A stretch of 64,000 bases of DNA from Pseudoxanthobacter soli DSM 19599. Its GTDB lineage: Bacteria > Pseudomonadota > Alphaproteobacteria > Rhizobiales > Segnochrobactraceae. Positions 1-64,000 of the stretch are shown here, in pieces. Both the position numbers and the translations under genes were made by a program. The stretch covers positions 310,001 through 374,000 of the forward strand of contig NZ_FRXO01000004.1 in assembly GCF_900148505.1 (NCBI RefSeq), read 5' to 3'. The notes under the pieces are model-generated. The model did no database searches. It was not told where the DNA came from and worked only from the letters and a program-made list of their open reading frames with translations. Each line of letters begins with the position of its first letter. Position 1 is the stretch's first letter.

Positions 1-1103
1 TCGCCCGAAAAGCGGTGGGAGAAGTTGCGGGTTTCGCGGCGGGCGAGATCGACCAGGATGTCGGTGACGATATCCGACGTCTCCGGCAGGTCGACGCCGG
101 CGATGATGTCCGACTTGTTCTCGAGCGCCGCGACGGCCGCCGCCTCGGCATCCGAGGCGCGGTCGGACACCGTGTAGACGGTCGCGCCGCGCACATAATC
201 CTGCGGGGCGGAATCGGCGTGGATCGAGATGAAGAGCGCCGCCGCGTGTCCACGGGCGATCTCCACGCGCCTGCCGAGCGACAGGAACGTGTCGTCGTCC
301 CGGGTCAGCATCACGAGGAAACGCCCGGAAGCATCGAGCTTCTCCTTGAGGCGGCGGGCGAAGGGCAGCGTGATGTCCTTCTCCTTCACGCCGCTGGGAG
401 AGATCGCGCCGGTATCGATGCCGCCATGGCCGGGATCGAGCACGATGACGGGCAGCGCAGCGGAAGCGACGACGGGCGCGCCGCCGCCTTCGGCGTGGCT
501 GGAGGGGCGCTCGGCCCGTGCCCTGGCGACCGCCGCGGCGAAGGCCTTCTCGCTGGTCTTCACGAGGTCGACCACGAGGCGGGCCGGCTGCCCGTCCTCT
601 GGTGCGAGCACGAAGGACTTGTCGATCGCGACGGGGCCCGTGGTGTCGATCACGATGCGCGACTTGCCCGGCGCGATCAATCCGTAGCGCCAGCGCGCGA
701 TCAGGCCGCGACCCTCCTCGCCGGTTCCCGCCGGCAGGTCGAACCGCATCTCCGGCAGGTCGACCACCACGCGAGCCGGATCGGCGAGGGGAAAGGCGCC
801 GAGGCGCACGGGCGCGGAGAGATCGAGCACGAGGCGGGTGCGCTCGCCATCACCGGCGATGCGCGCACCGACGGCATGAACCTCGCCCCCGCCCGATGTG
901 CTTTGTGCCTGCGCGGCATCCTGAGCCTGCAGGGCATCCGGCGCCTGTGCCGTATCCTGCGCCGACGCCGCCTCGGCCGCGATCATGCAGGCGGCGGGTG
1001 CGAGCGACGCCGCGAGCGCGACGACGGCCAGAAGCCTCGATGCGGCGATGAAAACCCCGCGCAAGCGTTCCTCCGATTTCGAAGCCGCATTCTGAGCGGA
1101 CAT
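1..1103 (-). CDS. N-acetylmuramoyl-L-alanine amidase, AmiC type (3' end cut by window)
   Basis: Zinc amidase that splits the peptide stem from N-acetylmuramic acid in murein, for daughter-cell separation and wall turnover in the periplasm. About 367 residues are visible from an ATG at 1103. Residues 14-48 form a hydrophobic export signal ending in an Ala-rich region. An AMIN-type beta domain follows at about 75-190. The amidase_3 domain opens with DPGHGG at 223-228 (first zinc His) and carries the ISIHAD motif near 295. The C-terminus lies beyond base 1. The gene follows ntrC on the same strand after 189 bases. An 8-bp hairpin (1108-1135) overlaps the region where the ribosome site should be. 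The family call is firm; the exact paralogue (AmiA, B or C) is not. Confidence 0.9.
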   Translation of the reverse strand, partial: MSAQNAASKSEERLRGVFIAASRLLAVVALAASLAPAACMIAAEAASAQDTAQAPDALQAQDAAQAQSTSGGGEVHAVGARIAGDGERTRLVLDLSAPVRLGAFPLADPARVVVDLPEMRFDLPAGTGEEGRGLIARWRYGLIAPGKSRIVIDTTGPVAIDKSFVLAPEDGQPARLVVDLVKTSEKAFAAAVARARAERPSSHAEGGGAPVVASAALPVIVLDPGHGGIDTGAISPSGVKEKDITLPFARRLKEKLDASGRFLVMLTRDDDTFLSLGRRVEIARGHAAALFISIHADSAPQDYVRGATVYTVSDRASDAEAAAVAALENKSDIIAGVDLPETSDIVTDILVDLARRETRNFSHRFSG

Positions 1104-1107
1104 GACC

Positions 1108-1135
1108 CTGCCGGAGACGGATCGCGATCCGGCAG
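1108..1135 (-). other. hairpin at the amidase ribosome-binding region
   Basis: CTGCCGGA (1108-1115) pairs with TCCGGCAG (1128-1135) around a 12-base loop that is itself partly palindromic (GGATCGCGATCC-like). On the minus strand it ends five bases before the amidase ATG, so its last stem bases include part of the only purine-rich stretch that could act as ribosome site. It could also be the end of the ntrC transcript, but no T-run follows. Confidence 0.4.
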
Positions 1136-1292
1136 CGGCTCTCATTGGCCGCAGCGGGTGCCAGAGGTCAAGTCCGGCCGCTCTGCCGCCGCATCGCGAC
1201 GCGCCGCCGGGGCGCTCCCCGGCCGGCATCGCGCGACAAGTCTGCGCCGGCCTTCCTAACAATCGGTTCCGGCGGCGCTGTCCCGAGCCCAT

Positions 1293-2735
1293 CTACCGCG
1301 AGGCGCGGATGACCTGGATGTCGAGATCGCGGATCTTCTTGCGCAGTGTGTTGCGGTTGACCCCGAGGAGTTCAGCCGCCTTGATCTGGTTGCCCCGCGT
1401 CGCGGCCAGCGCCGCGCCGATCAGCGGATATTCGACGTCCTTCAGGATGCGGTGATAGAGGCCGGGCGGCGGCAGGTCGTCGCCGAACTCGGAGAAATAG
1501 TCCGTGAGGTGGCGCTCGACCGCGGCCGAAAGGGTCTCATCGTTCGAGGGCACATCGCTGGTCTGGTTCGGCTGCGGCGGCTCCAGCTCGGAATCGATCA
1601 GGTTCGCGGTGATCACGTCCTGCGGATAGAGCGCCGTCAGGCGGCGGACGAGATTTTCGAGCTCTCGCACATTGCCGGGCCAGCGGTAATGCTTCAGCCG
1701 CTCCAGGGCATCGGTCTCGATCTGCTTGGAGGGAAGCCCCTCCTTCTCGCTCTGGGTGAAGAAGTGGCGGACGAGATCGGGGATGTCCTCCGACCGTTCG
1801 CGCAGCGGCGGCAGCCGGATCGGCACCACGTTGAGGCGGAAGAACAGATCCTCGCGGAACAGACCCTGGTTGATCAGGGTGCGCAGGTCCTTGTTGGTGG
1901 CGGCGACGATGCGGACGTTGGTGCGGATTGGGGTGCGGCCGCCGACCGTGGTGTACTCGCCCTGCTGGAGCACGCGCAGCAGCCGCGTCTGGGCTTCCAT
2001 CGGCATGTCACCGATCTCGTCCAGGAACAGCGTGCCGCCCTCGGCCTGTTCGAACCGGCCGACATTGCGGCTGGAGGCACCGGTAAACGCGCCCTTCTCG
2101 TGGCCGAACAGCTCCGACTCGATCAGGTCGCGCGGGATCGCCGCCATGTTGATGGCGACGAACGGGCCGTTGCGGCGCTTGCCGTAATCGTGCAGCGCGC
2201 GGGCCACCAGTTCCTTGCCGGTGCCGCTCTCGCCCATGATCATGACCGTGAGATCGGTCTGCATCAGACGGGCGAGGATGCGGTAGATATCCTGCATCGC
2301 CGGCGAGCGGCCGACGAGCGGCATGTTCTCGCCCACGTCCTCCGCGGACATCAGGTTGCGGCGCGCCTTGGGCTCGGCGAGCGCACGGCCGACGATGGAG
2401 ATCAACTCCTTCAGATCGAAGGGTTTGGGCAGATATTCATAGGCGCCGCGCTCCGAGGCACGGATCGCGGTCATGAAGGTATTCTGCGCGCTCATGACCA
2501 CGACCGGAAGCTCCGGGCGGATCTTCTTGATGCGCGGCAGCAGGTCGAACGCGCTCTCGTCCGGCATCACCACGTCGGTGATGACGAGATCGCCCTCGCC
2601 CTGTGCCACCCAGCGCCAGAGCGTGGCCGCGTTGGAGGTGAGCCGCACTTCATAGCCGGCGCGGGAAAGCGCCTGGTTGAGCACGGTCCTGATGGCGGAG
2701 TCGTCGTCCGCGACGAGGATCTTGCCGTTCGACAT
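1293..2735 (-). CDS. ntrC: nitrogen regulation response regulator NtrC
   Basis: Sigma-54 enhancer-binding activator of nitrogen-scavenging genes, phosphorylated by NtrB. The receiver domain (residues 4-118) has the acidic DDD at 10-12 and phospho-acceptor D54 in the TDVVMPDES region. The AAA+ domain carries Walker A GESGTGKE and the sigma-54-contacting GAFTGA loop. The C-terminus is a Fis-type helix-turn-helix ([15 protein letters not shown]). The start at [12 protein letters not shown] gives 480 residues, normal for the family; an upstream in-frame start would add 12 unrelated residues. It follows ntrB on the same strand after 82 bases in the classical dusB-ntrB-ntrC order. Confidence 0.96.
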
Positions 2736-2817
2736 ACTTGAGCGCCCGCGCGGGCCTCCTCGCTGGAGCACCGGCCGTCCGCATCCGCGGCGCGGCCGGC
2801 CAGGTCATTCTACGGCT

Positions 2818-4002
2818 TCAGCCGCCGGTATCGCCGTGGTTCACGGCGACCGGCTTGCCGCCCGTGGCGGTGAAAGCAGGCATCAGCACCCGGAACACAG
2901 TGCGCCGAGGCTGGGATTCGCATTCGATGACGCCGCCGTGGTCGCCGACGATCTTGGCCACGAGAGCGAGGCCGAGGCCGGTACCGTTGGGCTTCGTCGT
3001 CACGAACGGATCGAACAGGTGCGGCAGCAGATCCGGCGGCACGCCGGGGCCGTTGTCGCGCACGCAGAATTCAAGCGGCAGGCTGACCTTCTGGCGGCTG
3101 CCGGGCACCGAAAGCCGCACGCCGGGGCGGAAAGCCGTCGACAGCACGATCTCGCCGTCCGGGTCCGGCCCGATCGCTTCCGCGGCATTCTTCAGGAGAT
3201 TGAGGAACACCTGGATGAGCTGGTCGCGGTTGGCATGGACCGGCGGCAGCGAGGGATCGAACTCCGCCACGATGCGGATGTTGCGGGCGAAGCCGGACAG
3301 CGCAATGCGCTTCACGTGGTCCAGCACGACGTGGATGTTGACCGGCTCGCGCTCGATCGGCCGCTCGTCGGAGAAGACCTCCATGCGGTCGACCAGCTTC
3401 TTGATGCGGTCGGCCTCGTCGGTGATGAGCTGGGTCAGCGCGCGGTCTTCCTCGCTGACCGTCGGCTCCAGAAGCTGCGCCGCGCCACGGATGCCGGACA
3501 GCGGATTGCGGATCTCGTGGGCGAGCATCGCCGCCAGCCCCGTTACCGTCCGCGCCGCGCCGCGCGAGGTGAGCTGACGGTCGATCTTGTCGGCCATGGA
3601 GCGTTCCTGGAGCATCACCACCACCGCACCCGGCCGTTCCGGCAGCGGCGAGGCGTAGATGTCCACGACGCGGTCGATACCGATCCGCGGTGTGCCGATA
3701 TCGACCTTGTATTCGGTGACGGGCGCACCGCGATCCCGAACCTGCTCGATGAGGGCGACCAGCGGGCTGCCGAACGGAATGACATCGGCGATGGTGTGTC
3801 GCGACAGCACGAGCTCGCTCGCCTGGAAGAATTCCTCCGCGGCATCGTTGGCGACGCGGATGATGCCGTCGTGGTCGACCAGCACCATCGGATGGGGAAG
3901 CGCGTCGAGCAGCGCACTGCCGAGATCGTCGGCGAGCGACTTGCCGCCGACCTTCTGGATGCCGCCCGCCTTCTGGCCGCCCGCCGGCTTCGACTTCATC
4001 AT
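2818..4002 (-). CDS. ntrB: nitrogen regulation sensor histidine kinase NtrB
   Basis: Cytosolic histidine kinase and phosphatase for NtrC, controlled by PII in known systems. It has 394 residues and no membrane segments. A Lys/Gly-rich N-terminus (1-22) precedes a PAS domain (about 30-135). The H-box [12 protein letters not shown] places the phosphorylated His at 162. The N-box (NLLKNAAEA), G1 box (DNGPGVP) and G2 box (GTGLGLALV) are all present. The start ATG overlaps the dusB stop in an ATGATGA arrangement, so translation is probably coupled to dusB. Confidence 0.95.
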
Positions 4003-5027
4003 GCCGCCATCCTCGTCTGCGGCACGGCCTCGAACCACTCGGTGACCAGGGCCATCACCTCTCTCGGGGTTTCGCTCGTCATGATGCGCCGGCGCAGAGA
4101 GGCCGCGTCCGGCGCTTCGGAAGGAACATGGTCCAGCGTCCACGCGACGTGCTTGCGCGCCATCCTGAGGCCGATGTCCTGGCCGTGATGAGCCAGCATC
4201 GCATCGTACTGCTCCGCCAGCAGGTCGCGCTTCTCGGCACCGTCCGGCCCGCTCCAGACTTCGCCGGTCGCGAGATAACGGGCGACGGCGCCCGGAAACC
4301 ACGGCCGCCCGCAGGCGCCGCGGCCGATCATCACCGCATCGGCGCCCGAGGCTTCCAGCATGGCGTCGACGTCCTCGACGCGGACGAGATCGCCATTGGC
4401 AACGACGGGGATGGACACGGCTTCCTTCACCGCCCGGATCGCGGCCCAGTCGGCGGTGCCCTTGTAGAACTGGCTGCGGGTGCGGCCGTGCACCGTGACC
4501 ATGGCGACGCCGGCGCTCTCGGCGCGGCGGGCGATCGCCGGTGCGTTCAGGCTGTCGAAATCCCAGCCGAGGCGCATCTTGACCGTGACGGGCACGGAGA
4601 CGGCGCCCACCACCGCCTCGATGAGGGAAAGGGCATGGTCCGGCTCGCGCATCAGCGCCGAACCGGACCAGCCGTTGACGACGCGCTTCGCCGGGCACCC
4701 CATGTTGATGTCGATGATCTTCGCGCCGCCCGCCTCCGCTATGCGCGCACCTTCGGCCATCACGCCGGCCTCGCAGCCGGCAAGCTGCACCACATGCGGC
4801 TCGACATCGCCCGCCATGGCGCGGATCAGCATCTCGCGGTTGCCGGTGGCGAGAGATTCGCCGGCCACCATCTCCGACACGACGAGGCCGGCGCCATACC
4901 GCGCCGCGATCCGCCGCATCGGCAGATCGGTGATGCCGGCCATCGGCGCGAGGAAGGCGCGTGCGCGCACGTCCACCGAACCGATCTTAAGAGCGCCGTC
5001 GCTCCCGTGCCGCAAACCGATCTCCAT
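3999..5027 (-). CDS. dusB: tRNA-dihydrouridine synthase DusB (NifR3)
   Basis: FMN-dependent reductase making dihydrouridine in the tRNA D-loop. It is the first gene of the ntr operon in rhizobia, where it was called nifR3. The protein opens with the barrel strand [17 protein letters not shown] and carries the Dus signature [12 protein letters not shown] with the catalytic Cys, then [11 protein letters not shown] for substrate contact. Start at [10 protein letters not shown] gives 342 residues, close to the family norm; an in-frame extension of 97 residues upstream has no family similarity and is rejected. Its stop overlaps the ntrB start. Confidence 0.95.
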
Positions 5028-5613
5028 CGTTGCCTTGTCCGCCGCCGACAGGTGCCCGCAGGACAGGCCCGAAAACCCGCCTCGGCCACCCGCCTTGAAC
5101 CCCGTCACACCCCCGCCCGGCATCACCCGGGCCTGCATCTCGACAAGGACGCCGGGCCGGACCATATGCCGCCCGAATGTCCATTTCGTCCGCCGCCCGG
5201 GATATACACGGCGACGCCCTCCGGAGCCGAGAAAATCGGACGGCGTTCTTGCAGTGCAGCGTCCCGCGGGGGCGGCAAGCCGATGCCTAAGTGCTAAGCA
5301 TTGCGGCTCGTTGCCCATATTCTAGACACTCCGTAGGCCCCGGCAAGAGTCTTTGCAAGACATTTGGTAAGACATTTGGCGACACGTTCGCGGAATGTGC
5401 CGTTCTCCCGCGCAACTTTGAACACGAGGTGCCGCACAGCGGGATGACGGCAGGGCCCCGCCGCGCCTCCGCAGCGCGGCATGAGTTGCGGCAAGACAGG
5501 CAGCTTGCCCTGCCGATCCGCGCCGCGCGCGGGCCTGCGCGCTGCGATCCCCCCTTGTGACCGGAGAGTTGCAATCGTAAACCGGCCGCGGACGAAGCAC
5601 GGACGAAGATGCA
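5028..5613. other. 586-base divergent gap between dusB and ispDF
   Basis: No credible gene. It must hold the promoters for the dusB-ntrBC operon (leftward) and ispDF (rightward), but I cannot place a confident -35/-10 pair. An 11-base direct repeat, AAGACATTTGG, occurs at 5357-5367 and 5369-5379 (period 12) in a locally AT-rich patch; it may be a regulator site. The rest is GC-rich without recognisable structure. Confidence 0.4.
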
Positions 5614-6888
5614 ATGGCGCTGAACGAACGGAACGGCATGAGCGGTCGGGACGACCGATCCGCGGGGGCCGCTCCCGGCAAACCGGGCGTGCCCACGGTC
5701 GCCGTCGTGGTGGTGGCCGCCGGACGCGGCACGCGCGCCATGCGCCCGGACGACAACACGCCGAAGCAGTTCGTGCCGATCGCCGGCCGCGCCGTCATCG
5801 CCAAGACGCTGGCCGGCTTCAGCGCCCATCCGCGCGTGGCCCGCACCCTCGCCGTCATCCACCGCGACGACGGCGGCGTGTTCGCGGATGCCGTCGCCGG
5901 CATCGAGGGGCTCGACACGCCGGAGCCCGGGGGCGCCACCCGGCAGATCTCCGTGCTGGCGGGTCTTGAGCGGCTGGCACGCGACAACCCGCCCGACCTC
6001 GTGCTCATTCACGACGGCGTGCGGCCGTTCTGCAGCGCCGCGGTCGTCGACCGCGTGATCGACGCGCTCGGCTCCGCCGACGGCGCCCTTGCCGCGCTGC
6101 CGGTTGCCGATACCATGAAGCGGGTGGACGATCGCGGCCGCATCGTCGACACCGTGCCGCGAACGGCGCTGTGGGCCGCGCAGACCCCCCAGGGGTTCCG
6201 GTTTCCGGCAATCCTGGAGGCCCACCGGCGCGCTGCGGCGGCCGGGAAGACCGAACTGACGGACGACGCCGCCGTGGCGGAATGGGCAGGGCTGGAGGTC
6301 GTGGTGGTCAACGGCGATTCCGCGAACGTGAAGATCACCACCGCCGACGATCTTTCCAAGGCGGATGCCAAGCTGACTCTGGAGCGATGGCTTGCGCTCG
6401 CCGATGTGCGCGTCGGCACCGGCTTCGACGTGCATGTGTTCGGGCCGGGCAGCTTCGTTACCCTGGGCGGTATCGAGATTCCCCACACCCACGGACTGGT
6501 GGGCCATTCCGACGCCGACGTGGTGCTCCACGCGCTCACCGACGCGCTGCTCGGCACCATCGGCGACGGCGACATCGGCCAGCACTTCCCGCCCTCCGAC
6601 CCGAAATGGCGCGGGGCGGCGTCCAGCCTGTTCCTGGAGGACGCTGTGAGGCGCATCCGCGAGCGCGGCGGCGAGATCGCCCAGCTCGATGCGACCGTGG
6701 TCTGCGAGGTGCCGCGTATCGGCCCGCATCGCGACGCCATGCGCGCCCGCATCGCCGAGGTCGCCGGCATCGCCCTCGATCGCGTGGGCATCAAGGCGAC
6801 GACCAGCGAGGGCCTCGGCTTCACCGGGAGGCGCGAGGGCATCGTCGCCATGGCGACGGCGACCGTGCGGCTGCCGCTCGGGCGCTGA
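5614..6888 (+). CDS. ispDF: bifunctional IspD/IspF
   Basis: Fusion of two non-consecutive enzymes of the MEP isoprenoid pathway: CDP-ME synthesis (IspD, about residues 28-255) and MEcPP synthesis (IspF, about 264-424). IspD shows the nucleotide-binding AAGRGTRAM start and HDGVRPF. IspF starts with [10 protein letters not shown], supplying zinc Asp/His, and has [17 protein letters not shown]. Such fusions are usual in alphaproteobacteria. The start at 5614 has a weak ribosome site; a second Met lies at 5638. The cinA-type gene follows after 142 bases, an order seen in related bacteria. Confidence 0.96.
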
Positions 6889-7030
6889 CGCCTTCCCGAT
6901 TCCGCAGATCTTTAACGTTCGCACTGAAGTCCTTGATCTGCGGACATATCGTGCCGATTATCGCCTCACACGCGGGGCGTGGCGGGGTGCACAGCGCCGC
7001 CGACCTCCCGCAACGGAGAGGCCGCCCGCG

Positions 7031-7528
7031 ATGACCGATCTTTCCCCCCTCGCCGCACCCGCCCGCGCGTTGCTCGACCGCTGCCGCGCGCAAGGCCTGA
7101 TGATCGCCACGGCCGAATCGTGCACCGGCGGCCTGATCGCGGCCGTACTGACCGAGATCGCGGGATCGTCGGATGTGGTGGAGCGCGGCTTCGTCACCTA
7201 TTCGAACGCCGCCAAGACGGAGTTGATCGGCGTGCCCGCCGAGCTGATCGAGGACCACGGCGCGGTGAGTCGCGAGGTCGCGGTGGCGATGGCCGCCGGG
7301 GCGCTCGCCCATTCCCGCGCGGACCTCGCCGTGGCGGTCACCGGCATCGCCGGGCCGGGCGGCGGCACGCCCGCCAAGCCGGTCGGCCTCGTGCATCTCG
7401 CGGCTGCGCGGCGCGACGGAGCCGGTCTTCACGAGGAAGCCCGCTACGGCGAACGGGGACGCGCGGAGGTGCGGCTCGCCACCGTGCGCGATGCGCTGCG
7501 CTTGCTCGACAAGCTCGCAGGCGCTTGA
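7031..7528 (+). CDS. CinA-family nicotinamide-nucleotide amidase (PncC type)
   Basis: Stand-alone C-terminal CinA domain that deamidates nicotinamide mononucleotide to nicotinate mononucleotide for NAD salvage in the cytosol. It has 165 residues, the usual size for the single-domain form. Family motifs are [11 protein letters not shown] (residues 24-34) with the active-site Ser/Cys region, [12 protein letters not shown], and [18 protein letters not shown]. The ATG at 7031 has a GGAGAGG ribosome site at 7014-7020. The N-terminal CinA domain is absent, as in many proteobacteria. Confidence 0.93.
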
Positions 7529-7610
7529 CTGAAGGCTCCGTCGGTCGGCGCGAATCACGTCACCGGCGGAAACGCCATCGGTACTTTGATTTTTTCGATT
7601 TCGAACTCTT

Positions 7611-7660
7611 GAGCATATTCTAAGCCATACAGATCAATTCGACCTGAATGGAATATGTTC
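7611..7660. promoter_or_regulatory. 10-base inverted repeat in AT-rich leader of rnd
   Basis: GAGCATATTC (7611-7620) and GAATATGTTC (7651-7660) are inverted copies with one mismatch, 40 bases apart centre to centre (about four helical turns). They sit in the most AT-rich stretch between pncC and rnd, just after a T-rich tract at 7588-7596. This looks like a two-site operator or a looping site. I do not recognise the regulator. Confidence 0.35.
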
Positions 7661-7749
7661 TAGGATTAGCCAAGCGAATCGCCGCACTCCCTGTCGCCTT
7701 CGACCCGAGGCGGCCCGCCGGCGACAACACCGGACCGGCGCGCGACGAT

Positions 7750-9036
7750 ATGGTTTCGACGATCATCACCACCACGGATCTTGCCGACGCCTGCAAAAGG
7801 CTGGCCGCACACCCCTTCATCACAGTCGATACCGAGTTCCTGCGGGAGACGACGTTCTGGCCGAAGCTCTGTCTGGTGCAGGTGGCGAGCCCGGACGAGG
7901 CCGTTTTGATCGACACGCTGGCGCCCGATCTGGATCTCACGCCTCTGTTCGAGCTGATGGCGAACCGGAATGTGCTCAAGGTGTTCCATGCCGCCCGGCA
8001 GGACGTCGAGATCTTCTACCATCTCTCAGGCGCCATTCCCGAGCCGCTGTTCGACACCCAGGTCGCGGCGATGGTCTGCGGCTTCGGCGATTCGATCTCC
8101 TACGACCAGCTCGTCGGCAAGATCACCGGCGTTCCGATCGACAAGTCGATGCGCTTCACCGACTGGGCGCAGCGGCCGCTTTCGGATGTGCAGCTCGCCT
8201 ACGCGCTCGCCGACGTGACTCATCTGCGCGACGTCTACCGCCATCTCGTCCAGATTCTGGAGAAGAAGGGACGCGCCGCCTGGGTGGCGGAAGAGATGGC
8301 GGTGCTGACATCGCCGGAGACCTATCAGGTCGAGCCTGAACGGGCGTGGACGCGCCTCAAGATGCGCGTGAAGAAATCATCGGAACTCGCTATTTTAAAA
8401 GAACTTGCGGCCTGGCGTGAGCGCGAGGCGCAGAGCCGGGACGTGCCGCGCGGCCGTATTCTCAAAGACGATGCGATCTACGAGATCGCTGCGCGCCAGC
8501 CGCGTGACGTCGCTGCGCTCGGCTCGCTGAGGGCGATGCCGCGGGGCTTCGAACGTTCGCGCACCGGGGCCGACATCCTCGCCGCCGTGAACCGGGCGCT
8601 GTCGCTGCCGGCCGAGGAGATGCCGCGGATCCCCTCCGGCAAGCCGACGCCGGAGGGATCGTCCGCGGCCACGGAACTCCTCAAGGTGCTGCTGCGGCTG
8701 ATCGCCGAGCAGAACGGGGTGGCTGCCAAGGTGATCGCGACCGTCGACGATCTCGAGGCGATCTCGGCCGAAGGCGAGGACGCCGATGTCGAGGCTCTGA
8801 AGGGCTGGCGCCGGGAGATGTTCGGCGAGGCCGCGCTCGACCTCAAGGCGGGCCGGCTGGCGCTCGGCTTCGACGGCCGTCGTATCACGATCCTCCCGCT
8901 CGAAGAGGCGATCGCCGTGCCCTCGGCCGGCGGCGCACGCAAGCCGCGCCGTCGGCGGCGTGGCCGCGGCGGCGATACACAGACTTCGCCCGAAGACGTG
9001 TCCGTGACGGAAGACGCAGCGATTTCGGAAGGCTGA
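7750..9036 (+). CDS. rnd: ribonuclease D with basic C-terminal tail
   Basis: 3'-5' exoribonuclease of the DEDD family, trimming tRNA and other structured RNA precursors. Exo I is at FITVDTEFLRE (D27, E29). The exonuclease domain runs to about residue 180. HRDC domains follow (about 200-380), including the LKELAAWREREAQSRDVPRGRIL stretch in the first. The last 30 residues are unusual: an Arg/Lys run (about 401-412) followed by an acidic, low-complexity end. Start is MVSTIITTTD at 7750; an in-frame start 34 codons upstream lacks family similarity. The stop codon sits in a 16-base imperfect duplication (9026-9055, 12 of 16 positions identical). Confidence 0.93.
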   Translation: MVSTIITTTDLADACKRLAAHPFITVDTEFLRETTFWPKLCLVQVASPDEAVLIDTLAPDLDLTPLFELMANRNVLKVFHAARQDVEIFYHLSGAIPEPLFDTQVAAMVCGFGDSISYDQLVGKITGVPIDKSMRFTDWAQRPLSDVQLAYALADVTHLRDVYRHLVQILEKKGRAAWVAEEMAVLTSPETYQVEPERAWTRLKMRVKKSSELAILKELAAWREREAQSRDVPRGRILKDDAIYEIAARQPRDVAALGSLRAMPRGFERSRTGADILAAVNRALSLPAEEMPRIPSGKPTPEGSSAATELLKVLLRLIAEQNGVAAKVIATVDDLEAISAEGEDADVEALKGWRREMFGEAALDLKAGRLALGFDGRRITILPLEEAIAVPSAGGARKPRRRRRGRGGDTQTSPEDVSVTEDAAISEG

Positions 9037-9136
9037 ACGTCCGGAAGGCCCAACGGGGCGTCGCACCGGCGCGCCGCAGTCGCCACCGAAAGCCGGGGCG
9101 TCCCGCCGCCCGGAGAAACGTTCGTATGCCGGGAGA

Positions 9137-9161
9137 TGCCGGCCGCGCGAGGCGGCCGGCA
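9137..9161. terminator. hairpin between convergent rnd and ppx
   Basis: TGCCGGCCGC (9137-9146) pairs perfectly with GCGGCCGGCA (9152-9161) over a five-base loop. No long T-run follows on either strand, so it may work with Rho or as an RNA 3'-end stabiliser. It lies between two genes that point at each other and could serve both. Confidence 0.5.
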
Positions 9162-9210
9162 AGGCATTGTTGTCCAAGAAAATGCTGGCGTCGCCGGGTC
9201 GCCCAAGGGG

Positions 9211-9334
9211 CGATCATCAAGGGCCAATCATCCGCGGCCGATCACGAAGCGCCCATCACCGTGGCAAGGTCACCCAAGCCCCGGTGACCCAAGCCCAGTT
9301 CACGGATGCACAAGTCGCCGGCTACCGCCGATCA
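9211..9334. repeat. degenerate 14-15 base tandem repeat at the 3' end of ppx
   Basis: About eight copies in register. The minus-strand unit is roughly GTGATCGGCGCTTG. The ATC/GTC/GTG core starts at 9213, 9227, 9241, 9255, 9269, 9284, 9299 and 9314, so the period shifts from 14 to 15. The best pair is GTCACCCAAGCCC (9269) and GTGACCCAAGCCC (9284). The series abuts the ppx stop codon (9332-9334), and most units reproduce a TGA on the ppx strand. Confidence 0.65.
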
Positions 9335-10858
9335 GGGGTCGATCACCACCATCGAACTCATGCCGGCAAGGCGGGCGAGCTGGTCGAGCCGCTTGCGGAC
9401 GATCTCTCCATCAAGGGCCGCGAACTCGGCGGGGATGCGCAGCAGCATCCGCTCAGAACTGGCGTCGACGCGGATGCGGTTGATCACGCCGGGGGCTGTG
9501 GCGGTGAGCACCGAGGCCAGGCGCAACGCGGCACCGAGGCAACGGGCGCGCTCCTTCAGCCGCGTCGAGACCAGTTCCCGCAGGCGCGGGCTCAGGGCAT
9601 CGTCGACGAGCCCGAAGTGGCGGAAATAGACCGCCATGGCGAGATAGGCGCGGCCATGATGGTCGACACCGGTGAACGAGGCGTTGGAAATCAGCGCCAG
9701 GCTCTGTTCGCCGCGATAATCCGGATGAGCGCGCCAGCCGATATCGGAGAGGAGGCATGCCGCGATGCGCAGGCGCCGCTCCTCCGCCGTCTCGGCGAGA
9801 CCCATCGCCTCGAAGACGTGGCCGGTCCATTCGCCGAGTTCAGTGGCAAGACGCGGCGAGCGCGAGCGCAGCAGCGAAAGCTCCTCGCACGCGGCGAGAA
9901 GCGGATCCCGCTTGCGCTCCCGGTCGTCGAGCCGCTCGTAGAGCAGGCCTTCGCGAATGCCGAGAGCGGAAATGATCACCGATTTCGGCCGCGCCGCCAG
10001 AATGATCTGCGACAGCACGACGGCGCCGAACGGCAGCAGCGAGCGGCGCTGCCGCGAGACGACCTCGACCGAATCGATGGTCTCGATGGTGCCGCGCGCC
10101 ACGGCACGGCAGAACTCCAGCGCCTCCCCGGCGGGGATGGAATACTGGTGCATCACATGCAGCGGATAGCCCGTCTGGAACATGTGCAGGCGCGCGAGCG
10201 AGCGCCACGTGCCGCCCACCGCGTAGAAATCCCGGCCCTGCTTCTTGGACAGGATCTCGTTGGCGGTCAGTACCTCGCTGGCGATCTTCTCGGCCTTGCG
10301 GACGGAGCCGTCGGAGGCCTCCTGCAGGCGCAGGCCGCCGAGCGGAAATGTACGCCCGACACTGATCTCGTGGCCGCGCACCTCGACGAGTTCGAGGCTG
10401 CCGCCGCCAAGGTCACCGACGATGCCGTTCGGCTTCCAGATGCCGGAGATGATACCGAGCGCCGAGCGCCGCGCTTCTTCGGCGCCTGACAGGATCTCGA
10501 CCGTCACGCCGGTCAGCCGCTCGACCTCGGCGATGAATTCCGGCCCGTTGGAGGCATCGCGGGAGGCGGCGGTGGCGATGACGTCGAGGGTGCGAACCTC
10601 CATCATGTCGCACAGCGCACGGAACCGGCCGACCGCCGACAGCGCCAGCTCGACGGCGTCATCCTGCAGGCGACCGGTCTTGGCGATGCCCCGGCCGAGG
10701 CCGGCAAGCACCTTTTCGTTGAACAGCACCGTCGGAGAGCGCGACAACCGTTCGTAGATGACGAGACGGACCGAGTTCGACCCGATATCGATGACGGCAA
10801 TCGGCCCGAAGCCGGGAAGTCGGCCGGGGGCGAGTTCTACCATCTGACGCAATTCCAT
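9332..10858 (-). CDS. ppx: exopolyphosphatase / guanosine pentaphosphatase (Ppx/GppA family)
   Basis: Actin-fold phosphatase that removes terminal phosphate from polyphosphate; some members also hydrolyse pppGpp. The phosphate-binding start AVIDIGSNSVRLVIYE, the ATAASRDASNG region and the second motif GDLGGGSLEL are clear. An HD-type C-terminal region (LLSDIGWRAHPDYRGE) follows. It lies 67 bases downstream of ppk, the common pairing. The ATG at 10858 gives 508 residues; an in-frame GTG at 10867 or ATG at 10843 are alternatives, since no start has a strong ribosome site. The gene ends in a tandem repeat. Confidence 0.93.
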   Translation of the reverse strand: MELRQMVELAPGRLPGFGPIAVIDIGSNSVRLVIYERLSRSPTVLFNEKVLAGLGRGIAKTGRLQDDAVELALSAVGRFRALCDMMEVRTLDVIATAASRDASNGPEFIAEVERLTGVTVEILSGAEEARRSALGIISGIWKPNGIVGDLGGGSLELVEVRGHEISVGRTFPLGGLRLQEASDGSVRKAEKIASEVLTANEILSKKQGRDFYAVGGTWRSLARLHMFQTGYPLHVMHQYSIPAGEALEFCRAVARGTIETIDSVEVVSRQRRSLLPFGAVVLSQIILAARPKSVIISALGIREGLLYERLDDRERKRDPLLAACEELSLLRSRSPRLATELGEWTGHVFEAMGLAETAEERRLRIAACLLSDIGWRAHPDYRGEQSLALISNASFTGVDHHGRAYLAMAVYFRHFGLVDDALSPRLRELVSTRLKERARCLGAALRLASVLTATAPGVINRIRVDASSERMLLRIPAEFAALDGEIVRKRLDQLARLAGMSSMVVIDP

Positions 10859-10925
10859 CGCATGCACTCAAGGGGACCACGCCGCTTCGGCGAAAGCGGC
10901 CCCCCCGGGCCGCGCCCCGCCTGCT

Positions 10926-13121
10926 TCAGTGCCCGCGATGACGGGACACCGGTTTCGGCGAGTCCGATTGCAGCGACTTTCCGCGCCCCGAGAGCGACGG
11001 GTTCGTCATGAAATACTGATGGGCGTTGAATGGCTCTTCCCCCTGGGCAGGATGAATCCGCTCATGTCCCCCGTCGGGAAGCAGCCGCCAGCTCTGCTCG
11101 TTGTCCGCCATGTTCGCGACCATGATCTGATCGAGAATCTGGGCGTGCACCGTCGGGTTCAGGATCGGCACCAGCGCCTCGACCCGGCGGTCGAGGTTGC
11201 GAGGCATCATATCCGCGGACCCGATATAGACAATAGCTTCCGGCGACGGCAAGCCATGACCGTTGCCGAAACAGAAGATCCGGCTGTGCTCCAGGAAGCG
11301 GCCGACGATCGACTTCACACGAATGTTGTCCGAAAGCCCCGGAACACCCGGCCGCAGGCAGCAGATGCCGCGAACGACGATATCGATCTCGACGCCGGCC
11401 ACGCTCGCATCGTAGAGCGCATCGATGATCTGCGCATCGACGAGCGAGTTCATCTTCATCCAGATCTGCGCCGGCCGACCGTTGGCGGCGTGGGCCTTTT
11501 CGGCCTCGATGTGATCGAGGATGCGCTGGCGCAGCGTCAGCGGCGAGATCGCCATGTGGGTCAGCTCGGCCGGGCGCGCATATCCGGTGATGAAGTTGAA
11601 GATGCGGGCAACATCGGTGCCGATCTCCGGGTTCGCCGTGAAGAACGACAGATCGGTATAGATGCGGGCCGTGATCGGATGGTAGTTGCCGGTGCCGATA
11701 TGGCAGTAGGTGACGAGCTGGCCGCCTTCGCGGCGCACCACCATCGACAGCTTGGAATGGGTCTTCAGCTCGAGGAAGCCGAACACAACCTGGGCGCCCG
11801 CGCGCTCCAGGTCGCGCGCCCAACGGATATTGGCCTCCTCGTCGAAGCGGGCCTTCAGCTCGACGAGCGCAGTGACGGACTTGCCGGCTTCCGCCGCTTC
11901 AACGAGCGCCCGCACGATCGGCGAATCCTTGGACGTGCGATAGAGCGTCTGCTTGATCGCCACCACGTCGGGATCGCGCGCCGCCTGGGCCAGGAACTGC
12001 ACCACCACATCGAAGGATTCGTAGGGGTGGTGGACCACGATGTCCTTCTGGCCGATGGCGGCGAAGCAATCGCCGCCGTGCTCGCGCACGCGCTCCGGGA
12101 AGCGGGGGGTGTAGGGCGTGAACTTCAGGTCTGGCCGGTCGAGCGCGACGAGGCTGGCGAGATCCTTCAGCGCGAGCGCGCCGTGGACGAGGAAGATCTC
12201 GTCGTCGGTGACGTCGAGCGCGCCGGCGACGAAGCGCTGCAGCGGCTCGGGCGTGGAATGCTCGATCTCCAGCCGGATCACGGAACCGCGCCGGCGGCGC
12301 TTCAGGGCCGTCTCGAAGAGACGCACGAGATCTTCCGCCTCCTCCTCGATTTCAAGGTCGGAATCGCGGATCACGCGGAACGCGCCCTCGCCATTGACCC
12401 GGTAACCCGGGAACAGGCGGCCGATGAACAGGCCAATGGCATTCTCCAGCGCGATGAAGCGGGCGCTTCCGGGCTCGGCGTCGTTGACCGGCAGGCGGAT
12501 ATAGCGGTCGACCTGGGCGGGCACGCGGATGAGGGCGATCATCTTCTCGCCGCCGGGCGCGGCGAGTTCCAGCACCAGCGAGAAGCCGAGATTGGGAATG
12601 AAGGGGAACGGATGCGCCGGATCGATCGCGAGCGGCGTGAGCACCGGGAAGACATGGGCGAGGAAATAGTCCTCCAGCCAGACCCGCTCGGTGTCCGTCA
12701 CCTCGTTGGTTTCGACCAGCACGATGCCGGCCGCGGCCAGTTCCACGCGCAACCCACGCCACTGTTCCTGCTGGGCCGTCTGCAACCGCCCGACGGCCTC
12801 CCCGATCCGGGCGAGCTGCTCGCGCGGGGTCATGCCGTCGTCGCTGCGCTCCGTGATGCGCGCCCGGAACTGGCCGCGCAGGCCGGCGACGCGCACCATG
12901 AAGAACTCGTCGAGGTTGTTGGCCGAGATCGACAGGAAACGAAGCCGCTCCAGGATCGGATGATTCGGGTTGGCCGCCTCTTCCAGAACGCGCAGGTTGA
13001 ACTGCAGCCACGACAGCTCGCGGTTGACGAACCGCGACGGATCGTGGCGCAGATCGACCGCGGTGGCCGCGGGCTCGATCGGAGACACGATCTCGGAGGC
13101 ATTCGGGCTGTCGAGTTCCAT
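10926..13121 (-). CDS. ppk: polyphosphate kinase 1
   Basis: Membrane-associated enzyme that reversibly makes long-chain polyphosphate from ATP. It has 731 residues, normal for PPK1. The N domain starts with [13 protein letters not shown] (about 32-44). The head domain shows the [11 protein letters not shown] helix, and the catalytic half shows [11 protein letters not shown]. The autophosphorylated His is in [11 protein letters not shown] and the second conserved His in [12 protein letters not shown]. Start chosen at ATG 13121 (MELDSPN); a TTG at 13151 is possible but has no better ribosome site. Order hdaA-ppk-ppx on one strand. Confidence 0.96.
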
Positions 13122-13169
13122 GGGGCGTTCCGTCCTGACGGAAAAAGGCAAATCGGCGCAATCCTTATC

Positions 13170-13190
13170 CCGTCAGTATGACGGTTTTTT
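13170..13190 (+). terminator. perfect intrinsic terminator pointing against the ppk operon
   Basis: CCGTCA (13170-13175), three-base loop, TGACGG (13179-13184), then six T (13185-13190) on the plus strand. All flanking genes are on the minus strand, so this would end an antisense transcript over the start of ppk. Read on the minus strand it is a short hairpin in the ppk leader, and as DNA a CCGTCA-N3-TGACGG operator-like palindrome. Confidence 0.5.
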
Positions 13191-13273
13191 CGCACCCGCC
13201 AACGGCCCCGGTGCAGGCATCCGGGCACAGGCTTCCGCGGCGGTCCGGCAATGCCGGTGGCAGGCTCCGCGCC

Positions 13274-13302
13274 CTCACCTGCCCGCCTCACCTGCCCGCC
13301 TC
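13274..13302. repeat. 13-base tandem repeat over the hdaA stop codon
   Basis: CTCACCTGCCCGC occurs at 13274-13286 and again at 13287-13299, with a third partial copy beginning at 13300. On the gene strand each copy contains TGA: the real stop at 13290-13288 and a second TGA 13 bases further on, in the +1 frame. Confidence 0.7.
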
Positions 13303-14010
13303 ACCCCCCGCCTCGCCGGCGAGCTCGGCGATGACGTCCGCGACGATGGCGCGGGTGATCGGCCGATGGCGCGCGAGGCCCTCGCGGTCTAGGCGGTCGA
13401 CGAGCGCGTTGGCGCCGGAGAACGAGCGCTCCATGCGCGGCAGGGCATAAGCGATCACCGAAGGATCGACCGCCAATTGCCGGTCCGCGAACAGCTTGAC
13501 GAGCACCCGGCGCAGGAGTTCGTCGTCGGGCTCGCCGAGCGAGACCCGCGCGGCCGCTCGCAGCCGGGAGGCGAGATCGGGCAGTCCGATGCCCCAGGCT
13601 TCGGGCGGCGTGCGGGCGGACAGCACGAGCCGGCCGCCGCCAAGCGCCGCATTGACGAGGTGGAACAGCGCGACGTCGTCCGCCCTGGCGGTGCGGTGGC
13701 GGTCGAGATCCTCCACCGCGACGGGGCCGGCGGCGATGGCCTCCACCGGGTCGACAGCAGCGATACCGCCGGCCGGAATGAGGCGTGCGCCGGCCGGGCC
13801 GGCCCAGGCGGCGATGAGATGGCTCTTGCCGGAGCCGGCCGGGCCGATCAGCAAGACGACGGGCGCCGGCCAGCGCGGCCACCGGTCGAACAGTTCGGCC
13901 GCCTCTGCATTGGAGGGTCCGACCAGGAAATCCTCTCGGCCGAAAGCCGCCTCGGCCGGCAACGCCAGCGGCAGCTGGCGCGGAGGCCGGCCGTCTTCTC
14001 CGCCGGTCAT
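13288..14010 (-). CDS. hdaA: DnaA-related regulatory ATPase HdaA
   Basis: Hda-type AAA+ protein. In Caulobacter and E. coli such proteins act with the DNA clamp to make DnaA hydrolyse its ATP, preventing re-initiation of replication. It has 240 residues and lacks the DnaA DNA-binding domain. A clamp-binding-like QLPLALP lies at 12-18, Walker A GPAGSGKS at 56-63, and a degenerate Walker B in VAVEDLDRHR. Start MTGGEDG overlaps the stop of the permease gene (TGATG), so the two are coupled. Sequence identity within this family is low, so the call rests on motifs and gene order. Confidence 0.88.
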   Translation of the reverse strand: MTGGEDGRPPRQLPLALPAEAAFGREDFLVGPSNAEAAELFDRWPRWPAPVVLLIGPAGSGKSHLIAAWAGPAGARLIPAGGIAAVDPVEAIAAGPVAVEDLDRHRTARADDVALFHLVNAALGGGRLVLSARTPPEAWGIGLPDLASRLRAAARVSLGEPDDELLRRVLVKLFADRQLAVDPSVIAYALPRMERSFSGANALVDRLDREGLARHRPITRAIVADVIAELAGEAGGEAGR

Positions 14011-15098
14011 CAGGATGCGCCGCTGCCGTTGCCGTTGCGGGTGCCGCGGTAGAGCGGGCTTTCGAGATAGCGCTGCAGCGCGAAGCGGGCGAGCACACCC
14101 ACGGCCGCCGATGCCGGCACCGCGACGAGCATTCCGACGAAGCCGAACAGCGTGCCGAACGCGAACAGCGCGAAGATCAGCCACACCGGATGAAGTCCGA
14201 CATGCTCGCCGACGAGCTTCGGCTGGAGAATGTTGCCTTCGAGGAACTGCCCGATGACGAACACCACGATGACGTAGCCGATGCTGGCATAATCGGGCCA
14301 GAACTGCGCCACCGCGACGCCTACGGCCGTCACCAGCCCCACCGTCGCGCCGACATAGGGGATGAAGCTGATCACGCCGATCATGATGCCGATGAGGATG
14401 CCGAAATTCAGCCCGACCACCGTCAGGCCCACGGCGTAGTAGACGCCGAGAATGAGGCAGACCGACACCTGACCGCGGATATAGCCGGACACGCCGGCAT
14501 TGATCTCGGCGAGAAGCCGGCGGATCGTCGGCGCATGGTCGCGCGGCAGCCAGCCGTCGACCTGAGCGGTCATCCGGTCCCAGTCGAGCAGCAGGTAGAA
14601 CGCGATCACCGGCGTCAGCACCACCAGCGCCGCGGAGGAAATGATCGTCTGGCTACCGCTCCAGACCGAGCCGACGATGCCCGCGAGCCACGACGCCGCG
14701 TCGGACGTGACCGAGCCGAGGCTCGTCTGCAGGTCCTGCAGCGACGTGCCGAAGATCGAGCCGAGCCGGCTTCCCTGGAAGGTCGTCACCACCCAGCGCT
14801 GCAGCTGCGTCACATAGCCAGGAAGGTTGGAGACGAAACCACCGACCTGATGGCTGAGCACCGGCATCAGCAGGACCATTCCGACGACAACGATCAGCAG
14901 AAAACCGCCGAGCAGGATCAGCGTCGCCACAAGCCGGTTGAAACCGAGGCGCTCGATGCGGCCGGCGACCGGATTGAACAGATAGGCGAGGATCGTTCCC
15001 GCCACGAACGGCAGCAGGATCGTGCGGAACACGAACAGAAACAGGATGAAAACGACGAGTGCCGAGATCCAGAAGAAAACCTGGCGTCCGAGGCTCAC
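14010..15098 (-). CDS. AI-2E family (PerM-like) membrane permease
   Basis: Integral inner-membrane protein of 362 residues with about seven or eight membrane segments. Two are N-terminal (8-30 and 32-50) and one is at 63-85. A large soluble insert (about 95-165) precedes the C-terminal bundle. The family signature region is IGVISFIPYVGATVGLVTAVGVA, followed by GNILQPKLVGEHVGLHPVWLIFALFAFG. Members have been linked to AI-2 export or Na+/H+ antiport; the substrate here cannot be told. Its start overlaps the phosphotransferase stop (ATGA) and its stop overlaps hdaA, making one tightly coupled unit. Confidence 0.9.
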   Translation of the reverse strand: MSLGRQVFFWISALVVFILFLFVFRTILLPFVAGTILAYLFNPVAGRIERLGFNRLVATLILLGGFLLIVVVGMVLLMPVLSHQVGGFVSNLPGYVTQLQRWVVTTFQGSRLGSIFGTSLQDLQTSLGSVTSDAASWLAGIVGSVWSGSQTIISSAALVVLTPVIAFYLLLDWDRMTAQVDGWLPRDHAPTIRRLLAEINAGVSGYIRGQVSVCLILGVYYAVGLTVVGLNFGILIGIMIGVISFIPYVGATVGLVTAVGVAVAQFWPDYASIGYVIVVFVIGQFLEGNILQPKLVGEHVGLHPVWLIFALFAFGTLFGFVGMLVAVPASAAVGVLARFALQRYLESPLYRGTRNGNGSGAS

Positions 15099-15760
15099 GT
15101 GGTATGATCCTTTTCCGATTTCCGCCCCGGATGCGGCGCCGGCCGCATCCGCTCCGGGCCGAGTTCGCCCGCCGTCTCAGCCGCCCTTTCGGCGCTGATC
15201 ATGTGGCCGAGCCACTCGACGACATAGGCAGCAGCCGAAGCGCCCGTCAACCCGGCAACGACGAACGACAGCACCTCGCGGGTACCGCCGACGCCGAGGC
15301 CGAAGGCAAGATCGGCGAGCACCACGCCCGCGAGCAGGATCTGGGCGAAGGTATTGGTCTTGCTCACGGCGAGCGGGCGCATCGGCACCGGATGCGCCAT
15401 CACGAGCGCAAGCACCACGGCGCCGACGATCAGGATGTCGCGGGAGACCACCAGCGCCACGAGCCAGACCGGCATCGCGGAAATGATGCCGCAGGTGACA
15501 TAGACCGAGACGAGCAGCGCCTTGTCGGCCAGCGGATCGAGATGGGCGCCGAGATCGCTTTCGAGCCCGAACCGCTTGGCGATGTAGCCGTCCACCGCAT
15601 CGGACAGCCCGGCCGCGATGAACACCCAGAAGGCGATATCCCACTCATGGGTCGCGATCGCCCAGACGACGACCGGCACGGCGATCAGCCGCGCGATGGT
15701 GATGAGGTTCGGTATCAGGAACACGCCCGTCTCTTGTCGTTGTCTTTTTTCGTTGTCCAT
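15095..15760 (-). CDS. CDP-alcohol phosphatidyltransferase family protein
   Basis: Membrane enzyme that transfers a phosphatidyl group from CDP-diacylglycerol to an alcohol such as glycerol phosphate, inositol or ethanolamine. The catalytic signature is at residues 57-79: D57-G58-x2-A61-K62-x8-G71-x3-D75-x3-D79. The usual Arg after Ala is a Lys here, with Arg next. Several membrane helices flank it; total 221 residues. The gene order before perM and hdaA and facing purM is typical of Rhizobiales. The canonical pgsA may be elsewhere, so the substrate is left open. Start chosen at MDNEKRQ. Confidence 0.88.
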   Translation of the reverse strand: MDNEKRQRQETGVFLIPNLITIARLIAVPVVVWAIATHEWDIAFWVFIAAGLSDAVDGYIAKRFGLESDLGAHLDPLADKALLVSVYVTCGIISAMPVWLVALVVSRDILIVGAVVLALVMAHPVPMRPLAVSKTNTFAQILLAGVVLADLAFGLGVGGTREVLSFVVAGLTGASAAAYVVEWLGHMISAERAAETAGELGPERMRPAPHPGRKSEKDHTT

Positions 15761-16014
15761 GCCGCTCCGGCACGCGGGTGGGCGGGCTGGACCACCGGTA
15801 GATGTTCGCAACGCCGGCCGTCCGCAAGCGTTCCGCCCGACGGTCGGCGCGCCCGGCCCGTTCCGTCAAGTCCCCGCGGCCGGGGGCCGGGCGGCAATCG
15901 CCAGACCACCGGCGGCGGTGGCCGGGACTTGCCTTCGCGCCGACACCGCTCCATACACCCCTGACGAAACTGACAACGCGCGGGCCCGCGCGACACGGAA
16001 CGGATCGGTCGACA

Positions 16015-17118
16015 ATGAGCCAGTCGCAGGCGGATGGCGGGGCGCCGGAAGGCGCGCCCAAGAAGACGTTCACCTATGCCGATTCCGGGGTCGACATCGA
16101 CCGGGGAGATGCGCTGGTCCGGGCGATCGGTCCCCTGCTCAAGCGCACGGCGCGGGCCGGCGCCGACGCCGTGATCGGCGGCTTCGGCGGTGTGTTCGAT
16201 CCCAAGGCGGCCGGCTACAAGGATCCGCTGCTGGTGGCGGCGACGGACGGCGTCGGCACCAAGCTGCGTGTCGCCATCGATGCCGGCGTCCACGACACGG
16301 TCGGCATCGACCTCGTGGCGATGTGCGTCAACGACCTGGTAGTCCAGGGCGCCGAGCCGCTGTTCTTCCTCGATTATTTCGCGAGCGGCCGCCTCGATGT
16401 CGGCGTCGCGACCACTGTGGTCGATGGGATCGTCGAGGGCTGCCGCCAGGCCGGCGCTGCGCTGATCGGCGGCGAGACCGCCGAGATGCCCGGCCACTAT
16501 GCGGACGGAGACTACGACCTTGCCGGCTTCTCCGTGGGCGCGGTCGAGCGCGACCGGTTGCTGCCGCTGCCGACGGTGGCGGCGGGCGACGTGCTGATCG
16601 GCCTCGCGTCGTCGGGCGTCCATTCCAACGGCTTCTCGCTGGTGCGGCGCATCGTGTCCGCCGAGGGTATCGGATACGACGCCCCGTCGCCGTTCGCCGC
16701 GGGCCTCACCCTGGGGCAGTCGCTGCTAGCGCCGACGCGCATCTACGTGAAGTCGCTCCTGAAGGCGCTTGGGGCCGGACACGGCATCAAGGCGCTCGCC
16801 CACATCACCGGCGGCGGCCTGACGGAGAACCTGCCGCGCGTGCTGCCGAAATCGGTCGCGGGCCGCATCGACCTCTCTAGGATCGCCCCGCCCCCGGTGT
16901 TCTCGTGGCTCGCCAAGGGCGGACGGATCGCCGAGGCCGAGATGCTGCGCACCTTCAACTGCGGCATCGGCATGGTGGTCGTCGTCCCGCCCGGCGAGGC
17001 CGAGACCGTGCTGCGCATTCTGCACCAGGAAGGCGAGGCCGCCTCCGTCATCGGCGAGATCGTGCCGCGCGAGGGCGAGGCCGTCGTCTATGACGGCGCG
17101 CTGCCGCTCGAGTCCTGA
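16015..17118 (+). CDS. purM: phosphoribosylformylglycinamidine cyclo-ligase
   Basis: AIR synthetase, step five of purine synthesis: closes FGAM to aminoimidazole ribonucleotide using ATP. It has 367 residues. Typical stretches are [13 protein letters not shown] (35 residues upstream of the Gly-rich GGFGGVFD), [50 protein letters not shown] and [15 protein letters not shown]. The ATG at 16015 starts the protein a little upstream of the family core. purN follows after 18 bases. Divergent from the phosphatidyltransferase gene. Confidence 0.97.
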
Positions 17119-17136
17119 GCGGCGCGGAGAGGGAAC

Positions 17137-17790
17137 TTGACCAAGATCCGCACCGCGATCCTCGTCTCCGGCCGGGGCAGCAACATGGCGTCGCTGATTG
17201 CCGCCGCGGAGGCCGACCCGGCCTTCCCGGCCGCGTTCGCGCTGGTCCTGTCCAATCGGCCCGGTGCCGGTGCGCTTGCGCGGGCGGCGGAACACGGCAT
17301 CGAGACCGCCGTCATCGACCACAAGGCCTACCCCGACCGCGAGGCGTTCGACCGCGCGCTCGATGCGCGTCTGAGGGAAAGCGGGATCGAACTCGTCTGC
17401 CTCGCGGGCTTCATGCGCCTGCTGACGCCGTGGCTGGTGGAGACGTGGCGCGACCGGATGCTCAACATCCATCCGGCGCTGCTGCCCTCCTACAAGGGGC
17501 TGCACACCCACGAGCGCGCGCTTGCCGACGGGGTGAAGCTGCACGGCTGCACGGTCCACCTCGTGCGCAGCGAGATGGACGCCGGACCGATCGTCGCCCA
17601 GGCCGCCGTGCCGGTGGTGACCGGCGACACGCCAGACACGCTCTCCGCGCGCGTGCTGGAAGCCGAGCACCGGCTCTACCCGCTCGCCCTGTCGCTCTGG
17701 GCCTCGGGCCGGGCGAAACTCGAGGACGAGAAGGTGGTCGTCTCCGGCGAGGGTGCGGCGCCGTCGGCGCTCGTCTGGCCGGAGGCCTGA
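17137..17790 (+). CDS. purN: phosphoribosylglycinamide formyltransferase (TTG start)
   Basis: GAR transformylase, step three of purine synthesis, using 10-formyl-THF. It has 217 residues. N-terminal ILVSGRGSNMASL binds the ribose phosphate. The catalytic Asn/His are in LNIHPALLPSYKGLHTHERAL, and the catalytic Asp is in HLVRSEMDAGPIVAQAAVPV. The start codon is TTG at 17137 with a strong GGAGAGGG ribosome site seven bases before it; no in-frame ATG precedes it. The last five codons, stop included, are repeated three more times downstream. Confidence 0.96.
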   Translation: MTKIRTAILVSGRGSNMASLIAAAEADPAFPAAFALVLSNRPGAGALARAAEHGIETAVIDHKAYPDREAFDRALDARLRESGIELVCLAGFMRLLTPWLVETWRDRMLNIHPALLPSYKGLHTHERALADGVKLHGCTVHLVRSEMDAGPIVAQAAVPVVTGDTPDTLSARVLEAEHRLYPLALSLWASGRAKLEDEKVVVSGEGAAPSALVWPEA

Positions 17791-17876
17791 CAGTCTTAAT
17801 GACTCTGGCCGCAGGCCTGACACTCTTACAACTCTGACCGAGGCCTGACCCTCTCGGATTCTGACCGATGGCCTGA
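17776..17876 (+). repeat. tandem copies of the purN 3' end including the stop codon
   Basis: The last 15 bases of purN (TGGCCGGAGGCCTGA, 17776-17790) recur with few changes at 17806-17820, 17835-17848 and 17862-17876; the repeat period is 28-30 bases. The four GGCCTGA blocks place TGA at offsets 0, +30, +58 and +86, that is in frames 0, 0, +1 and +2 relative to purN. The block fills the whole gap to the convergent tgt stop at 17886. Spacers between copies also share a CTCT(g/t)(a/g)CC-like end. Confidence 0.75.
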
Positions 17877-17885
17877 TGCCCTTCG

Positions 17886-19010
17886 TCAGCCCTTTGCCCA
17901 GAGCCGTCCCAGTTCGGCGCGCACCTCCGCGAAGCGGCCCTGCTCGATCGCCGTGCGCAGCGTTTTCATGAGGTGCTGATAGTAGGCGATGTTGTTCCAC
18001 GTCAGCAGCATGGCGCCCAGCCCCTCGCCGCAGCGCACGAGGTGGTGGAGATAGGCGCGGCTGTAGTCGCGCGCCGCCGGGCAGTCGCTCTCGGGATCGA
18101 GCGGCGCCGGATCGTCCGCATGCCGCGCGTTCTTCAGGTTGAGCTTGCCGAACCGGGTATAGGCCACGCCGTGACGGCCGGCGCGGGTCGGCATGACGCA
18201 ATCGAACATGTCGATGCCGCGGGCCACCGCCTCGATGATGTCGTGGGGCGTGCCGACGCCCATCAGATAGCGCGGCTTTTCCGCCGGCAGCACCGGCAGC
18301 GTCTCGTCGAGCATGGCCAGCATCACGTCCTGAGGCTCGCCCACGGCAAGCCCGCCGATGGAATAGCCTTCGAACGGCATCGCCGACAGCGCCGCGGCGG
18401 ATTCCACCCGCAGGCCGGCATCGTCGCCGCCCTGCACGATGCCGAACAGCGCCTGCCCCTTGGCGGGACCGTCCATCGCCTCGAACGCGGCACGGGAACG
18501 CTCCGCCCAGCGCAGCGACAGCCGCATGCCGCGCTCGACCTCCTTGCGTTCCGCCGGAAGGCGCACGCACTCGTCGAGCTGCATCTGGATGTCGGAGCCG
18601 AGAAGGCCCTGGATCTCAACCGATCGTTCAGGCGTGAGGAGGTGGCGCGAGCCGTCGATGTGGCTCTGGAACGCGACGCCGTGCTCCTCAAGCTTTCTGA
18701 GGCCCGACAGCGACATGATCTGGAAGCCGCCGGAATCCGTCAGGATGGTCCGGTTCCAGCGCATGAAGGTGTGGAGGCCGCCGAGGCCGGACACCCGCTC
18801 GGCGGTCGGGCGGAGCATAAGGTGATAGGTGTTGCCGAGCACGACCTCGGCGCCCGTGGCCGCCACATCCTCCGGAAACATCGCCTTGACGGTGGCCTGG
18901 GTTCCGACCGGCATGAAGGCGGGCGTCTCCACCGTGCCGTGGGCGGTGTGCAGACGACCGCGCCGGGCGGCGTCGTCCTGGCCGAGCGGTTCGTAGCGGA
19001 AGGGCGTCAT
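17886..19010 (-). CDS. tgt: queuine tRNA-ribosyltransferase with a degenerate zinc site
   Basis: Exchanges guanine-34 for the queuosine precursor preQ1 in tRNAs with GUN anticodons. It has 374 residues. General-base Asp is in [12 protein letters not shown] and nucleophile Asp in [15 protein letters not shown]. Substrate-binding FGIVQGG is present. The structural zinc site normally reads C-x-C-x2-C plus a downstream His. Here the positions are Ser308, Cys310, Ala313 and, by alignment around TWNNIAYYQ, Asn339. Only one ligand of four is kept. The gene is otherwise intact and overlaps the queA stop (ATGA), so it is probably functional without zinc or with another metal-free fold. The ribosome site lies within queA. 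Confidence 0.95.
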
Positions 19011-20113
19011 GTTGGCTCCCGTGGGGCACCTGCGCCCGCGTCCCGGAACAGGAGCGAGCCGTCGCCATAGGAATAAAATCTGTAACCGCTCGCGATGGCA
19101 TGGGCATAAGCCCGGCGCATGGCATCCGTGCCGGCGAAGGCGCAGACGAGCATGAACAGCGTCGAACGCGGCAGGTGGAAGTTCGTCATCAGCACATCGA
19201 CGATGCGGAAGCGATAGCCCGGCGTGATGAAGATATCGGTCGCGCCGTCGAACGGATGCAGGGTGCCGCTTTCGTCGGCGGCGCTCTCCAGCAGGCGCAG
19301 CGCCGTGGTGCCGACGGCGACGATCCGTCCGCCCGCCGCGCGAGCGGCGTTGATGCGCGCCGCAGCGTCAGGCGTGATGACGCCGCGCTCGGAATGCATC
19401 CGATGGCCTTCGGTGGTTTCCGCCTTGACGGGCAGAAAGGTGCCCGCGCCGACATGGAGCGTGAGAAAAACGTGTTCGACGCCAGTCTCTTGAAGGCGTT
19501 CGATCAGGTCTTCCGTGAGGTGCAGGCTCGCGGTCGGTGCCGCGACGGCGCCGGGTTCGCGGGCGAACACGGTCTGATAGTCTTCCCGGTCGGCCGCGTC
19601 GTCGGCGCGCTTGTTGCCGATGTAGGGCGGCAGCGGAATGCGGCCTGCGAGCGCGATGGCACGGTCGAGATCCGGCCCGCCACGGTCGAAGGCGAGCACG
19701 ATCTCGCCGCCCTCGTTCTTCTCGGCGACGGTCGCGGCGAACGGTTCGACGCCTTCGCCGCCATTCCCACCGAAGCCGATGACATCCCCGACCCTCAACC
19801 GCTTGCCGGGCCGGGCGAGCGCCACCCAGCGGGACGGGTCGAGCCGCTCGATCAGCGTCGCCTCGATCCGCGCCTCGGCGCCGTCGTCGCGGCGCCGCAC
19901 GCCGTCGAGCCGGGCGGGGATGACACGGGTGTCGTTGAAGACGAGGAGATCGCCGGGGCGAAGCAGCGAGACGAGGTCGCGGATCCCCCGATCGTCAAGT
20001 TCCGGTTCGCCGCCCGGCCGCACCACGAGAAGGCGCGCCGCGTCGCGCGGGCGCGCGGGGCGCAGCGCGATCGCGCTTTCGGGCAGGTCGAAATCGAAAT
20101 CGTCGGTTCGCAT
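19007..20113 (-). CDS. queA: S-adenosylmethionine:tRNA ribosyltransferase-isomerase
   Basis: Transfers and rearranges the ribose of SAM onto preQ1 in tRNA to give epoxyqueuosine, the step after Tgt. It has 368 residues from [19 protein letters not shown], the standard QueA start; an upstream in-frame start adds 26 unrelated residues. Typical blocks are [55 protein letters not shown] and [33 protein letters not shown]. It is coupled to tgt by a four-base overlap. Confidence 0.96.
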
Positions 20114-20209
20114 GGCTTCTGAGCGAGAGGCGCCGCCGGGATCGCTCCCGGCGGCGGCAACGGACTGGAACGGATGAGGGGCCGGTCGCAAATGGCCGGC
20201 CGCTTCAGG

Positions 20210-20689
20210 TCAGGCGGCGATGTCGGCCGCGACCTTCATGGAGTTGATCTTGTCGGGGTTCACCACCGGCTCGCCGCGCTTGATCTTGTCCACATTTTCC
20301 ATGCCCTCGATCACTTCGCCAAACACGGTGTACTGGCCGTTCAGGAAGTGGCCGGGCTCGAACATGATGAAGAACTGGGAATTGCCCGAGTTCGGGTTCT
20401 GGGAGCGGGCCATGCCGACCACGCCGCGGTTGAACGGCGTCTTGGTGAATTCGGCGGGCAGATTGGGATAGCTGGAGCCGCCCATGCCGGTGCCCTGCGG
20501 GCAGCCGGTCTGCGCCATGAAGCCTTCGATGACGCGGTGGAACACGATGCCGTCATAGAAGCCCTCGCGGGCGAGCGTCTTCAGGCGCTCGACGTGCTTC
20601 GGCGCCAGATCGGGGCGAAGCGCAATGACGACGCGGCCCTTGGTGGTGTCGACGACGAGGGTGTTTTCCGGATCCTTGATCTCGGCCAT
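20210..20689 (-). CDS. cytosolic peptidyl-prolyl cis-trans isomerase, cyclophilin type
   Basis: Cyclophilin of 159 residues without a signal peptide; speeds prolyl isomerisation during folding. The core runs from TTKGRVVIALRPDLAPKHVERLK through FHRVIEGFMAQTGCPQGTGMGG to NSQFFIMF, keeping the catalytic Arg in FHRV and the QFF element. A strong AAGAAGGAA ribosome site precedes ATG 20689. A second cyclophilin with a signal peptide lies just upstream; the pair is usual between coaD and queA in rhizobia and serves two compartments. Confidence 0.94.
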   Translation of the reverse strand: MAEIKDPENTLVVDTTKGRVVIALRPDLAPKHVERLKTLAREGFYDGIVFHRVIEGFMAQTGCPQGTGMGGSSYPNLPAEFTKTPFNRGVVGMARSQNPNSGNSQFFIMFEPGHFLNGQYTVFGEVIEGMENVDKIKRGEPVVNPDKINSMKVAADIAA

Positions 20690-20764
20690 GTTGAAATTCC
20701 TTCTTCGTTTTCAATCGTTAGGGGCAGGATGCTCAAACGTTGCTTGCGCTCGTTCGATCCGCGT

Positions 20765-21325
20765 TCACTCGACCCAGGCCTTGATGATCTTGTCGGGGTT
20801 GGTGACCATGCCGTTGTCGTTCGCATTGCCCTTCTTGATCGCGTCCACGACATCCATGCCCGAGATCACCTGGCCGACCACGGTGTACTGGCCGTTCAGG
20901 AAGTCGCCCGGCGCGAACATGATGAAGAACTGGGAATTGGCCGAGTTCGGATCCTGGGCGCGTGCCATGCCGACGGTGCCGCGCTTGAAGGGCACCTTGG
21001 AGAACTCCGCCGGCAGATCCGGCAGGTTCGAGCCGCCCATGCCGGTACCGGTCGGATCGCCGGTCTGCGCCATGAAGCCGTCGATCACGCGGTGGAACAC
21101 CACGCCGTTGTAGAAGCCCTGGGAAGCCAGGGTTTCCAGCCGCTCGGCGGCCTTCGGCGCATCCTTCTTGTCGAGCTGGATCTTGACGTCGCCGCCCTTG
21201 AGCTGGAGCACGAGGACATCGGCGGCCGAGGCGGCCTGCGCGGCGAGAGCGCCAGCGCCGAGAACGAATGCCGCGACGGCCTTGCCGATGAGCATGGTGC
21301 GGCTGCGGCTGAGGAATGAACGCAT
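20765..21325 (-). CDS. periplasmic peptidyl-prolyl cis-trans isomerase, cyclophilin type
   Basis: Cyclophilin of 186 residues whose first 33 residues are a signal peptide: basic MRSFLSRSR, a hydrophobic stretch, then AAQAASA before the cleavage site. The mature part has GGDVKIQLDKKDAPKAAERL, FHRVIDGFMAQTGDPTGTGMGG and NSQFFIMFAPGDFLNGQYTVVG. It is clearly a duplicate of the cytosolic gene next door and works on exported proteins. Start chosen at the signal-peptide Met; 44 in-frame codons upstream are not part of the family. Confidence 0.93.
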   Translation of the reverse strand: MRSFLSRSRTMLIGKAVAAFVLGAGALAAQAASAADVLVLQLKGGDVKIQLDKKDAPKAAERLETLASQGFYNGVVFHRVIDGFMAQTGDPTGTGMGGSNLPDLPAEFSKVPFKRGTVGMARAQDPNSANSQFFIMFAPGDFLNGQYTVVGQVISGMDVVDAIKKGNANDNGMVTNPDKIIKAWVE

Positions 21326-21395
21326 CGGAAGGGCTCCGGTAAGGATGCCGGCGGCGGCGCTTCGGCCTTTCCGCTGCATCTGTGAAACGGTGTCG

Positions 21396-21953
21396 TCAGC
21401 GGCGGTGCTTCGCATCGAGGCGGCGCAGGACGGGGGCCGGCACGAAGGGCGCGACATCGCCGCCGAGAGCCGCGATCTGCCGGACCAGGGTGGCGGTGAT
21501 ATGGCGCACCGAAGGCGAAGCCGGCACGAACACCGTCTGGACGCCCGGCGCCATCACGCCATTCATGCCCGCCATCTGCATTTCATAGTCGAGATCGGAG
21601 CCGTCGCGAAGGCCGCGGACGATGACCGTCGCGCCGACGGCGCGGGCGGCCTCCACCACGAGCCCGTCAAAGGCGATGACGCCGATGCGCCGGGCCGCGG
21701 CCTCGCCGAACCGGTCGGCGGCGACTTCGCCGAGCATCGCCACTCGCTCCTCGAAGGAGAACATCGGGGTCTTGCCGGGATGGATGCCGATGGCAACGAC
21801 GACCTTGTCGGCGAGCGCCAGCGTCCTGGCAATGACGTCGACGTGACCCTCCGTGACCGGATCGAACGAGCCGGAATAAAGCGCCACGCGGAGTGCGCCG
21901 CCGGTCTCGCCGAGAGTGACATCCACGCCGGTCGGCGCCTGATGGTCGGTCAT
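21396..21953 (-). CDS. coaD: phosphopantetheine adenylyltransferase
   Basis: Penultimate step of coenzyme A synthesis: transfers AMP from ATP to 4'-phosphopantetheine. Core motifs are [19 protein letters not shown] (nucleotidyltransferase TxGH), [21 protein letters not shown], and [19 protein letters not shown] in place of the ISSTxVR signature. From MTDHQAP it has 185 residues, about 20 longer at the N-terminus than typical; a start nearer [11 protein letters not shown] is possible but lacks an ATG. First gene of the coaD-ppi-ppi-queA-tgt group. Confidence 0.95.
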
Positions 21954-22317
21954 GAAAGGTTCTTCCGGAACGGCTTCAGCGGGCAAAGGCTCTAGCCCGA
22001 TCCCCGGTGGGCCGCAAGCCTTCCGCCCGAGAAGGCGGCGTTTAGGGCCGGCACCACCGGCCGGCCGGGACGCGCGGATTTCCGCAAACGGCGGAGCGAG
22101 GCGGCGGATCGTCGAGATTCGACGCGCGGAACCGCTGCCGCCGCTTGGAGCCGGGCGATGATTTTGCTACCGCTCGCCTGCCGCCTTCACGACGCCCATG
22201 CCGGCCCGGACGACGAACGTCGGTCCGCCGCCGCGGCGACGCGAAGGCACCACGCCGCATCAGACGGCGGACGATCGAAACACGCCGGGCCGGAAGCCCG
22301 GCCCGCAGGAGCGCCCG
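21954..22317. other. 364-base divergent gap between coaD and tpiA
   Basis: No gene recognised. A 7-bp hairpin GCCGGGC (22284-22290) / GCCCGGC (22296-22302) with a five-base loop lies a few bases before the tpiA ribosome site AGGAG. No clear promoter can be placed in this GC-rich stretch. Confidence 0.35.
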
Positions 22318-23091
22318 ATGACCCACTCGCTGACGAAGCCGAAGCCGCTGATCGCCGGAAACTGGAAGATGAACGGCCTTTCGGCATCCCGTCACGAACT
22401 CGACGCCATCATCGCCGGCGGGCCGACGGCGGCCGGAGACCGGGCGGACCTGCTGATCTGCCCGCCGGCGACGCTGCTCGCAGGCTTCGCGGCGATCGCG
22501 CGCGGCAGTGTCCTCGCGATCGGCGGGCAGGACTGCCACCCGAAGGAATCCGGCGCTCACACCGGCGATATTTCCGCCGAAATGCTGAAGGATGCCGGCG
22601 CGACCGCCGTGATCGTGGGCCATTCGGAGCGTCGCGCCGACCACGGCGAGACCAATGAACTGGTGCGGGCCAAGGCCGAGGCGGCGCTGCGCGCCGGGCT
22701 GACGGCCGTCGTCTGCGTCGGCGAAACGCGCGCCGAGCGGGAGGCGAACCTGACCCTCCACGTCGTCGCGAGCCAGGTCAAGGAATCGCTTCCCGCGGGC
22801 GCCTCGCCCGGCACGGTCGTGATCGCCTATGAGCCGGTCTGGGCGATCGGCACCGGCCTGACACCGACCGTCGACGACGTGGCGGAGGTTCACGCCGAGA
22901 TCCGCGGGCTTCTCATCGGCGCCTTCGGCACCGGCGGGCTCGGCGTGCGGGTGCTCTATGGCGGCTCGGTGAAGCCCGGCAATGCGGCGGAACTGCTGGC
23001 CGTTCCGAACGTGGACGGCGCCCTGATCGGGGGCGCCAGCCTGCTCGCCCGGGATTTCCTTGCCATCGCGGCCGCGACACCGGAAAGCTGA
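22318..23091 (+). CDS. tpiA: triose-phosphate isomerase
   Basis: Interconverts dihydroxyacetone phosphate and glyceraldehyde 3-phosphate in glycolysis and gluconeogenesis. It has 257 residues. Catalytic Lys17 is in AGNWKMNG, the electrophilic His in IVGHSERR, the catalytic Glu in [11 protein letters not shown], and the phosphate-gripping YGGSVKPGN is present. ATG at 22318 follows an AGGAG ribosome site; an in-frame start 40 codons upstream gives unrelated sequence. The typical rhizobial neighbour secG is about 13 kb away here. Confidence 0.97.
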
Positions 23092-23136
23092 GGCCGGCGC
23101 GGCGGCCAAGCCGCGCGCGGAAACTCGGGGGGCGAG

Positions 23137-24231
23137 ATGGCCGGACGGTTTTCAACAGCGGCAGCCGGCGCCGGCATTCCGGCGGCGCTCGCCTCCGCCG
23201 TCCTGTTCGGGGCAAGCACGCCGTTCGCCAAGATCCTGATCGGCGACGGGCTCGATCCGTTCATGGCGGCGGGCCTGCTCTATCTCGGCTCGGGCGCCGG
23301 ACTGACGGCGGTGATCGCGATGCGGGCGCTCGGGCGCCGCGGCCCGGCGCCGGAAGCGGGGCTGAAAGTGGCCGATCTTCCGTGGCTCGCCCTCGTGATC
23401 GCCTTCGGCGGGGTGATCGGCCCGCTGCTTTTGATGATCGGCCTTCGGACGACCCCGGGCTCCACCGCTGCCCTGATGCTCAATCTCGAAAGCCTCGCGA
23501 CGCTCGCGATCGCGTGGCTGGCATTCCGTGAGAGTGTCGACCGGAGGCTGCTTCTCGGTGCGGCGGCGATCATGGGCGGCGCGGTGCTGCTCTCCTGGCC
23601 GGGCGGCCAAAGCGGCGGCCCGGCAGGGTTCGGCGCCCTCGCCATCGCCGGCGCCTGTCTCGCCTGGGGCATCGACAACAATCTGACCCGCCGTATTTCC
23701 GCCGCCGACCCGATGACGATCGCCGCCGTGAAGGGGCTCGCCGCGGGCAGCGTCAACCTCACCCTCGCGCTTGCCGGCGGGGCCGCCCTGCCCGGACCGG
23801 AGACCGTCGCGGCGGCCGGTCTCGTCGGCTTTCTCGGCTACGGCGTCAGCCTGTCGCTGTTCGTGATCGCGCTGCGCCATCTCGGGACGGCGCGCGCGGG
23901 CGCCTATTTCGCGACCGCGCCGTTCATCGGCGCCGCGCTCGCGATCCCGCTGCTGTCGGAAGGCCTGAGCTGGCCGTTCGCTGCCTCCGCGGTGCTGATG
24001 GGCGCGGGCGTTTGGCTCCACCTGACGGAACACCATTCCCACCCGCACCACCACGATGAAACCGTGCACGAGCACGCCCACGTCCACGACGACCATCACC
24101 GTCATGCCCACGGCCCCGACGATCCGGCGGGCGAGCCGCACAGCCATGTCCACCGCCATGAGCCGATGACGCACGAGCACCCGCATTTCCCGGATCTGCA
24201 TCACCGCCATGGCCACGGCAACGGCGGCTGA
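23137..24231 (+). CDS. EamA/DMT-family permease with a His-rich cytosolic tail
   Basis: Drug/metabolite transporter fold with two five-helix EamA halves, about ten membrane segments over residues 12-300 (for example VIAFGGVIGPLLLMIGLRT and AAGLVGFLGYGVSLSLFVIALRH). The remaining 65 or so residues form a tail with about 26 histidines in HxH and HHH clusters mixed with Asp and Glu, suited to bind Zn, Ni or Co. The tail ends with a pattern around HRHEPMTHEHPH. Substrate unknown; the tail suggests metal sensing or a metal-linked substrate. It is 46 bases after tpiA. Confidence 0.87.
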   Translation: MAGRFSTAAAGAGIPAALASAVLFGASTPFAKILIGDGLDPFMAAGLLYLGSGAGLTAVIAMRALGRRGPAPEAGLKVADLPWLALVIAFGGVIGPLLLMIGLRTTPGSTAALMLNLESLATLAIAWLAFRESVDRRLLLGAAAIMGGAVLLSWPGGQSGGPAGFGALAIAGACLAWGIDNNLTRRISAADPMTIAAVKGLAAGSVNLTLALAGGAALPGPETVAAAGLVGFLGYGVSLSLFVIALRHLGTARAGAYFATAPFIGAALAIPLLSEGLSWPFAASAVLMGAGVWLHLTEHHSHPHHHDETVHEHAHVHDDHHRHAHGPDDPAGEPHSHVHRHEPMTHEHPHFPDLHHRHGHGNGG

Positions 24232-24367
24232 CGGCGATGCCGGCGGGAAATAGGGCGGCGGAACCTTGCAGATCGGCATCGGCGATCTGATCTGAGGACG
24301 ACGGGCCGATGGCGGCGCATGCCCCGCCGATCGGATTTTCGCGGCCCGCTTCCAGAAGGAGTGCCGC

Positions 24368-25405
24368 ATGGCCGCCTCCCCGCCCGTCCTTTCCGTGCTC
24401 GATCTCGCCCACATCGTCGAAGGCGCCACCGCGACGGACGCGCTGCGCAATGCGGCCGATCTCGCCCGCCATGTCGAGCGGCTGGGCTATCGCCGCTTCT
24501 GGCTCGCCGAGCATCACAACATGGTCGGCATCGCCAGCGCCGCCACCGCCGTGTGTATCGGCCATGTCGCGGCGGCCACGACGACGATCCGGGTAGGCGC
24601 CGGCGGGATCATGCTGCCGAACCACTCGCCGATGGTGATCGCCGAGCAGTTCGGCACGCTCGACGCCCTGTTTCCGGGCCGCATCGATCTCGGGCTCGGC
24701 CGGGCGCCTGGTACCGATATGCGCACGCTGCGCGCCCTGAGGCGCGATCCTTCCGCCTCCGACACCTTCCCGCAGGACGTGTTGGAACTCCAGGCGCTGC
24801 TCGGCCCGGTCGAGCCGGACCAGGTGATCCGCGCCGTGCCTGGCGCCGACAGCAACGTGCCGCTCTGGATCCTCGGCTCCAGCCTGTTCGGGGCGCGTCT
24901 GGCGGCAATGCTCGGCCTGCCCTATGCGTTCGCCTCGCATTTCGCGCCCGAAGCGCTCGACTACGCGCTTTCCGACTATCGCGAGCGGTTCGAACCGTCG
25001 AAGACGCTGCAGAAGCCGCATGCCATGGTCGGCATCAATGTGTTCGCTGCGGAAACGGACGCCGAGGCGCGCCGGCTGTTCACCTCCGCCCAGCAGGCCT
25101 TCACCAACATGATGCGCGGCACGCGCGGCAAGCTGCCCCCGCCGATCGACGACATCGATGCCTATTGGACGCCCGCGGAAAAGATGCAAACCTCGGCGAA
25201 ACTCGGCTGCTCGTTCGTGGGCTCGGCCGAGACCGTGCGCACGGGGCTGGCGCGTTTCCTGGAACGCACCCGTGCCGACGAACTGATGGTCGCCTCGGCG
25301 ATCTTCGACCATAGGGCGCGACTGCGGTCCTACGAGATCCTTGCGGAGGTCGGCGCCTCGCTGGGGGTCGTCACAGCACCGCAGCCCGATGCCTGCCCGG
25401 CATGA
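24368..25405 (+). CDS. luciferase-like (LLM) FMN-dependent oxidoreductase
   Basis: TIM-barrel flavoprotein of the bacterial luciferase class, 345 residues, using reduced FMN and oxygen on an unknown substrate. Family blocks are [64 protein letters not shown], and a late [20 protein letters not shown]. Strong AGAAGGAG ribosome site before ATG 24368. Its stop overlaps the start of the next gene (ATGA), so the two are co-translated. It resembles the YhbW/MsnO8-type branch; physiological role unknown. Confidence 0.9.
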
Positions 25406-26121
25406 CCGAACAGACCACGCGAACGCCCGAGGTACCGATGACCGCCGCGTCAGACGATCCGTCCTCCGCGGATGCCCCGCCTGAAAGCAAGCTGACGGCC
25501 ACCAAGCAGCGCTGGGCGCGCGAGGGCCGCTTCCTCACCGGCCGCCACGCCCGGCCGGAGGCGGAGCGCCTGCCGCCCGGCCAGCACCTCGTGCGCGACT
25601 GGCCGGTGCTCGATCTCGGCATGACGCCGGAGATCGGAGCAGACCGTTGGCGCCTCGCGTTGCTCGGTGCCGTGGAGAATCCGGTGCAGTGGACGTTCGA
25701 GTCGTTCAAGGCGGAACCGCAGATTTCAACCCTGTCCGACATCCATTGCGTGACGAGCTGGTCGCGCTACGACAATCGGTTCGAGGGTGTCTCGACGCGC
25801 CATATCATCGAAGTCGTGAAGCCGCGGGACGATGTCCGCTTCGTCGTCCTGACGAGCTATGACGGCTACACCACCAACCTGCCGATCGAGGACTTCGCGG
25901 CCGACGATGCTCTCGTCGCCCACAGCTGGGAGGGGCGCCCACTCACCACGGAGCATGGCGGCCCGGTGCGCCTTGTGGTGCCGCACCTCTATTTCTGGAA
26001 GAGCGCGAAGTGGCTGAAGCGGATCGAGTTCGCGACCACCGACCGGCCGGGCTTCTGGGAACAGCGGGGCTATCACAATCACGGAGATCCGTGGCAGGAG
26101 CAGCGCTACTCTTCGGATTGA
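25402..26121 (+). CDS. sulfite-oxidase-like molybdopterin protein, cytosolic
   Basis: Oxidoreductase molybdopterin-binding domain of 239 residues without a Tat or Sec signal. Cys116 in [13 protein letters not shown] is the expected molybdenum ligand. The domain continues with [16 protein letters not shown]-like strands, [11 protein letters not shown] and [14 protein letters not shown]. There is no heme or MsrQ-type membrane partner nearby, unlike MsrPQ. The first 40 residues are disordered. Overlap with the LLM flavoenzyme suggests a shared pathway or electron transfer, but the substrate is unknown. A second Met at 25438 is an alternative start. Confidence 0.88.
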
Positions 26122-26344
26122 CCTCCCGTCGCCGAAAAGTCGCCGCCGTCATCTTTCGATCTCGACTGTTGGGCCGCCGCCGCTAAAACACGCTTCCCGG
26201 ACCGGCCTGCGACGACAGAATCACGTGGCTGCCGTCCCCGGGACAGATCGGGACGGGTTCACCCGGGATTCAGGCGCCCTGCGGCAGGGTTCTCTGGCGC
26301 GGGCAATTCGGCCCGGGTGAGCGGAAGCGGCGGGAAGCGACGCA

Positions 26345-27394
26345 TTGGGCGAACCGAACGAACAGCCGCCGGGCGAGCCGGGGTCACCGGCAGGCCGCAG
26401 AAGCCGCCGAACCGCCGGGCGGCTTCTGCTGCGCGCCAGCGTGCCGGTGCTGCTGGTTCTCGGTACGTTCGCGCTTGCCGTTCCGTTCGACGACGCCGGC
26501 GAGCGGCTGAACGGCGATTTTCTTGCCGATGCCTCCGCCGAGACCCCGTCCCACGGCGTCGAATCGTTCTTTGCCCCGCTTGCGGCCCACGGCACCTGGG
26601 TCGCGCATCCGCGGTACGGCTTCGTATGGATTCCGGCGAAGGTGCCGCAGGAATGGCGGCCCTACACCCTCGGCCAATGGCTCTGGACGGACCGCTTCGG
26701 CTGGGTCTGGGCGTCCGACGAGCCGTTCGGATGGGCGACCTATCATTACGGCCGCTGGGGCTACGAGACCGAATACGGCTGGTTCTGGGTGCCGGGCGAC
26801 AGGTGGGCGCCGGCATGGGTCACGTGGCGCGAGGGGGACGACAGCATTGGCTGGGCTCCGATCGCCCCCGACGGGCCGGGGCTGGCCTGGGGCTTCCCGG
26901 CGGTGCAGCGGCCGCCAGTGACGGAAGCCTGGGTGTTCGTGCCGAGCCTGCGCTTCGCGCAGCCGCGGCTCTATCTCTATGCCCTGCCGGTCCGAGAGAC
27001 CTGGCGCTCCCTCGACCGGGCGCCGCTGAAGTGGAGTTATTCCGATGCGGCGGACCTCGTCGACAGGCCGTTCGACCGCGACTGGCTTCGCCGTCACAAC
27101 GGACAGCTCGACGTGCCCGCGAGCACGGTCGATTTCGTCGACGAACCCGCGGCGGCGAAACGGACGGGTTCGATGTTCCGGCTGTTCCGACCCGAAATCG
27201 CACGTGGCGAGGAACCGCTGCCGGTACCGCCGAAGCTCGTTTCCGGGCCTTCCGGGGTGAAGCCGGTCACGATCGGCGAGCGCGCCGTGCGCCAACTCGC
27301 CCCGCCGCCTCCGAAATCCAATCTCAAGGTGCCGAAGGGCGCGACGAAGCCGCTACCGCCCCACGCGCGGGAAGCCCAACCCGCCGGACCGTGA
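26345..27394 (+). CDS. membrane-anchored DUF6600-type protein
   Basis: Unknown function, 349 residues. An Arg-rich N-terminus and one hydrophobic segment (about 27-48, LLLRASVPVLLVLGTFALAVP) suggest a signal anchor. The core (70-200) is a run of aromatic repeats of the type seen in DUF6600 proteins: GTWVxHPRYGFVWIP, WLWTDRFGWVW, YHYGRWGYETEYGWFWVPGDRWAPAWVTWR, DDSIGWAPIAP. The C-terminus is Pro/Lys rich. The TTG at 26345 is the earliest start; no ATG lies before the core, so the start is uncertain. The acyltransferase follows after 92 bases. Confidence 0.72.
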   Translation: MGEPNEQPPGEPGSPAGRRSRRTAGRLLLRASVPVLLVLGTFALAVPFDDAGERLNGDFLADASAETPSHGVESFFAPLAAHGTWVAHPRYGFVWIPAKVPQEWRPYTLGQWLWTDRFGWVWASDEPFGWATYHYGRWGYETEYGWFWVPGDRWAPAWVTWREGDDSIGWAPIAPDGPGLAWGFPAVQRPPVTEAWVFVPSLRFAQPRLYLYALPVRETWRSLDRAPLKWSYSDAADLVDRPFDRDWLRRHNGQLDVPASTVDFVDEPAAAKRTGSMFRLFRPEIARGEEPLPVPPKLVSGPSGVKPVTIGERAVRQLAPPPPKSNLKVPKGATKPLPPHAREAQPAGP

Positions 27395-27486
27395 TGTGCG
27401 GGACGGACGACGCACCGGCTTTGCCTCCCACACCTCTTTCCAGCAGCCCTTGGTTTGCAAATCCATTCCTCCCCAAGGTTTTCCAC

Positions 27487-28578
27487 ATGGGCCTTATCAG
27501 AATAATACTCGCCCTTTCAGTTGTATTTGCCCATTCAGGAAAATACATATTCGTTGGAGGCCAATATGCAGTTCAATTGTTTTATATAATTTCGGGATTT
27601 CTGATTTCATATATCATTGTTGAAAGAAAACGGTACAATAAAATATCGCTTTTCTATCTCAATCGATTTTTGCGACTATATCCAATATATTGGTTTGTGG
27701 CCATAATTACGCTCGCGCTGTACGCATGTGCCTTGCTGTTTCCGAAGCTCGCGCCGGCTCTCATGGTCACCCCCGACTTCTTCAAGGTTTATCGAGAAGT
27801 CGGCGTCAACGGATTGATTTTGCTCGTCTTCTCGAATATCGCACTGTTCGGTCAGGACTGGGTGATGTTCACCGGCGTCCGGGAGGGCGTATTCAGGTTC
27901 GTCACCGATTTCCGCCAGTCGGAACTGCCGGTCTGGAACGGTCTTCTCGTTCCGCAAGCCTGGACCCTGGGCGTGGAGCTGACGTTCTACCTCGTCGCGC
28001 CGTTCCTGCTGCACCGGACGAGGCTCGTCATAAGCCTTGCCGCAGCGTCGGTCGTACTGCGGATCCTGCTGATCCAATTCGGCCCCGGCGGCAACGATCC
28101 ATGGACTTACCGGTTCTTTCCGACCGAACTCGCGCTCTTTCTCGGCGGGGCTCTGTCGCACCAGTTTCTGAGGCCGGCCTATGAACGCTGGCTCGGCAGG
28201 CGCTATCAGGCGGCGACGAAGATCGCGACCGCCCTCGTGGTGCTGATCTGCGTCTTGTTCTTCACCGTGCCGGTGACGACCGCGAGCACGCTGGCGTTGT
28301 TCGCGGCCTTCCTTCTGGGCCTGCCGTTCCTGTTCAGCTTTCAGGTCGGAAATGCGCTCGACCGGAAAATCGGAGACCTGTCCTATCCCGTCTATATCTC
28401 GCACATGATCGTCATCGCCCCGGCGCGCGCCGCGCTCGACGCGCTTGCACCGGGCCTGACCGTGACACTGGTCTATCCCGTCACCGTTGCGATCGTCACG
28501 CTCGCGATCAGTTACGTGATCGAGAAATATCTCGGGGATCCCCTCGAGGCGATCCGCAGCCGGATCCGGCGCGCCTGA
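27487..28578 (+). CDS. acyltransferase family 3 membrane protein with an AT-rich 5' end
   Basis: Integral membrane acyltransferase of 363 residues that would O-acylate a surface glycan or lipid. The N-terminal signature R-x10-H (R5, His16) is exact, followed by VQLFYIISGFLIS. About ten membrane helices follow. The C-terminal GDLSYPVYISHM is typical of the family. Composition changes sharply inside the gene: by hand count 85 of 240 bases (27481-27720) are G or C, against 37 of 60 in the next block. The first 75 codons use rare AT-rich codons (ATA, TTT, AAA) unlike neighbours, suggesting a recombinant or partly transferred gene. Target unknown. Confidence 0.88.
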   Translation: MGLIRIILALSVVFAHSGKYIFVGGQYAVQLFYIISGFLISYIIVERKRYNKISLFYLNRFLRLYPIYWFVAIITLALYACALLFPKLAPALMVTPDFFKVYREVGVNGLILLVFSNIALFGQDWVMFTGVREGVFRFVTDFRQSELPVWNGLLVPQAWTLGVELTFYLVAPFLLHRTRLVISLAAASVVLRILLIQFGPGGNDPWTYRFFPTELALFLGGALSHQFLRPAYERWLGRRYQAATKIATALVVLICVLFFTVPVTTASTLALFAAFLLGLPFLFSFQVGNALDRKIGDLSYPVYISHMIVIAPARAALDALAPGLTVTLVYPVTVAIVTLAISYVIEKYLGDPLEAIRSRIRRA

Positions 28579-28608
28579 CGGCCTTCCGTCGGGTCGCCTG
28601 TCAGCCGC

Positions 28609-30435
28609 TCACTCCACCGTGACGGATTTGGCGAGATTTCGGGGCTGGTCCACGTCGGTGCCATTGGCGACGGCCATGTAATAGGCCAGGAGCTGGATCG
28701 GCACGGTGTAGACGATCGGCATGATCGCCTCGGGCATTTCCGGCATCAGGATGACCTCGGCCGGCGTGATTCCGGCATGCTCCAGGCCTTTCTGGTCGGT
28801 GATCAGCACGATGCGGCCGCCCCGGGCCGCAACCTCCTGCATGTTCGAGGCCGTCTTCTCGAACAGGCGGTCGAACGGCGCGATCACGACCACCGGCACG
28901 TCCTCGTCGATCAGCGCGATCGGGCCGTGCTTCAGTTCGCCGGCGGCATAGCCTTCGGCGTGGATGTAGGAAAGCTCCTTCAGCTTCAGCGCGCCCTCAA
29001 GTGCGATCGGATAGGCGATGCCGCGGCCAAGATAGAGCACGTCGCTGACGCGGTGGAGGCGGCGGGCGATCGCCTCGATGGTGCCTTCGAGCGCGAGGGC
29101 ATCGGAGACGAGCCGGGGCACCTCGCCGAGCGCCGCCACCAGCGCCTGCTCGGCGGCCACGTCGAGATGGCCCCGCGCCCGGCCAGCCGCGACGGCAAGC
29201 GAAGCAAGCACGGCAAGCTGGCAGGTGAACGCCTTGGTGGACGCGACACCGATCTCAGGGCCGGCGAGCGTGGGGATCGCCAGATCCGATTCCCGTGCGA
29301 TGGTCGAGGTCGGCACATTGACGATGGATGCGATGGTCTGGCCGCCTTCGCGGCAATAGCGCAGGCTTGCCAGCGTGTCCGCGGTCTCGCCCGACTGGGA
29401 GATGAACAGCGCGAGCCCGCCCGGGGTCAGCGGCGCCTCTCGATATCGGAACTCGGACGCGACGTCGATGTCGACCGGCAAACGCGCGAGTTGCTCGAAC
29501 CAGTATTTGCCGACGAGGCCGGCATAGTTGGCGGTCCCGCAGGCGGTGATGGAAAGCCTCGGCAGTGCCGCGAAGTCGATCTTGCCGTCGCCGGGGGGGC
29601 GGGCCGTTCCGGTGCCGAAATCGAGATAGTGGGCGAGCGTGCGCGACAGCACGTCCGGCTGCTCATGGATCTCCTTCTCCATGAAGTGGCGGTAGTTGCC
29701 CTTCTCCACCAGCAGCGCATTGGTGCGCAGCACCGTCACCGCACGCTTCGCGGGCTTGCCGGAGGCATCGAAGATTTCGTACCCGGCGCGGTGCAGAACT
29801 GCCCAGTCGCCCTCTTCGAGATAGATGATGCGGTCGGTGAACGGGGCAAGCGCGATGGCATCGGAGCCGAGGAACATCTCGCCATCGCCGATTCCGACCG
29901 CCAGTGGCGAGCCGCGCCGGGCACCGATCAAAAGATCGTCCTCACCCTCGATCAGGATCGCCAGGGCGAACGCGCCGCGCAGCCGGGAAAGCGTCGACGC
30001 GACGGCCTCGCGCGGCGTCGCGCCCGCCTTCAGGGTCGCGGCGATCAGGTGCGCGATGACTTCGGTATCGGTGTCGCTCTCGAAGACGGCACCACCGGCG
30101 ATGAGCTCGTCCTTGAGAGGGCGGAAGTTCTCGATGATGCCATTGTGCACCACGGCAACGGGGCCGGCGACGTGGGGATGGGCGTTGCGCTCCGTCGGGG
30201 CGCCGTGGGTTGCCCAGCGGGTGTGACCGATGCCGGAGGTGCCTTCGAGGGGCTCGGCGGCGATGAGCGCTTCCAGATTCCGCAGCTTGCCCGGCGCGCG
30301 GCGCCGGACGAGCACGCCCTCTTCAAGCGTCGCGATACCGGCGGAATCGTAGCCGCGATATTCGAGGCGCTTGAGGGCGTCCAACAAGCGCTCGGCAACC
30401 GGAGCCCGGCCCACAATCCCGACGATGCCGCACAT
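28609..30435 (-). CDS. glmS: glutamine-fructose-6-phosphate aminotransferase (isomerizing)
   Basis: Makes glucosamine 6-phosphate, the entry to murein and LPS amino sugars. It has 608 residues. The N-terminal nucleophile is Cys2 in MCGIVGIVG, with the glutaminase domain through GTSGIGHTRWATHGAPTERNAHPH. Two SIS domains follow, with ITACGTANYAGLV and SQSGETADTL. The C-terminal DQPRNLAKSVTVE end is standard. A clear AAGGAGA ribosome site precedes ATG 30435. It lies downstream of glmU on the same strand, and I see no glmS ribozyme in the 110-base gap. Confidence 0.97.
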   Translation of the reverse strand: MCGIVGIVGRAPVAERLLDALKRLEYRGYDSAGIATLEEGVLVRRRAPGKLRNLEALIAAEPLEGTSGIGHTRWATHGAPTERNAHPHVAGPVAVVHNGIIENFRPLKDELIAGGAVFESDTDTEVIAHLIAATLKAGATPREAVASTLSRLRGAFALAILIEGEDDLLIGARRGSPLAVGIGDGEMFLGSDAIALAPFTDRIIYLEEGDWAVLHRAGYEIFDASGKPAKRAVTVLRTNALLVEKGNYRHFMEKEIHEQPDVLSRTLAHYLDFGTGTARPPGDGKIDFAALPRLSITACGTANYAGLVGKYWFEQLARLPVDIDVASEFRYREAPLTPGGLALFISQSGETADTLASLRYCREGGQTIASIVNVPTSTIARESDLAIPTLAGPEIGVASTKAFTCQLAVLASLAVAAGRARGHLDVAAEQALVAALGEVPRLVSDALALEGTIEAIARRLHRVSDVLYLGRGIAYPIALEGALKLKELSYIHAEGYAAGELKHGPIALIDEDVPVVVIAPFDRLFEKTASNMQEVAARGGRIVLITDQKGLEHAGITPAEVILMPEMPEAIMPIVYTVPIQLLAYYMAVANGTDVDQPRNLAKSVTVE

Positions 30436-30545
30436 GGCTATTCTCCTTGCAACGCAACAGGCTGCGATCTAGCGGCCTGCCGCGCCGATTCCCAAATCAC
30501 ACTCGGTATCGTTTCGTGACGCCGAGGGCGGATGCAGGAACCGCG

Positions 30546-31946
30546 TCAGTGGGTGTCGCTGCCGCCTTCGGCCTTGCGGCGCGCCTGATCCTCGCGGATC
30601 GCCCGCCCCCGGCCTTCCTTGACGACCTGGCGGCCGCGCGCGATGGCGAGCGCGTCGGCCGGCACATCCGCAGTGATGACGCTGCCGGTGCCGACGAAGG
30701 CGCCGTCGCCGATGGTGACGGGCGCCACCAGCGCGGAGTTGGAGCCGATGAAGGCGCCTGCCCCGATCTCGGTGTGGTGCTTGAAGGTGCCGTCATAGTT
30801 GCACACGATCGTGCCGGCGCCGATGTTGGCGCCCGCACCGACACGGGCATCGCCGATATAGCTGAGGTGGTTGAGCTTGGCGCCCTCTTCGATCCGGGCA
30901 GCCTTGACCTCGACGAAGTTGCCGACCCGCACCTTCTCGCCGAGATCCGCACCGGGGCGCAGCCGCGCGAACGGTCCGATCCGGGCATCGCGTCCGACAT
31001 GAGCGCCTTCGATGTGGCTGAACGACAGGATTTCCACGCCGTCCTCGACGGTGACGCCGGGGCCGAACACCACGTTTGGCTGCACGACGACATCCCGGCC
31101 GAGCCGGGTGTCGTGGCTGAAGAACACCGTTTCCGGCGCAACCAGCGTGGCGCCTTCGAGCAGCGCGCGGCGGCGGGCGCGCTTCTGGAACGATGCTTCG
31201 CAATCGGCGAGCTGGGCGCGGTCGTTGACGCCCTGCACTTCCTCCTCGCCGGTCACCTCCACCTCGACGGCGAGGCCGCGGGCATTGGCGATCTCCACGG
31301 CGTCGGTCAGGTAGAACTCGCCCTTCGCGTTGGCATTGCCGATGGCGTCGAGCAGGCCGAGCACATGGCCGCCGCGGAAGGCGATGATCCCGGAATTGCA
31401 CAGGCGCACAGTCTTCTCCGCCGGCGAAGCGTCCTTCTCCTCTCGGATGGCCTTCAGCCGTCCGCCTTCCACGAGGAGCCGGCCGTAACCCGTCGGATCG
31501 GCCGCCTCGAAGCCGAGGACCGCGAGGTCGGCGCCAGCGGAAAGGCGGGCGCGCAGCCGCGTGATCGTGCCCGGTTCGACCAGCGGGGCATCGCCATAGA
31601 GCACGATCACCTCTCCCGCCCCGCGCTCGAGTGCGGCGCGCGCCGAAAGCACGGCGTGCGCGGTGCCGCGCCGCTCCGTCTGCTCGAACACCTCATAGGC
31701 GACGTCGAGAGCGGCGGCCGGCTTCGCCAGCGCCTTGCCCACGCGTTCGCCGCCGTGGCCGACGACGAGCGCGATGCCGTCAGCGCCGGCGGCGGCGGCG
31801 GCGTCGAGCACGTGCGCCGCCATCTCGCGCCCACCCACCTTGTGCAGCACCTTGGGGAGCGACGAGCGCATGCGCGTTCCCTCTCCTGCCGCCAGGATCA
31901 CGGCGAGGCAGGAGCGGACGGGAGCGGCGGAGGGCGAAGCGGTCAT
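30546..31946 (-). CDS. glmU: bifunctional GlmU: UDP-GlcNAc pyrophosphorylase / glucosamine-1-P acetyltransferase
   Basis: Performs the last two steps to UDP-N-acetylglucosamine. It has 466 residues. The N-terminal uridylyltransferase (13-245) has LAAGEGTRMRSSLPKVLHKVGG and VLYGDAPLVEPGT. The C-terminal left-handed beta helix (from about 265) has GPFARLRPGADLGEKVRVGNFVEVK, HLSYIGDARVG and NIGAGTIVCNYDG. Start chosen at MTASPSAAPVRS; a long upstream in-frame extension is not part of the family. Operon with glmS. Confidence 0.97.
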   Translation of the reverse strand: MTASPSAAPVRSCLAVILAAGEGTRMRSSLPKVLHKVGGREMAAHVLDAAAAAGADGIALVVGHGGERVGKALAKPAAALDVAYEVFEQTERRGTAHAVLSARAALERGAGEVIVLYGDAPLVEPGTITRLRARLSAGADLAVLGFEAADPTGYGRLLVEGGRLKAIREEKDASPAEKTVRLCNSGIIAFRGGHVLGLLDAIGNANAKGEFYLTDAVEIANARGLAVEVEVTGEEEVQGVNDRAQLADCEASFQKRARRRALLEGATLVAPETVFFSHDTRLGRDVVVQPNVVFGPGVTVEDGVEILSFSHIEGAHVGRDARIGPFARLRPGADLGEKVRVGNFVEVKAARIEEGAKLNHLSYIGDARVGAGANIGAGTIVCNYDGTFKHHTEIGAGAFIGSNSALVAPVTIGDGAFVGTGSVITADVPADALAIARGRQVVKEGRGRAIREDQARRKAEGGSDTH

Positions 31947-32069
31947 GAGAGCGTTCCTGAGGGATGGCCTTTCCACCGGAAATACCGGATATCGCCGGAT
32001 GAAATCCGATGGCCAGCCGCTTGTGGCGATGGCGCGGCATTCCGTCAAGCGCGGGCCGGCGAGAGGCTT

Positions 32070-32095
32070 GTTCGATTCGACGTGTTCGATTCGAC
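32070..32095. repeat. 12-base direct repeat in the glmU divergent region
   Basis: GTTCGATTCGAC occurs at 32070-32081 and 32084-32095 (period 14) between the divergent glmU and the secreted-protein gene. A further TTCGAC and a CCGACC-gtc-GGTCGG palindrome (32182-32196) follow before the plus-strand ribosome site. The arrangement resembles a regulator target; the regulator is not known. Confidence 0.4.
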
Positions 32096-32215
32096 TTGCG
32101 TTCCCCGCCGGCTTGAACACACTCCGCGCTGACGCCGCCGACGGCGCTCGCCATCCCCTCGGGCCCGTCGTTCGACCCAATCCGACCGTCGGTCGGTGAC
32201 AAGGAGCCATTCGTC

Positions 32216-33580
32216 ATGATGTCCGCCAAGCGCCCGCGCATCGGGGCCGGTCTGGCAACCCTGCTGCTGGCCTCGTGCCTTTCCGGCGCCGCCTTTGCCG
32301 CCGCCCCCACCGGCAACCCGATCGCAGATGCGTTCCTCGCCGGCCTCGAAGCCCGCGGCTTCAAGGACGTGACGGTCGAGAGCGTGACCGGGGACAGCGA
32401 CACCGCCGAACTCAAGGGCATTCGCGCCGTTGAAGACCGTCCGGCTCCGCCTCCCGCCGAAGCCGCGACGCCGGATGAGGCCAAGCCGGATGCGGCAGCG
32501 CCGGACGAGGCCAAGCCGGATGAAGCGACGGGCGATTCGGGTGGCGACGACGGCGGCAGCGAAAGCGCCGACGGCGGCGCCACCGGGCAGGCCGCTCCGG
32601 CTGAACCGGCAACGCCGCCCGCGCCTCCTCCCGCACCGATGGTGCTGACGGTCAATCACCTGCTGATCGACAATGCGGGCGTCGACGGCGGTCGCATCAA
32701 GGCAGGCGTGTTCAACGCCGACGGCCTCTCCTTCGTGGACGACGAGAGCAAGCTGACCGTCGGCAGCCTTGCCGCCTCGGATATCGAGATCCCGTCCGCC
32801 GACTCGGTGAAATCGGGCGACGACCTGAACAAGGCGCAGGCGCTCTACAAGCAGGTGACGATCAGCGACGTCCTTGCTACCGACAAGGACGGCTTCGCCG
32901 TGCCGGTGAAGACGATCACGGCCTCGACGGACGACATCGTCGACGGCATTCCGCACTCGGGCGCCTTTGCAGCGAGCGGCATCGTCATCGACGTCAACCA
33001 GGTCGCAGACCAGGACTTCAAGAAAGAACTGCTCGCGCTCGGCTACACCACGCTGAACCTTTCGGTTTCCGCAAAGGGTGCCTGGCATCCCGACAAATCG
33101 TCCGCGACCATCGACCAGCTTGAGGTCAACGCCGACGGCATCGGCTCGCTGACGCTGACCTCCGAGATCGGTGGTCTGAGCAAGGAGGCGGTCGCGGCCC
33201 TCTCCGACCCGGCCCAGTCCGACAAAAGCGACGCGGTCATCCAGGGTCTGACGCTGGAAAAGATGACCATCACCTTCAAGAACCAGACGCTGGTGCAGCG
33301 CGTGCTCGAGGCCCAGGCGAAGGATGCCGGCGTCTCGGCCGACGTCTACGCCTCGCAGCTCGCGGCGGCGATGCCGATGCTGCTGATGCCGCTGAAGAAC
33401 CCCGAGTTCCAGAACACGACGGCGGCGGCGATCTCCACCTTCCTGAAGGATCCGAAGACCCTGACGGTCACCGCGAGCCCCGAGCAGGGCCTCTCGGTGA
33501 TGGAGATCTTCGGCGCGGCCATGTTCGGGCCGGAACATCTGCCGCAGATGCTGAAGGCGTCGGTCGCGGCGAACCGGTAA
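32216..33580 (+). CDS. exported protein of unknown function
   Basis: 454 residues. The signal peptide (1-29) has a basic start, a hydrophobic stretch and a cleavage site after AFAA. A low-complexity linker (about 73-141) is rich in Pro, Ala, Asp and Glu and includes PDEAKPD-like repeats. The folded part (142-454) is made of alternating short strands and Asp/Ser-rich turns, with phrases such as VLTVNHLLIDNAGVDGG and TLTVTASPEQGLSVMEIFGAAMFGPEH. I recognise no domain; alternating beta pattern could suit a periplasmic lipid- or ligand-binding fold. AAGGAG ribosome site upstream and a strong terminator downstream mark it as a single-gene unit. Confidence 0.8.
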   Translation: MMSAKRPRIGAGLATLLLASCLSGAAFAAAPTGNPIADAFLAGLEARGFKDVTVESVTGDSDTAELKGIRAVEDRPAPPPAEAATPDEAKPDAAAPDEAKPDEATGDSGGDDGGSESADGGATGQAAPAEPATPPAPPPAPMVLTVNHLLIDNAGVDGGRIKAGVFNADGLSFVDDESKLTVGSLAASDIEIPSADSVKSGDDLNKAQALYKQVTISDVLATDKDGFAVPVKTITASTDDIVDGIPHSGAFAASGIVIDVNQVADQDFKKELLALGYTTLNLSVSAKGAWHPDKSSATIDQLEVNADGIGSLTLTSEIGGLSKEAVAALSDPAQSDKSDAVIQGLTLEKMTITFKNQTLVQRVLEAQAKDAGVSADVYASQLAAAMPMLLMPLKNPEFQNTTAAAISTFLKDPKTLTVTASPEQGLSVMEIFGAAMFGPEHLPQMLKASVAANR

Positions 33581-33623
33581 CCGGTGTGCCGGCCGGTGCT
33601 GCGGCACCGGCCGCTGCGGCGGA

Positions 33624-33665
33624 AAAGAAAAACCCCGGCGGGCACGCTGCCCGCCGGGGTTTTTT
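33624..33665. terminator. bidirectional intrinsic terminator
   Basis: An 11-bp perfect stem, CCCCGGCGGGC (33633-33643) and GCCCGCCGGGG (33649-33659), has a five-base loop, T-run on the plus strand (33660-33665) and A-rich tract on the other side. It serves both the exported-protein gene and the convergent aspS. Confidence 0.92.
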
Positions 33666-33687
33666 GTTCTCGACGTCGCTTGCCGGC

Positions 33688-35463
33688 TCAGTTCGGCAGG
33701 TTGAGGCGGATGTGCAGCTCGCGCAGCTGCTTGTTGGAGACCTCCGACGGCGCTCCCATCAGCAGGTCTTCGGCGCGCTGATTCATCGGGAAGACGACGA
33801 CCTCGCGCAGGTTCTCCTGATCGCACAGCAGCATCACGATGCGGTCGACACCCGGCGCGATGCCGCCGTGGGGCGGCGCGCCGAATTCAAGCGCCCGGAG
33901 CATGCCGCCGAAGCGGCTTTCCAGCACATCTTCCGGATAGCCGGCGATGGCGAACGCCTTGCGCATGATTTCCGGCTTGTGATTCCGGATGGCGCCCGAC
34001 GACAGCTCGATGCCGTTGCAGACGATGTCGTACTGGAACGCCTTGATTTCCAGCGGATCCATCGTCTCCAGCGCCTCAAGGCCGCCCTGGGGCATGGAGA
34101 ACGGGTTATGAGAGAAGTCGACGCGCTTCTCGTCCTCGTTCCACTCGAACATCGGGAAGTCGACGATCCAGCAGAGCGCGAACTGGTTCTCGTCGACAAG
34201 GCCGAGATCGCGGCCCGCGCGGGTGCGGGCCTGGCCGGCGAAGGCGACGAATTTCTCGGGCCGGCCGCAGACGAAGAACACCGCATCGCCGGCTTCGAGC
34301 CCGAGCTGGGTGCGGATCGCCTCGGTGCGCTCCGGGCCGATATTCTTGGCGATCGGACCGGCGCCGCCTTCCTCGCCCTCGCGCCAGAAGATGTAGCCGA
34401 GGCCGGGCTGGCCCTCGCCCTGCGCCCAGGCGTTCATGCGGTCGCAGAAGGCGCGGCTACCGCCGGTCTTCGCAGGAATGGCCCACACCTCGACCTTCGG
34501 GTCAGAGGCGATCATGTTGGCGAACACCTTGAAGCCGGATCCGGCGAAGTGCTCGGTGACGGCTTCCATCTCGATCGGGTTGCGCAGGTCCGGCTTGTCA
34601 TTGCCGTATTTGCGCATCGAAACCGAATAGGGAATGCGCGGGAACACCTGGGTCACGCGGCGGCCGCCGCCGAACTCCTCGAAGATGCCGCGCAGCACCG
34701 GTTCCACCGTCTGGAACACGTCTTCCTGGGTGACGAAGCTCATCTCGATATCGAGCTGGTAGAACTCGCCCGGTGAGCGGTCGGCGCGGGCGTCCTCGTC
34801 GCGGAAGCAGGGCGCGATCTGGAAATAGCGGTCGAAGCCCGCGATCATCAGGAGCTGCTTGAACTGCTGCGGCGCCTGGGGCAGCGCGTAGAACTTGCCG
34901 GGATGCATGCGGGCCGGCACCAGGAAGTCGCGGGCGCCTTCCGGGCTCGACGCCGTGAGAATCGGCGTCTGGAATTCGGTGAAGCCCTTGTCCACCATGC
35001 GGCGGCGCAGGCTGGAGATGATCTGCGAGCGCTTGACGATGTTGCGGTGGAGCGTGTCGCGGCGCAGGTCGAGGAAGCGGTACTTGAGCCGCAGGTCTTC
35101 CGGGTAGTCCGGTTCGCCGAACACCGGCAGGGGCAGTTCCTTGGCGGCGGACAGGACCTCGGCCTCGCGCACGAACACCTCGATGCGGCCGGTCGGCAGA
35201 CGGTCGTTGACGGTCTCCGGCGTGCGGGCCTTCACGACGCCGTCGACGCGGATCACCCACTCCGCTCGCACCGTCTCGACCAGCTTGAAGGCCGGCGAAT
35301 CCGGGTCGCAAACCACCTGAGTGATCCCGTAGTGGTCGCGCAGGTCGATGAACAGGAGACCGCCGTGATCTCGCACGCGATGCACCCACCCGGACAGGCG
35401 GACGGTCTTGCCGACATCGCCCTCGACCAGCTCTCCGCAGGTGTGGCTACGATAAGCGTGCAT
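33688..35463 (-). CDS. aspS: aspartyl-tRNA synthetase
   Basis: Class II aminoacyl-tRNA synthetase of bacterial type, 591 residues. The N-terminal anticodon-binding OB fold has [22 protein letters not shown]. Class II motif 2 lies in [30 protein letters not shown]. The GAD insertion domain sits in the middle and motif 3 in [16 protein letters not shown] 35463 has an AGGA ribosome site; the longer in-frame upstream reading is unrelated. Whether it also charges tRNA-Asn depends on gatCAB elsewhere. Confidence 0.97.
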
Positions 35464-35886
35464 AAGGAATCCTCGTGAAATGATCCGGCGCGAAACCGGC
35501 CGGCATCGTGGCGCCGGGTAAAACCGCCATGGCCGTTGCATTTCCCGCGTGTGCGGGAGGCGCGCTGGTTTAGCAGGTCGGAAAACGCAGGCCAACCGTT
35601 GATGCCCGCGCTCGCGTGCGCGGGAATTGGCGCCGGAAAGCGCACGCAGCCGCCACTTTGTCAAGGCGAACCCGGTCTTCCGCGACCGTCCGGCGAGGCC
35701 CCGCCCGGCGCAATCCACCTCCGCATCGACCGGGGTGGAAAGCCGCACGGCAATCGTGTATGGAAGCCGCGACTTTCATGATCCCATGGCGTCGCGTTCG
35801 GCTTCCATTCCGGTTCCGGCTTCCTATCTGTGAGGTCGTGGCCGCCCTGTCCGAATTGCGGCGCAAGGAATTGCGGCAAACAATCG
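35464..35886. other. 423-base divergent gap between aspS and secG with two palindromes
   Basis: No gene. Two related GC palindromes occur: TCCCGC-gtgt-GCGGGA (35544-35559) and CCCGCGC-tcgcgt-GCGCGGG (35605-35624). They look like the small CCCGCG/CGCGGG repetitive palindromes scattered in many alphaproteobacterial genomes, or could be transcript ends. Promoters for both flanking genes must lie here, but none is clear. Confidence 0.4.
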
Positions 35887-36345
35887 ATGATAACCGTCCT
35901 CATCGCCGTCCACCTGATAATCGTGCTCGCGCTCGTCGCCGTCGTCCTGCTGCAGCGGTCGGAAGGCGGCGCGCTCGGCATCGGCGGAGGCGGTGGGTTC
36001 TTCTCGAGCCGCGGCACCGCGAATGTGCTGACGCGCACCACGGCGATCCTGGCGGGCCTGTTCTTCATCACGTCGCTGAGCCTGACGCTGCTCGCCCACG
36101 TGAACAGCGGCTCCGGCTCGATCCTGCAGCAGCTCGGCGGCAGCGGCACGGGCGCCGCCATTCCCAATGACACCCGCGGCGACGGCAAGGGCATCCTCGA
36201 CACGCTGCGCGGCAACGCGCCCGCGTCGGACACCCCGGCCGCGCCCGCGCAGCAGGGTTCCGAGGCCTCCGCGCCGACCAACCAGGCGCCCGCCGCGACG
36301 CCTGCTCCGGCGCCGTCGGGACCGCAGGTTCCGAATTCGCAGTAA
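35887..36345 (+). CDS. secG: SecG subunit of the protein-export channel
   Basis: Small inner-membrane partner of SecYE. It has 152 residues. Two membrane helices (about 3-24 and 50-73) flank the conserved loop LQRSEGGALGIGGGGGFFSSRGTANVLTRTT. The C-terminal half is a Pro/Ala/Gln-rich disordered tail common in alphaproteobacteria. Start at MITVLIAVHL; an in-frame start 19 codons upstream adds a Cys-rich stretch not found in SecG. pyrG follows after 261 bases, the usual order. Confidence 0.95.
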   Translation: MITVLIAVHLIIVLALVAVVLLQRSEGGALGIGGGGGFFSSRGTANVLTRTTAILAGLFFITSLSLTLLAHVNSGSGSILQQLGGSGTGAAIPNDTRGDGKGILDTLRGNAPASDTPAAPAQQGSEASAPTNQAPAATPAPAPSGPQVPNSQ

Positions 36346-36600
36346 GCTTGTCGGGCGGCACATCGCCGCCCGATCCGCATGGACCGGCCCGAGCCCCCCG
36401 CCCGCGGAGGGGCAAGGGCCGTGTTTTGTTGAAAGACAGGACGCAGCCTCCTCCGGCGGCGTCCGAGGTTCGGGACGTCTTTGGCGACGGCCGGTCGCCT
36501 TGGCAAATCCCGTGCTTGAACAATGCGTTATCGCATCGTGTCGGCGCTCGCTCAGCGGCACGGTGCAGTAGCCGAATCGCTCAACCCGTTGATAAGGTGA

Positions 36601-38232
<1,632 letters not shown>

Positions 38233-38234
38233 CG

Positions 38235-39161
38235 ATGGCGGCGGACGCGGCTCTGCCGGCACGCACGGACGGACCGACCCGCGGAATCGACCATATCGTC
38301 CAGGTCGTGACGGACCTCGAGGAAGCGGCGGCGTGCTATCGCGCCCTCGGCTTCACGACGACCCCACCCGCGCGTCATCCGTTCGGGACGGGCAACATCC
38401 TGGTCCAGTTCGCGAACCGGAGCTTCCTCGAACTTCTGACCGTCGTCGATCCGGCCGCGATCGAAGAGCCCGGGCCGGGCCGATTTTCGTTCGCAGCGTT
38501 CAACCGCGATGCGCTGGCCTCCCATGGCGAAGGCGGTGCGATGGTGGTGGTGCGCAGCAACGACGCCGCGGCGGACCGGGCAGCCTTCGCCGCCGCCGGC
38601 CTGCCGGTGTTCGAGCCGTTCGGCTTCGAGCGCACCGCCACGGGTCCGGACGGCGTTGCCCGCAAGGTGGCATTCTCGCTCACCTTCACGGGCGATCCGG
38701 AGGCGCCGGACGTCGGCATCTTCGCCTGCCAGAGCCACTATCCGGAGAATTTCTGGAAGCCGGACTTCCAGCGCCACGACAACGGTGCACATGGCATCGC
38801 CGGCATCGTGATCTCCACCCCGCGGCCGGATGCCTCCGCTGCGGTTTGGGCCGCCGTGACCGGTGCGATACCGCGCCCTGTGGCCGGTGGGCTTTCGTTC
38901 GACACGGCCGACGGAGACGTGACGCTGCTCACGCCAGAGTCCATCAGGGAACGATGGGGCATCTCCATTCCGGCCGATCGATCCATTCGTCCGCATATTA
39001 TCGCCATGCGGATCGCAATGCCCGAATTCCACCACACGAGCGCCGGAATCTGGTTCGAGAAGATTGAGCACGGCAACGCGGGAGCGGTTCGAATCGTTCC
39101 CCCGGGCCGCGCCCATGGCCTGATGCTCATCATCGAGACGATGGGAAGTCGGGTCCTGTGA
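38235..39161 (+). CDS. VOC-superfamily (glyoxalase-like) protein
   Basis: 308 residues with a vicinal-oxygen-chelate half near the N-terminus: GIDHIVQVVTDLEEAAACYRALGFTTT is the classical first beta-alpha-beta unit, then NILVQFANRSFLELLTV. A second half contains ENFWKPDFQRHDNGAHGIAGIVI. It matches the glyoxalase_3-like type found next to pyrG in rhizobia. Metal ligands and substrate cannot be assigned with certainty. ATG is two bases after the pyrG stop, so it is translated from the same message. Confidence 0.82.
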   Translation: MAADAALPARTDGPTRGIDHIVQVVTDLEEAAACYRALGFTTTPPARHPFGTGNILVQFANRSFLELLTVVDPAAIEEPGPGRFSFAAFNRDALASHGEGGAMVVVRSNDAAADRAAFAAAGLPVFEPFGFERTATGPDGVARKVAFSLTFTGDPEAPDVGIFACQSHYPENFWKPDFQRHDNGAHGIAGIVISTPRPDASAAVWAAVTGAIPRPVAGGLSFDTADGDVTLLTPESIRERWGISIPADRSIRPHIIAMRIAMPEFHHTSAGIWFEKIEHGNAGAVRIVPPGRAHGLMLIIETMGSRVL

Positions 39162-39293
39162 TTCCTGAAACAACGGATCGGTCCCGCCGGTCCTGACGAT
39201 ATGGCGATGGTGTCAGCCGGGTTTGTCGTGTCAGCTGTCCTTCGCGCCGCTACACGCCTGCCTGCTGCCCTGGCTTCTATCGAGGTTGCTTAG

Positions 39294-40325
39294 ATGGTGC
39301 TGACGACCCCCGGCAGAACGACGAACGCAGCCGCCTCGCAGAGCGGGGCCATGTCCGCCGGACCGCAGGGCACTCCGACACCGCCAGCCCGGCCAACGCT
39401 GATGGATGCGCTGGCCCCGATCGCCTCCCGACATACCCAGATCAAGCCGCCGCCGTCGCCCTCCGCGATGCGCCCCCGCCGCCCCAACGCGGCCGAGCTG
39501 CGCGGCGTCGCCGAGACGGCGCTGATCTCGCTCGCGGCCCGCGCAGTGGCCCCCAAGCGCTTTCCGCACCTGCGCTTCCGCGATCCCCTCGCTGAGGCGG
39601 CCGCGCGTGACCTTCGCCTCGACGTCGAGCGCTATGCCGACACCGACCAGCGCTCGCTCGACATCATCGCCCGCTCCTGGATTCTGGACGAGCTGGTCGG
39701 CGGCTTCACCAGCCGCTTCGCCAATGCCCAGATTCTCAACCTGGGCGCCGGCCTCACGACGCAGTTCCACCGCATGGACAACGGCTTCATGACGTGGATC
39801 GACGTGGACCTGCCGGAGATCGTCGAGCTGCGCAACGCCCTGCTGCCGTCGCGCGCCCGCCAGCGCTCGGTGGCGAGCGATCTCAACCGGCAGGACTGGG
39901 CGCAGTCGTTGCCGCTGCGCAAGGCGCCGACGCTGGTGCTGATCGAAGGCGTGACGATGTTCCTCGACCCGGCGGTTGTGCGCCGGCTGTTCGACGACCT
40001 TGCCGCCATCACCACGGGTCTCGACGCCGAACTGGTGTTCGATTTCGTGCCGAAGGCGCTCTGCGGCCGGCCGGACGCGATCAATGCCGTGGTGCGCGGA
40101 CGCAACGAAGCCGGCGGCAAGCCGGTACTGTTCCGCTGGGGCATCCGGCGCGACCGCGAACTCAATGCCGGCGTGAAGGAATGGACGCTCGTCCGTAATC
40201 TGCCGATCGAACCGCCGGCCCAGGCCGCGCCGCGCAAGCTGATGAACCGGCTCTTGAACCCGTTCGGCGGCAGCGGCCCGCGCCGCGGCATCGCGCAGAT
40301 GCGCCGGGCACCGGATCCGGCCTGA
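39294..40325 (+). CDS. LCM-family SAM-dependent methyltransferase
   Basis: 343 residues. After a Pro/Ala-rich stretch (1-65), the methyltransferase core has ISLAARAVAPKRFPHLRFRDPLA, the SAM loop AQILNLGAGLTTQFHR, and LIEGVTMFLDPAVVRRLFDDLA. These are typical of leucine-carboxymethyltransferase/polyketide O-methyltransferase-like proteins. The target is unknown. The gene stands alone with a weak ribosome site. Its stop codon TGATTCC is repeated 13 bases downstream, and a 9-bp hairpin follows. Confidence 0.83.
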   Translation: MVLTTPGRTTNAAASQSGAMSAGPQGTPTPPARPTLMDALAPIASRHTQIKPPPSPSAMRPRRPNAAELRGVAETALISLAARAVAPKRFPHLRFRDPLAEAAARDLRLDVERYADTDQRSLDIIARSWILDELVGGFTSRFANAQILNLGAGLTTQFHRMDNGFMTWIDVDLPEIVELRNALLPSRARQRSVASDLNRQDWAQSLPLRKAPTLVLIEGVTMFLDPAVVRRLFDDLAAITTGLDAELVFDFVPKALCGRPDAINAVVRGRNEAGGKPVLFRWGIRRDRELNAGVKEWTLVRNLPIEPPAQAAPRKLMNRLLNPFGGSGPRRGIAQMRRAPDPA

Positions 40326-40348
40326 TTCCATGTCTTGATTCCGGTTCC

Positions 40349-40371
40349 GGCGTCCCGTTCGGCGGGACGCC
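40349..40371 (+). terminator. 9-bp hairpin after the LCM methyltransferase
   Basis: GGCGTCCCG (40349-40357) and CGGGACGCC (40363-40371) pair perfectly over a five-base loop, 24 bases past the stop. No T-run follows, so termination may need Rho or the hairpin may only protect the 3' end. Confidence 0.5.
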
Positions 40372-40579
40372 ACGTTCCCGGCGTGCAGATTTCCCCACGC
40401 CCCGGGTGGACTTTTCCCGCTCCATCGCGTAGAGAACCGGCGCTGCACCGGCTTGGCCGGAGGCTGAACGGAAGGCCGTGCCTGCACGATACCTCATCCT
40501 CGAGGTGAAGGGCATGCCGGATGGACCCATGAGGGTTCGCGCTTCCCGTGTCTCCGCTCACGAAGACGAAGAGACGAAT

Positions 40580-40593
40580 GCCTTTCCAAAGGC
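40580..40593 (+). promoter_or_regulatory. candidate S6:S18 leader hairpin
   Basis: GCCTTT (40580-40585) pairs with AAAGGC (40588-40593) some 50 bases before the rpsF ATG, extended by possible outer GAAG/CTTC pairing. Bacterial rpsF leaders often bind the S6:S18 complex for feedback control. Position fits, but the known bulge motif is not clearly recognisable, so this is a suggestion only. Confidence 0.3.
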
Positions 40594-40643
40594 TTCGACG
40601 GGGCTCCGCGCCAGCTGTGCATTGAACGAGGAAAGGCAGAACC

Positions 40644-41102
40644 ATGGCTCTTTACGAGCATGTATTCCTGGCCCGGCAGGACGTGTCCGGGCAGCAGGTC
40701 GATGGCCTGATCGAGCAGTTCAAGGGCATTCTCGAGCAGAACGGCGGCAAGGTCGCCAAGATCGAGAACTGGGGCCTGAAGACGCTCGCCTACCGCATCC
40801 GCAAGAACCGCAAGGCGCACTATGCGCTGCTCAACATCGACGCTCCGGCTCCGGCCGTGGCCGAGATGGAGCGCCAGATGCGCCTCAACGAAGACGTGCT
40901 GCGCTTCATCACCGTGCGCGTCGACGAGCTCGAGGAAGGTCAGTCCGTCATGCTGCAGAAGCGTGACCGCGACGACCGTCGCCGCGGCCGTGGCGATCGC
41001 GAGTTCGAGGGTGGTGGCGGCGGCCGTGATCGCGACCGCGATCGTGACGATCGCCCGCGCCGCCGCCGTGAAGACGACTTCGGAAGCATGGACAACGAAT
41101 AA
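40644..41102 (+). CDS. rpsF: 30S ribosomal protein S6 with Arg/Asp-rich tail
   Basis: Ribosomal protein of the small-subunit platform that pairs with S18. It has 152 residues. The core (1-95) begins [26 protein letters not shown] and includes [17 protein letters not shown]. The last 50 residues are a charged tail of Arg, Asp and Gly repeats, longer than the E. coli Glu tail but common in alphaproteobacteria. AGGAAAGG ribosome site. Its TAA stop overlaps the rpsR ATG by one base, which couples the pair. Confidence 0.97.
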
Positions 41103-41350
41103 TGATCGACATCGCTCAGTTGCCGACCCGCCGGCCGTTCTTCCGCCGTCGCAAGACCTGCCCGTTCTCCGGCCCGAACGCGCCGAAGATCGACTACAAG
41201 GACGTGAAGCTGCTCCAGCGCTACATCTCCGAGCGCGGCAAGATCGTGCCCTCGCGCATCACCGCCGTTTCGCAGAAGAAGCAGCGTGAGCTCGCCCGCG
41301 CCATCAAGCGCGCGCGCTTCCTGGGCCTTCTGCCCTACGTCCTGAAGTAA
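41102..41350 (+). CDS. rpsR: 30S ribosomal protein S18
   Basis: 82 residues, partner of S6 on the platform. The core shows [13 protein letters not shown], the [28 protein letters not shown] stretch and [22 protein letters not shown], which is the S18 signature. The full length is normal. The stop codon TAA lies in the three-base loop of a perfect hairpin. Confidence 0.98.
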
Positions 41351-41358
41351 CTTCAGGA
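41340..41358 (+). other. hairpin with the rpsR stop codon in its loop
   Basis: TCCTGAAG (41340-41347) and CTTCAGGA (41351-41358) form a perfect 8-bp stem; the three loop bases are the rpsR TAA stop (41348-41350). It may slow ribosomes at the stop or mark an RNA processing point between rpsR and rplI. Confidence 0.5.
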
Positions 41359-41371
41359 TCGATTCGCGCGG

Positions 41372-41410
41372 CGCGGGCGGTGTCCGGCACAAAGCCGGGT
41401 TCCGCCCGCG
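41372..41410 (+). terminator. two-tier hairpin between rpsR and rplI
   Basis: The outer stem CGCGGGCGG (41372-41380) / CCGCCCGCG (41402-41410) encloses an inner stem CCGGC (41384-41388) / GCCGG (41394-41398) with an ACAAA loop. A short TTTT follows at 41415-41418. It could be a partial terminator that lowers rplI output or a processing site. rplI otherwise appears to be in the same operon. Confidence 0.5.
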
Positions 41411-41506
41411 TCGTATTTTCCGTCTGGACCAGACCGATCCCCAAGGGGGGACGCCGTCAGGCCCTAACCGTCCAGAATGGACGGGACAGACCCGAGGAGA
41501 CTACCC

Positions 41507-42085
41507 ATGGACGTCATCCTGCTCGAGCGTATCGCCAAGCTCGGCCAGATGGGCGACGAAGTCCGCGTGCGCGACGGCTTCGCCCGTAACTTCCTGCTGC
41601 CGCAGGGCAAGGCGCTGCGCGCGACCGCCGCGAACCGCAAGCGCTTCGAGAACGAGCGCGTGCACCTCGAGGCCCGCAATCTCGAGCGCCGCACCGAGGC
41701 CGAGGCCGTTGCCGCCAAGCTCGACGGCCAGAGCTTCGTGACCGTTCGCCAGGCGGGCGAGACCGGCCACCTCTATGGCTCGGTTTCTTCGCGCGATATC
41801 GCCGCTCTGATCGATGCCGGCGGCTTTGCGATCAATCGCACCCAGGTGGTGCTGAACCACCCGATCAAGTCGATCGGTCTGCACAAGATCGAGATCGCCC
41901 TGCATCCGGAAGTCAGCGCCTCGATCACCCTCAACATCGCCCGCTCGGCGGACGAGGCCGAGCGCCAGGCGCGCGGCGAGGACCTGACCAAGCGCGGTCA
42001 GGGCTTCGAGTTCGAGGACGACGAGGAAGAGGAAGAAGACGCGATCGAGGTCGAAGGCGAGGAAGAGGCTTCCGCCGAGGCCTGA
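41507..42085 (+). CDS. rplI: 50S ribosomal protein L9
   Basis: 192 residues. N-terminal domain [36 protein letters not shown] binds 23S rRNA; the long helix and C-terminal domain ([16 protein letters not shown]) follow. An acidic tail (about 165-192, runs of Asp/Glu) exceeds the usual 149-residue length and is common in rhizobia. Start at MDVILL with GAGGAG ribosome site; a longer in-frame start lacks family similarity. Confidence 0.97.
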
Positions 42086-42119
42086 TCCCTCCCCGTTCTG
42101 GACCGCTGGACACAAAGAA

Positions 42120-42150
42120 GGCACGATGCCACCCGCATCGTGCCTTTTTT
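42120..42150 (+). terminator. intrinsic terminator of the rpsF-rpsR-rplI operon
   Basis: GGCACGATGC (42120-42129) pairs perfectly with GCATCGTGCC (42135-42144) across a five-base loop, followed by six T (42145-42150), with AA before the stem to pair with the first T. Confidence 0.95.
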
Positions 42151-42251
42151 GCGTTCACGCCCTCTTGAGCCGCAGGCGAAATCGGGCATACCATCGTCAC
42201 TTCCCGATAACCCGATGGTCCGCTCGCATGCGAGCGCTTCGGAGAGTGCCC

Positions 42252-43520
42252 ATGAACCGGCTGCTGCAAGGCTATCTCGCGCGTTCCATACGCCGGGGAA
42301 ATCTTGAAATTGTCGATGCCAAGGGGCGTACACATCGATTCGGCGACGGTAGTGGCGAGTTGGTGCGGATACGCTTCAAGGACTCGAGGACCGAGCGAAA
42401 AGTTTTCCTCAATCCGGAGCACGAATTGGGTGAGGCCGTCATGGACGGCGGCGTCGTGTTCGAACGCGGCCGAATCTACGACTTTCTCGACGTCGTGTTG
42501 TCGAATACGCCGAGTACGCTGCCGAGCGCATGGTCGCGATTCGTTTATCGCTGGCGCGTGCTCACCCGGCGTATCAGGCAGCACAATCACGCGGTCGCGT
42601 CGCGGCGCAACGTCGCCCACCACTACGATCTCGATGGGCGGCTCTACCGGCTGTTCCTCGATTCGGACCGTCAATATTCCTGCGCCTATTTCGAGACGCC
42701 CGACAGCGACCTCGAATCGGCGCAGCTCGCCAAAAAGCGGCATCTGGCCGCAAAGCTGCTGCTGAAGCCGGAACAGAAGGTTCTCGACATCGGCTGCGGC
42801 TGGGGCGGGCTCGGGCTCTATCTCGCCGACGTTGGCGGTGTGGACGTGACAGGCGTCACGCTGTCCGAGGAGCAGCACGGTATCGCCAACGAGCGTGCCG
42901 TGGAACGCGGTCTGAAGGATCGGGCCCGATTCCACCTGAAGGACTATCGCGCGCTCGACGAGAGCTTCGACCGCATCGTCTCTGTCGGCATGTTCGAACA
43001 TGTGGGCGTCGGACATTTCGGGGAGTTCTTCGGCAAGGTCGCCCGTCTGATGAAGCCGGACGGCGTGATGGTCCTGCATTCCATCGGCCGCTTCGACGGA
43101 CCGGGCGACACCAATTCCTGGATCCAGAAATATATCTTCCCCGGCGGCTACATCCCGGCCCTGTCCGAAGTGCTGCCCGTCATCGAGCGCTCGGGCCTCA
43201 AGGTGACGGACATCGAGATCCTGCGCCTGCACTATGCCGAGACGCTGAAGGCGTGGCGGGAGCGCTTCCTGGAACGTCGCGACGAAGCGCTGAAGCTGTA
43301 TGACGAGCGCTTCTGCAGGATGTGGGAATTCTATCTCGCTGCCTCAGAGACGGCGTTCCGGTATCAGGACATGATGGTGTTCCAGATCCAGCTCACGCGC
43401 AGCCAGCACGCGGTGCCGCTCACCCGCGACTATATCTACGAGGCGGAGGCGCGACTGCGCGAACAGGAGCGCGAACGCGGAATCGGTGTACCGAGCCCGT
43501 TGCGGCTCGCAGGCGAATGA
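42252..43520 (+). CDS. cfa: cyclopropane-fatty-acyl-phospholipid synthase family protein
   Basis: SAM-dependent enzyme adding a methylene bridge to cis double bonds of membrane phospholipid acyl chains, a stationary-phase and acid-stress adaptation. It has 422 residues. The N-terminal lipid-binding part (1-135) precedes HHYDLDGRLYRLFLDSDRQYSCAYFE, SAM loop VLDIGCGWGGLGLYLA, SVGMFEHVGVGHFGEFF and the IFPGGYIPALSEV region. ATG 42252 with GGAGAG ribosome site. A 15-base repeat and a hairpin follow the stop. Rhizobia often have several such paralogues. Confidence 0.93.
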   Translation: MNRLLQGYLARSIRRGNLEIVDAKGRTHRFGDGSGELVRIRFKDSRTERKVFLNPEHELGEAVMDGGVVFERGRIYDFLDVVLSNTPSTLPSAWSRFVYRWRVLTRRIRQHNHAVASRRNVAHHYDLDGRLYRLFLDSDRQYSCAYFETPDSDLESAQLAKKRHLAAKLLLKPEQKVLDIGCGWGGLGLYLADVGGVDVTGVTLSEEQHGIANERAVERGLKDRARFHLKDYRALDESFDRIVSVGMFEHVGVGHFGEFFGKVARLMKPDGVMVLHSIGRFDGPGDTNSWIQKYIFPGGYIPALSEVLPVIERSGLKVTDIEILRLHYAETLKAWRERFLERRDEALKLYDERFCRMWEFYLAASETAFRYQDMMVFQIQLTRSQHAVPLTRDYIYEAEARLREQERERGIGVPSPLRLAGE

Positions 43521-43535
43521 CGCTGCCGCAAGCCT

Positions 43536-43567
43536 GATCCTTGGAAACGCATGATCCCTGGAAACGA
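43536..43567 (+). repeat. 15-base tandem repeat after cfa
   Basis: TGATCCTTGGAAACG (43536-43550) is repeated as TGATCCCTGGAAACG (43553-43567), period 17. Both begin with TGA and echo the true stop TGA at 43518; offsets +18 and +35 give frames 0 and +2. Confidence 0.6.
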
Positions 43568-43603
43568 ATGGGCCGCGGGAGCCTCGCTCCGGCGGCCCAT
43601 TCG
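43567..43603. terminator. long hairpin between convergent cfa and sdaA
   Basis: GAATGGGCCGC (43567-43577) and GCGGCCCATTC (43593-43603) pair perfectly; inside, GGAG and CTCC extend the stem around CCTCG. No T-run of note. It lies where the two genes converge and may end both transcripts with help. Confidence 0.6.
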
Positions 43604-43682
43604 CATCTTACCCATCGCCCGCTTCCGGCCCGCTGACACAAGATGCGGACCCGTCATTCCCGCCGCTCCGCGCGGCGCGCAC

Positions 43683-45050
43683 TCAGCATTCGGTCAAATT
43701 GACCGCAAGGCCGCCGAGCGACGTCTCCTTGTATTTCGACTGCATGTCCGCCCCGGTCTGCCGCATGGTGGCGATGACGCGGTCGAGGCTGACATGGTGG
43801 GTGCCGTCACCGGACAGTGCCAGCGATGCCGCCGTGATCGCCTTGACGGCGCCGAAGGCGTTACGCTCGATACATGGGATCTGCACGAGCCCACCGATCG
43901 GATCGCAGGTCATGCCGAGATGATGTTCCATGCCGATCTCGGCAGCATTCTCGATCTGCGCCGGGGTGCCGCCGAGCGCGGCGGCGAGGCCGGCCGCGGC
44001 CATCGAGCAGGCGACTCCGACCTCGCCCTGGCAGCCCACCTCGGCGCCTGAAATCGAGGCGTTCAACTTGAACAGCGCGCCGACCGCGGTGGCCGTCAGC
44101 AGGAAGGCTCGAACGCCCGCGATGTCCGAGCCGCAGTGGTCGCGATAATAGCGCAGCACGGCCGGCACAACGCCCGCCGCGCCGTTGGTCGGTGCCGTGA
44201 CGACGCGGCCGCCGGCCGCGTTCTCCTCGTTGACGGCGATGGCGTAGAGGCTCACCCACTCCATGATCTCGTGAGGCGGCCGCGCATTTGTGGCCGCCAC
44301 CGCGAGCAGCCGATCGCGCAGGCCCTTGGCCCGCCGCCGCACAGCCAGGCCGCCGGGCAACTCGCCTTCGCTCGAAAGCCCGCGATCGACGCACAGCATC
44401 ATCGTCGCGAACACGCGGTCGAGGTGCAAATCGACGTCGGCGGCCGGTCTCAGGGCGAGTTCGTTCGCGTAGACAATCTCGGCGATGGATCGGCCTGCCG
44501 CAGCCGTATGCGCCACGAGCTCACGTGCCGAGCGGAACGGAAACGGCACCGCCGAGGTATCCGATTGCGGTCGGCCGACCTCCTCCTCCGGTACGACGAA
44601 CCCGCCACCGACGGAACACCAGCGTGCATGGCCGACGACAGCGCCGCCGGCATCGAATGCGGTGAAGGCAAGCGTGTTCGGATGCACCGGCGTTTCCGCG
44701 ACGCCGTCGAACACGACGGAGACCTCCGGATCGAAGGGAACAGGGTGACGGCCGGCGAGCGGCAGCACATGACGCTGCTTCAGATCCACGAACAGCCGTT
44801 CGGCCTCATCCGGATCGATGGTCTCAGGCTGAAGCCCGGCGAGGCCGAGAATAACGGCCTTGTCCGTGGCATGGCCGCGCCCGGTCCAGGCGAGCGAGCC
44901 GAACAGCTCGACGCGGACGGACGAGACCTCCGCGAGAATGCCGGCTGCGACGAGCCCGCCGGCAAAGGCGTTCGCGGCCTTCATCGGCCCGACGGTGTGC
45001 GACGAAGACGGCCCGATGCCGATCTTGAACAGCTCGAAGACGCTGATCAA
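43683..45050 (-). CDS. sdaA: L-serine ammonia-lyase, iron-sulfur type (TTG start)
   Basis: Deaminates serine to pyruvate with a 4Fe-4S cluster. It has 455 residues, single-chain form with beta and alpha domains joined. Start region [24 protein letters not shown] is the family hallmark. The cluster cysteines lie in the [18 protein letters not shown] region and near [11 protein letters not shown]. The start is a TTG at 45050 behind a G-rich GGGGGAA site; no earlier start exists in frame. It is convergent with cfa. Confidence 0.96.
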
Positions 45051-45319
45051 CCCATTCCCCCAAAGCTCGAAAGGACCGGAGCCGCTTCCCCGATCGGCAC
45101 CCGGATTTGCATCCGTCCAGACTATGACGCGGTTTGCAGCGCGTCACACGCGGCATCTCGCTCCAGCACGCCTTATCCCCGCGGTGCAACAGTCACACGC
45201 CGCCGCTTCCAGAGGGCGCGGCAGGCAAAGTAAAAAGATGTCCGCTCCCGATCGTAGCCGGCGAAGATAGACACGTCGCGCGTGCATTTCCATCGCGCGC
45301 CGCTTGCGAGGGGAGCAAC

Positions 45320-45919
45320 ATGGTGGTGAACGGGTCCGTCGTCTCCGGTCTGGAGGCGCTTCTGAAACGCAAGGCGACACCAGCCCACCGTGCGGGCCTC
45401 GATGCCATCCTCGGCGCCTGGGGCACCTTCGGAGGAAGCCACGACGGCCGCCGCCTCGCCTACGTGCTGGCGACCGCCTACCACGAGACGGCAGGCACGA
45501 TGCAGCCGGTCGCCGAATATGGCAGCGACGCCTACAAGCGCACCCTCTACGACATTGCCGGCCGCGATCCGGCGCGCGCCCGGTTGATGGGCAACACCCA
45601 GCCCGGCGACGGCGTGCGCTATGCCGGCCGCGGCTTCGTGCAGCTGACGTGGAAGAACAACTATGCCCTCGCGGGCCGCAAGCTCGGCCTCGATCTCGTC
45701 GCCCGACCGGACGACGCCCTGAAGCCGGACATCGCCGCACGCATCCTCATGGCCGGAATGGCTGAAGGCTGGTTCACCGGCAAGACGCTCGCCACCTACA
45801 TCGATGGCGGCACCTGCGACTGGAAGGGGGCGAGGCGCATCGTCAACGGCACCGACAAGGCCGACCTGATCGCCGGCTATGCGCGCCGCTTCCACGCGGT
45901 CATCGGCGACGTGGCCTGA
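45320..45919 (+). CDS. GH19-type endolysin/chitinase-like protein
   Basis: 199 residues resembling phage lysozymes of glycoside hydrolase family 19. Catalytic Glu candidates are E56 in ATAYHETAGTMQP and E66 in VAEYGSDAY. GRGFVQLTWKNNYALAGRKLGL is the strongest family stretch. No signal peptide and no holin, spanin or other phage gene lies nearby. It may be a domesticated prophage gene or a component of an exported effector. Strong GAGGGGAG ribosome site before ATG 45320; the in-frame extension upstream has no similarity. Confidence 0.85.
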   Translation: MVVNGSVVSGLEALLKRKATPAHRAGLDAILGAWGTFGGSHDGRRLAYVLATAYHETAGTMQPVAEYGSDAYKRTLYDIAGRDPARARLMGNTQPGDGVRYAGRGFVQLTWKNNYALAGRKLGLDLVARPDDALKPDIAARILMAGMAEGWFTGKTLATYIDGGTCDWKGARRIVNGTDKADLIAGYARRFHAVIGDVA

Positions 45920-45948
45920 CAAGCCGGACGATCAAGACGGAGACGAAA

Positions 45949-45976
45949 AAGGCCCGGACTGAGCGGTCCGGGCCTT
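45949..45976 (-). terminator. intrinsic terminator of ilvD (also faces the GH19 gene)
   Basis: AAGGCCCGGAC (45949-45959) and GTCCGGGCCTT (45966-45976) form a perfect 11-bp stem with a six-base loop. The plus strand has a five-A run ahead of it, which becomes the T-run for the minus-strand ilvD transcript. Confidence 0.88.
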
Positions 45977-46024
45977 CAAGACGGATCGGAGATGACGCGC
46001 GCGTAGAGCGCACGCCTGCGCAGG

Positions 46025-47878
46025 TCAGAGCTGCTCGAGGCGCGTCACGTCGCGCACGGCGCCCTGATCGGCGGAGGTGGTCATCGCCGCATAGGCACGT
46101 AGCGCGGCCGAGACCTTGCGCTCGCGCGTCGCCGGCTTCCACGCCTTCGCCCCCTTGGCATCCATGGCCGCGCGGCGGCGGACGAGTTCCGCCTCGTCGA
46201 TGGCGAGGCGGATGACGCGGTTCGGGATGTCGATCTCGATCCTGTCACCCGGCTCCACGAGCCCGATGGCACCGCCCTGCGCTGCCTCAGGCGAGGCGTG
46301 ACCGATGGAGAGACCGGACGTGCCGCCGGAGAAACGGCCGTCGGTGATGAGCGCGCACGCCTTGCCGAGGCCTTTCGACTTCAGGTAGCTGGTCGGATAA
46401 AGCATTTCCTGCATGCCGGGACCGCCGCGCGGCCCCTCGTAGCGGATGACCACCACGTCGCCGGCGACGACCTTGCCGCCGAGAATGCCCTCGACCGCGT
46501 CGTCCTGACTCTCGAACACCTTCGCGGGACCGGAGAACACGAGGATGCTCGCGTCGACGCCCGCGGTCTTCACGATGCAGCCCTTTTCGGCGAGGTTGCC
46601 ATAGAGCACCGCGAGGCCGCCATCCTTGGAGAAGGCATGCTCCACGTCGCGGATGACGCCCTTCTCGCGGTCGAGATCGAGTTCCTTGTAACGGCGATCC
46701 TGGCTGAAGGCGACCTGGGTGGGGATGCCGCCCGGCGAGGCGCGGAAGAAGGTGGCGACCGACTCGGAATTGGAGCGCTTCACGTCCCAGCGGTCGAGCG
46801 CCTTGCCGAGGGTTTCGGCATGGACGGTCGGCAGGTCCGCATGGATCAGCCCGCCGCGGTCGAGTTCGCCGAGGATCGCCATGATGCCGCCGGCGCGGTG
46901 CACGTCCTCGATGTGGACGTTGGACACGGCCGGCGCGACCTTGCAGACGCACGGCACACGGCGCGACAGGCGGTCGATGTCCTTCATGGTGAAGTCGACG
47001 CCCGCCTCATGGGCGGCGGCCAGCAGATGCAGCACGGTGTTGGTCGATCCGCCCATGGCGATGTCGAGCGTCATCGCATTCTCGAACGCCTCGAAGCTCG
47101 CGATGGAGCGCGGCAGCACGCTGGCGTCGTCCTGCTCGTAATAGCGACGTGCGAGATCGACGATCAGGTGACCGGCCTCGACGAACAGCCGGCGCCGATC
47201 CGCGTGGGTTGCGACCACGGTGCCGTTGCCCGGCAGGGAAAGGCCGAGCGCCTCGGTCAGGCAGTTCATGGAATTGGCGGTGAACATGCCGGAGCACGAC
47301 CCGCAGGTCGGGCACGCGGAGCGCTCGATCACCTGCACGTCCGCGTCCGAAATGGTGTCGTCGGCGGCCGCGACCATGGCATCGACCAGATCGAGCGCCT
47401 TCTCCTTGCCGCCGATCTTCACCTTGCCGGCTTCCATGGGGCCGCCGGAGACGAACACCACCGGGATGTTGAGGCGCATCGCGGCCATCAGCATACCGGG
47501 CGTGATCTTGTCGCAGTTCGAGATGCACACCATCGCGTCCGCGCAATGCGCGTTGACCATGTATTCGACGCTATCGGCGATGATCTCGCGCGACGGCAGC
47601 GAATAGAGCATGCCGTCGTGGCCCATCGCGATGCCGTCGTCGACAGCGATCGTGTTGAACTCTTTGGCGACGCCGCCGGCTTCCTCGATCTCGCGCGCGA
47701 CAAGCTGGCCGAGATCCTTGAGGTGAACGTGGCCGGGCACGAACTGGGTGAAGGAATTTACGACGGCGATAATCGGCTTGCCGAAATCCTGGTCCTTCAT
47801 GCCCGTCGCGCGCCAAAGGCCGCGCGCACCGGCCATGTTGCGGCCGTGGGTGGTCGTCCGGGAGCGATAAGCAGGCAT
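46025..47878 (-). CDS. ilvD: dihydroxy-acid dehydratase
   Basis: Iron-sulfur enzyme of valine, leucine and isoleucine synthesis. It has 617 residues from [27 protein letters not shown]. Cluster cysteines are in [13 protein letters not shown] and [18 protein letters not shown]. The C-terminal [25 protein letters not shown] is typical. Start chosen at 47878 because the AGGA ribosome site is nine bases away; it would touch the alternative ATG at 47887. Terminator downstream; no attenuator seen in the leader. Confidence 0.96.
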
Positions 47879-48258
47879 CGTCGTCATTCCTCACGATTGC
47901 GGCAGGCCTCCCTCGCAGTTTGGAAGGGTTCGACAGCCGCGACGCCTTCCATCTATAGGAGGCTGGCGGTTTTGGCATCCCCCGACGGCAAAAAACAAGC
48001 CCGGTTCTGTTATTTTATTCCAAAAGAATGCCTTCAAACGACCGGATCGAAGCGAAGCACACCCCGGAAGCGCCCGCTCACCACGCTGTGATCGCCCGTT
48101 CCGGCAATGTCGGAAGGGCTTGCGCCTTCACAATTCGGATGGTGAATGAAACAATCGGAAAGTCAGCCACCGGCTTCGTCCACTCTCCCGCGATGTCGTG
48201 CGCCTGAAGATCCGCCGATCCCCGCCCTCTCATCGCCCGCACTTCCGGAGGCATCTGA
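47879..48258. other. 380-base divergent gap between ilvD and the Na/Pi gene
   Basis: No gene. An AT-rich patch at about 47990-48030 and a TATAGAT-like element on the minus strand (47951-47957) could belong to promoters, but matching -35 boxes are not clear. No peptide leader rich in branched amino acids and no T-box structure is visible for ilvD. Confidence 0.35.
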
Positions 48259-49902
48259 ATGTCCGTCGTCGTCGGCCTGCTTGCCGGTCTCGGATTCATC
48301 TTCATCGGCACCCAGTTCCTGACGGCGAACATGAAGCAGGTGGCGGGTCCGCCCTTCCACCGCCTCGTCGCGAAGGCCACGGGCAATCCCTGGAAGGCGA
48401 CGCTGGTCGGTGTCGCGGCCGGCGCCATCATCCAGAGCACCAACGCCGTCACGTTCATCGTGATCAGTCTCGTCACGGCCGGGGCGACGACGGTACGGGC
48501 GGCAATGCCGATCGTCACGTGGTCGTATGCGGGGTCGACGCTCAGACTGCTGCTGGCGTCGTTCGACATCACCCTCGTCATCATGTCCGGCATCGCGCTG
48601 GTCGGGCTCGCGTTCCTGCTGGGCTACGACCGGGATGCGCGCTACCGCAACCTCGTTGCTGCCCTGCTCGGGCTCATGCTGCTGCTCTACGGTGTGCAGC
48701 TGATGGTCGCCGCTGCCGTGCCGCTGCGCGATTCGGCGGGGCTCCACGCCGTCCTCGCCATTGCAGACAGCTTCTATTTCTGGGGCTTCATCGCCGGCAC
48801 GGCGCTTGCGGCCGTCATCCAGGGCCAGACGGTTTCCGTCATCGCGGTCGCGCTCGCCTCGGCCGGCGTGATCGACATCGATCAGACCTTCCTGATCGTG
48901 GTCGGCGCCAATCTCGGCACCGGCATCATGTCGGTCACCCAGGGCGCTGGGCTGTCGGGAACCGCGCGGCAGCTCAATCTCTACCAGCTCCTGCTCAAGC
49001 TCATCGGCGTCGCCGTGATGCTGCCGCTGCTGAGTGTCGAGCACTATACCGGCATCCCCCTGATCCGCGCCTTCGTGACACACCTGACGGCGGATGCCGC
49101 GCTTCAGGTGACGGCCGTGCACTGGATGTTCCAGATCGTCTCCGCACTGGTCGCCTCGGCGATCAATAACCCGCTGTTCCGCATCATCGAGCGCTGGAGC
49201 CCGCCCACCAGCGAGGAGACGCTCAGCAAGCCCGCCTTCATCACGCCCGTGCTGGAGAGCCAGCCGGTAGCGGCGATCACGATGGCAGAGCAGGAGCAGC
49301 TTCGCCTGTTGCGCCGGCTGCCGCATTTCCTCGACCGCGCCCGCATCGATGCCGAGCCTTATCCGAGCGACGACGAAACCGCGCGGCTCGCGGCGAACAT
49401 CTCCCCTTCCGTCCTGCGCAAGTCGGGCGACGAGCTGGCAGACGCCATCGACGGCTTCCTGAAGAACACACTGCGAAATCCCGGCAAGCAGGCCGAGATG
49501 GACAGGCTGATGGGACTGTGGAATCGCAACCAGCAAATCCATGGTCTGCACATCGCGCTCGCACATCTCGGCAAGGGACTGTCCGACATGCGCAAGATCC
49601 CGGCGCTTGCCCCTCCCGCAGCCGTGATCGCCGAGTCCACCCATGCGATGCTCTCGGCGGTCGTCTCGGAACTCGAGGACTTCGACGCCGATTCACTGCC
49701 GATCATCCGTGCACTGACGAAGGATCGCTCAGAAGTATTGAAGAAGATGCGGCACGACATGGTCGAGCGTGCGCCCGACCTCGCCGCCGCGGACCGTCAG
49801 GCGTTGTGGTCGGCGATGGACCAGCTCGAACAAACGACATGGCTGTTGCGCCGATTCACGCTGAACCTGGCCGAGGATCGCCACTTGGAAGGGAAAGCCT
49901 GA
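48259..49902 (+). CDS. Na/Pi cotransporter family protein
   Basis: Inner-membrane protein of 547 residues related to NptA/YjbB-type sodium-phosphate transporters. About eight membrane segments lie in 1-320, with the inverted-repeat motifs IIQSTNAVTFIVISLVTAG and VIQGQTVSVIAVALASAG standing for the family QSSSA pair. A soluble PhoU-like helical part follows (about 345-547). The replacement of the usual Ser triplet by STN and GQT is a deviation. GGAGG ribosome site. Phosphate export or uptake is inferred, not shown. Confidence 0.87.
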   Translation: MSVVVGLLAGLGFIFIGTQFLTANMKQVAGPPFHRLVAKATGNPWKATLVGVAAGAIIQSTNAVTFIVISLVTAGATTVRAAMPIVTWSYAGSTLRLLLASFDITLVIMSGIALVGLAFLLGYDRDARYRNLVAALLGLMLLLYGVQLMVAAAVPLRDSAGLHAVLAIADSFYFWGFIAGTALAAVIQGQTVSVIAVALASAGVIDIDQTFLIVVGANLGTGIMSVTQGAGLSGTARQLNLYQLLLKLIGVAVMLPLLSVEHYTGIPLIRAFVTHLTADAALQVTAVHWMFQIVSALVASAINNPLFRIIERWSPPTSEETLSKPAFITPVLESQPVAAITMAEQEQLRLLRRLPHFLDRARIDAEPYPSDDETARLAANISPSVLRKSGDELADAIDGFLKNTLRNPGKQAEMDRLMGLWNRNQQIHGLHIALAHLGKGLSDMRKIPALAPPAAVIAESTHAMLSAVVSELEDFDADSLPIIRALTKDRSEVLKKMRHDMVERAPDLAAADRQALWSAMDQLEQTTWLLRRFTLNLAEDRHLEGKA

Positions 49903-49921
49903 GTCAAAAAGGCGGTTCGGC

Positions 49922-49951
49922 TTGACTTTCGCGCGAAGTTCGCCATTTATC
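49922..49951 (+). promoter_or_regulatory. candidate sigma-70 promoter of the DEAD-box operon
   Basis: TTGACT (49922-49927) and TTTATC (49946-49951) are separated by 18 bases in a gap that needs a promoter. A start near 49958 would give a leader of about 180 bases, a length seen for cold-shock messages. A CGCGGG/CCCGCG stem can form within that leader. Confidence 0.5.
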
Positions 49952-50120
49952 CGGCGTGCACCGGCCGCGTGAACGGGATTTCGCCTCCAATCGAAATCGT
50001 CGGCCTGCCGAGCGCTCATCACGACATAGCAGACTGCCCAGTCACGCGGGGCGTCCTTTAGAACCCGCGAATGGCCGTTTTGGCCGCGTTGTTCCGCGCG
50101 CCCCGTCGGATGATTCGCCC

Positions 50121-50153
50121 ATGAACGAAAGATTTCTTTTTGTCGACTTTTAA
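50121..50153 (+). other. possible 10-codon upstream reading frame overlapping the helicase start
   Basis: An ATG at 50121 reads MNERFLFVDF and stops at TAA 50151-50153, overlapping the helicase TTG start (50140) in another frame. A T-rich slippery run, TTTCTTTTTG, lies in the overlap. It could couple translation, or feed the helicase by +1 slippage, or simply be chance. Confidence 0.3.
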
Positions 50154-51672
50154 CGAACTCGGCTTGGCCGAGCCGATTCTGAAGGCGCTCGCCCACGAGG
50201 GCTACGATGCGCCGACCCCGATCCAGGCCCAGGCAATTCCGCACGTCCTGCGCGGCAAGGACCTTCTCGGCATCGCCCAGACGGGCACCGGCAAGACCGC
50301 AGCGTTCGCGCTGCCGATCCTCAACCACCTCGAACTCAATCGCACCCGCCGGGTCGGCCGCCGCGCCTGCCGCGTTCTGGTGCTGTCGCCGACACGCGAA
50401 CTCGCCGGCCAGATCCTCGATTCCTTCCGCGCCTATGGCCGGTTCATGAAGGTCACCTCCGCGCTCGCCATCGGCGGCGTGCCGGTCGGCCGGCAGGCCC
50501 GCAGCCTCATGCCCGGCGTCGATGTGCTCGTCGCCACCCCGGGCCGCGTGATCGACCTCTACGAGCAGGGCGCGATCAAGTTCGACGAGATCGAGATCCT
50601 GGTGCTCGACGAAGCCGATCGGATGCTGGAAGTGGGCTTCGTCCACGCCATCCGTTCTATTATCGCCAAGCTGCCGGAGGTCCGTCAGGGCCTGTTCTTC
50701 TCGGCCACCATGCCGAAGGAGATCGCCGATCTCGCCGAACGCCTGCTGCGCGAGCCGGCGACCGTGTCGGTCACGCCGGTCGCCAAGACGGCGGACCTGA
50801 TCGAGCAGCGCGTGCTGTTCATCGACCAGGGTGCCAAGGGCCGGCTTCTGGCAGACGTCCTGACCAAGGAGCCGATCGACCGCGCCATCGTGTTCACCCG
50901 CACCAAGCACGGCGCGGACCGCGTGGTGCGCGGCCTTGCGGGTGCCGACATCGCCGCCGAGGCGATTCACGGCAACAAGTCGCAGGGCCAACGCGAGCGT
51001 GCGCTCCAGTCCTTCCGCCAGGGTCGTGTGAAGATCCTCGTCGCGACCGATATCGCCGCCCGCGGCATCGACGTCGACGGCGTCAGCCACGTTGTGAATT
51101 ACGACCTGCCGAACGTGCCGGAGAGCTACGTTCACCGCATCGGCCGCACCGGCCGCGCCGGCGCGTCGGGTATCGCCATCTCGTTCTGCTCCAACGACGA
51201 GCGCGACGATCTGAAGGCGATCGAGAAGCTGATCCGCCAGCGCGTGCCGCTCGGCGACAGCAACTTCGCCGAACTGAAGCCGGATCCGCGCCCGGCGCCG
51301 GGCGAGGTGGAAACTGCCTCCACCGGCAACGGTGGCGGCCGCAACCGCGGCGGGCAGCGCCAGCGCGGTCCGCAGCAGCCGGGCGGCTTCCGCAACGGCG
51401 GCCGCGGCCAGGGCCAGGGCCGCTCCGACGGCGGCAATCGCCCACCCCGTCGCGAAGGCGGCGAGCTGCAGTCTGCCCCCGCTGGCGAGCGTGACGGCCG
51501 CCGCGACGGTCATTCCGGCTCCGCGCGCCCGAATGCCGGCCGGCCTCATGGCGCAGGCCGCAGCGACGGCGGCCGCCGGGCCGACGATCTCTCCGGTGTC
51601 CGGTTCCTGTCCCGAAAGCCGCGTGAGGAACGCGGCGAGGGCCGGCACGCCCACCACGACGGCAACCACTGA
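50140..51672 (+). CDS. DEAD-box RNA helicase, RhlE type
   Basis: ATP-dependent RNA unwinding in ribosome assembly and mRNA decay, often cold-induced. It has 510 residues. The Q motif (GYDAPTPIQAQAIP), Walker A AQTGTGKT (46-53), PTRELA, TPGR, VLDEADRM, SAT and HRIGRTGR are all intact. From about residue 390 the tail is disordered and rich in Gly, Arg and Gln with RGG-like repeats. The only start in frame is the TTG at 50140, lacking a good ribosome site, since a TGA precedes it at 50122. An IF-1-like gene follows 63 bases later. Confidence 0.94.
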   Translation: MSTFNELGLAEPILKALAHEGYDAPTPIQAQAIPHVLRGKDLLGIAQTGTGKTAAFALPILNHLELNRTRRVGRRACRVLVLSPTRELAGQILDSFRAYGRFMKVTSALAIGGVPVGRQARSLMPGVDVLVATPGRVIDLYEQGAIKFDEIEILVLDEADRMLEVGFVHAIRSIIAKLPEVRQGLFFSATMPKEIADLAERLLREPATVSVTPVAKTADLIEQRVLFIDQGAKGRLLADVLTKEPIDRAIVFTRTKHGADRVVRGLAGADIAAEAIHGNKSQGQRERALQSFRQGRVKILVATDIAARGIDVDGVSHVVNYDLPNVPESYVHRIGRTGRAGASGIAISFCSNDERDDLKAIEKLIRQRVPLGDSNFAELKPDPRPAPGEVETASTGNGGGRNRGGQRQRGPQQPGGFRNGGRGQGQGRSDGGNRPPRREGGELQSAPAGERDGRRDGHSGSARPNAGRPHGAGRSDGGRRADDLSGVRFLSRKPREERGEGRHAHHDGNH

Positions 51673-51735
51673 CGGCCGATCGGCCTTCGCTCAAAAACCG
51701 CTTGTAAAAAAGTTCGCTTGAAGGAGATCAACTCC

Positions 51736-52011
51736 ATGGCCAAGGAAGAGCTGCTCGAATTCGACGGCATCGTGACGGAAGTGCTGCCGGACGGCCATTT
51801 CCGCGTTACCCTCGACAACGACCATCAGGTGCTCGCCTATGCGGCAGGCCGGATGAAGAAGAACCGGATCAAGACGCTGGTCGGCGACCGCGTGACGGTC
51901 GAGATGTCGCCCTACGATCTCGACAAGGGCCGGATCAACTTCCGCCACAAGACGGGCGCCCCGCCGCCGTCGTCCGCGCCGGCCCGCCGGCCGCCGCCGC
52001 GTCGCCGCTGA
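51736..52011 (+). CDS. infA: translation initiation factor IF-1-like protein with basic tail
   Basis: S1/OB-fold protein of 91 residues that binds the 30S A site during initiation. The core [57 protein letters not shown] and the closing [14 protein letters not shown] match IF-1. It departs from the usual 72 residues by a Pro/Arg tail (about 76-91). Because it is linked to the helicase, it may be a cold-shock paralogue with RNA-chaperone function rather than the main infA. AAGGAGAT ribosome site, terminator downstream. Confidence 0.88.
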
Positions 52012-52030
52012 GCCGCACGCCCTCAATGAA

Positions 52031-52068
52031 AAAGCCCCGGCGGGAGCGATCCTGCCGGGGCTTTTTTT
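52031..52068 (+). terminator. intrinsic terminator after the IF-1-like gene
   Basis: AAAGCCCCGGC (52031-52041) pairs with GCCGGGGCTTT (52054-52064), with seven T at 52062-52068. The mirrored A-run lets it also serve the convergent transaminase gene. Confidence 0.93.
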
Positions 52069-52107
52069 CATGCCTTGCGGACGGCGCCGTGCGGCGTGCG
52101 CCTCGCA

Positions 52108-53286
52108 TCACATCGCGGCGTCGATCACCGCCATCGCCGCCTCCGTCCCGGCGCCTATATCGACCTTTTGGCCGATGGCGCGGAATGCGCCGCCCAGCGC
52201 GGTGAGACCGATGACCGCGTGAAGCGGGCGCGCCGTCGGCCCCATGTGGCCGAGGCGGACGAGCTTGCCAGCGGTTTCGCGCATGCCAGCCGAGATCATC
52301 ACGCCATAGCGGCCGCGGATCGCCCGGCGCAGTTCACCGTCGTCGATGCCGTCCGGAATACGCACGGCCGTCGCCGTGGGCGAGGCGACCGCTTCGCTCG
52401 CCGCCCACAGATCGAGCCCCATCGCCACGACGCCGGCCCGGAACGCCCGCGCCGTGAGGTCGTGACGCGCCCAGACCCTTTCGGGCCCCTCAGCGAGGTA
52501 AAGATCGAGCGCGGCATCGAGACCGTAGATCTCTGACACCGAGGGTGTGAACGGATAGCCGCGATCGCTGCGCCAGGCTTCCTTCCAGTCGAGGATGCTC
52601 AGGATCGAGGCGCGAGGCGCATCCGGATTCGCCTCCATCTTCGCCCAGGCCCGCTCCGAGACCCCGAGCAGCGTCAGCCCGGGCGAACCGCCGAGGCACT
52701 TGTTGGGGCCGGTCACGAACAGGTCGGAATGGGTCGGCTCGGGATGGACATCCATGCCGCCGAAGGACGACACCGCGTCGACCAGCATGTAGGCGCCGTG
52801 GGCGGCCACGATGCGGCCGATCTCCGCAAGCGGATTGATGGTGGCGGATGGCGTATCGTGATGCACCAAGGAAACGACGCGGATATCCGGCCGTGCCTTG
52901 AACGCGGCCTCCACCGCGGCGGGATCGATGGCCTCGTTGAACGGCACCTCGAGTTCGATCACCTCGCGGGCGTAGCGCGCCGCCCAGAACGCGAACAGCT
53001 TGCCATAGACCCCCGAGGCGAGGTTCAGCACCACATCGTCGCGCGCGATCAGGGAGGCGGCCGCCGCCTCGAGCCCGAGCACCGGCTCGCCCTGCAGGAT
53101 GACGGGCGCGTTGGACAGCCTGAGCGCCGCCTTGGCCTTCTCGTTGACCTTCTCGTAGAACGCGAGGAAGGCCGGGTCGTAGTGATAGAGCACCGGCTTC
53201 GACAGCGCGCGCAGCACCGCGGGATAAACCTCGACGGGACCGCAGCTCAGCGTGAACACCGGATCTTCAATCGCCGGAGCGGACAT
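52108..53286 (-). CDS. pyridoxamine-pyruvate transaminase
   Basis: Class V aminotransferase fold. The protein closely follows the Mesorhizobium pyridoxamine-pyruvate transaminase as I remember it: VILQGEPVLGLEAAAASLI, VVLNLASGVYGK, LVDAVSSFGGM, VTGPNKCLGG (Lys196), PFTPSVSEI and GKLVRLGHMGPTA. It has 392 residues. That enzyme converts pyridoxamine and pyruvate to pyridoxal and alanine without bound PLP and opens a vitamin B6 degradation route. The other degradation genes are not in this window. The alternative is serine-glyoxylate or alanine-glyoxylate aminotransferase. Start chosen at MSAPAIEDP. Confidence 0.82.
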   Translation of the reverse strand: MSAPAIEDPVFTLSCGPVEVYPAVLRALSKPVLYHYDPAFLAFYEKVNEKAKAALRLSNAPVILQGEPVLGLEAAAASLIARDDVVLNLASGVYGKLFAFWAARYAREVIELEVPFNEAIDPAAVEAAFKARPDIRVVSLVHHDTPSATINPLAEIGRIVAAHGAYMLVDAVSSFGGMDVHPEPTHSDLFVTGPNKCLGGSPGLTLLGVSERAWAKMEANPDAPRASILSILDWKEAWRSDRGYPFTPSVSEIYGLDAALDLYLAEGPERVWARHDLTARAFRAGVVAMGLDLWAASEAVASPTATAVRIPDGIDDGELRRAIRGRYGVMISAGMRETAGKLVRLGHMGPTARPLHAVIGLTALGGAFRAIGQKVDIGAGTEAAMAVIDAAM

Positions 53287-53435
53287 CGGCCTACCCTCTC
53301 GCTGGTCTCTCCCGCGGCCGGACATGGACCGGGCACGCCGCGACGGAGAGGCCATGTTGAATCACGAACCACATGAAGAAGCCGGCCACAGGCTGCGGCG
53401 GCGGGCCGCCGGCACGCGGCCGGCGGCACCGATCG

Positions 53436-53912
53436 TCAACGGAAGATCGCGAGCAGCACGATCAGCACGGCCACGGCGATGAAGCCCCACGCGATGGGGC
53501 CGCCAAGGAAGCCCTTGCCGGCTGCGACCTCGAGGCGTTCCTCCGCCTGTTCCGCAGCCTGCTCGACTTCCTCGACGAGTTCCTCGACCTTCGGCACGTG
53601 GGTCGGCGCGATCGGCATCACCTCCTCGAGGGTGCTTTCGCCGCCAAAGCGGACCGCGAACGCATCGAAGAACGCCGCCACGCGGCCGACCGAGACAGCC
53701 TCGCCGAGACCGGTATAGCCGAGAATGGTCTCATCCCCATCCTCGACGAGCGCGACCCCGATGCCCGTGCCGTCGGCGAGCGTCAGCGTCAGGGACTGCG
53801 GCGGAACCTGGCCGGAGATCGTCACCGGGGCGATCGGAGCGGTCGGATCGGTAAGCGCGTCCCAGACAACCTGGCGCGGCGCGGGAATGCGATACTCCCC
53901 GGTCATTTCCAT
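53436..53912 (-). CDS. shortened CoxG-like (SRPBCC) membrane-anchored protein
   Basis: 158 residues. The first 17, MEMTGEYRIPAPRQVVW, are the standard start of CoxG, the membrane anchor of CO dehydrogenase. The expected middle of the START-like domain then appears to be missing: after DALTDP the sequence jumps to late strands (SLTLTLADGTGIGVALVEDGDETILGYTG). A helix-rich acidic linker (about 103-135) and one C-terminal membrane helix (about 138-157) follow, as in CoxG. Strong AAGGAG ribosome site. No cox structural genes are nearby. Probably a functional miniature or a decaying copy. Confidence 0.72.
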   Translation of the reverse strand: MEMTGEYRIPAPRQVVWDALTDPTAPIAPVTISGQVPPQSLTLTLADGTGIGVALVEDGDETILGYTGLGEAVSVGRVAAFFDAFAVRFGGESTLEEVMPIAPTHVPKVEELVEEVEQAAEQAEERLEVAAGKGFLGGPIAWGFIAVAVLIVLLAIFR

Positions 53913-54109
53913 CGGGCGGTCTCCTTCGGGGTGGCAAGGCCGGGGCGGCCGTGCACGGCACTTCCTTCTAAAGGAGATCGCAGGCGGACGGAATCGGGTC
54001 TTCACCGGATCTGCCTGATCGGGCATGACGTTGTAGCGCCCGCTTCGGACACTGCGGGTCCGCTGAAAAACGTGGTTTCCCTTTTCCGGATCATGCACTA
54101 ATTCGAGCC

Positions 54110-55030
54110 ATGTCGTTCGCATCCGCCAGCCCCACTCCCCGTCCCGCCCGGCCCGCCTTCGTGCTCGAAGCCGGCGGGTGGGAGGATTTCGCCCTGATCG
54201 ATTCCGGCCACGGCCGCAAGCTGGAACGCTACGGCGATATCGTCGTCGACCGGCCGGAGCCGCAGGCGATGTGGACGCCGCGACTCTCCGAAGCCGAGTG
54301 GAGCCGCGCGGACGCTGTATTCACCGGCACCGATGAAGACGACGGCCACGGCCGCTGGCGCGCGAACCGAACGCTGCCGGAGGCATGGGAGATGCGTTAC
54401 GGCCCGGCGCGGTTCATCTGCCGTTTCACGGGCTTCCGCCATGTCGGGGTATTTCCCGAACAGCGCGCACATTGGGACTGGATGACGGACCGGATCCGCA
54501 ATGCCGGGCGGCCGGTGCGGGTTCTCAACCTGTTCGGCTATACCGGGGTCGCCTCGCTGCTGTGCGCCGACGCGGGCGCGAAGGTCACCCACGTCGATGC
54601 GTCCAAGAAGGCGATCGCCTGGGCGCGCGAGAACCAGGTGCTGTCCGGCATGGAATCCCTGCCGATCCGATGGATCCTTGACGATGCGGTGAAGTTCACC
54701 GCCCGCGAGGAGCGCCGCGGTTCGACCTATGAGGGCGTCATCCTCGACCCGCCGAAGTTCGGCCGCGGCCCGAAAGGCGAGGTCTGGGAGTTGTTCGACA
54801 GCCTGGCCGAGATGCTGCGCCTGGTGCGCGCCGTGATGGCGCAGGAGCCTCTGTTCATCGCCCTCACCGCCTATGCGATCCGCGCCTCGTTCCTGGCGGC
54901 CCACCGCCTGGGCGAGGAGGTTTTCGGCGACCTCGGGGGCAAGCTCGAATCGGGCGAACTGGCCCTCGTCGAAGCCGAGACCGGCCGGCTGCTGCCGACC
55001 TCGATGTTCACCCGCTGGAGCGCGCGATGA
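54110..55030 (+). CDS. class I SAM-dependent RNA methyltransferase (RlmI-like)
   Basis: 306 residues. An N-terminal part (1-130) precedes the Rossmann core: VRVLNLFGYTGVASLLCADAGAKVTHVDASKKAIAWARENQ binds SAM, and VILDPPKFGRGPKGEVWEL carries the DPPKF catalytic loop of rRNA cytosine-5 methyltransferases such as RlmI. No PUA domain is visible. The stop overlaps the start of the next RNA methyltransferase (ATGA), so both act on RNA from one message. Exact target base unknown. Confidence 0.86.
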   Translation: MSFASASPTPRPARPAFVLEAGGWEDFALIDSGHGRKLERYGDIVVDRPEPQAMWTPRLSEAEWSRADAVFTGTDEDDGHGRWRANRTLPEAWEMRYGPARFICRFTGFRHVGVFPEQRAHWDWMTDRIRNAGRPVRVLNLFGYTGVASLLCADAGAKVTHVDASKKAIAWARENQVLSGMESLPIRWILDDAVKFTAREERRGSTYEGVILDPPKFGRGPKGEVWELFDSLAEMLRLVRAVMAQEPLFIALTAYAIRASFLAAHRLGEEVFGDLGGKLESGELALVEAETGRLLPTSMFTRWSAR

Positions 55031-55923
55031 GCCGGGAACCGCCCTACGACGACCGGCGCGGTCGCGCGCCCGCGCCAGACCCGGTGCGCCCGCCGAACGC
55101 CGACCTGCAGCGTGCGGGTGCGTTCAAGGCCGTCACGAGCCTCGCCAACCCCACCATCAAGGAGATTCGCGCGCTGCAACTGCGCAAGCACCGCGCGGAG
55201 ACCGGCCTCTTTCTCGGCGAGGGTGTGAAACTCGCCGCCGATGCGCTGGCGGCCGGCTGGCCGGTGCGCACGCTGGTGGTGGCGTCCGACGCCATAGCGC
55301 ATCCCTTCGTCGCCAGAACCGCCGCGACCGCGCGCGCCCGCGGCGCGCTCGTCATCGAAGCGAACGAAGCGGTGATGGCGAAGATATCCCGCCGCGACAA
55401 CCCGCAGACGGTGATCGGCGTGTTCGAGCAGCATATCGGTGGGCTCGAAGCGATCGCAGCGGCCAGGCCCGGCATCTGGATCGCGCTTGAAGCGGTGCGG
55501 GACCCCGGCAATCTCGGCACCATCGTCCGCACCGCGGACGCCCTCGGCGCCGCCGGCGTGCTCCTCGTAGGCGAGACCACCGATCCGTTCGGGCTGGAGG
55601 CGGTGCGCGCCACCATGGGCTCGTTCTTCCATGTGCCGCTGGCACGCGCGTCCGTCGCGGAATTCCTCGCGTGGCGGAAATCGTACCGGGGCCTCGTCGT
55701 CGGCACCCACCTCGCCGGGGCAGTCGACATCCGCTCGGTCGACTATCGCGAGCCGGCGGTGCTGGCGATGGGCAACGAACAGGCCGGCCTCTCACCGGAA
55801 ATGGCGGCGGCCTGCGACCACCTCGTCAAGATTCCCATGGCGGGTCAGGCGGATTCGCTCAACCTCGCCATTTCGACGGGAATAGCGCTGTTCGAGATGC
55901 GGCGCGGCAAGCTTGCGCTCTGA
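55027..55923 (+). CDS. SpoU/TrmH-family RNA 2'-O-methyltransferase
   Basis: 298 residues. The N-terminal substrate-binding part includes SLANPTIKEIRALQLRKHRAETGLFLGEGVKL. The SPOUT knot shows LEAVRDPGNLGTIVRTADALGAAGVLLVGE, AVLAMGNEQAGLS and KIPMAGQADSLNLAISTGIALFEM, the three SpoU motifs with the catalytic Asn and Arg. Likely rRNA 2'-O-methylation. It is coupled to the upstream methyltransferase by overlap and converges on rppH with only 18 bases between stops. Confidence 0.9.
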   Translation: MSREPPYDDRRGRAPAPDPVRPPNADLQRAGAFKAVTSLANPTIKEIRALQLRKHRAETGLFLGEGVKLAADALAAGWPVRTLVVASDAIAHPFVARTAATARARGALVIEANEAVMAKISRRDNPQTVIGVFEQHIGGLEAIAAARPGIWIALEAVRDPGNLGTIVRTADALGAAGVLLVGETTDPFGLEAVRATMGSFFHVPLARASVAEFLAWRKSYRGLVVGTHLAGAVDIRSVDYREPAVLAMGNEQAGLSPEMAAACDHLVKIPMAGQADSLNLAISTGIALFEMRRGKLAL

Positions 55924-55941
55924 AACCGCGCCGCGCGTGCG

Positions 55942-56487
55942 TCATGCCGTCGTCAGTGGCCGGAAGATCGCGACGATCTTTTCGTAGACCTCGCGCTTGA
56001 ACGGCACCACGAGATCCGGCAGCCGCTCGATGTCCTCCCAGCGCCAGGAGGCGAATTCGGGCTTGTGGCCGTCGGGCGGGTTGCGGACGTCGATCTCCGT
56101 CTCGTCGCCGTCGAAGCGGAAGGCGAACCATTTCTGGATCTGGCCGCGGTATCGCCCCTTCCAGGCCTTGCCGACGAGTTCCGGCGGCAGATCGTAGCGC
56201 AGCCACTCCGGTGCCTCCGCCAGCAGGCTGACGGAGTGGATACCGGTTTCCTCATAGAGCTCGCGCCGGGCGGCCTCCGCCGGGTCTTCCTTGTCATCGA
56301 TGCCGCCCTGGGGCAACTGCCAGGGCTTCGGCATGCCAGCGGCTTCTTCGCCGCCATGGCGCTCGCCGATGAAAACCCGGCCGCTCGGGGAAAGCAGCAC
56401 GATACCGACACAGGGGCGATAGGGCAGCTCGACGGGCGTACTCCCCTCAGCCAGCGCCTTGGCCTTCCGGCTCTGCTCTTTGCTCAT
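55942..56487 (-). CDS. rppH: RNA pyrophosphohydrolase
   Basis: Nudix hydrolase that removes pyrophosphate from 5' triphosphate mRNA and starts decay by RNase E. It has 181 residues. Nudix box at 61-83 ([23 protein letters not shown] pattern G-x5-E-x7-RE-x2-EE-x-G). Preceding [21 protein letters not shown] and following [17 protein letters not shown] identify RppH. Start at [10 protein letters not shown] rather than 19 codons upstream. Confidence 0.95.
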
Positions 56488-56608
56488 GCCGAATCCTTCC
56501 CGGTTCGTTGCAAGACCCGAATCATTGGCGTCGGGCGGCGGCACTCTGATCGGAACTCATGTCGACAGCACGACCGCCCGGCAAGAGGCGCGGGTCCCCG
56601 CTCGGGGA

Positions 56609-57469
56609 TTAAGCCCGACGCCGCGCACGTCTCGCGATCCACCACATGCGCCAGATCCGGGCGAGCGCCGGCGTCTCCGTCTGAGTGTGCAGTGGATCAT
56701 CCTTGCTGCGCGCAAGGCGTTTCAGCAGCGAGGGAAGGCCGGCGAGCGGCAGGAAGGCCGGCACCACCGCGGAGGGGATGGAGGAGGCGATATCGCCCAC
56801 ACGGGCCAAATGATGCTCGGCATGCCCGCGCATCTCCTTGAGCGCGGCGGCGAGACCCGGAGTCATCCGGCCCGCCCGGATATCGGCGACGTCGGCACCG
56901 TGGCGCGCGAGCACGTCGGCGGGCAGAAAGACCTGACCGCGCGACGACGCGAGCGGAAGGGCCTGCAGCATACGGGCGATGGTGAACGCGACGCCGGCAT
57001 GGCCCGCCCTGGAACCGGTGCCGGGATCGTTGCCGCCTGCGAGCACGATGGCGGCGAGTTGAAACAAGGCCCCGGCCGTCTCACCGGCATAGCCTTCGAG
57101 ATCCGTGAGGCTCGGCATCGGATCGTCGTAGAGGTCGAAGCCGTGGGCATCGATCAGGGCAATCAACGCCGGCTTCGGCAGATGGTAGCGCGCGATGGCT
57201 GCCACGAGCGTGTCGGCGACCGGATGGCCGCTGACGGCGTCCGCATCGATCACGTCGCGCCACCATTGCAGCCGGATTTCGCCTGGCATCGGCTCGCGCA
57301 CGACTTCGCGCACCCGGGCGATCTCGATTTCGAACGCCGCAAGAGCCGCCAGAGCCGGCTGAGTCTCCGCTGGCGCGAACAGGATCGCCAGATAGCGGTC
57401 CTTGTCGTGCTGCCGCACGAGGTCGAGACAATGCGCAGCAGCGTCCATCGGTCTGTCGGCGTCCGTCAT
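56609..57469 (-). CDS. squalene/phytoene synthase-fold protein, NDUFAF6-like
   Basis: 286 residues with the all-helical isoprenoid-synthase fold. The N-terminal RQHDKDRYLAILFAPAETQPALAALAAFEIEIARVREVVREPMPGEIRLQWWRD is typical of the branch that includes the mitochondrial complex I assembly factor NDUFAF6. Family synthases carry DxxxD pairs; here the positions are weak (IDADAV, YDDPMPSLTDLEGY), so catalysis is doubtful. The C-terminal end LARIWRMWW also fits NDUFAF6. It follows an Mth938-domain gene and secF on the same strand. A hopanoid or carotenoid role is less likely without partner genes. Confidence 0.82.
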   Translation of the reverse strand: MTDADRPMDAAAHCLDLVRQHDKDRYLAILFAPAETQPALAALAAFEIEIARVREVVREPMPGEIRLQWWRDVIDADAVSGHPVADTLVAAIARYHLPKPALIALIDAHGFDLYDDPMPSLTDLEGYAGETAGALFQLAAIVLAGGNDPGTGSRAGHAGVAFTIARMLQALPLASSRGQVFLPADVLARHGADVADIRAGRMTPGLAAALKEMRGHAEHHLARVGDIASSIPSAVVPAFLPLAGLPSLLKRLARSKDDPLHTQTETPALARIWRMWWIARRARRRA

Positions 57470-57623
57470 ATCGGCATCCGAAACGAGAGGCCGGCATGAT
57501 CCCGGCCGAGCCATTGGCCACATGGAATGACGGAGGTGCGCGGATCGTTCCGTCGCGAGCGCGGCCGGACCAAGCGGTAGAACGGCCGCCCCGCGATGCT
57601 GCAGACCTGTCGCGCGCCGCCGC

Positions 57624-58016
57624 TCAGAACACCGGAAGGAAGCCTGCTGCGACCGGTCGTTCCTCGGCTAGCATGACGTTGTAGGTGCGGACCGCCGCGC
57701 CGGTCGACATCGTCTCGACGCGAAGCCCGGCGCCGCGCAGATGCCACGCCAGATCGCCCGGCAGAGGCACCATGCGCTCGCCCGTGCCGAGCAGGAACAG
57801 GTCGATGGCGTCGACGGTCTCCAGAACCCTTGTAAACGCCTCCCGGTCGAGGTCGGCGGCCGTCACCGGCGTCCAACCGTGAATACCGCTCGGGAGGGCC
57901 AGGATAGCGCCGCGGTGCGACATGCCGGCGAAGCGAAAGCCGCCGTCGCCATAGGCCTCGATCTGCGCCCGGTCGGGATAGTGGGCGTCGCGGATGATGA
58001 TGCCGCGCGGTGCCAT
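57624..58016 (-). CDS. Mth938-domain (DUF498) protein, NDUFAF3-like
   Basis: 130 residues with the small alpha/beta Mth938 fold shared with the mitochondrial complex I assembly factor NDUFAF3. Key stretches are RIDAYGDGGFRFAG-like residues near 20, GAILALPSGIHGW, FLLGTGERMVPLPGDL and GAAVRTYNVMLAEERPVAAGFLPV. It sits 52 bases after the secF stop and 154 bases before the NDUFAF6-like gene. Function in bacteria is unproven. Confidence 0.88.
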   Translation of the reverse strand: MAPRGIIIRDAHYPDRAQIEAYGDGGFRFAGMSHRGAILALPSGIHGWTPVTAADLDREAFTRVLETVDAIDLFLLGTGERMVPLPGDLAWHLRGAGLRVETMSTGAAVRTYNVMLAEERPVAAGFLPVF

Positions 58017-58068
58017 GACGCCCTCCCCCTGCCTCTCCGAATGCCGGCCGTTCGCTCGACGAGCGGGA

Positions 58069-59013
58069 TCAGACCGCGCCGGTTGCGGTCGCCGCGCCTT
58101 CCTCGCCGCTCTGCTTGTCGCGGCGCAGCTTGAAGTAGATCAACACCGGCGCTGCGATATAGATCGACGAGAACGTACCGATCACGACGCCGAAGATCAT
58201 GGCGAACGTGAACGAACGGATCACCTCGCCGCCGAACACGTAGAGCGAGATCAGCGCGATCAATGTCGTGACCGACGTGATCATAGTGCGCCCGAGCGTC
58301 TCGTTGATCGAAAGGTCGATCAGATCGGAGATCGACATCTTCTTGTACTTGCGAAGGTTCTCTCGAATTCGATCGTAGACGACGACGGTGTCGTTCAGCG
58401 AGTAGCCGACGATCGTCAGGATCGCCGCGATACTCGACAGGTTGAACTCGAACGGGACGATCGTATAGATGCCCAAGGTCAAGATCACGTCGTGGATGGT
58501 GGCGATGATCGCCCCGACGGCGAACTGCCATTCGAAACGGAACCACACATAGACCATGATCGCGGCCAGCGTCACCACGAGGCCGACGGTGCCGTTGCGG
58601 GCCAGTTCACCGGAGACGCGAGGGCCGACGACCTCGGTGCGGGCGATATGGTAGTCGTCGCCGAGCGCATCACGAACGAGGATCAGCGCGCGCTGCTGCG
58701 CCTCGTCACCGCCCTCCTGCCGCGCGACGCGGATCAGGACGTCGTCCGGCTTGCCGAACTCCTGGATCTGCACCTCGCCGAGATTGAGATCGCCCATCGA
58801 GGCGCGCAGCGCGGCGAGGTCCGCCGGCTTGCCGTCCTTGGTGGTGATCTCGACGACGGTGCCGCCCTTGAAGTCGATGCCGTAGTTCGGACCGATCGTT
58901 AAGAACGCGATGATCGAAGCGAGCGACAGCACCGCCGAGATCGGCAGCATGTAGCGCCACAGGCGCATGAAGCCGATCTTCGTGCCGTCCGGAATGATGC
59001 GCAGGAGCTTCAT
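58069..59013 (-). CDS. secF: protein-export membrane protein SecF
   Basis: Partner of SecD, which uses proton motive force to finish export across the inner membrane. It has 314 residues and six membrane segments: one near 20-40, the rest after 140. The periplasmic loop begins GPNYGIDFKGGTVVEI. Family blocks include YSLNDTVVVYDRIRENLRKY and SINETLGRTMITSVTTLIALI. AGAAGGAA ribosome site. secD lies 130 bases upstream. Confidence 0.97.
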   Translation of the reverse strand: MKLLRIIPDGTKIGFMRLWRYMLPISAVLSLASIIAFLTIGPNYGIDFKGGTVVEITTKDGKPADLAALRASMGDLNLGEVQIQEFGKPDDVLIRVARQEGGDEAQQRALILVRDALGDDYHIARTEVVGPRVSGELARNGTVGLVVTLAAIMVYVWFRFEWQFAVGAIIATIHDVILTLGIYTIVPFEFNLSSIAAILTIVGYSLNDTVVVYDRIRENLRKYKKMSISDLIDLSINETLGRTMITSVTTLIALISLYVFGGEVIRSFTFAMIFGVVIGTFSSIYIAAPVLIYFKLRRDKQSGEEGAATATGAV

Positions 59014-59143
59014 CGGGCAGTTCCTTCTCGATCACGACGCGTGGACTTGCCAGCCCGTCGCGATCCTATTCCCTTCGTGGCGCGGTCTTGCTCGAAAAGC
59101 CGGGTTCCGCTTCTCCCGACCGCGCCCTGGACGACCCGCTCCG

Positions 59144-60754
59144 TCAGACCGAGATGACCGTGGGCCGCCGCCAGCGCACCCAGAACACCACCAGCATCCG
59201 GGTGAACGTGACGGCGGTGAACATCGTCGTCAGGATACCGAGCGCATGGGTCACGGCAAAGCCGCGGATCGGCCCCGATCCCAGATAGAACAGCACCACG
59301 GCCGAAATGAACATGGTGATGTTCGCATCGAGAATCGTGTTCAGGGCCCGCTTAAAGCCGAGATCAATCGCCATCACGGCGGAACGCCCGGCACGGGCCT
59401 CCTCGCGGATGCGTTCGTAGATCAGCACGTTGGCATCGACGGCGGTGCCGACGGTGAGCACGATGCCGGCGATACCGGGCAAGGTCAGGGTCGCGCCGAG
59501 CAGCGTGATCAGCGCGAAGATCAGCATCACGTTGACGATCACTGCGATGTTGGCGAGCAGGCCAAGGAAGCCGTAGGTCGCGAACATGTAGATGCAGACC
59601 GCCACCGTGCCGATCACCGAGGCGATCTCGCCGGCGCGGATCGAGTCCTCGCCGAGGCCCGGGCCGATGGTGCGCTCCTCGACGATGGTGAGCTTGGCAG
59701 GCAGCGCACCGGCACGCAGCAGCACCGCGAGGTCGTTGGCCGTTTCGACGGTGAAGTTGCCGGAGATCTGGCCGGCGCCGCCGAGGATCGGCTCGCGGAT
59801 CTGCGGCGCCGAGATCACCTCGTCGTCGAGGACGATGGCGAACGGGCGGCCCACATTCTGCTGGGTGATGGTGCCGAACTTGCGCGCGCCGGCCGTCGAC
59901 AGGCGGAACGACACGACCGGCTCCTGGCTGCGCTGATCGAAGGTGGCCTGCGCGTCGACGAGATCGTCGCCCGTCAGGAGCGGCGCTTCTTCGACAACAT
60001 AGGGCACCGGCGGATCGTTGACCGAGTAGAGCACGACGGTGCCCGGGGGCGGCCGGCTCTGCACCGCCTGCTGCGCGTTAACCGTGGTGTCGACCAGATG
60101 GAAGGTGAGCTGCGCGGTCTGGCCGACGATCGCCTTGAGGCGGTCCGGATCGTCGAGGCCCGGCGCCTCCACGAGAATGCGGTCGGCGCCTTGGCGCTGG
60201 ATGTTGGGCTCGACGGTACCGAGCTCGTCGACGCGACGGGCGATGACGCCGATCGACTGGTCGACGATGGAACGCACGCGCTGTTCCAGGCCGGCGTTCG
60301 TGAAGGCGATCCGCGCCGCGCCGTCGTCGCCGACCGTCACCGAGAACTCGTCGACGGCCGCACCGCCGAGCAGGCCGCCGGAGAGCGGGTTCTTGAGAAG
60401 ATCGAGCCGCTTGCGCGCCTCGGCGAGCTGGTTGAGATCGCGGATCTTCACCACCACGCCGTTGTCGCGGACCGAAAGATCCGTGAAGCCGATGCGCGGG
60501 TCCTCACGCAGTGCGTTGCGCACCTCGCCGGTCAGCGTCTTCAGCCGCTTCTGCACATAGTCGGCGCGGTCGACCTCATAGAGCAGATAGACGCCGCCCT
60601 GCAGGTCGAGGCCGAGCACGATCTGGCGTTTCGGCATGAAGGCCGGCCAGTTCGCCACCGTCTCCTTGGAAAAGAAGTTGGGCAACAGGACCACGAGCCC
60701 GCCGAGCACGACGGCGAGGATCAGGGTGATCTTCCAGCGCGAGAGATAGAGCAT
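59144..60754 (-). CDS. secD: protein-export membrane protein SecD
   Basis: 536 residues. A first membrane helix at 8-26 precedes LGLDLQGGVYLLYEVD. The large periplasmic domain follows. Five helices begin near 370, with the RND-like motifs VGTAVDANVLIYERIREEARAG and LDANITMFISAVVLFYLGSGPIRGFAVT. With SecF and YajC it forms the accessory complex of SecYEG. The gene order yajC-secD-secF is complete. Confidence 0.97.
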   Translation of the reverse strand: MLYLSRWKITLILAVVLGGLVVLLPNFFSKETVANWPAFMPKRQIVLGLDLQGGVYLLYEVDRADYVQKRLKTLTGEVRNALREDPRIGFTDLSVRDNGVVVKIRDLNQLAEARKRLDLLKNPLSGGLLGGAAVDEFSVTVGDDGAARIAFTNAGLEQRVRSIVDQSIGVIARRVDELGTVEPNIQRQGADRILVEAPGLDDPDRLKAIVGQTAQLTFHLVDTTVNAQQAVQSRPPPGTVVLYSVNDPPVPYVVEEAPLLTGDDLVDAQATFDQRSQEPVVSFRLSTAGARKFGTITQQNVGRPFAIVLDDEVISAPQIREPILGGAGQISGNFTVETANDLAVLLRAGALPAKLTIVEERTIGPGLGEDSIRAGEIASVIGTVAVCIYMFATYGFLGLLANIAVIVNVMLIFALITLLGATLTLPGIAGIVLTVGTAVDANVLIYERIREEARAGRSAVMAIDLGFKRALNTILDANITMFISAVVLFYLGSGPIRGFAVTHALGILTTMFTAVTFTRMLVVFWVRWRRPTVISV

Positions 60755-60911
60755 GGTTCGCAGTCTTTAGGGCACCGGAATCGGGAGGTGCGCGGCGGTC
60801 TTCGGGCAATCCGATGCTTGGACCAATTCCGGCGCCCAAGCAAGGCGCGCGGCATCGCGCCGGTCGGTTCCCGCGCGATGTCGCAGGCCGGGCAGGCCGC
60901 GGCCAAGCCTA

Positions 60912-61256
60912 TCAGGAGGCGTTGTCGTTAACCGGCTCGCCCTTGGCGCGCACGTCCTGGATCGCGGAGCGCAGCACACGCACGCGGATGCCCTCGGACA
61001 GTTCGACCTGCACTTCCGCCTCGTCCACGACCTTGACGATCTTGCCGATCAGGCCGCCGCTGGTGACGATGGTGTCGCCGCGCCGCACGTTGGAGATCAT
61101 CTCCTGGTGCTGCTTCTGGCGCTGGCGCTGCGGACGCAGGATCAGGAAGTACATGATGACGATGATGACGAGGAACGGGGCGAACTGCATCACCATGTCG
61201 ACCGGGCCCGGGGAAGCGCCGGCGGCCTGCGCGTAGGCGGGAGTAATAAAATTCAT
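60912..61256 (-). CDS. yajC: SecDF accessory protein YajC
   Basis: 114 residues. One membrane helix (about 23-43, APFLVIIVIMYFLILRPQR) is followed by a cytosolic domain with KQHQEMISNVRRGDTIVTSGGLIGKIVKV. The longer hydrophilic N-terminus (1-20) is common in alphaproteobacteria. It heads the operon; secD starts 157 bases downstream. The ribosome site before ATG 61256 is weak. Confidence 0.95.
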   Translation of the reverse strand: MNFITPAYAQAAGASPGPVDMVMQFAPFLVIIVIMYFLILRPQRQRQKQHQEMISNVRRGDTIVTSGGLIGKIVKVVDEAEVQVELSEGIRVRVLRSAIQDVRAKGEPVNDNAS

Positions 61257-61501
61257 AAGGTTCTCGAGCCTTTTCGTTCGCAGCCGGGAAGCGGCCGGTC
61301 GATTCTTCGTCGTTCCTGTTCTTCGCCTCTCGCCCGCACGGACCCTTGGGGCGCTGCGACGGTCAAAGAGGCGGCGGGACTATAACGGCGGCGCCCCGCT
61401 TTGCAAACCGCACCGCTTCATCCACCCACGCCGTCGTGATAAGACCCAGCGGTTTTTCGTGTTTCGACGCCGAATTCGTCTTCAGATACCGGAGTATCGC
61501 C

Positions 61502-62404
61502 GTGACCGCGCCCGAATACGTCAGCCGCGCCGAGTTTGCCGCCCTCCTCGACCGCTTCGATACGCTGATCGGGCTCGTGGCGCGTGCGGTGCCGCCGACG
61601 GTGCGGGTGCCCGATATCACAGCCGCCGACGCGTTCGTCTGGCAGACCGATCCGCCGGCGCTGGAACCCGTGCCCCACGTCAGCCGGGTCGAGATCGGCC
61701 TGCTGCACGGCATCGATTCGGCGCGCGACCAGCTCGTCGACAACACCGAGCGCTTCGCCCGCGGCCTGCCGGCCAACAACGTGCTGCTTTGGGGCGCGCG
61801 CGGCATGGGCAAGTCTTCTCTGGTCAAGGCCTCCCAGGCCCACGTTAACGAGCGGCTTGCGGCCGAGGGCAAATCCGATCGCCTGAAGCTCGTCGAGATC
61901 CATCGCGAGGACGTCGAGAGCCTGCCGTCGCTGATGGCGATCCTGCGCGCCGCGCCGCACCGCTTCGTGGTATTCTGCGACGATCTCTCGTTCGATGCCG
62001 GCGACGCCAGCTACAAGTCGCTGAAAGCGGTGCTGGAAGGAGGGCTGGAGGGGCGGCCGGCGAACGTGCTGTTCTACGCCACGTCGAACCGCCGCCACCT
62101 GCTGCCGCGCGACATGATGGAGAACGAGCGCTCGACCGCGATCAATCCAGGCGAGGCGGTTGAAGAGAAGGTCTCGCTCTCCGACCGGTTCGGCCTGTGG
62201 CTCGGCTTCCACAAGTGCAGCCAGGACGAATATCTGAGCATGGTGCGCGGCTATGCGGGCCGCTACGGCCTCAAGGTCGATGACGACCGGCTCCGCGCCG
62301 AGGCGCTGGAGTGGTCGACCACGCGCGGGTCGCGCTCCGGCCGCGTCGCCTGGCAGTTCATTCAGGATCTTGCAGGACGCCTCGGCCAGACGCTCGGAGC
62401 CTGA
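61502..62404 (+). CDS. DUF815-family AAA+ ATPase (GTG start)
   Basis: 300 residues. Walker A GARGMGKSS at 98-106; Walker B in RFVVFCDDLSFD. The family phrase LKAVLEGGLEGRPANVLFYATSNRRHLLPRDMMENE is present, then EKVSLSDRFGLWLGFHKCSQDEYL. Function unknown; members are linked by neighbourhood to the Sec/YajC region in rhizobia. Start chosen at GTG 61502 with a GGAG site seven bases before it. A longer in-frame reading from 61346 adds no similarity. Divergent from yajC. Confidence 0.9.
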   Translation: MTAPEYVSRAEFAALLDRFDTLIGLVARAVPPTVRVPDITAADAFVWQTDPPALEPVPHVSRVEIGLLHGIDSARDQLVDNTERFARGLPANNVLLWGARGMGKSSLVKASQAHVNERLAAEGKSDRLKLVEIHREDVESLPSLMAILRAAPHRFVVFCDDLSFDAGDASYKSLKAVLEGGLEGRPANVLFYATSNRRHLLPRDMMENERSTAINPGEAVEEKVSLSDRFGLWLGFHKCSQDEYLSMVRGYAGRYGLKVDDDRLRAEALEWSTTRGSRSGRVAWQFIQDLAGRLGQTLGA

Positions 62405-62469
62405 AGGGCGAGCGAGACGCCATGTCCGGCCGGATCACGCATCCGGCCGGCAAGCGTTTCGGTGAAGGC

Positions 62470-63348
62470 TCACGCGCCGAAGCGCGGCTCCGGCAGGCCC
62501 TTCGCGCCGAGATCGTAGATCGCGAACGTGCTGCCCCGCTGAACCGGATCGTCGGGGAACCGCGGCAGCGGCGGCTTGGCCATCGACGTCACATAGAGAA
62601 TATCGAGGTTGGGACCGCCGAACATCACGCTGGTGATCTTCTTCACCGGCATGTCGATGATGCGGTCGACCGTGCCGTCCGGAGCATAACGGACGATGCG
62701 GCCGTCATAGACGAGCGCGTTCCACAGGAAGCCCTCGGCGTCGACCGTCGAGCCGTCCGCGGCACCGCCTTTCGATGTGTCGACTTTGGTGAAGGTGCGC
62801 CGGTTGGTCGCCGCACCGGTCGAGATGTCGTAGTCGTAGGCCCAGATTTCGCCGGTCCAGGTATCGGCGAAATAGAACGTCTTGTCGTCAGGGCTGAAGC
62901 ACGGACCGTTCGAGCAGATGATGCCGGTGTCGATGGTGGTGAGCGTGAAGTCGGGATCGAGCCGGTAGAGCGCGCCGAGCGGCCCCTCCTCTTTCGTGTC
63001 CATCGAGCCGGCGAAGAAGCGGCCGCGGCGGTCGACCTTGCCGTCGTTGATCCGCGTGGTCGGCTTGTCTGCCTCCGGGTCGACGATCAGGTCGCAGTCG
63101 CCCGACTTGAAATCCAGTGCATGGAAGCCGGTCTGCAGCGAGACGATTGCGCCCTGCCCGTCCTTGCGCAGCGCCATGGAGCCGATCTTGGCCGGCACGT
63201 CCCAGGATCGCACCTCTCGCCCATCCACGGTGGTGCGGAAGACCCGGCCGTCGAAGCTGTCGATGAAATAGAGCCGCTCCTGTTCGGCATCCCAGAGCGG
63301 GCCTTCGCCGAGGGTCGTCTTCACGTCGATGAGAACTTCGATCCGCAT
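62470..63348 (-). CDS. SMP-30/gluconolactonase family protein
   Basis: Six-bladed propeller of 292 residues that hydrolyses sugar or related lactones. The metal Glu is in TLGEGPLWDAEQERLYFIDSFDG. Later metal ligands are expected in CSNGPCFSPDDKTFYFADT (Asn) and DGSTVDAEGFLWNALVYDGRI (Asp). It lies 28 bases downstream of a BKACE-type lyase on the same strand, suggesting a shared catabolic pathway. Substrate unknown. Confidence 0.9.
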   Translation of the reverse strand: MRIEVLIDVKTTLGEGPLWDAEQERLYFIDSFDGRVFRTTVDGREVRSWDVPAKIGSMALRKDGQGAIVSLQTGFHALDFKSGDCDLIVDPEADKPTTRINDGKVDRRGRFFAGSMDTKEEGPLGALYRLDPDFTLTTIDTGIICSNGPCFSPDDKTFYFADTWTGEIWAYDYDISTGAATNRRTFTKVDTSKGGAADGSTVDAEGFLWNALVYDGRIVRYAPDGTVDRIIDMPVKKITSVMFGGPNLDILYVTSMAKPPLPRFPDDPVQRGSTFAIYDLGAKGLPEPRFGA

Positions 63349-63376
63349 CGTTTCCTCCCTTTGTTATTGTCGTTGG

Positions 63377-64000
63377 TCAGAAATTCACCTGATCGCCGCC
63401 CTTGAGGGACAGGATGGCGCGAGCCTCGTCCGGGGTCGCGACCTGAAGGCCGAGCCCCTCGATCACCTGCCGCGCCATCCGCACCTGGTCGGCGCTGGAC
63501 GTGGCGAGCTTGCCCTTGCCGGCCCAGAGCGAGTCCTCAAGCCCGACGCGCACATTGCCGCCCATCGCCGCCGACATGGTGGCGATGCGAAGCTGGCTCG
63601 CACCGGCGCCTAGCACCGACCAGCGGAACTGGTCGCCGAACAGGCGGTCCGCGGTGCGCTTCATGTGCATCACGTCCTCGGGATGGGTGCCGATACCGCC
63701 GAGCAGCCCGAACACGGACTGGACGAAGAAGGGCGGCTTCACGAGGCCGCGGTCGGCGAAGTGCGCGAGATTATAGAGATGAGCGATGTCGTAGCATTCG
63801 AACTCGAAGCGGGTGCCGTTGTCGTAGCAGGTCTCAAGAATGTACTCGATGTCCTTGAAGGAATTGCGGAAGACGAGATCCTTCGTGGCTTCGAGATGCG
63901 GCTTTTCCCAATCGAATTTGAACCGGTCGTATTTCTGCACGAGATGGTAGAGGCCGAAATTGATCGAGCCCATGTTGAGCGAGGCGACTTCGGGTTTGAA
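63377..64000 (-). CDS. BKACE-family (DUF849) beta-keto acid cleavage enzyme (5' end cut by window)
   Basis: The reading frame is open to the window edge, so only the last 207 or so residues are seen. They match the TIM-barrel family of 3-keto-5-aminohexanoate cleavage enzyme: PEVASLNMGSINFG, FECYDIAHLYNLAHFADRG, QSVFGLLGGIGTHPEDVMHM, GNVRVGLEDSLWAGKGKLATSSADQV. Members cleave beta-keto acids with acetyl-CoA, including lysine-fermentation and carnitine intermediates. The metal and substrate loops at the N-terminus are outside the window, so the substrate is open. Confidence 0.9.
   Translation of the reverse strand, partial: FKPEVASLNMGSINFGLYHLVQKYDRFKFDWEKPHLEATKDLVFRNSFKDIEYILETCYDNGTRFEFECYDIAHLYNLAHFADRGLVKPPFFVQSVFGLLGGIGTHPEDVMHMKRTADRLFGDQFRWSVLGAGASQLRIATMSAAMGGNVRVGLEDSLWAGKGKLATSSADQVRMARQVIEGLGLQVATPDEARAILSLKGGDQVNF

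Follow-up and report, generated by a model that had tools for sequence, protein, structure and literature searches.

The window, a stretch of 64,000 nucleotides analysed as a whole, carries on its minus strand (17886 to 19010) an open reading frame of 374 amino acids that encodes a full-length bacterial tRNA guanosine(34) transglycosylase (tgt). The identification was based on a score of 466.7 bits against TIGR00430, above the curated equivalog cut-off of 306.75, and on a PDB alignment in which the Zymomonas mobilis TGT spanned residues 6 to 365. Bacterial Tgt is usually described with a structural zinc bound by the motif C-x-C-x2-C and a later histidine, and in the canonical enzyme the metal is held by the C-terminal subdomain, here residues 282 to 346 (17973 to 18167, minus strand). 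At the ligand positions the Zymomonas alignment revealed Ser308 (codon 18087 to 18089, minus strand, as for all codons given; first cysteine, present in 30 of 30 Tgts from other classes of the phylum), Cys310 (18081 to 18083; second cysteine, kept), Ala313 (18072 to 18074; third cysteine) and Asn339 (17994 to 17996; histidine), exactly the residues named in the first-pass annotation. The four-ligand set is not present in this protein, which, reading S308, C310, A313 and N339, is therefore not filed under the canonical zinc-binding subtype.

The active site was intact, as had also been claimed from the sequence. D92, D146, Q193, G220, M250 and D270 are all present and were invariant in the alphaproteobacterial rows compared, 83 of the zinc type and 193 lacking ligands; 30 divergent rows were left out of this comparison. 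D146, Q193, G220 and M250 presumably have roles in the substrate pocket. The catalytic aspartate pair (PMC6165067) corresponds to Asp92 in the motif DSGGFQ (codon 18735 to 18737; Asp102 in Zymomonas numbering) and to Asp270 in DCVMPTR (18201 to 18203; Asp280 in Zymomonas numbering). The sequence IGGLAVGE at residue 218 contains GGLAVG, the motif of a preQ1-type pocket according to the accessible text of PMC10723273. Directly upstream lies queA (19007 to 20191, minus strand; NF001140, 456.3 bits), and the coupling of the two genes suggested earlier was borne out by an ATGA overlap of the queA stop and the tgt start on the same strand. Further upstream of queA-tgt, two cyclophilin-type peptidyl-prolyl isomerase genes are arranged in tandem (20210 to 20689 and 20765 to 21457, both minus strand), each scoring under the cut-offs of the curated PpiA/PpiB models; a peptidylprolyl isomerase gene is located upstream of tgt in Sinorhizobium meliloti Ak57, too.

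A scan of the whole genome (5.16 Mb, 27 contigs, rated 100 % complete by its own figures) gave a single PF01702 match, thus the gene in the window is the sole tgt, and the second copy with intact ligands considered at first as a possible refutation was not found. The genome carries QueA, QueG (438.4 bits) and a QPTR-type transporter gene (PF02592). QueF had no match in the whole genome. The sole PF06508 match as a QueC candidate (25.9 bits) was rejected, being situated in a tRNA 2-thiouridylase-like frame that we take to be MnmA/TrmU. In the family, the QPTR-type transporter was present in all three genomes examined and QueF in none of the three. The host thus looks like a predicted preQ1 salvager with an incomplete Q pathway (loci L344, L345 and L346): lacking QueF and a true QueC, it would depend for its queuosine on the import of preQ1. 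On the level of the order, QueF scored over the cut-off in 210 of 297 genomes, hence ligand loss is not tied to the loss of synthesis.

An incomplete pathway may also be read as a sign that the gene is decaying and non-functional, its ligands gone since the gene is no longer needed. The missing QueF and QueC fit this reading, and a decay of the Q pathway is known from Bartonella: the accessible text of PMC10723273 reports only traces of preQ1 and Q in tRNA of B. henselae, about 1000 times below a typical E. coli sample. We consider decay very improbable for the tgt of the window, however. Catalytic and pocket residues are kept, the overlap with queA is preserved, QueG and the QPTR-type gene are present, and the same ligand loss spans an order in which most genomes have QueF. 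Ratios of pN/pS against eight relatives ranged from 0.26 to 0.46 for the entire gene and from 0.20 to 0.49 for residues 282 to 346, values that are rough owing to a skewed composition and to saturation in the comparison with Bartonella. The former zinc subdomain is constrained to about the same degree as other parts of tgt, and the gene is, as judged from these ratios, under purifying selection.

The distribution of the ligands was determined over 338 rows. In the host's own order, none of 102 distinct full-length Tgts had four ligands; 87 kept one, eight none and seven two. These 102 proteins came from 286 genomes with a Tgt match among 297 genomes searched, a non-random sample of mostly best-scoring matches with some low-scoring ones picked. 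The set from other alphaproteobacterial orders comprised 126 loci from 123 genomes: 97 Tgts had all four ligands, 14 one, 12 two and three had three ligands. Tgts from other classes of the phylum were intact in all 30 cases read. With 30 of 30 intact there and at least two ligands gone in 102 of 102 own-order proteins, the difference is not due to chance. Among 80 named relatives, 70 had lost ligands, including Rhizobium, Sinorhizobium, Agrobacterium, Mesorhizobium, Brucella, Bartonella, Bradyrhizobium and Methylobacterium; the ten with all four were Rhodospirillales, Roseomonas and MAGs labelled only Alphaproteobacteria or Proteobacteria. One Tgt of Paracoccus (Rhodobacterales) and one of Sphingomonas also kept all four ligands. 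Four partial own-order Tgts (L340 to L343), four partial ones from other orders (G327, G365, G366 and G394) and the duplicates L001 and L330 were left out of the counts. Two of the own-order partials stop short of the site, and the two readable ones (TCS- and SCAV) are ligand-poor as well. L223 and L270, ligand-lacking Tgts of other orders in which the site was hard to align, were counted. Two genomes of other orders have a second, very divergent Tgt-like gene beside an ordinary one: L270 (genome G330) lacks all three cysteines, while L269 (G317) has four ligands. The lineage trait that the first-pass annotation had thought possible is supported by these residue counts across the own order, as far as sampled, and is larger in scale than one gene.

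The substitutions followed a pattern. In 201 ligand-lacking rows, position 308 was Ser in 170 and position 310 retained Cys in 170; position 313 was Ala (110 rows), Ser (51) or Thr (17), and position 339 was Asn (76), Ala (39), His (37), Ile (25) or Val (17). In Bradyrhizobium and some other rows, Trp at 310 (11 rows in all) goes together with Ile or Asn at 339. No ligand at all was left in 18 of the 338 rows, Bradyrhizobium included, and zinc binding via the canonical site is therefore impossible in those proteins.

The clearest change outside the ligands that accompanied their loss was His280 (codon 18171 to 18173), located just after the PTR motif. Of 163 compared rows without His339, 98 % had His at this position. 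The 83 zinc-type alphaproteobacterial rows carried Thr or Asn there in 95 % of cases, and the 30 rows of other classes invariably Asn. Together with the frequent retention of Cys310 and with Asp315, which is commoner in ligand-lacking rows, these frequencies could be taken to mean that a metal is still bound by migrated ligands, e.g., Cys310, His280 and one acidic residue like Asp315. Against such a site, His280 is also carried by 22 of 23 divergent rows in which the four ligands are complete, and in a tree-aware pair test of 10 pairs about 4 were with the association, 0.1 against and 5.9 without a difference (median p 0.125), a test that was unable to reach 0.05 because so few pairs differ. 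The rows without any ligand and those with Trp310 cannot be explained by a shared substitute site. Migrated ligands thus seem improbable to us. His280 as a substitute ligand was suggestive by frequency, though unsupported given relatedness and the zinc-type rows with His280; it is kept as a lead, and the alignment offered no clean compensation. Of sixteen other covarying positions, at least 142, 229 and one more were not significant in the pair test.

The four positions were also mapped on phylogenies, as the first-pass annotation had proposed, and the loss extended across the order and into other alphaproteobacterial lines. A FastTree of 340 rows, built with the ligand columns removed, placed 175 ligand-lacking rows in one clade (support 89) that takes in 100 of 104 own-order rows, and scattered the other ligand-lacking rows. 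This tree requires at least 17 changes between the states 'four ligands' and 'fewer', a version with 336 rows at least 16 and a tree of 89 rows at least 7. Such counts cannot separate loss from gain; loss is the natural reading because all 30 outgroup rows are intact. For the 89-row tree a mixture model was used and the 30 alphaproteobacterial rows of greatest divergence were set aside; 38 of the 86 inner branches were open. In this tree the own-order rows form two main groups and a more distant single row, L316; these are connected through open forks, to which zinc-type rows (e.g., L106, L192 and L139) attach. One loss ancestral to the order explains the larger tree most simply, and with own-order rows split at open forks in the smaller one it falls short of proof. 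L316 and L335 (family code f4) originate from small genomes of the own order, about 0.9 to 1.6 Mb; their Tgts are long-branched and were placed outside the main clade in the large tree, L316 also in the 89-row tree, perhaps due to branch length or composition.

Judged by both trees, ligands were lost more than once in Alphaproteobacteria, because L092 (SCAN) and L232 (SCSN) adjoin the zinc-type L139 in each of them. The order of events left a trace in the 338 rows: the histidine was never gone with three cysteines intact, while at least one cysteine was gone with the histidine kept in 37 rows. The sole missing ligand was the third cysteine in L126 and L226 and the second in L261, thus the first step varied. 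The histidine position shows Asn in more than one place on the trees (L131; L092 with L232; the main clade). The loss in the order may most simply be seen as ancestral, probably with the cysteines going first and the histidine last, and with parallels in other alphaproteobacterial lines. A wider generalisation seems to us evenly balanced between right and wrong, namely that the structural zinc of Tgt is dispensable and was lost several times in Alphaproteobacteria in this sequence of steps, that the end state S-C-[A/S]-N was reached more than once, that the hosts still make and use queuosine, and that the loss became permanent in the ancestor of one entire order.

Modelling of the C-terminal subdomain, likewise among the checks proposed, predicted a well-folded structure. 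The AlphaFold2 model of the window Tgt, calculated with 42 sequences, had a mean pLDDT of 93.3, and 10-residue blocks within residues 282 to 346 averaged 94 to 97. Superposition on the covalent RNA intermediate of the Z. mobilis TGT (1q2r) yielded a Z score of 56.0 and an rmsd of 1.3 over 371 residues, and a Foldseek search (E 4.7e-51, TM 0.96) assigned the TGT fold over the whole length. For comparison, the model of L105, a Roseomonas Tgt in which no ligand is missing, had a mean pLDDT of 92.2 and a best Z of 55.4. In the blocks of the cysteine positions, the window Tgt scored 95 and 97 and the Roseomonas Tgt 86. As proof of a zinc-free stability this contrast was discarded; it is a hint at most because AlphaFold2 was run without metal.

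A partner protein, of which no sign emerged, might stabilise the subdomain instead of zinc. A changed interface is conceivable, as part of the hot spot of the Zymomonas TGT homodimer, which includes Trp326, Tyr330 and His333 in the accessible text of PMC5395182, sits just after the cysteine motif. The equivalents in the window Tgt are Tyr316, Tyr320 and His323, aromatic or kept and well conserved. The fold predicted for one chain by itself has a high confidence, and in E. coli the B. henselae bTGT works on its own (PMC10723273). A need for a partner therefore has hardly any probability in our view.

Published work on relatives bears on the function. In S. meliloti 1021, a tgt mutant did not induce the queuosine-dependent changes of HeLa cells in low serum, and preQ1 rescued queC and queF mutants but not the tgt mutant, as described in the accessible text of PMC3568095. 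The ligand positions read SCTN in the Tgt of S. meliloti Ak57, a strain that differs from the 1021 of the mutant work. With preQ1 concentrations down to 10 nM, the bTGT of B. henselae complemented a queDF tgt mutant of E. coli, although tRNA of B. henselae itself had no more than the traces of preQ1 mentioned above (PMC10723273, accessible text). The Tgts of two of its congeners (L081 and L090) read SCAN. The word 'zinc' is absent from the main texts of PMC3568095 and PMC10723273. These studies support that a ligand-lacking Tgt works in relatives, with the residues taken from congeners or strain Ak57 and the function from B. henselae or strain 1021.

We therefore regard it as highly probable that the window encodes a working, zinc-independent enzyme, the only Tgt of the organism and the expression of a lineage trait. 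The zinc-free queuosine enzyme postulated from the sequence gains support from the single Tgt and the function in relatives, and the absence of metal would follow from the missing ligands. By analogy with the published function of relatives, the enzyme would act on GUN tRNAs by the covalent Asp mechanism usual for Tgt and swap guanine 34 for preQ1, the host presumably importing the preQ1, and QueA, encoded just upstream, and QueG would then complete queuosine. The C-terminal subdomain would fold and pack as in a zinc-bearing Tgt without the structural zinc: three ligands have been replaced by the small or polar residues Ser, Ala and Asn, the remaining cysteine would be an ordinary core residue, and an ordinary packed core may stand in place of the metal.

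This working, zinc-independent Tgt resembles the enzymes of Z. mobilis and E. coli (TIGR00430) in its full-length fold (54 % identity to the former), catalytic Asp pair, GGLAVG pocket and dimer hot-spot positions, and differs in the replacement of three of four ligands (S308, A313, N339). With the bTGT of B. henselae it shares the presumed affiliation, Hyphomicrobiales being the order of the window's nearest named relatives, and the SCAN residues of the two congeners; however, B. henselae lost other Q genes, queA and queG included (PMC10723273, accessible text), both of which are kept by the window host. S. meliloti has in strain Ak57 a Tgt equally depleted in ligands, but possesses queC and queF (PMC3568095, accessible text), neither of which was found in the window host. 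A zinc site absent in some bacteria, with the protein kept, is described for the different proteins ribosomal protein S4 (PMC3087516) and bacterial glutamyl-tRNA synthetase (PMC4381286), each in the accessible text. A 2022 paper on E. coli states, in its accessible text, that zinc is required for TGT activity (PMC9508795). Among the matches listed for the open-access literature, judged by titles, starts of abstracts and passages, a zinc-free Tgt is not described.

A large set of bacteria with relevance to agriculture and medicine, rhizobia included, appears to manage without the zinc of Tgt, so that in this order the supposed reliance of the queuosine pathway on zinc loses one of its links. 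The natural zinc-free and intermediate sequences provide a means to ask for the role of the metal in an enzyme that has been suggested as a target for drugs against shigellosis (PMC5395182, accessible text), and they call for caution against annotating zinc in ligand-lacking Tgts. As a minor observation on the strains compared, the tgt of S. meliloti Ak57 (L352) is located on a 3.7-Mb record named pSymB, possibly an error in the labelling of the record; in S. meliloti 1021 the gene is chromosomal according to the accessible text of PMC3568095.
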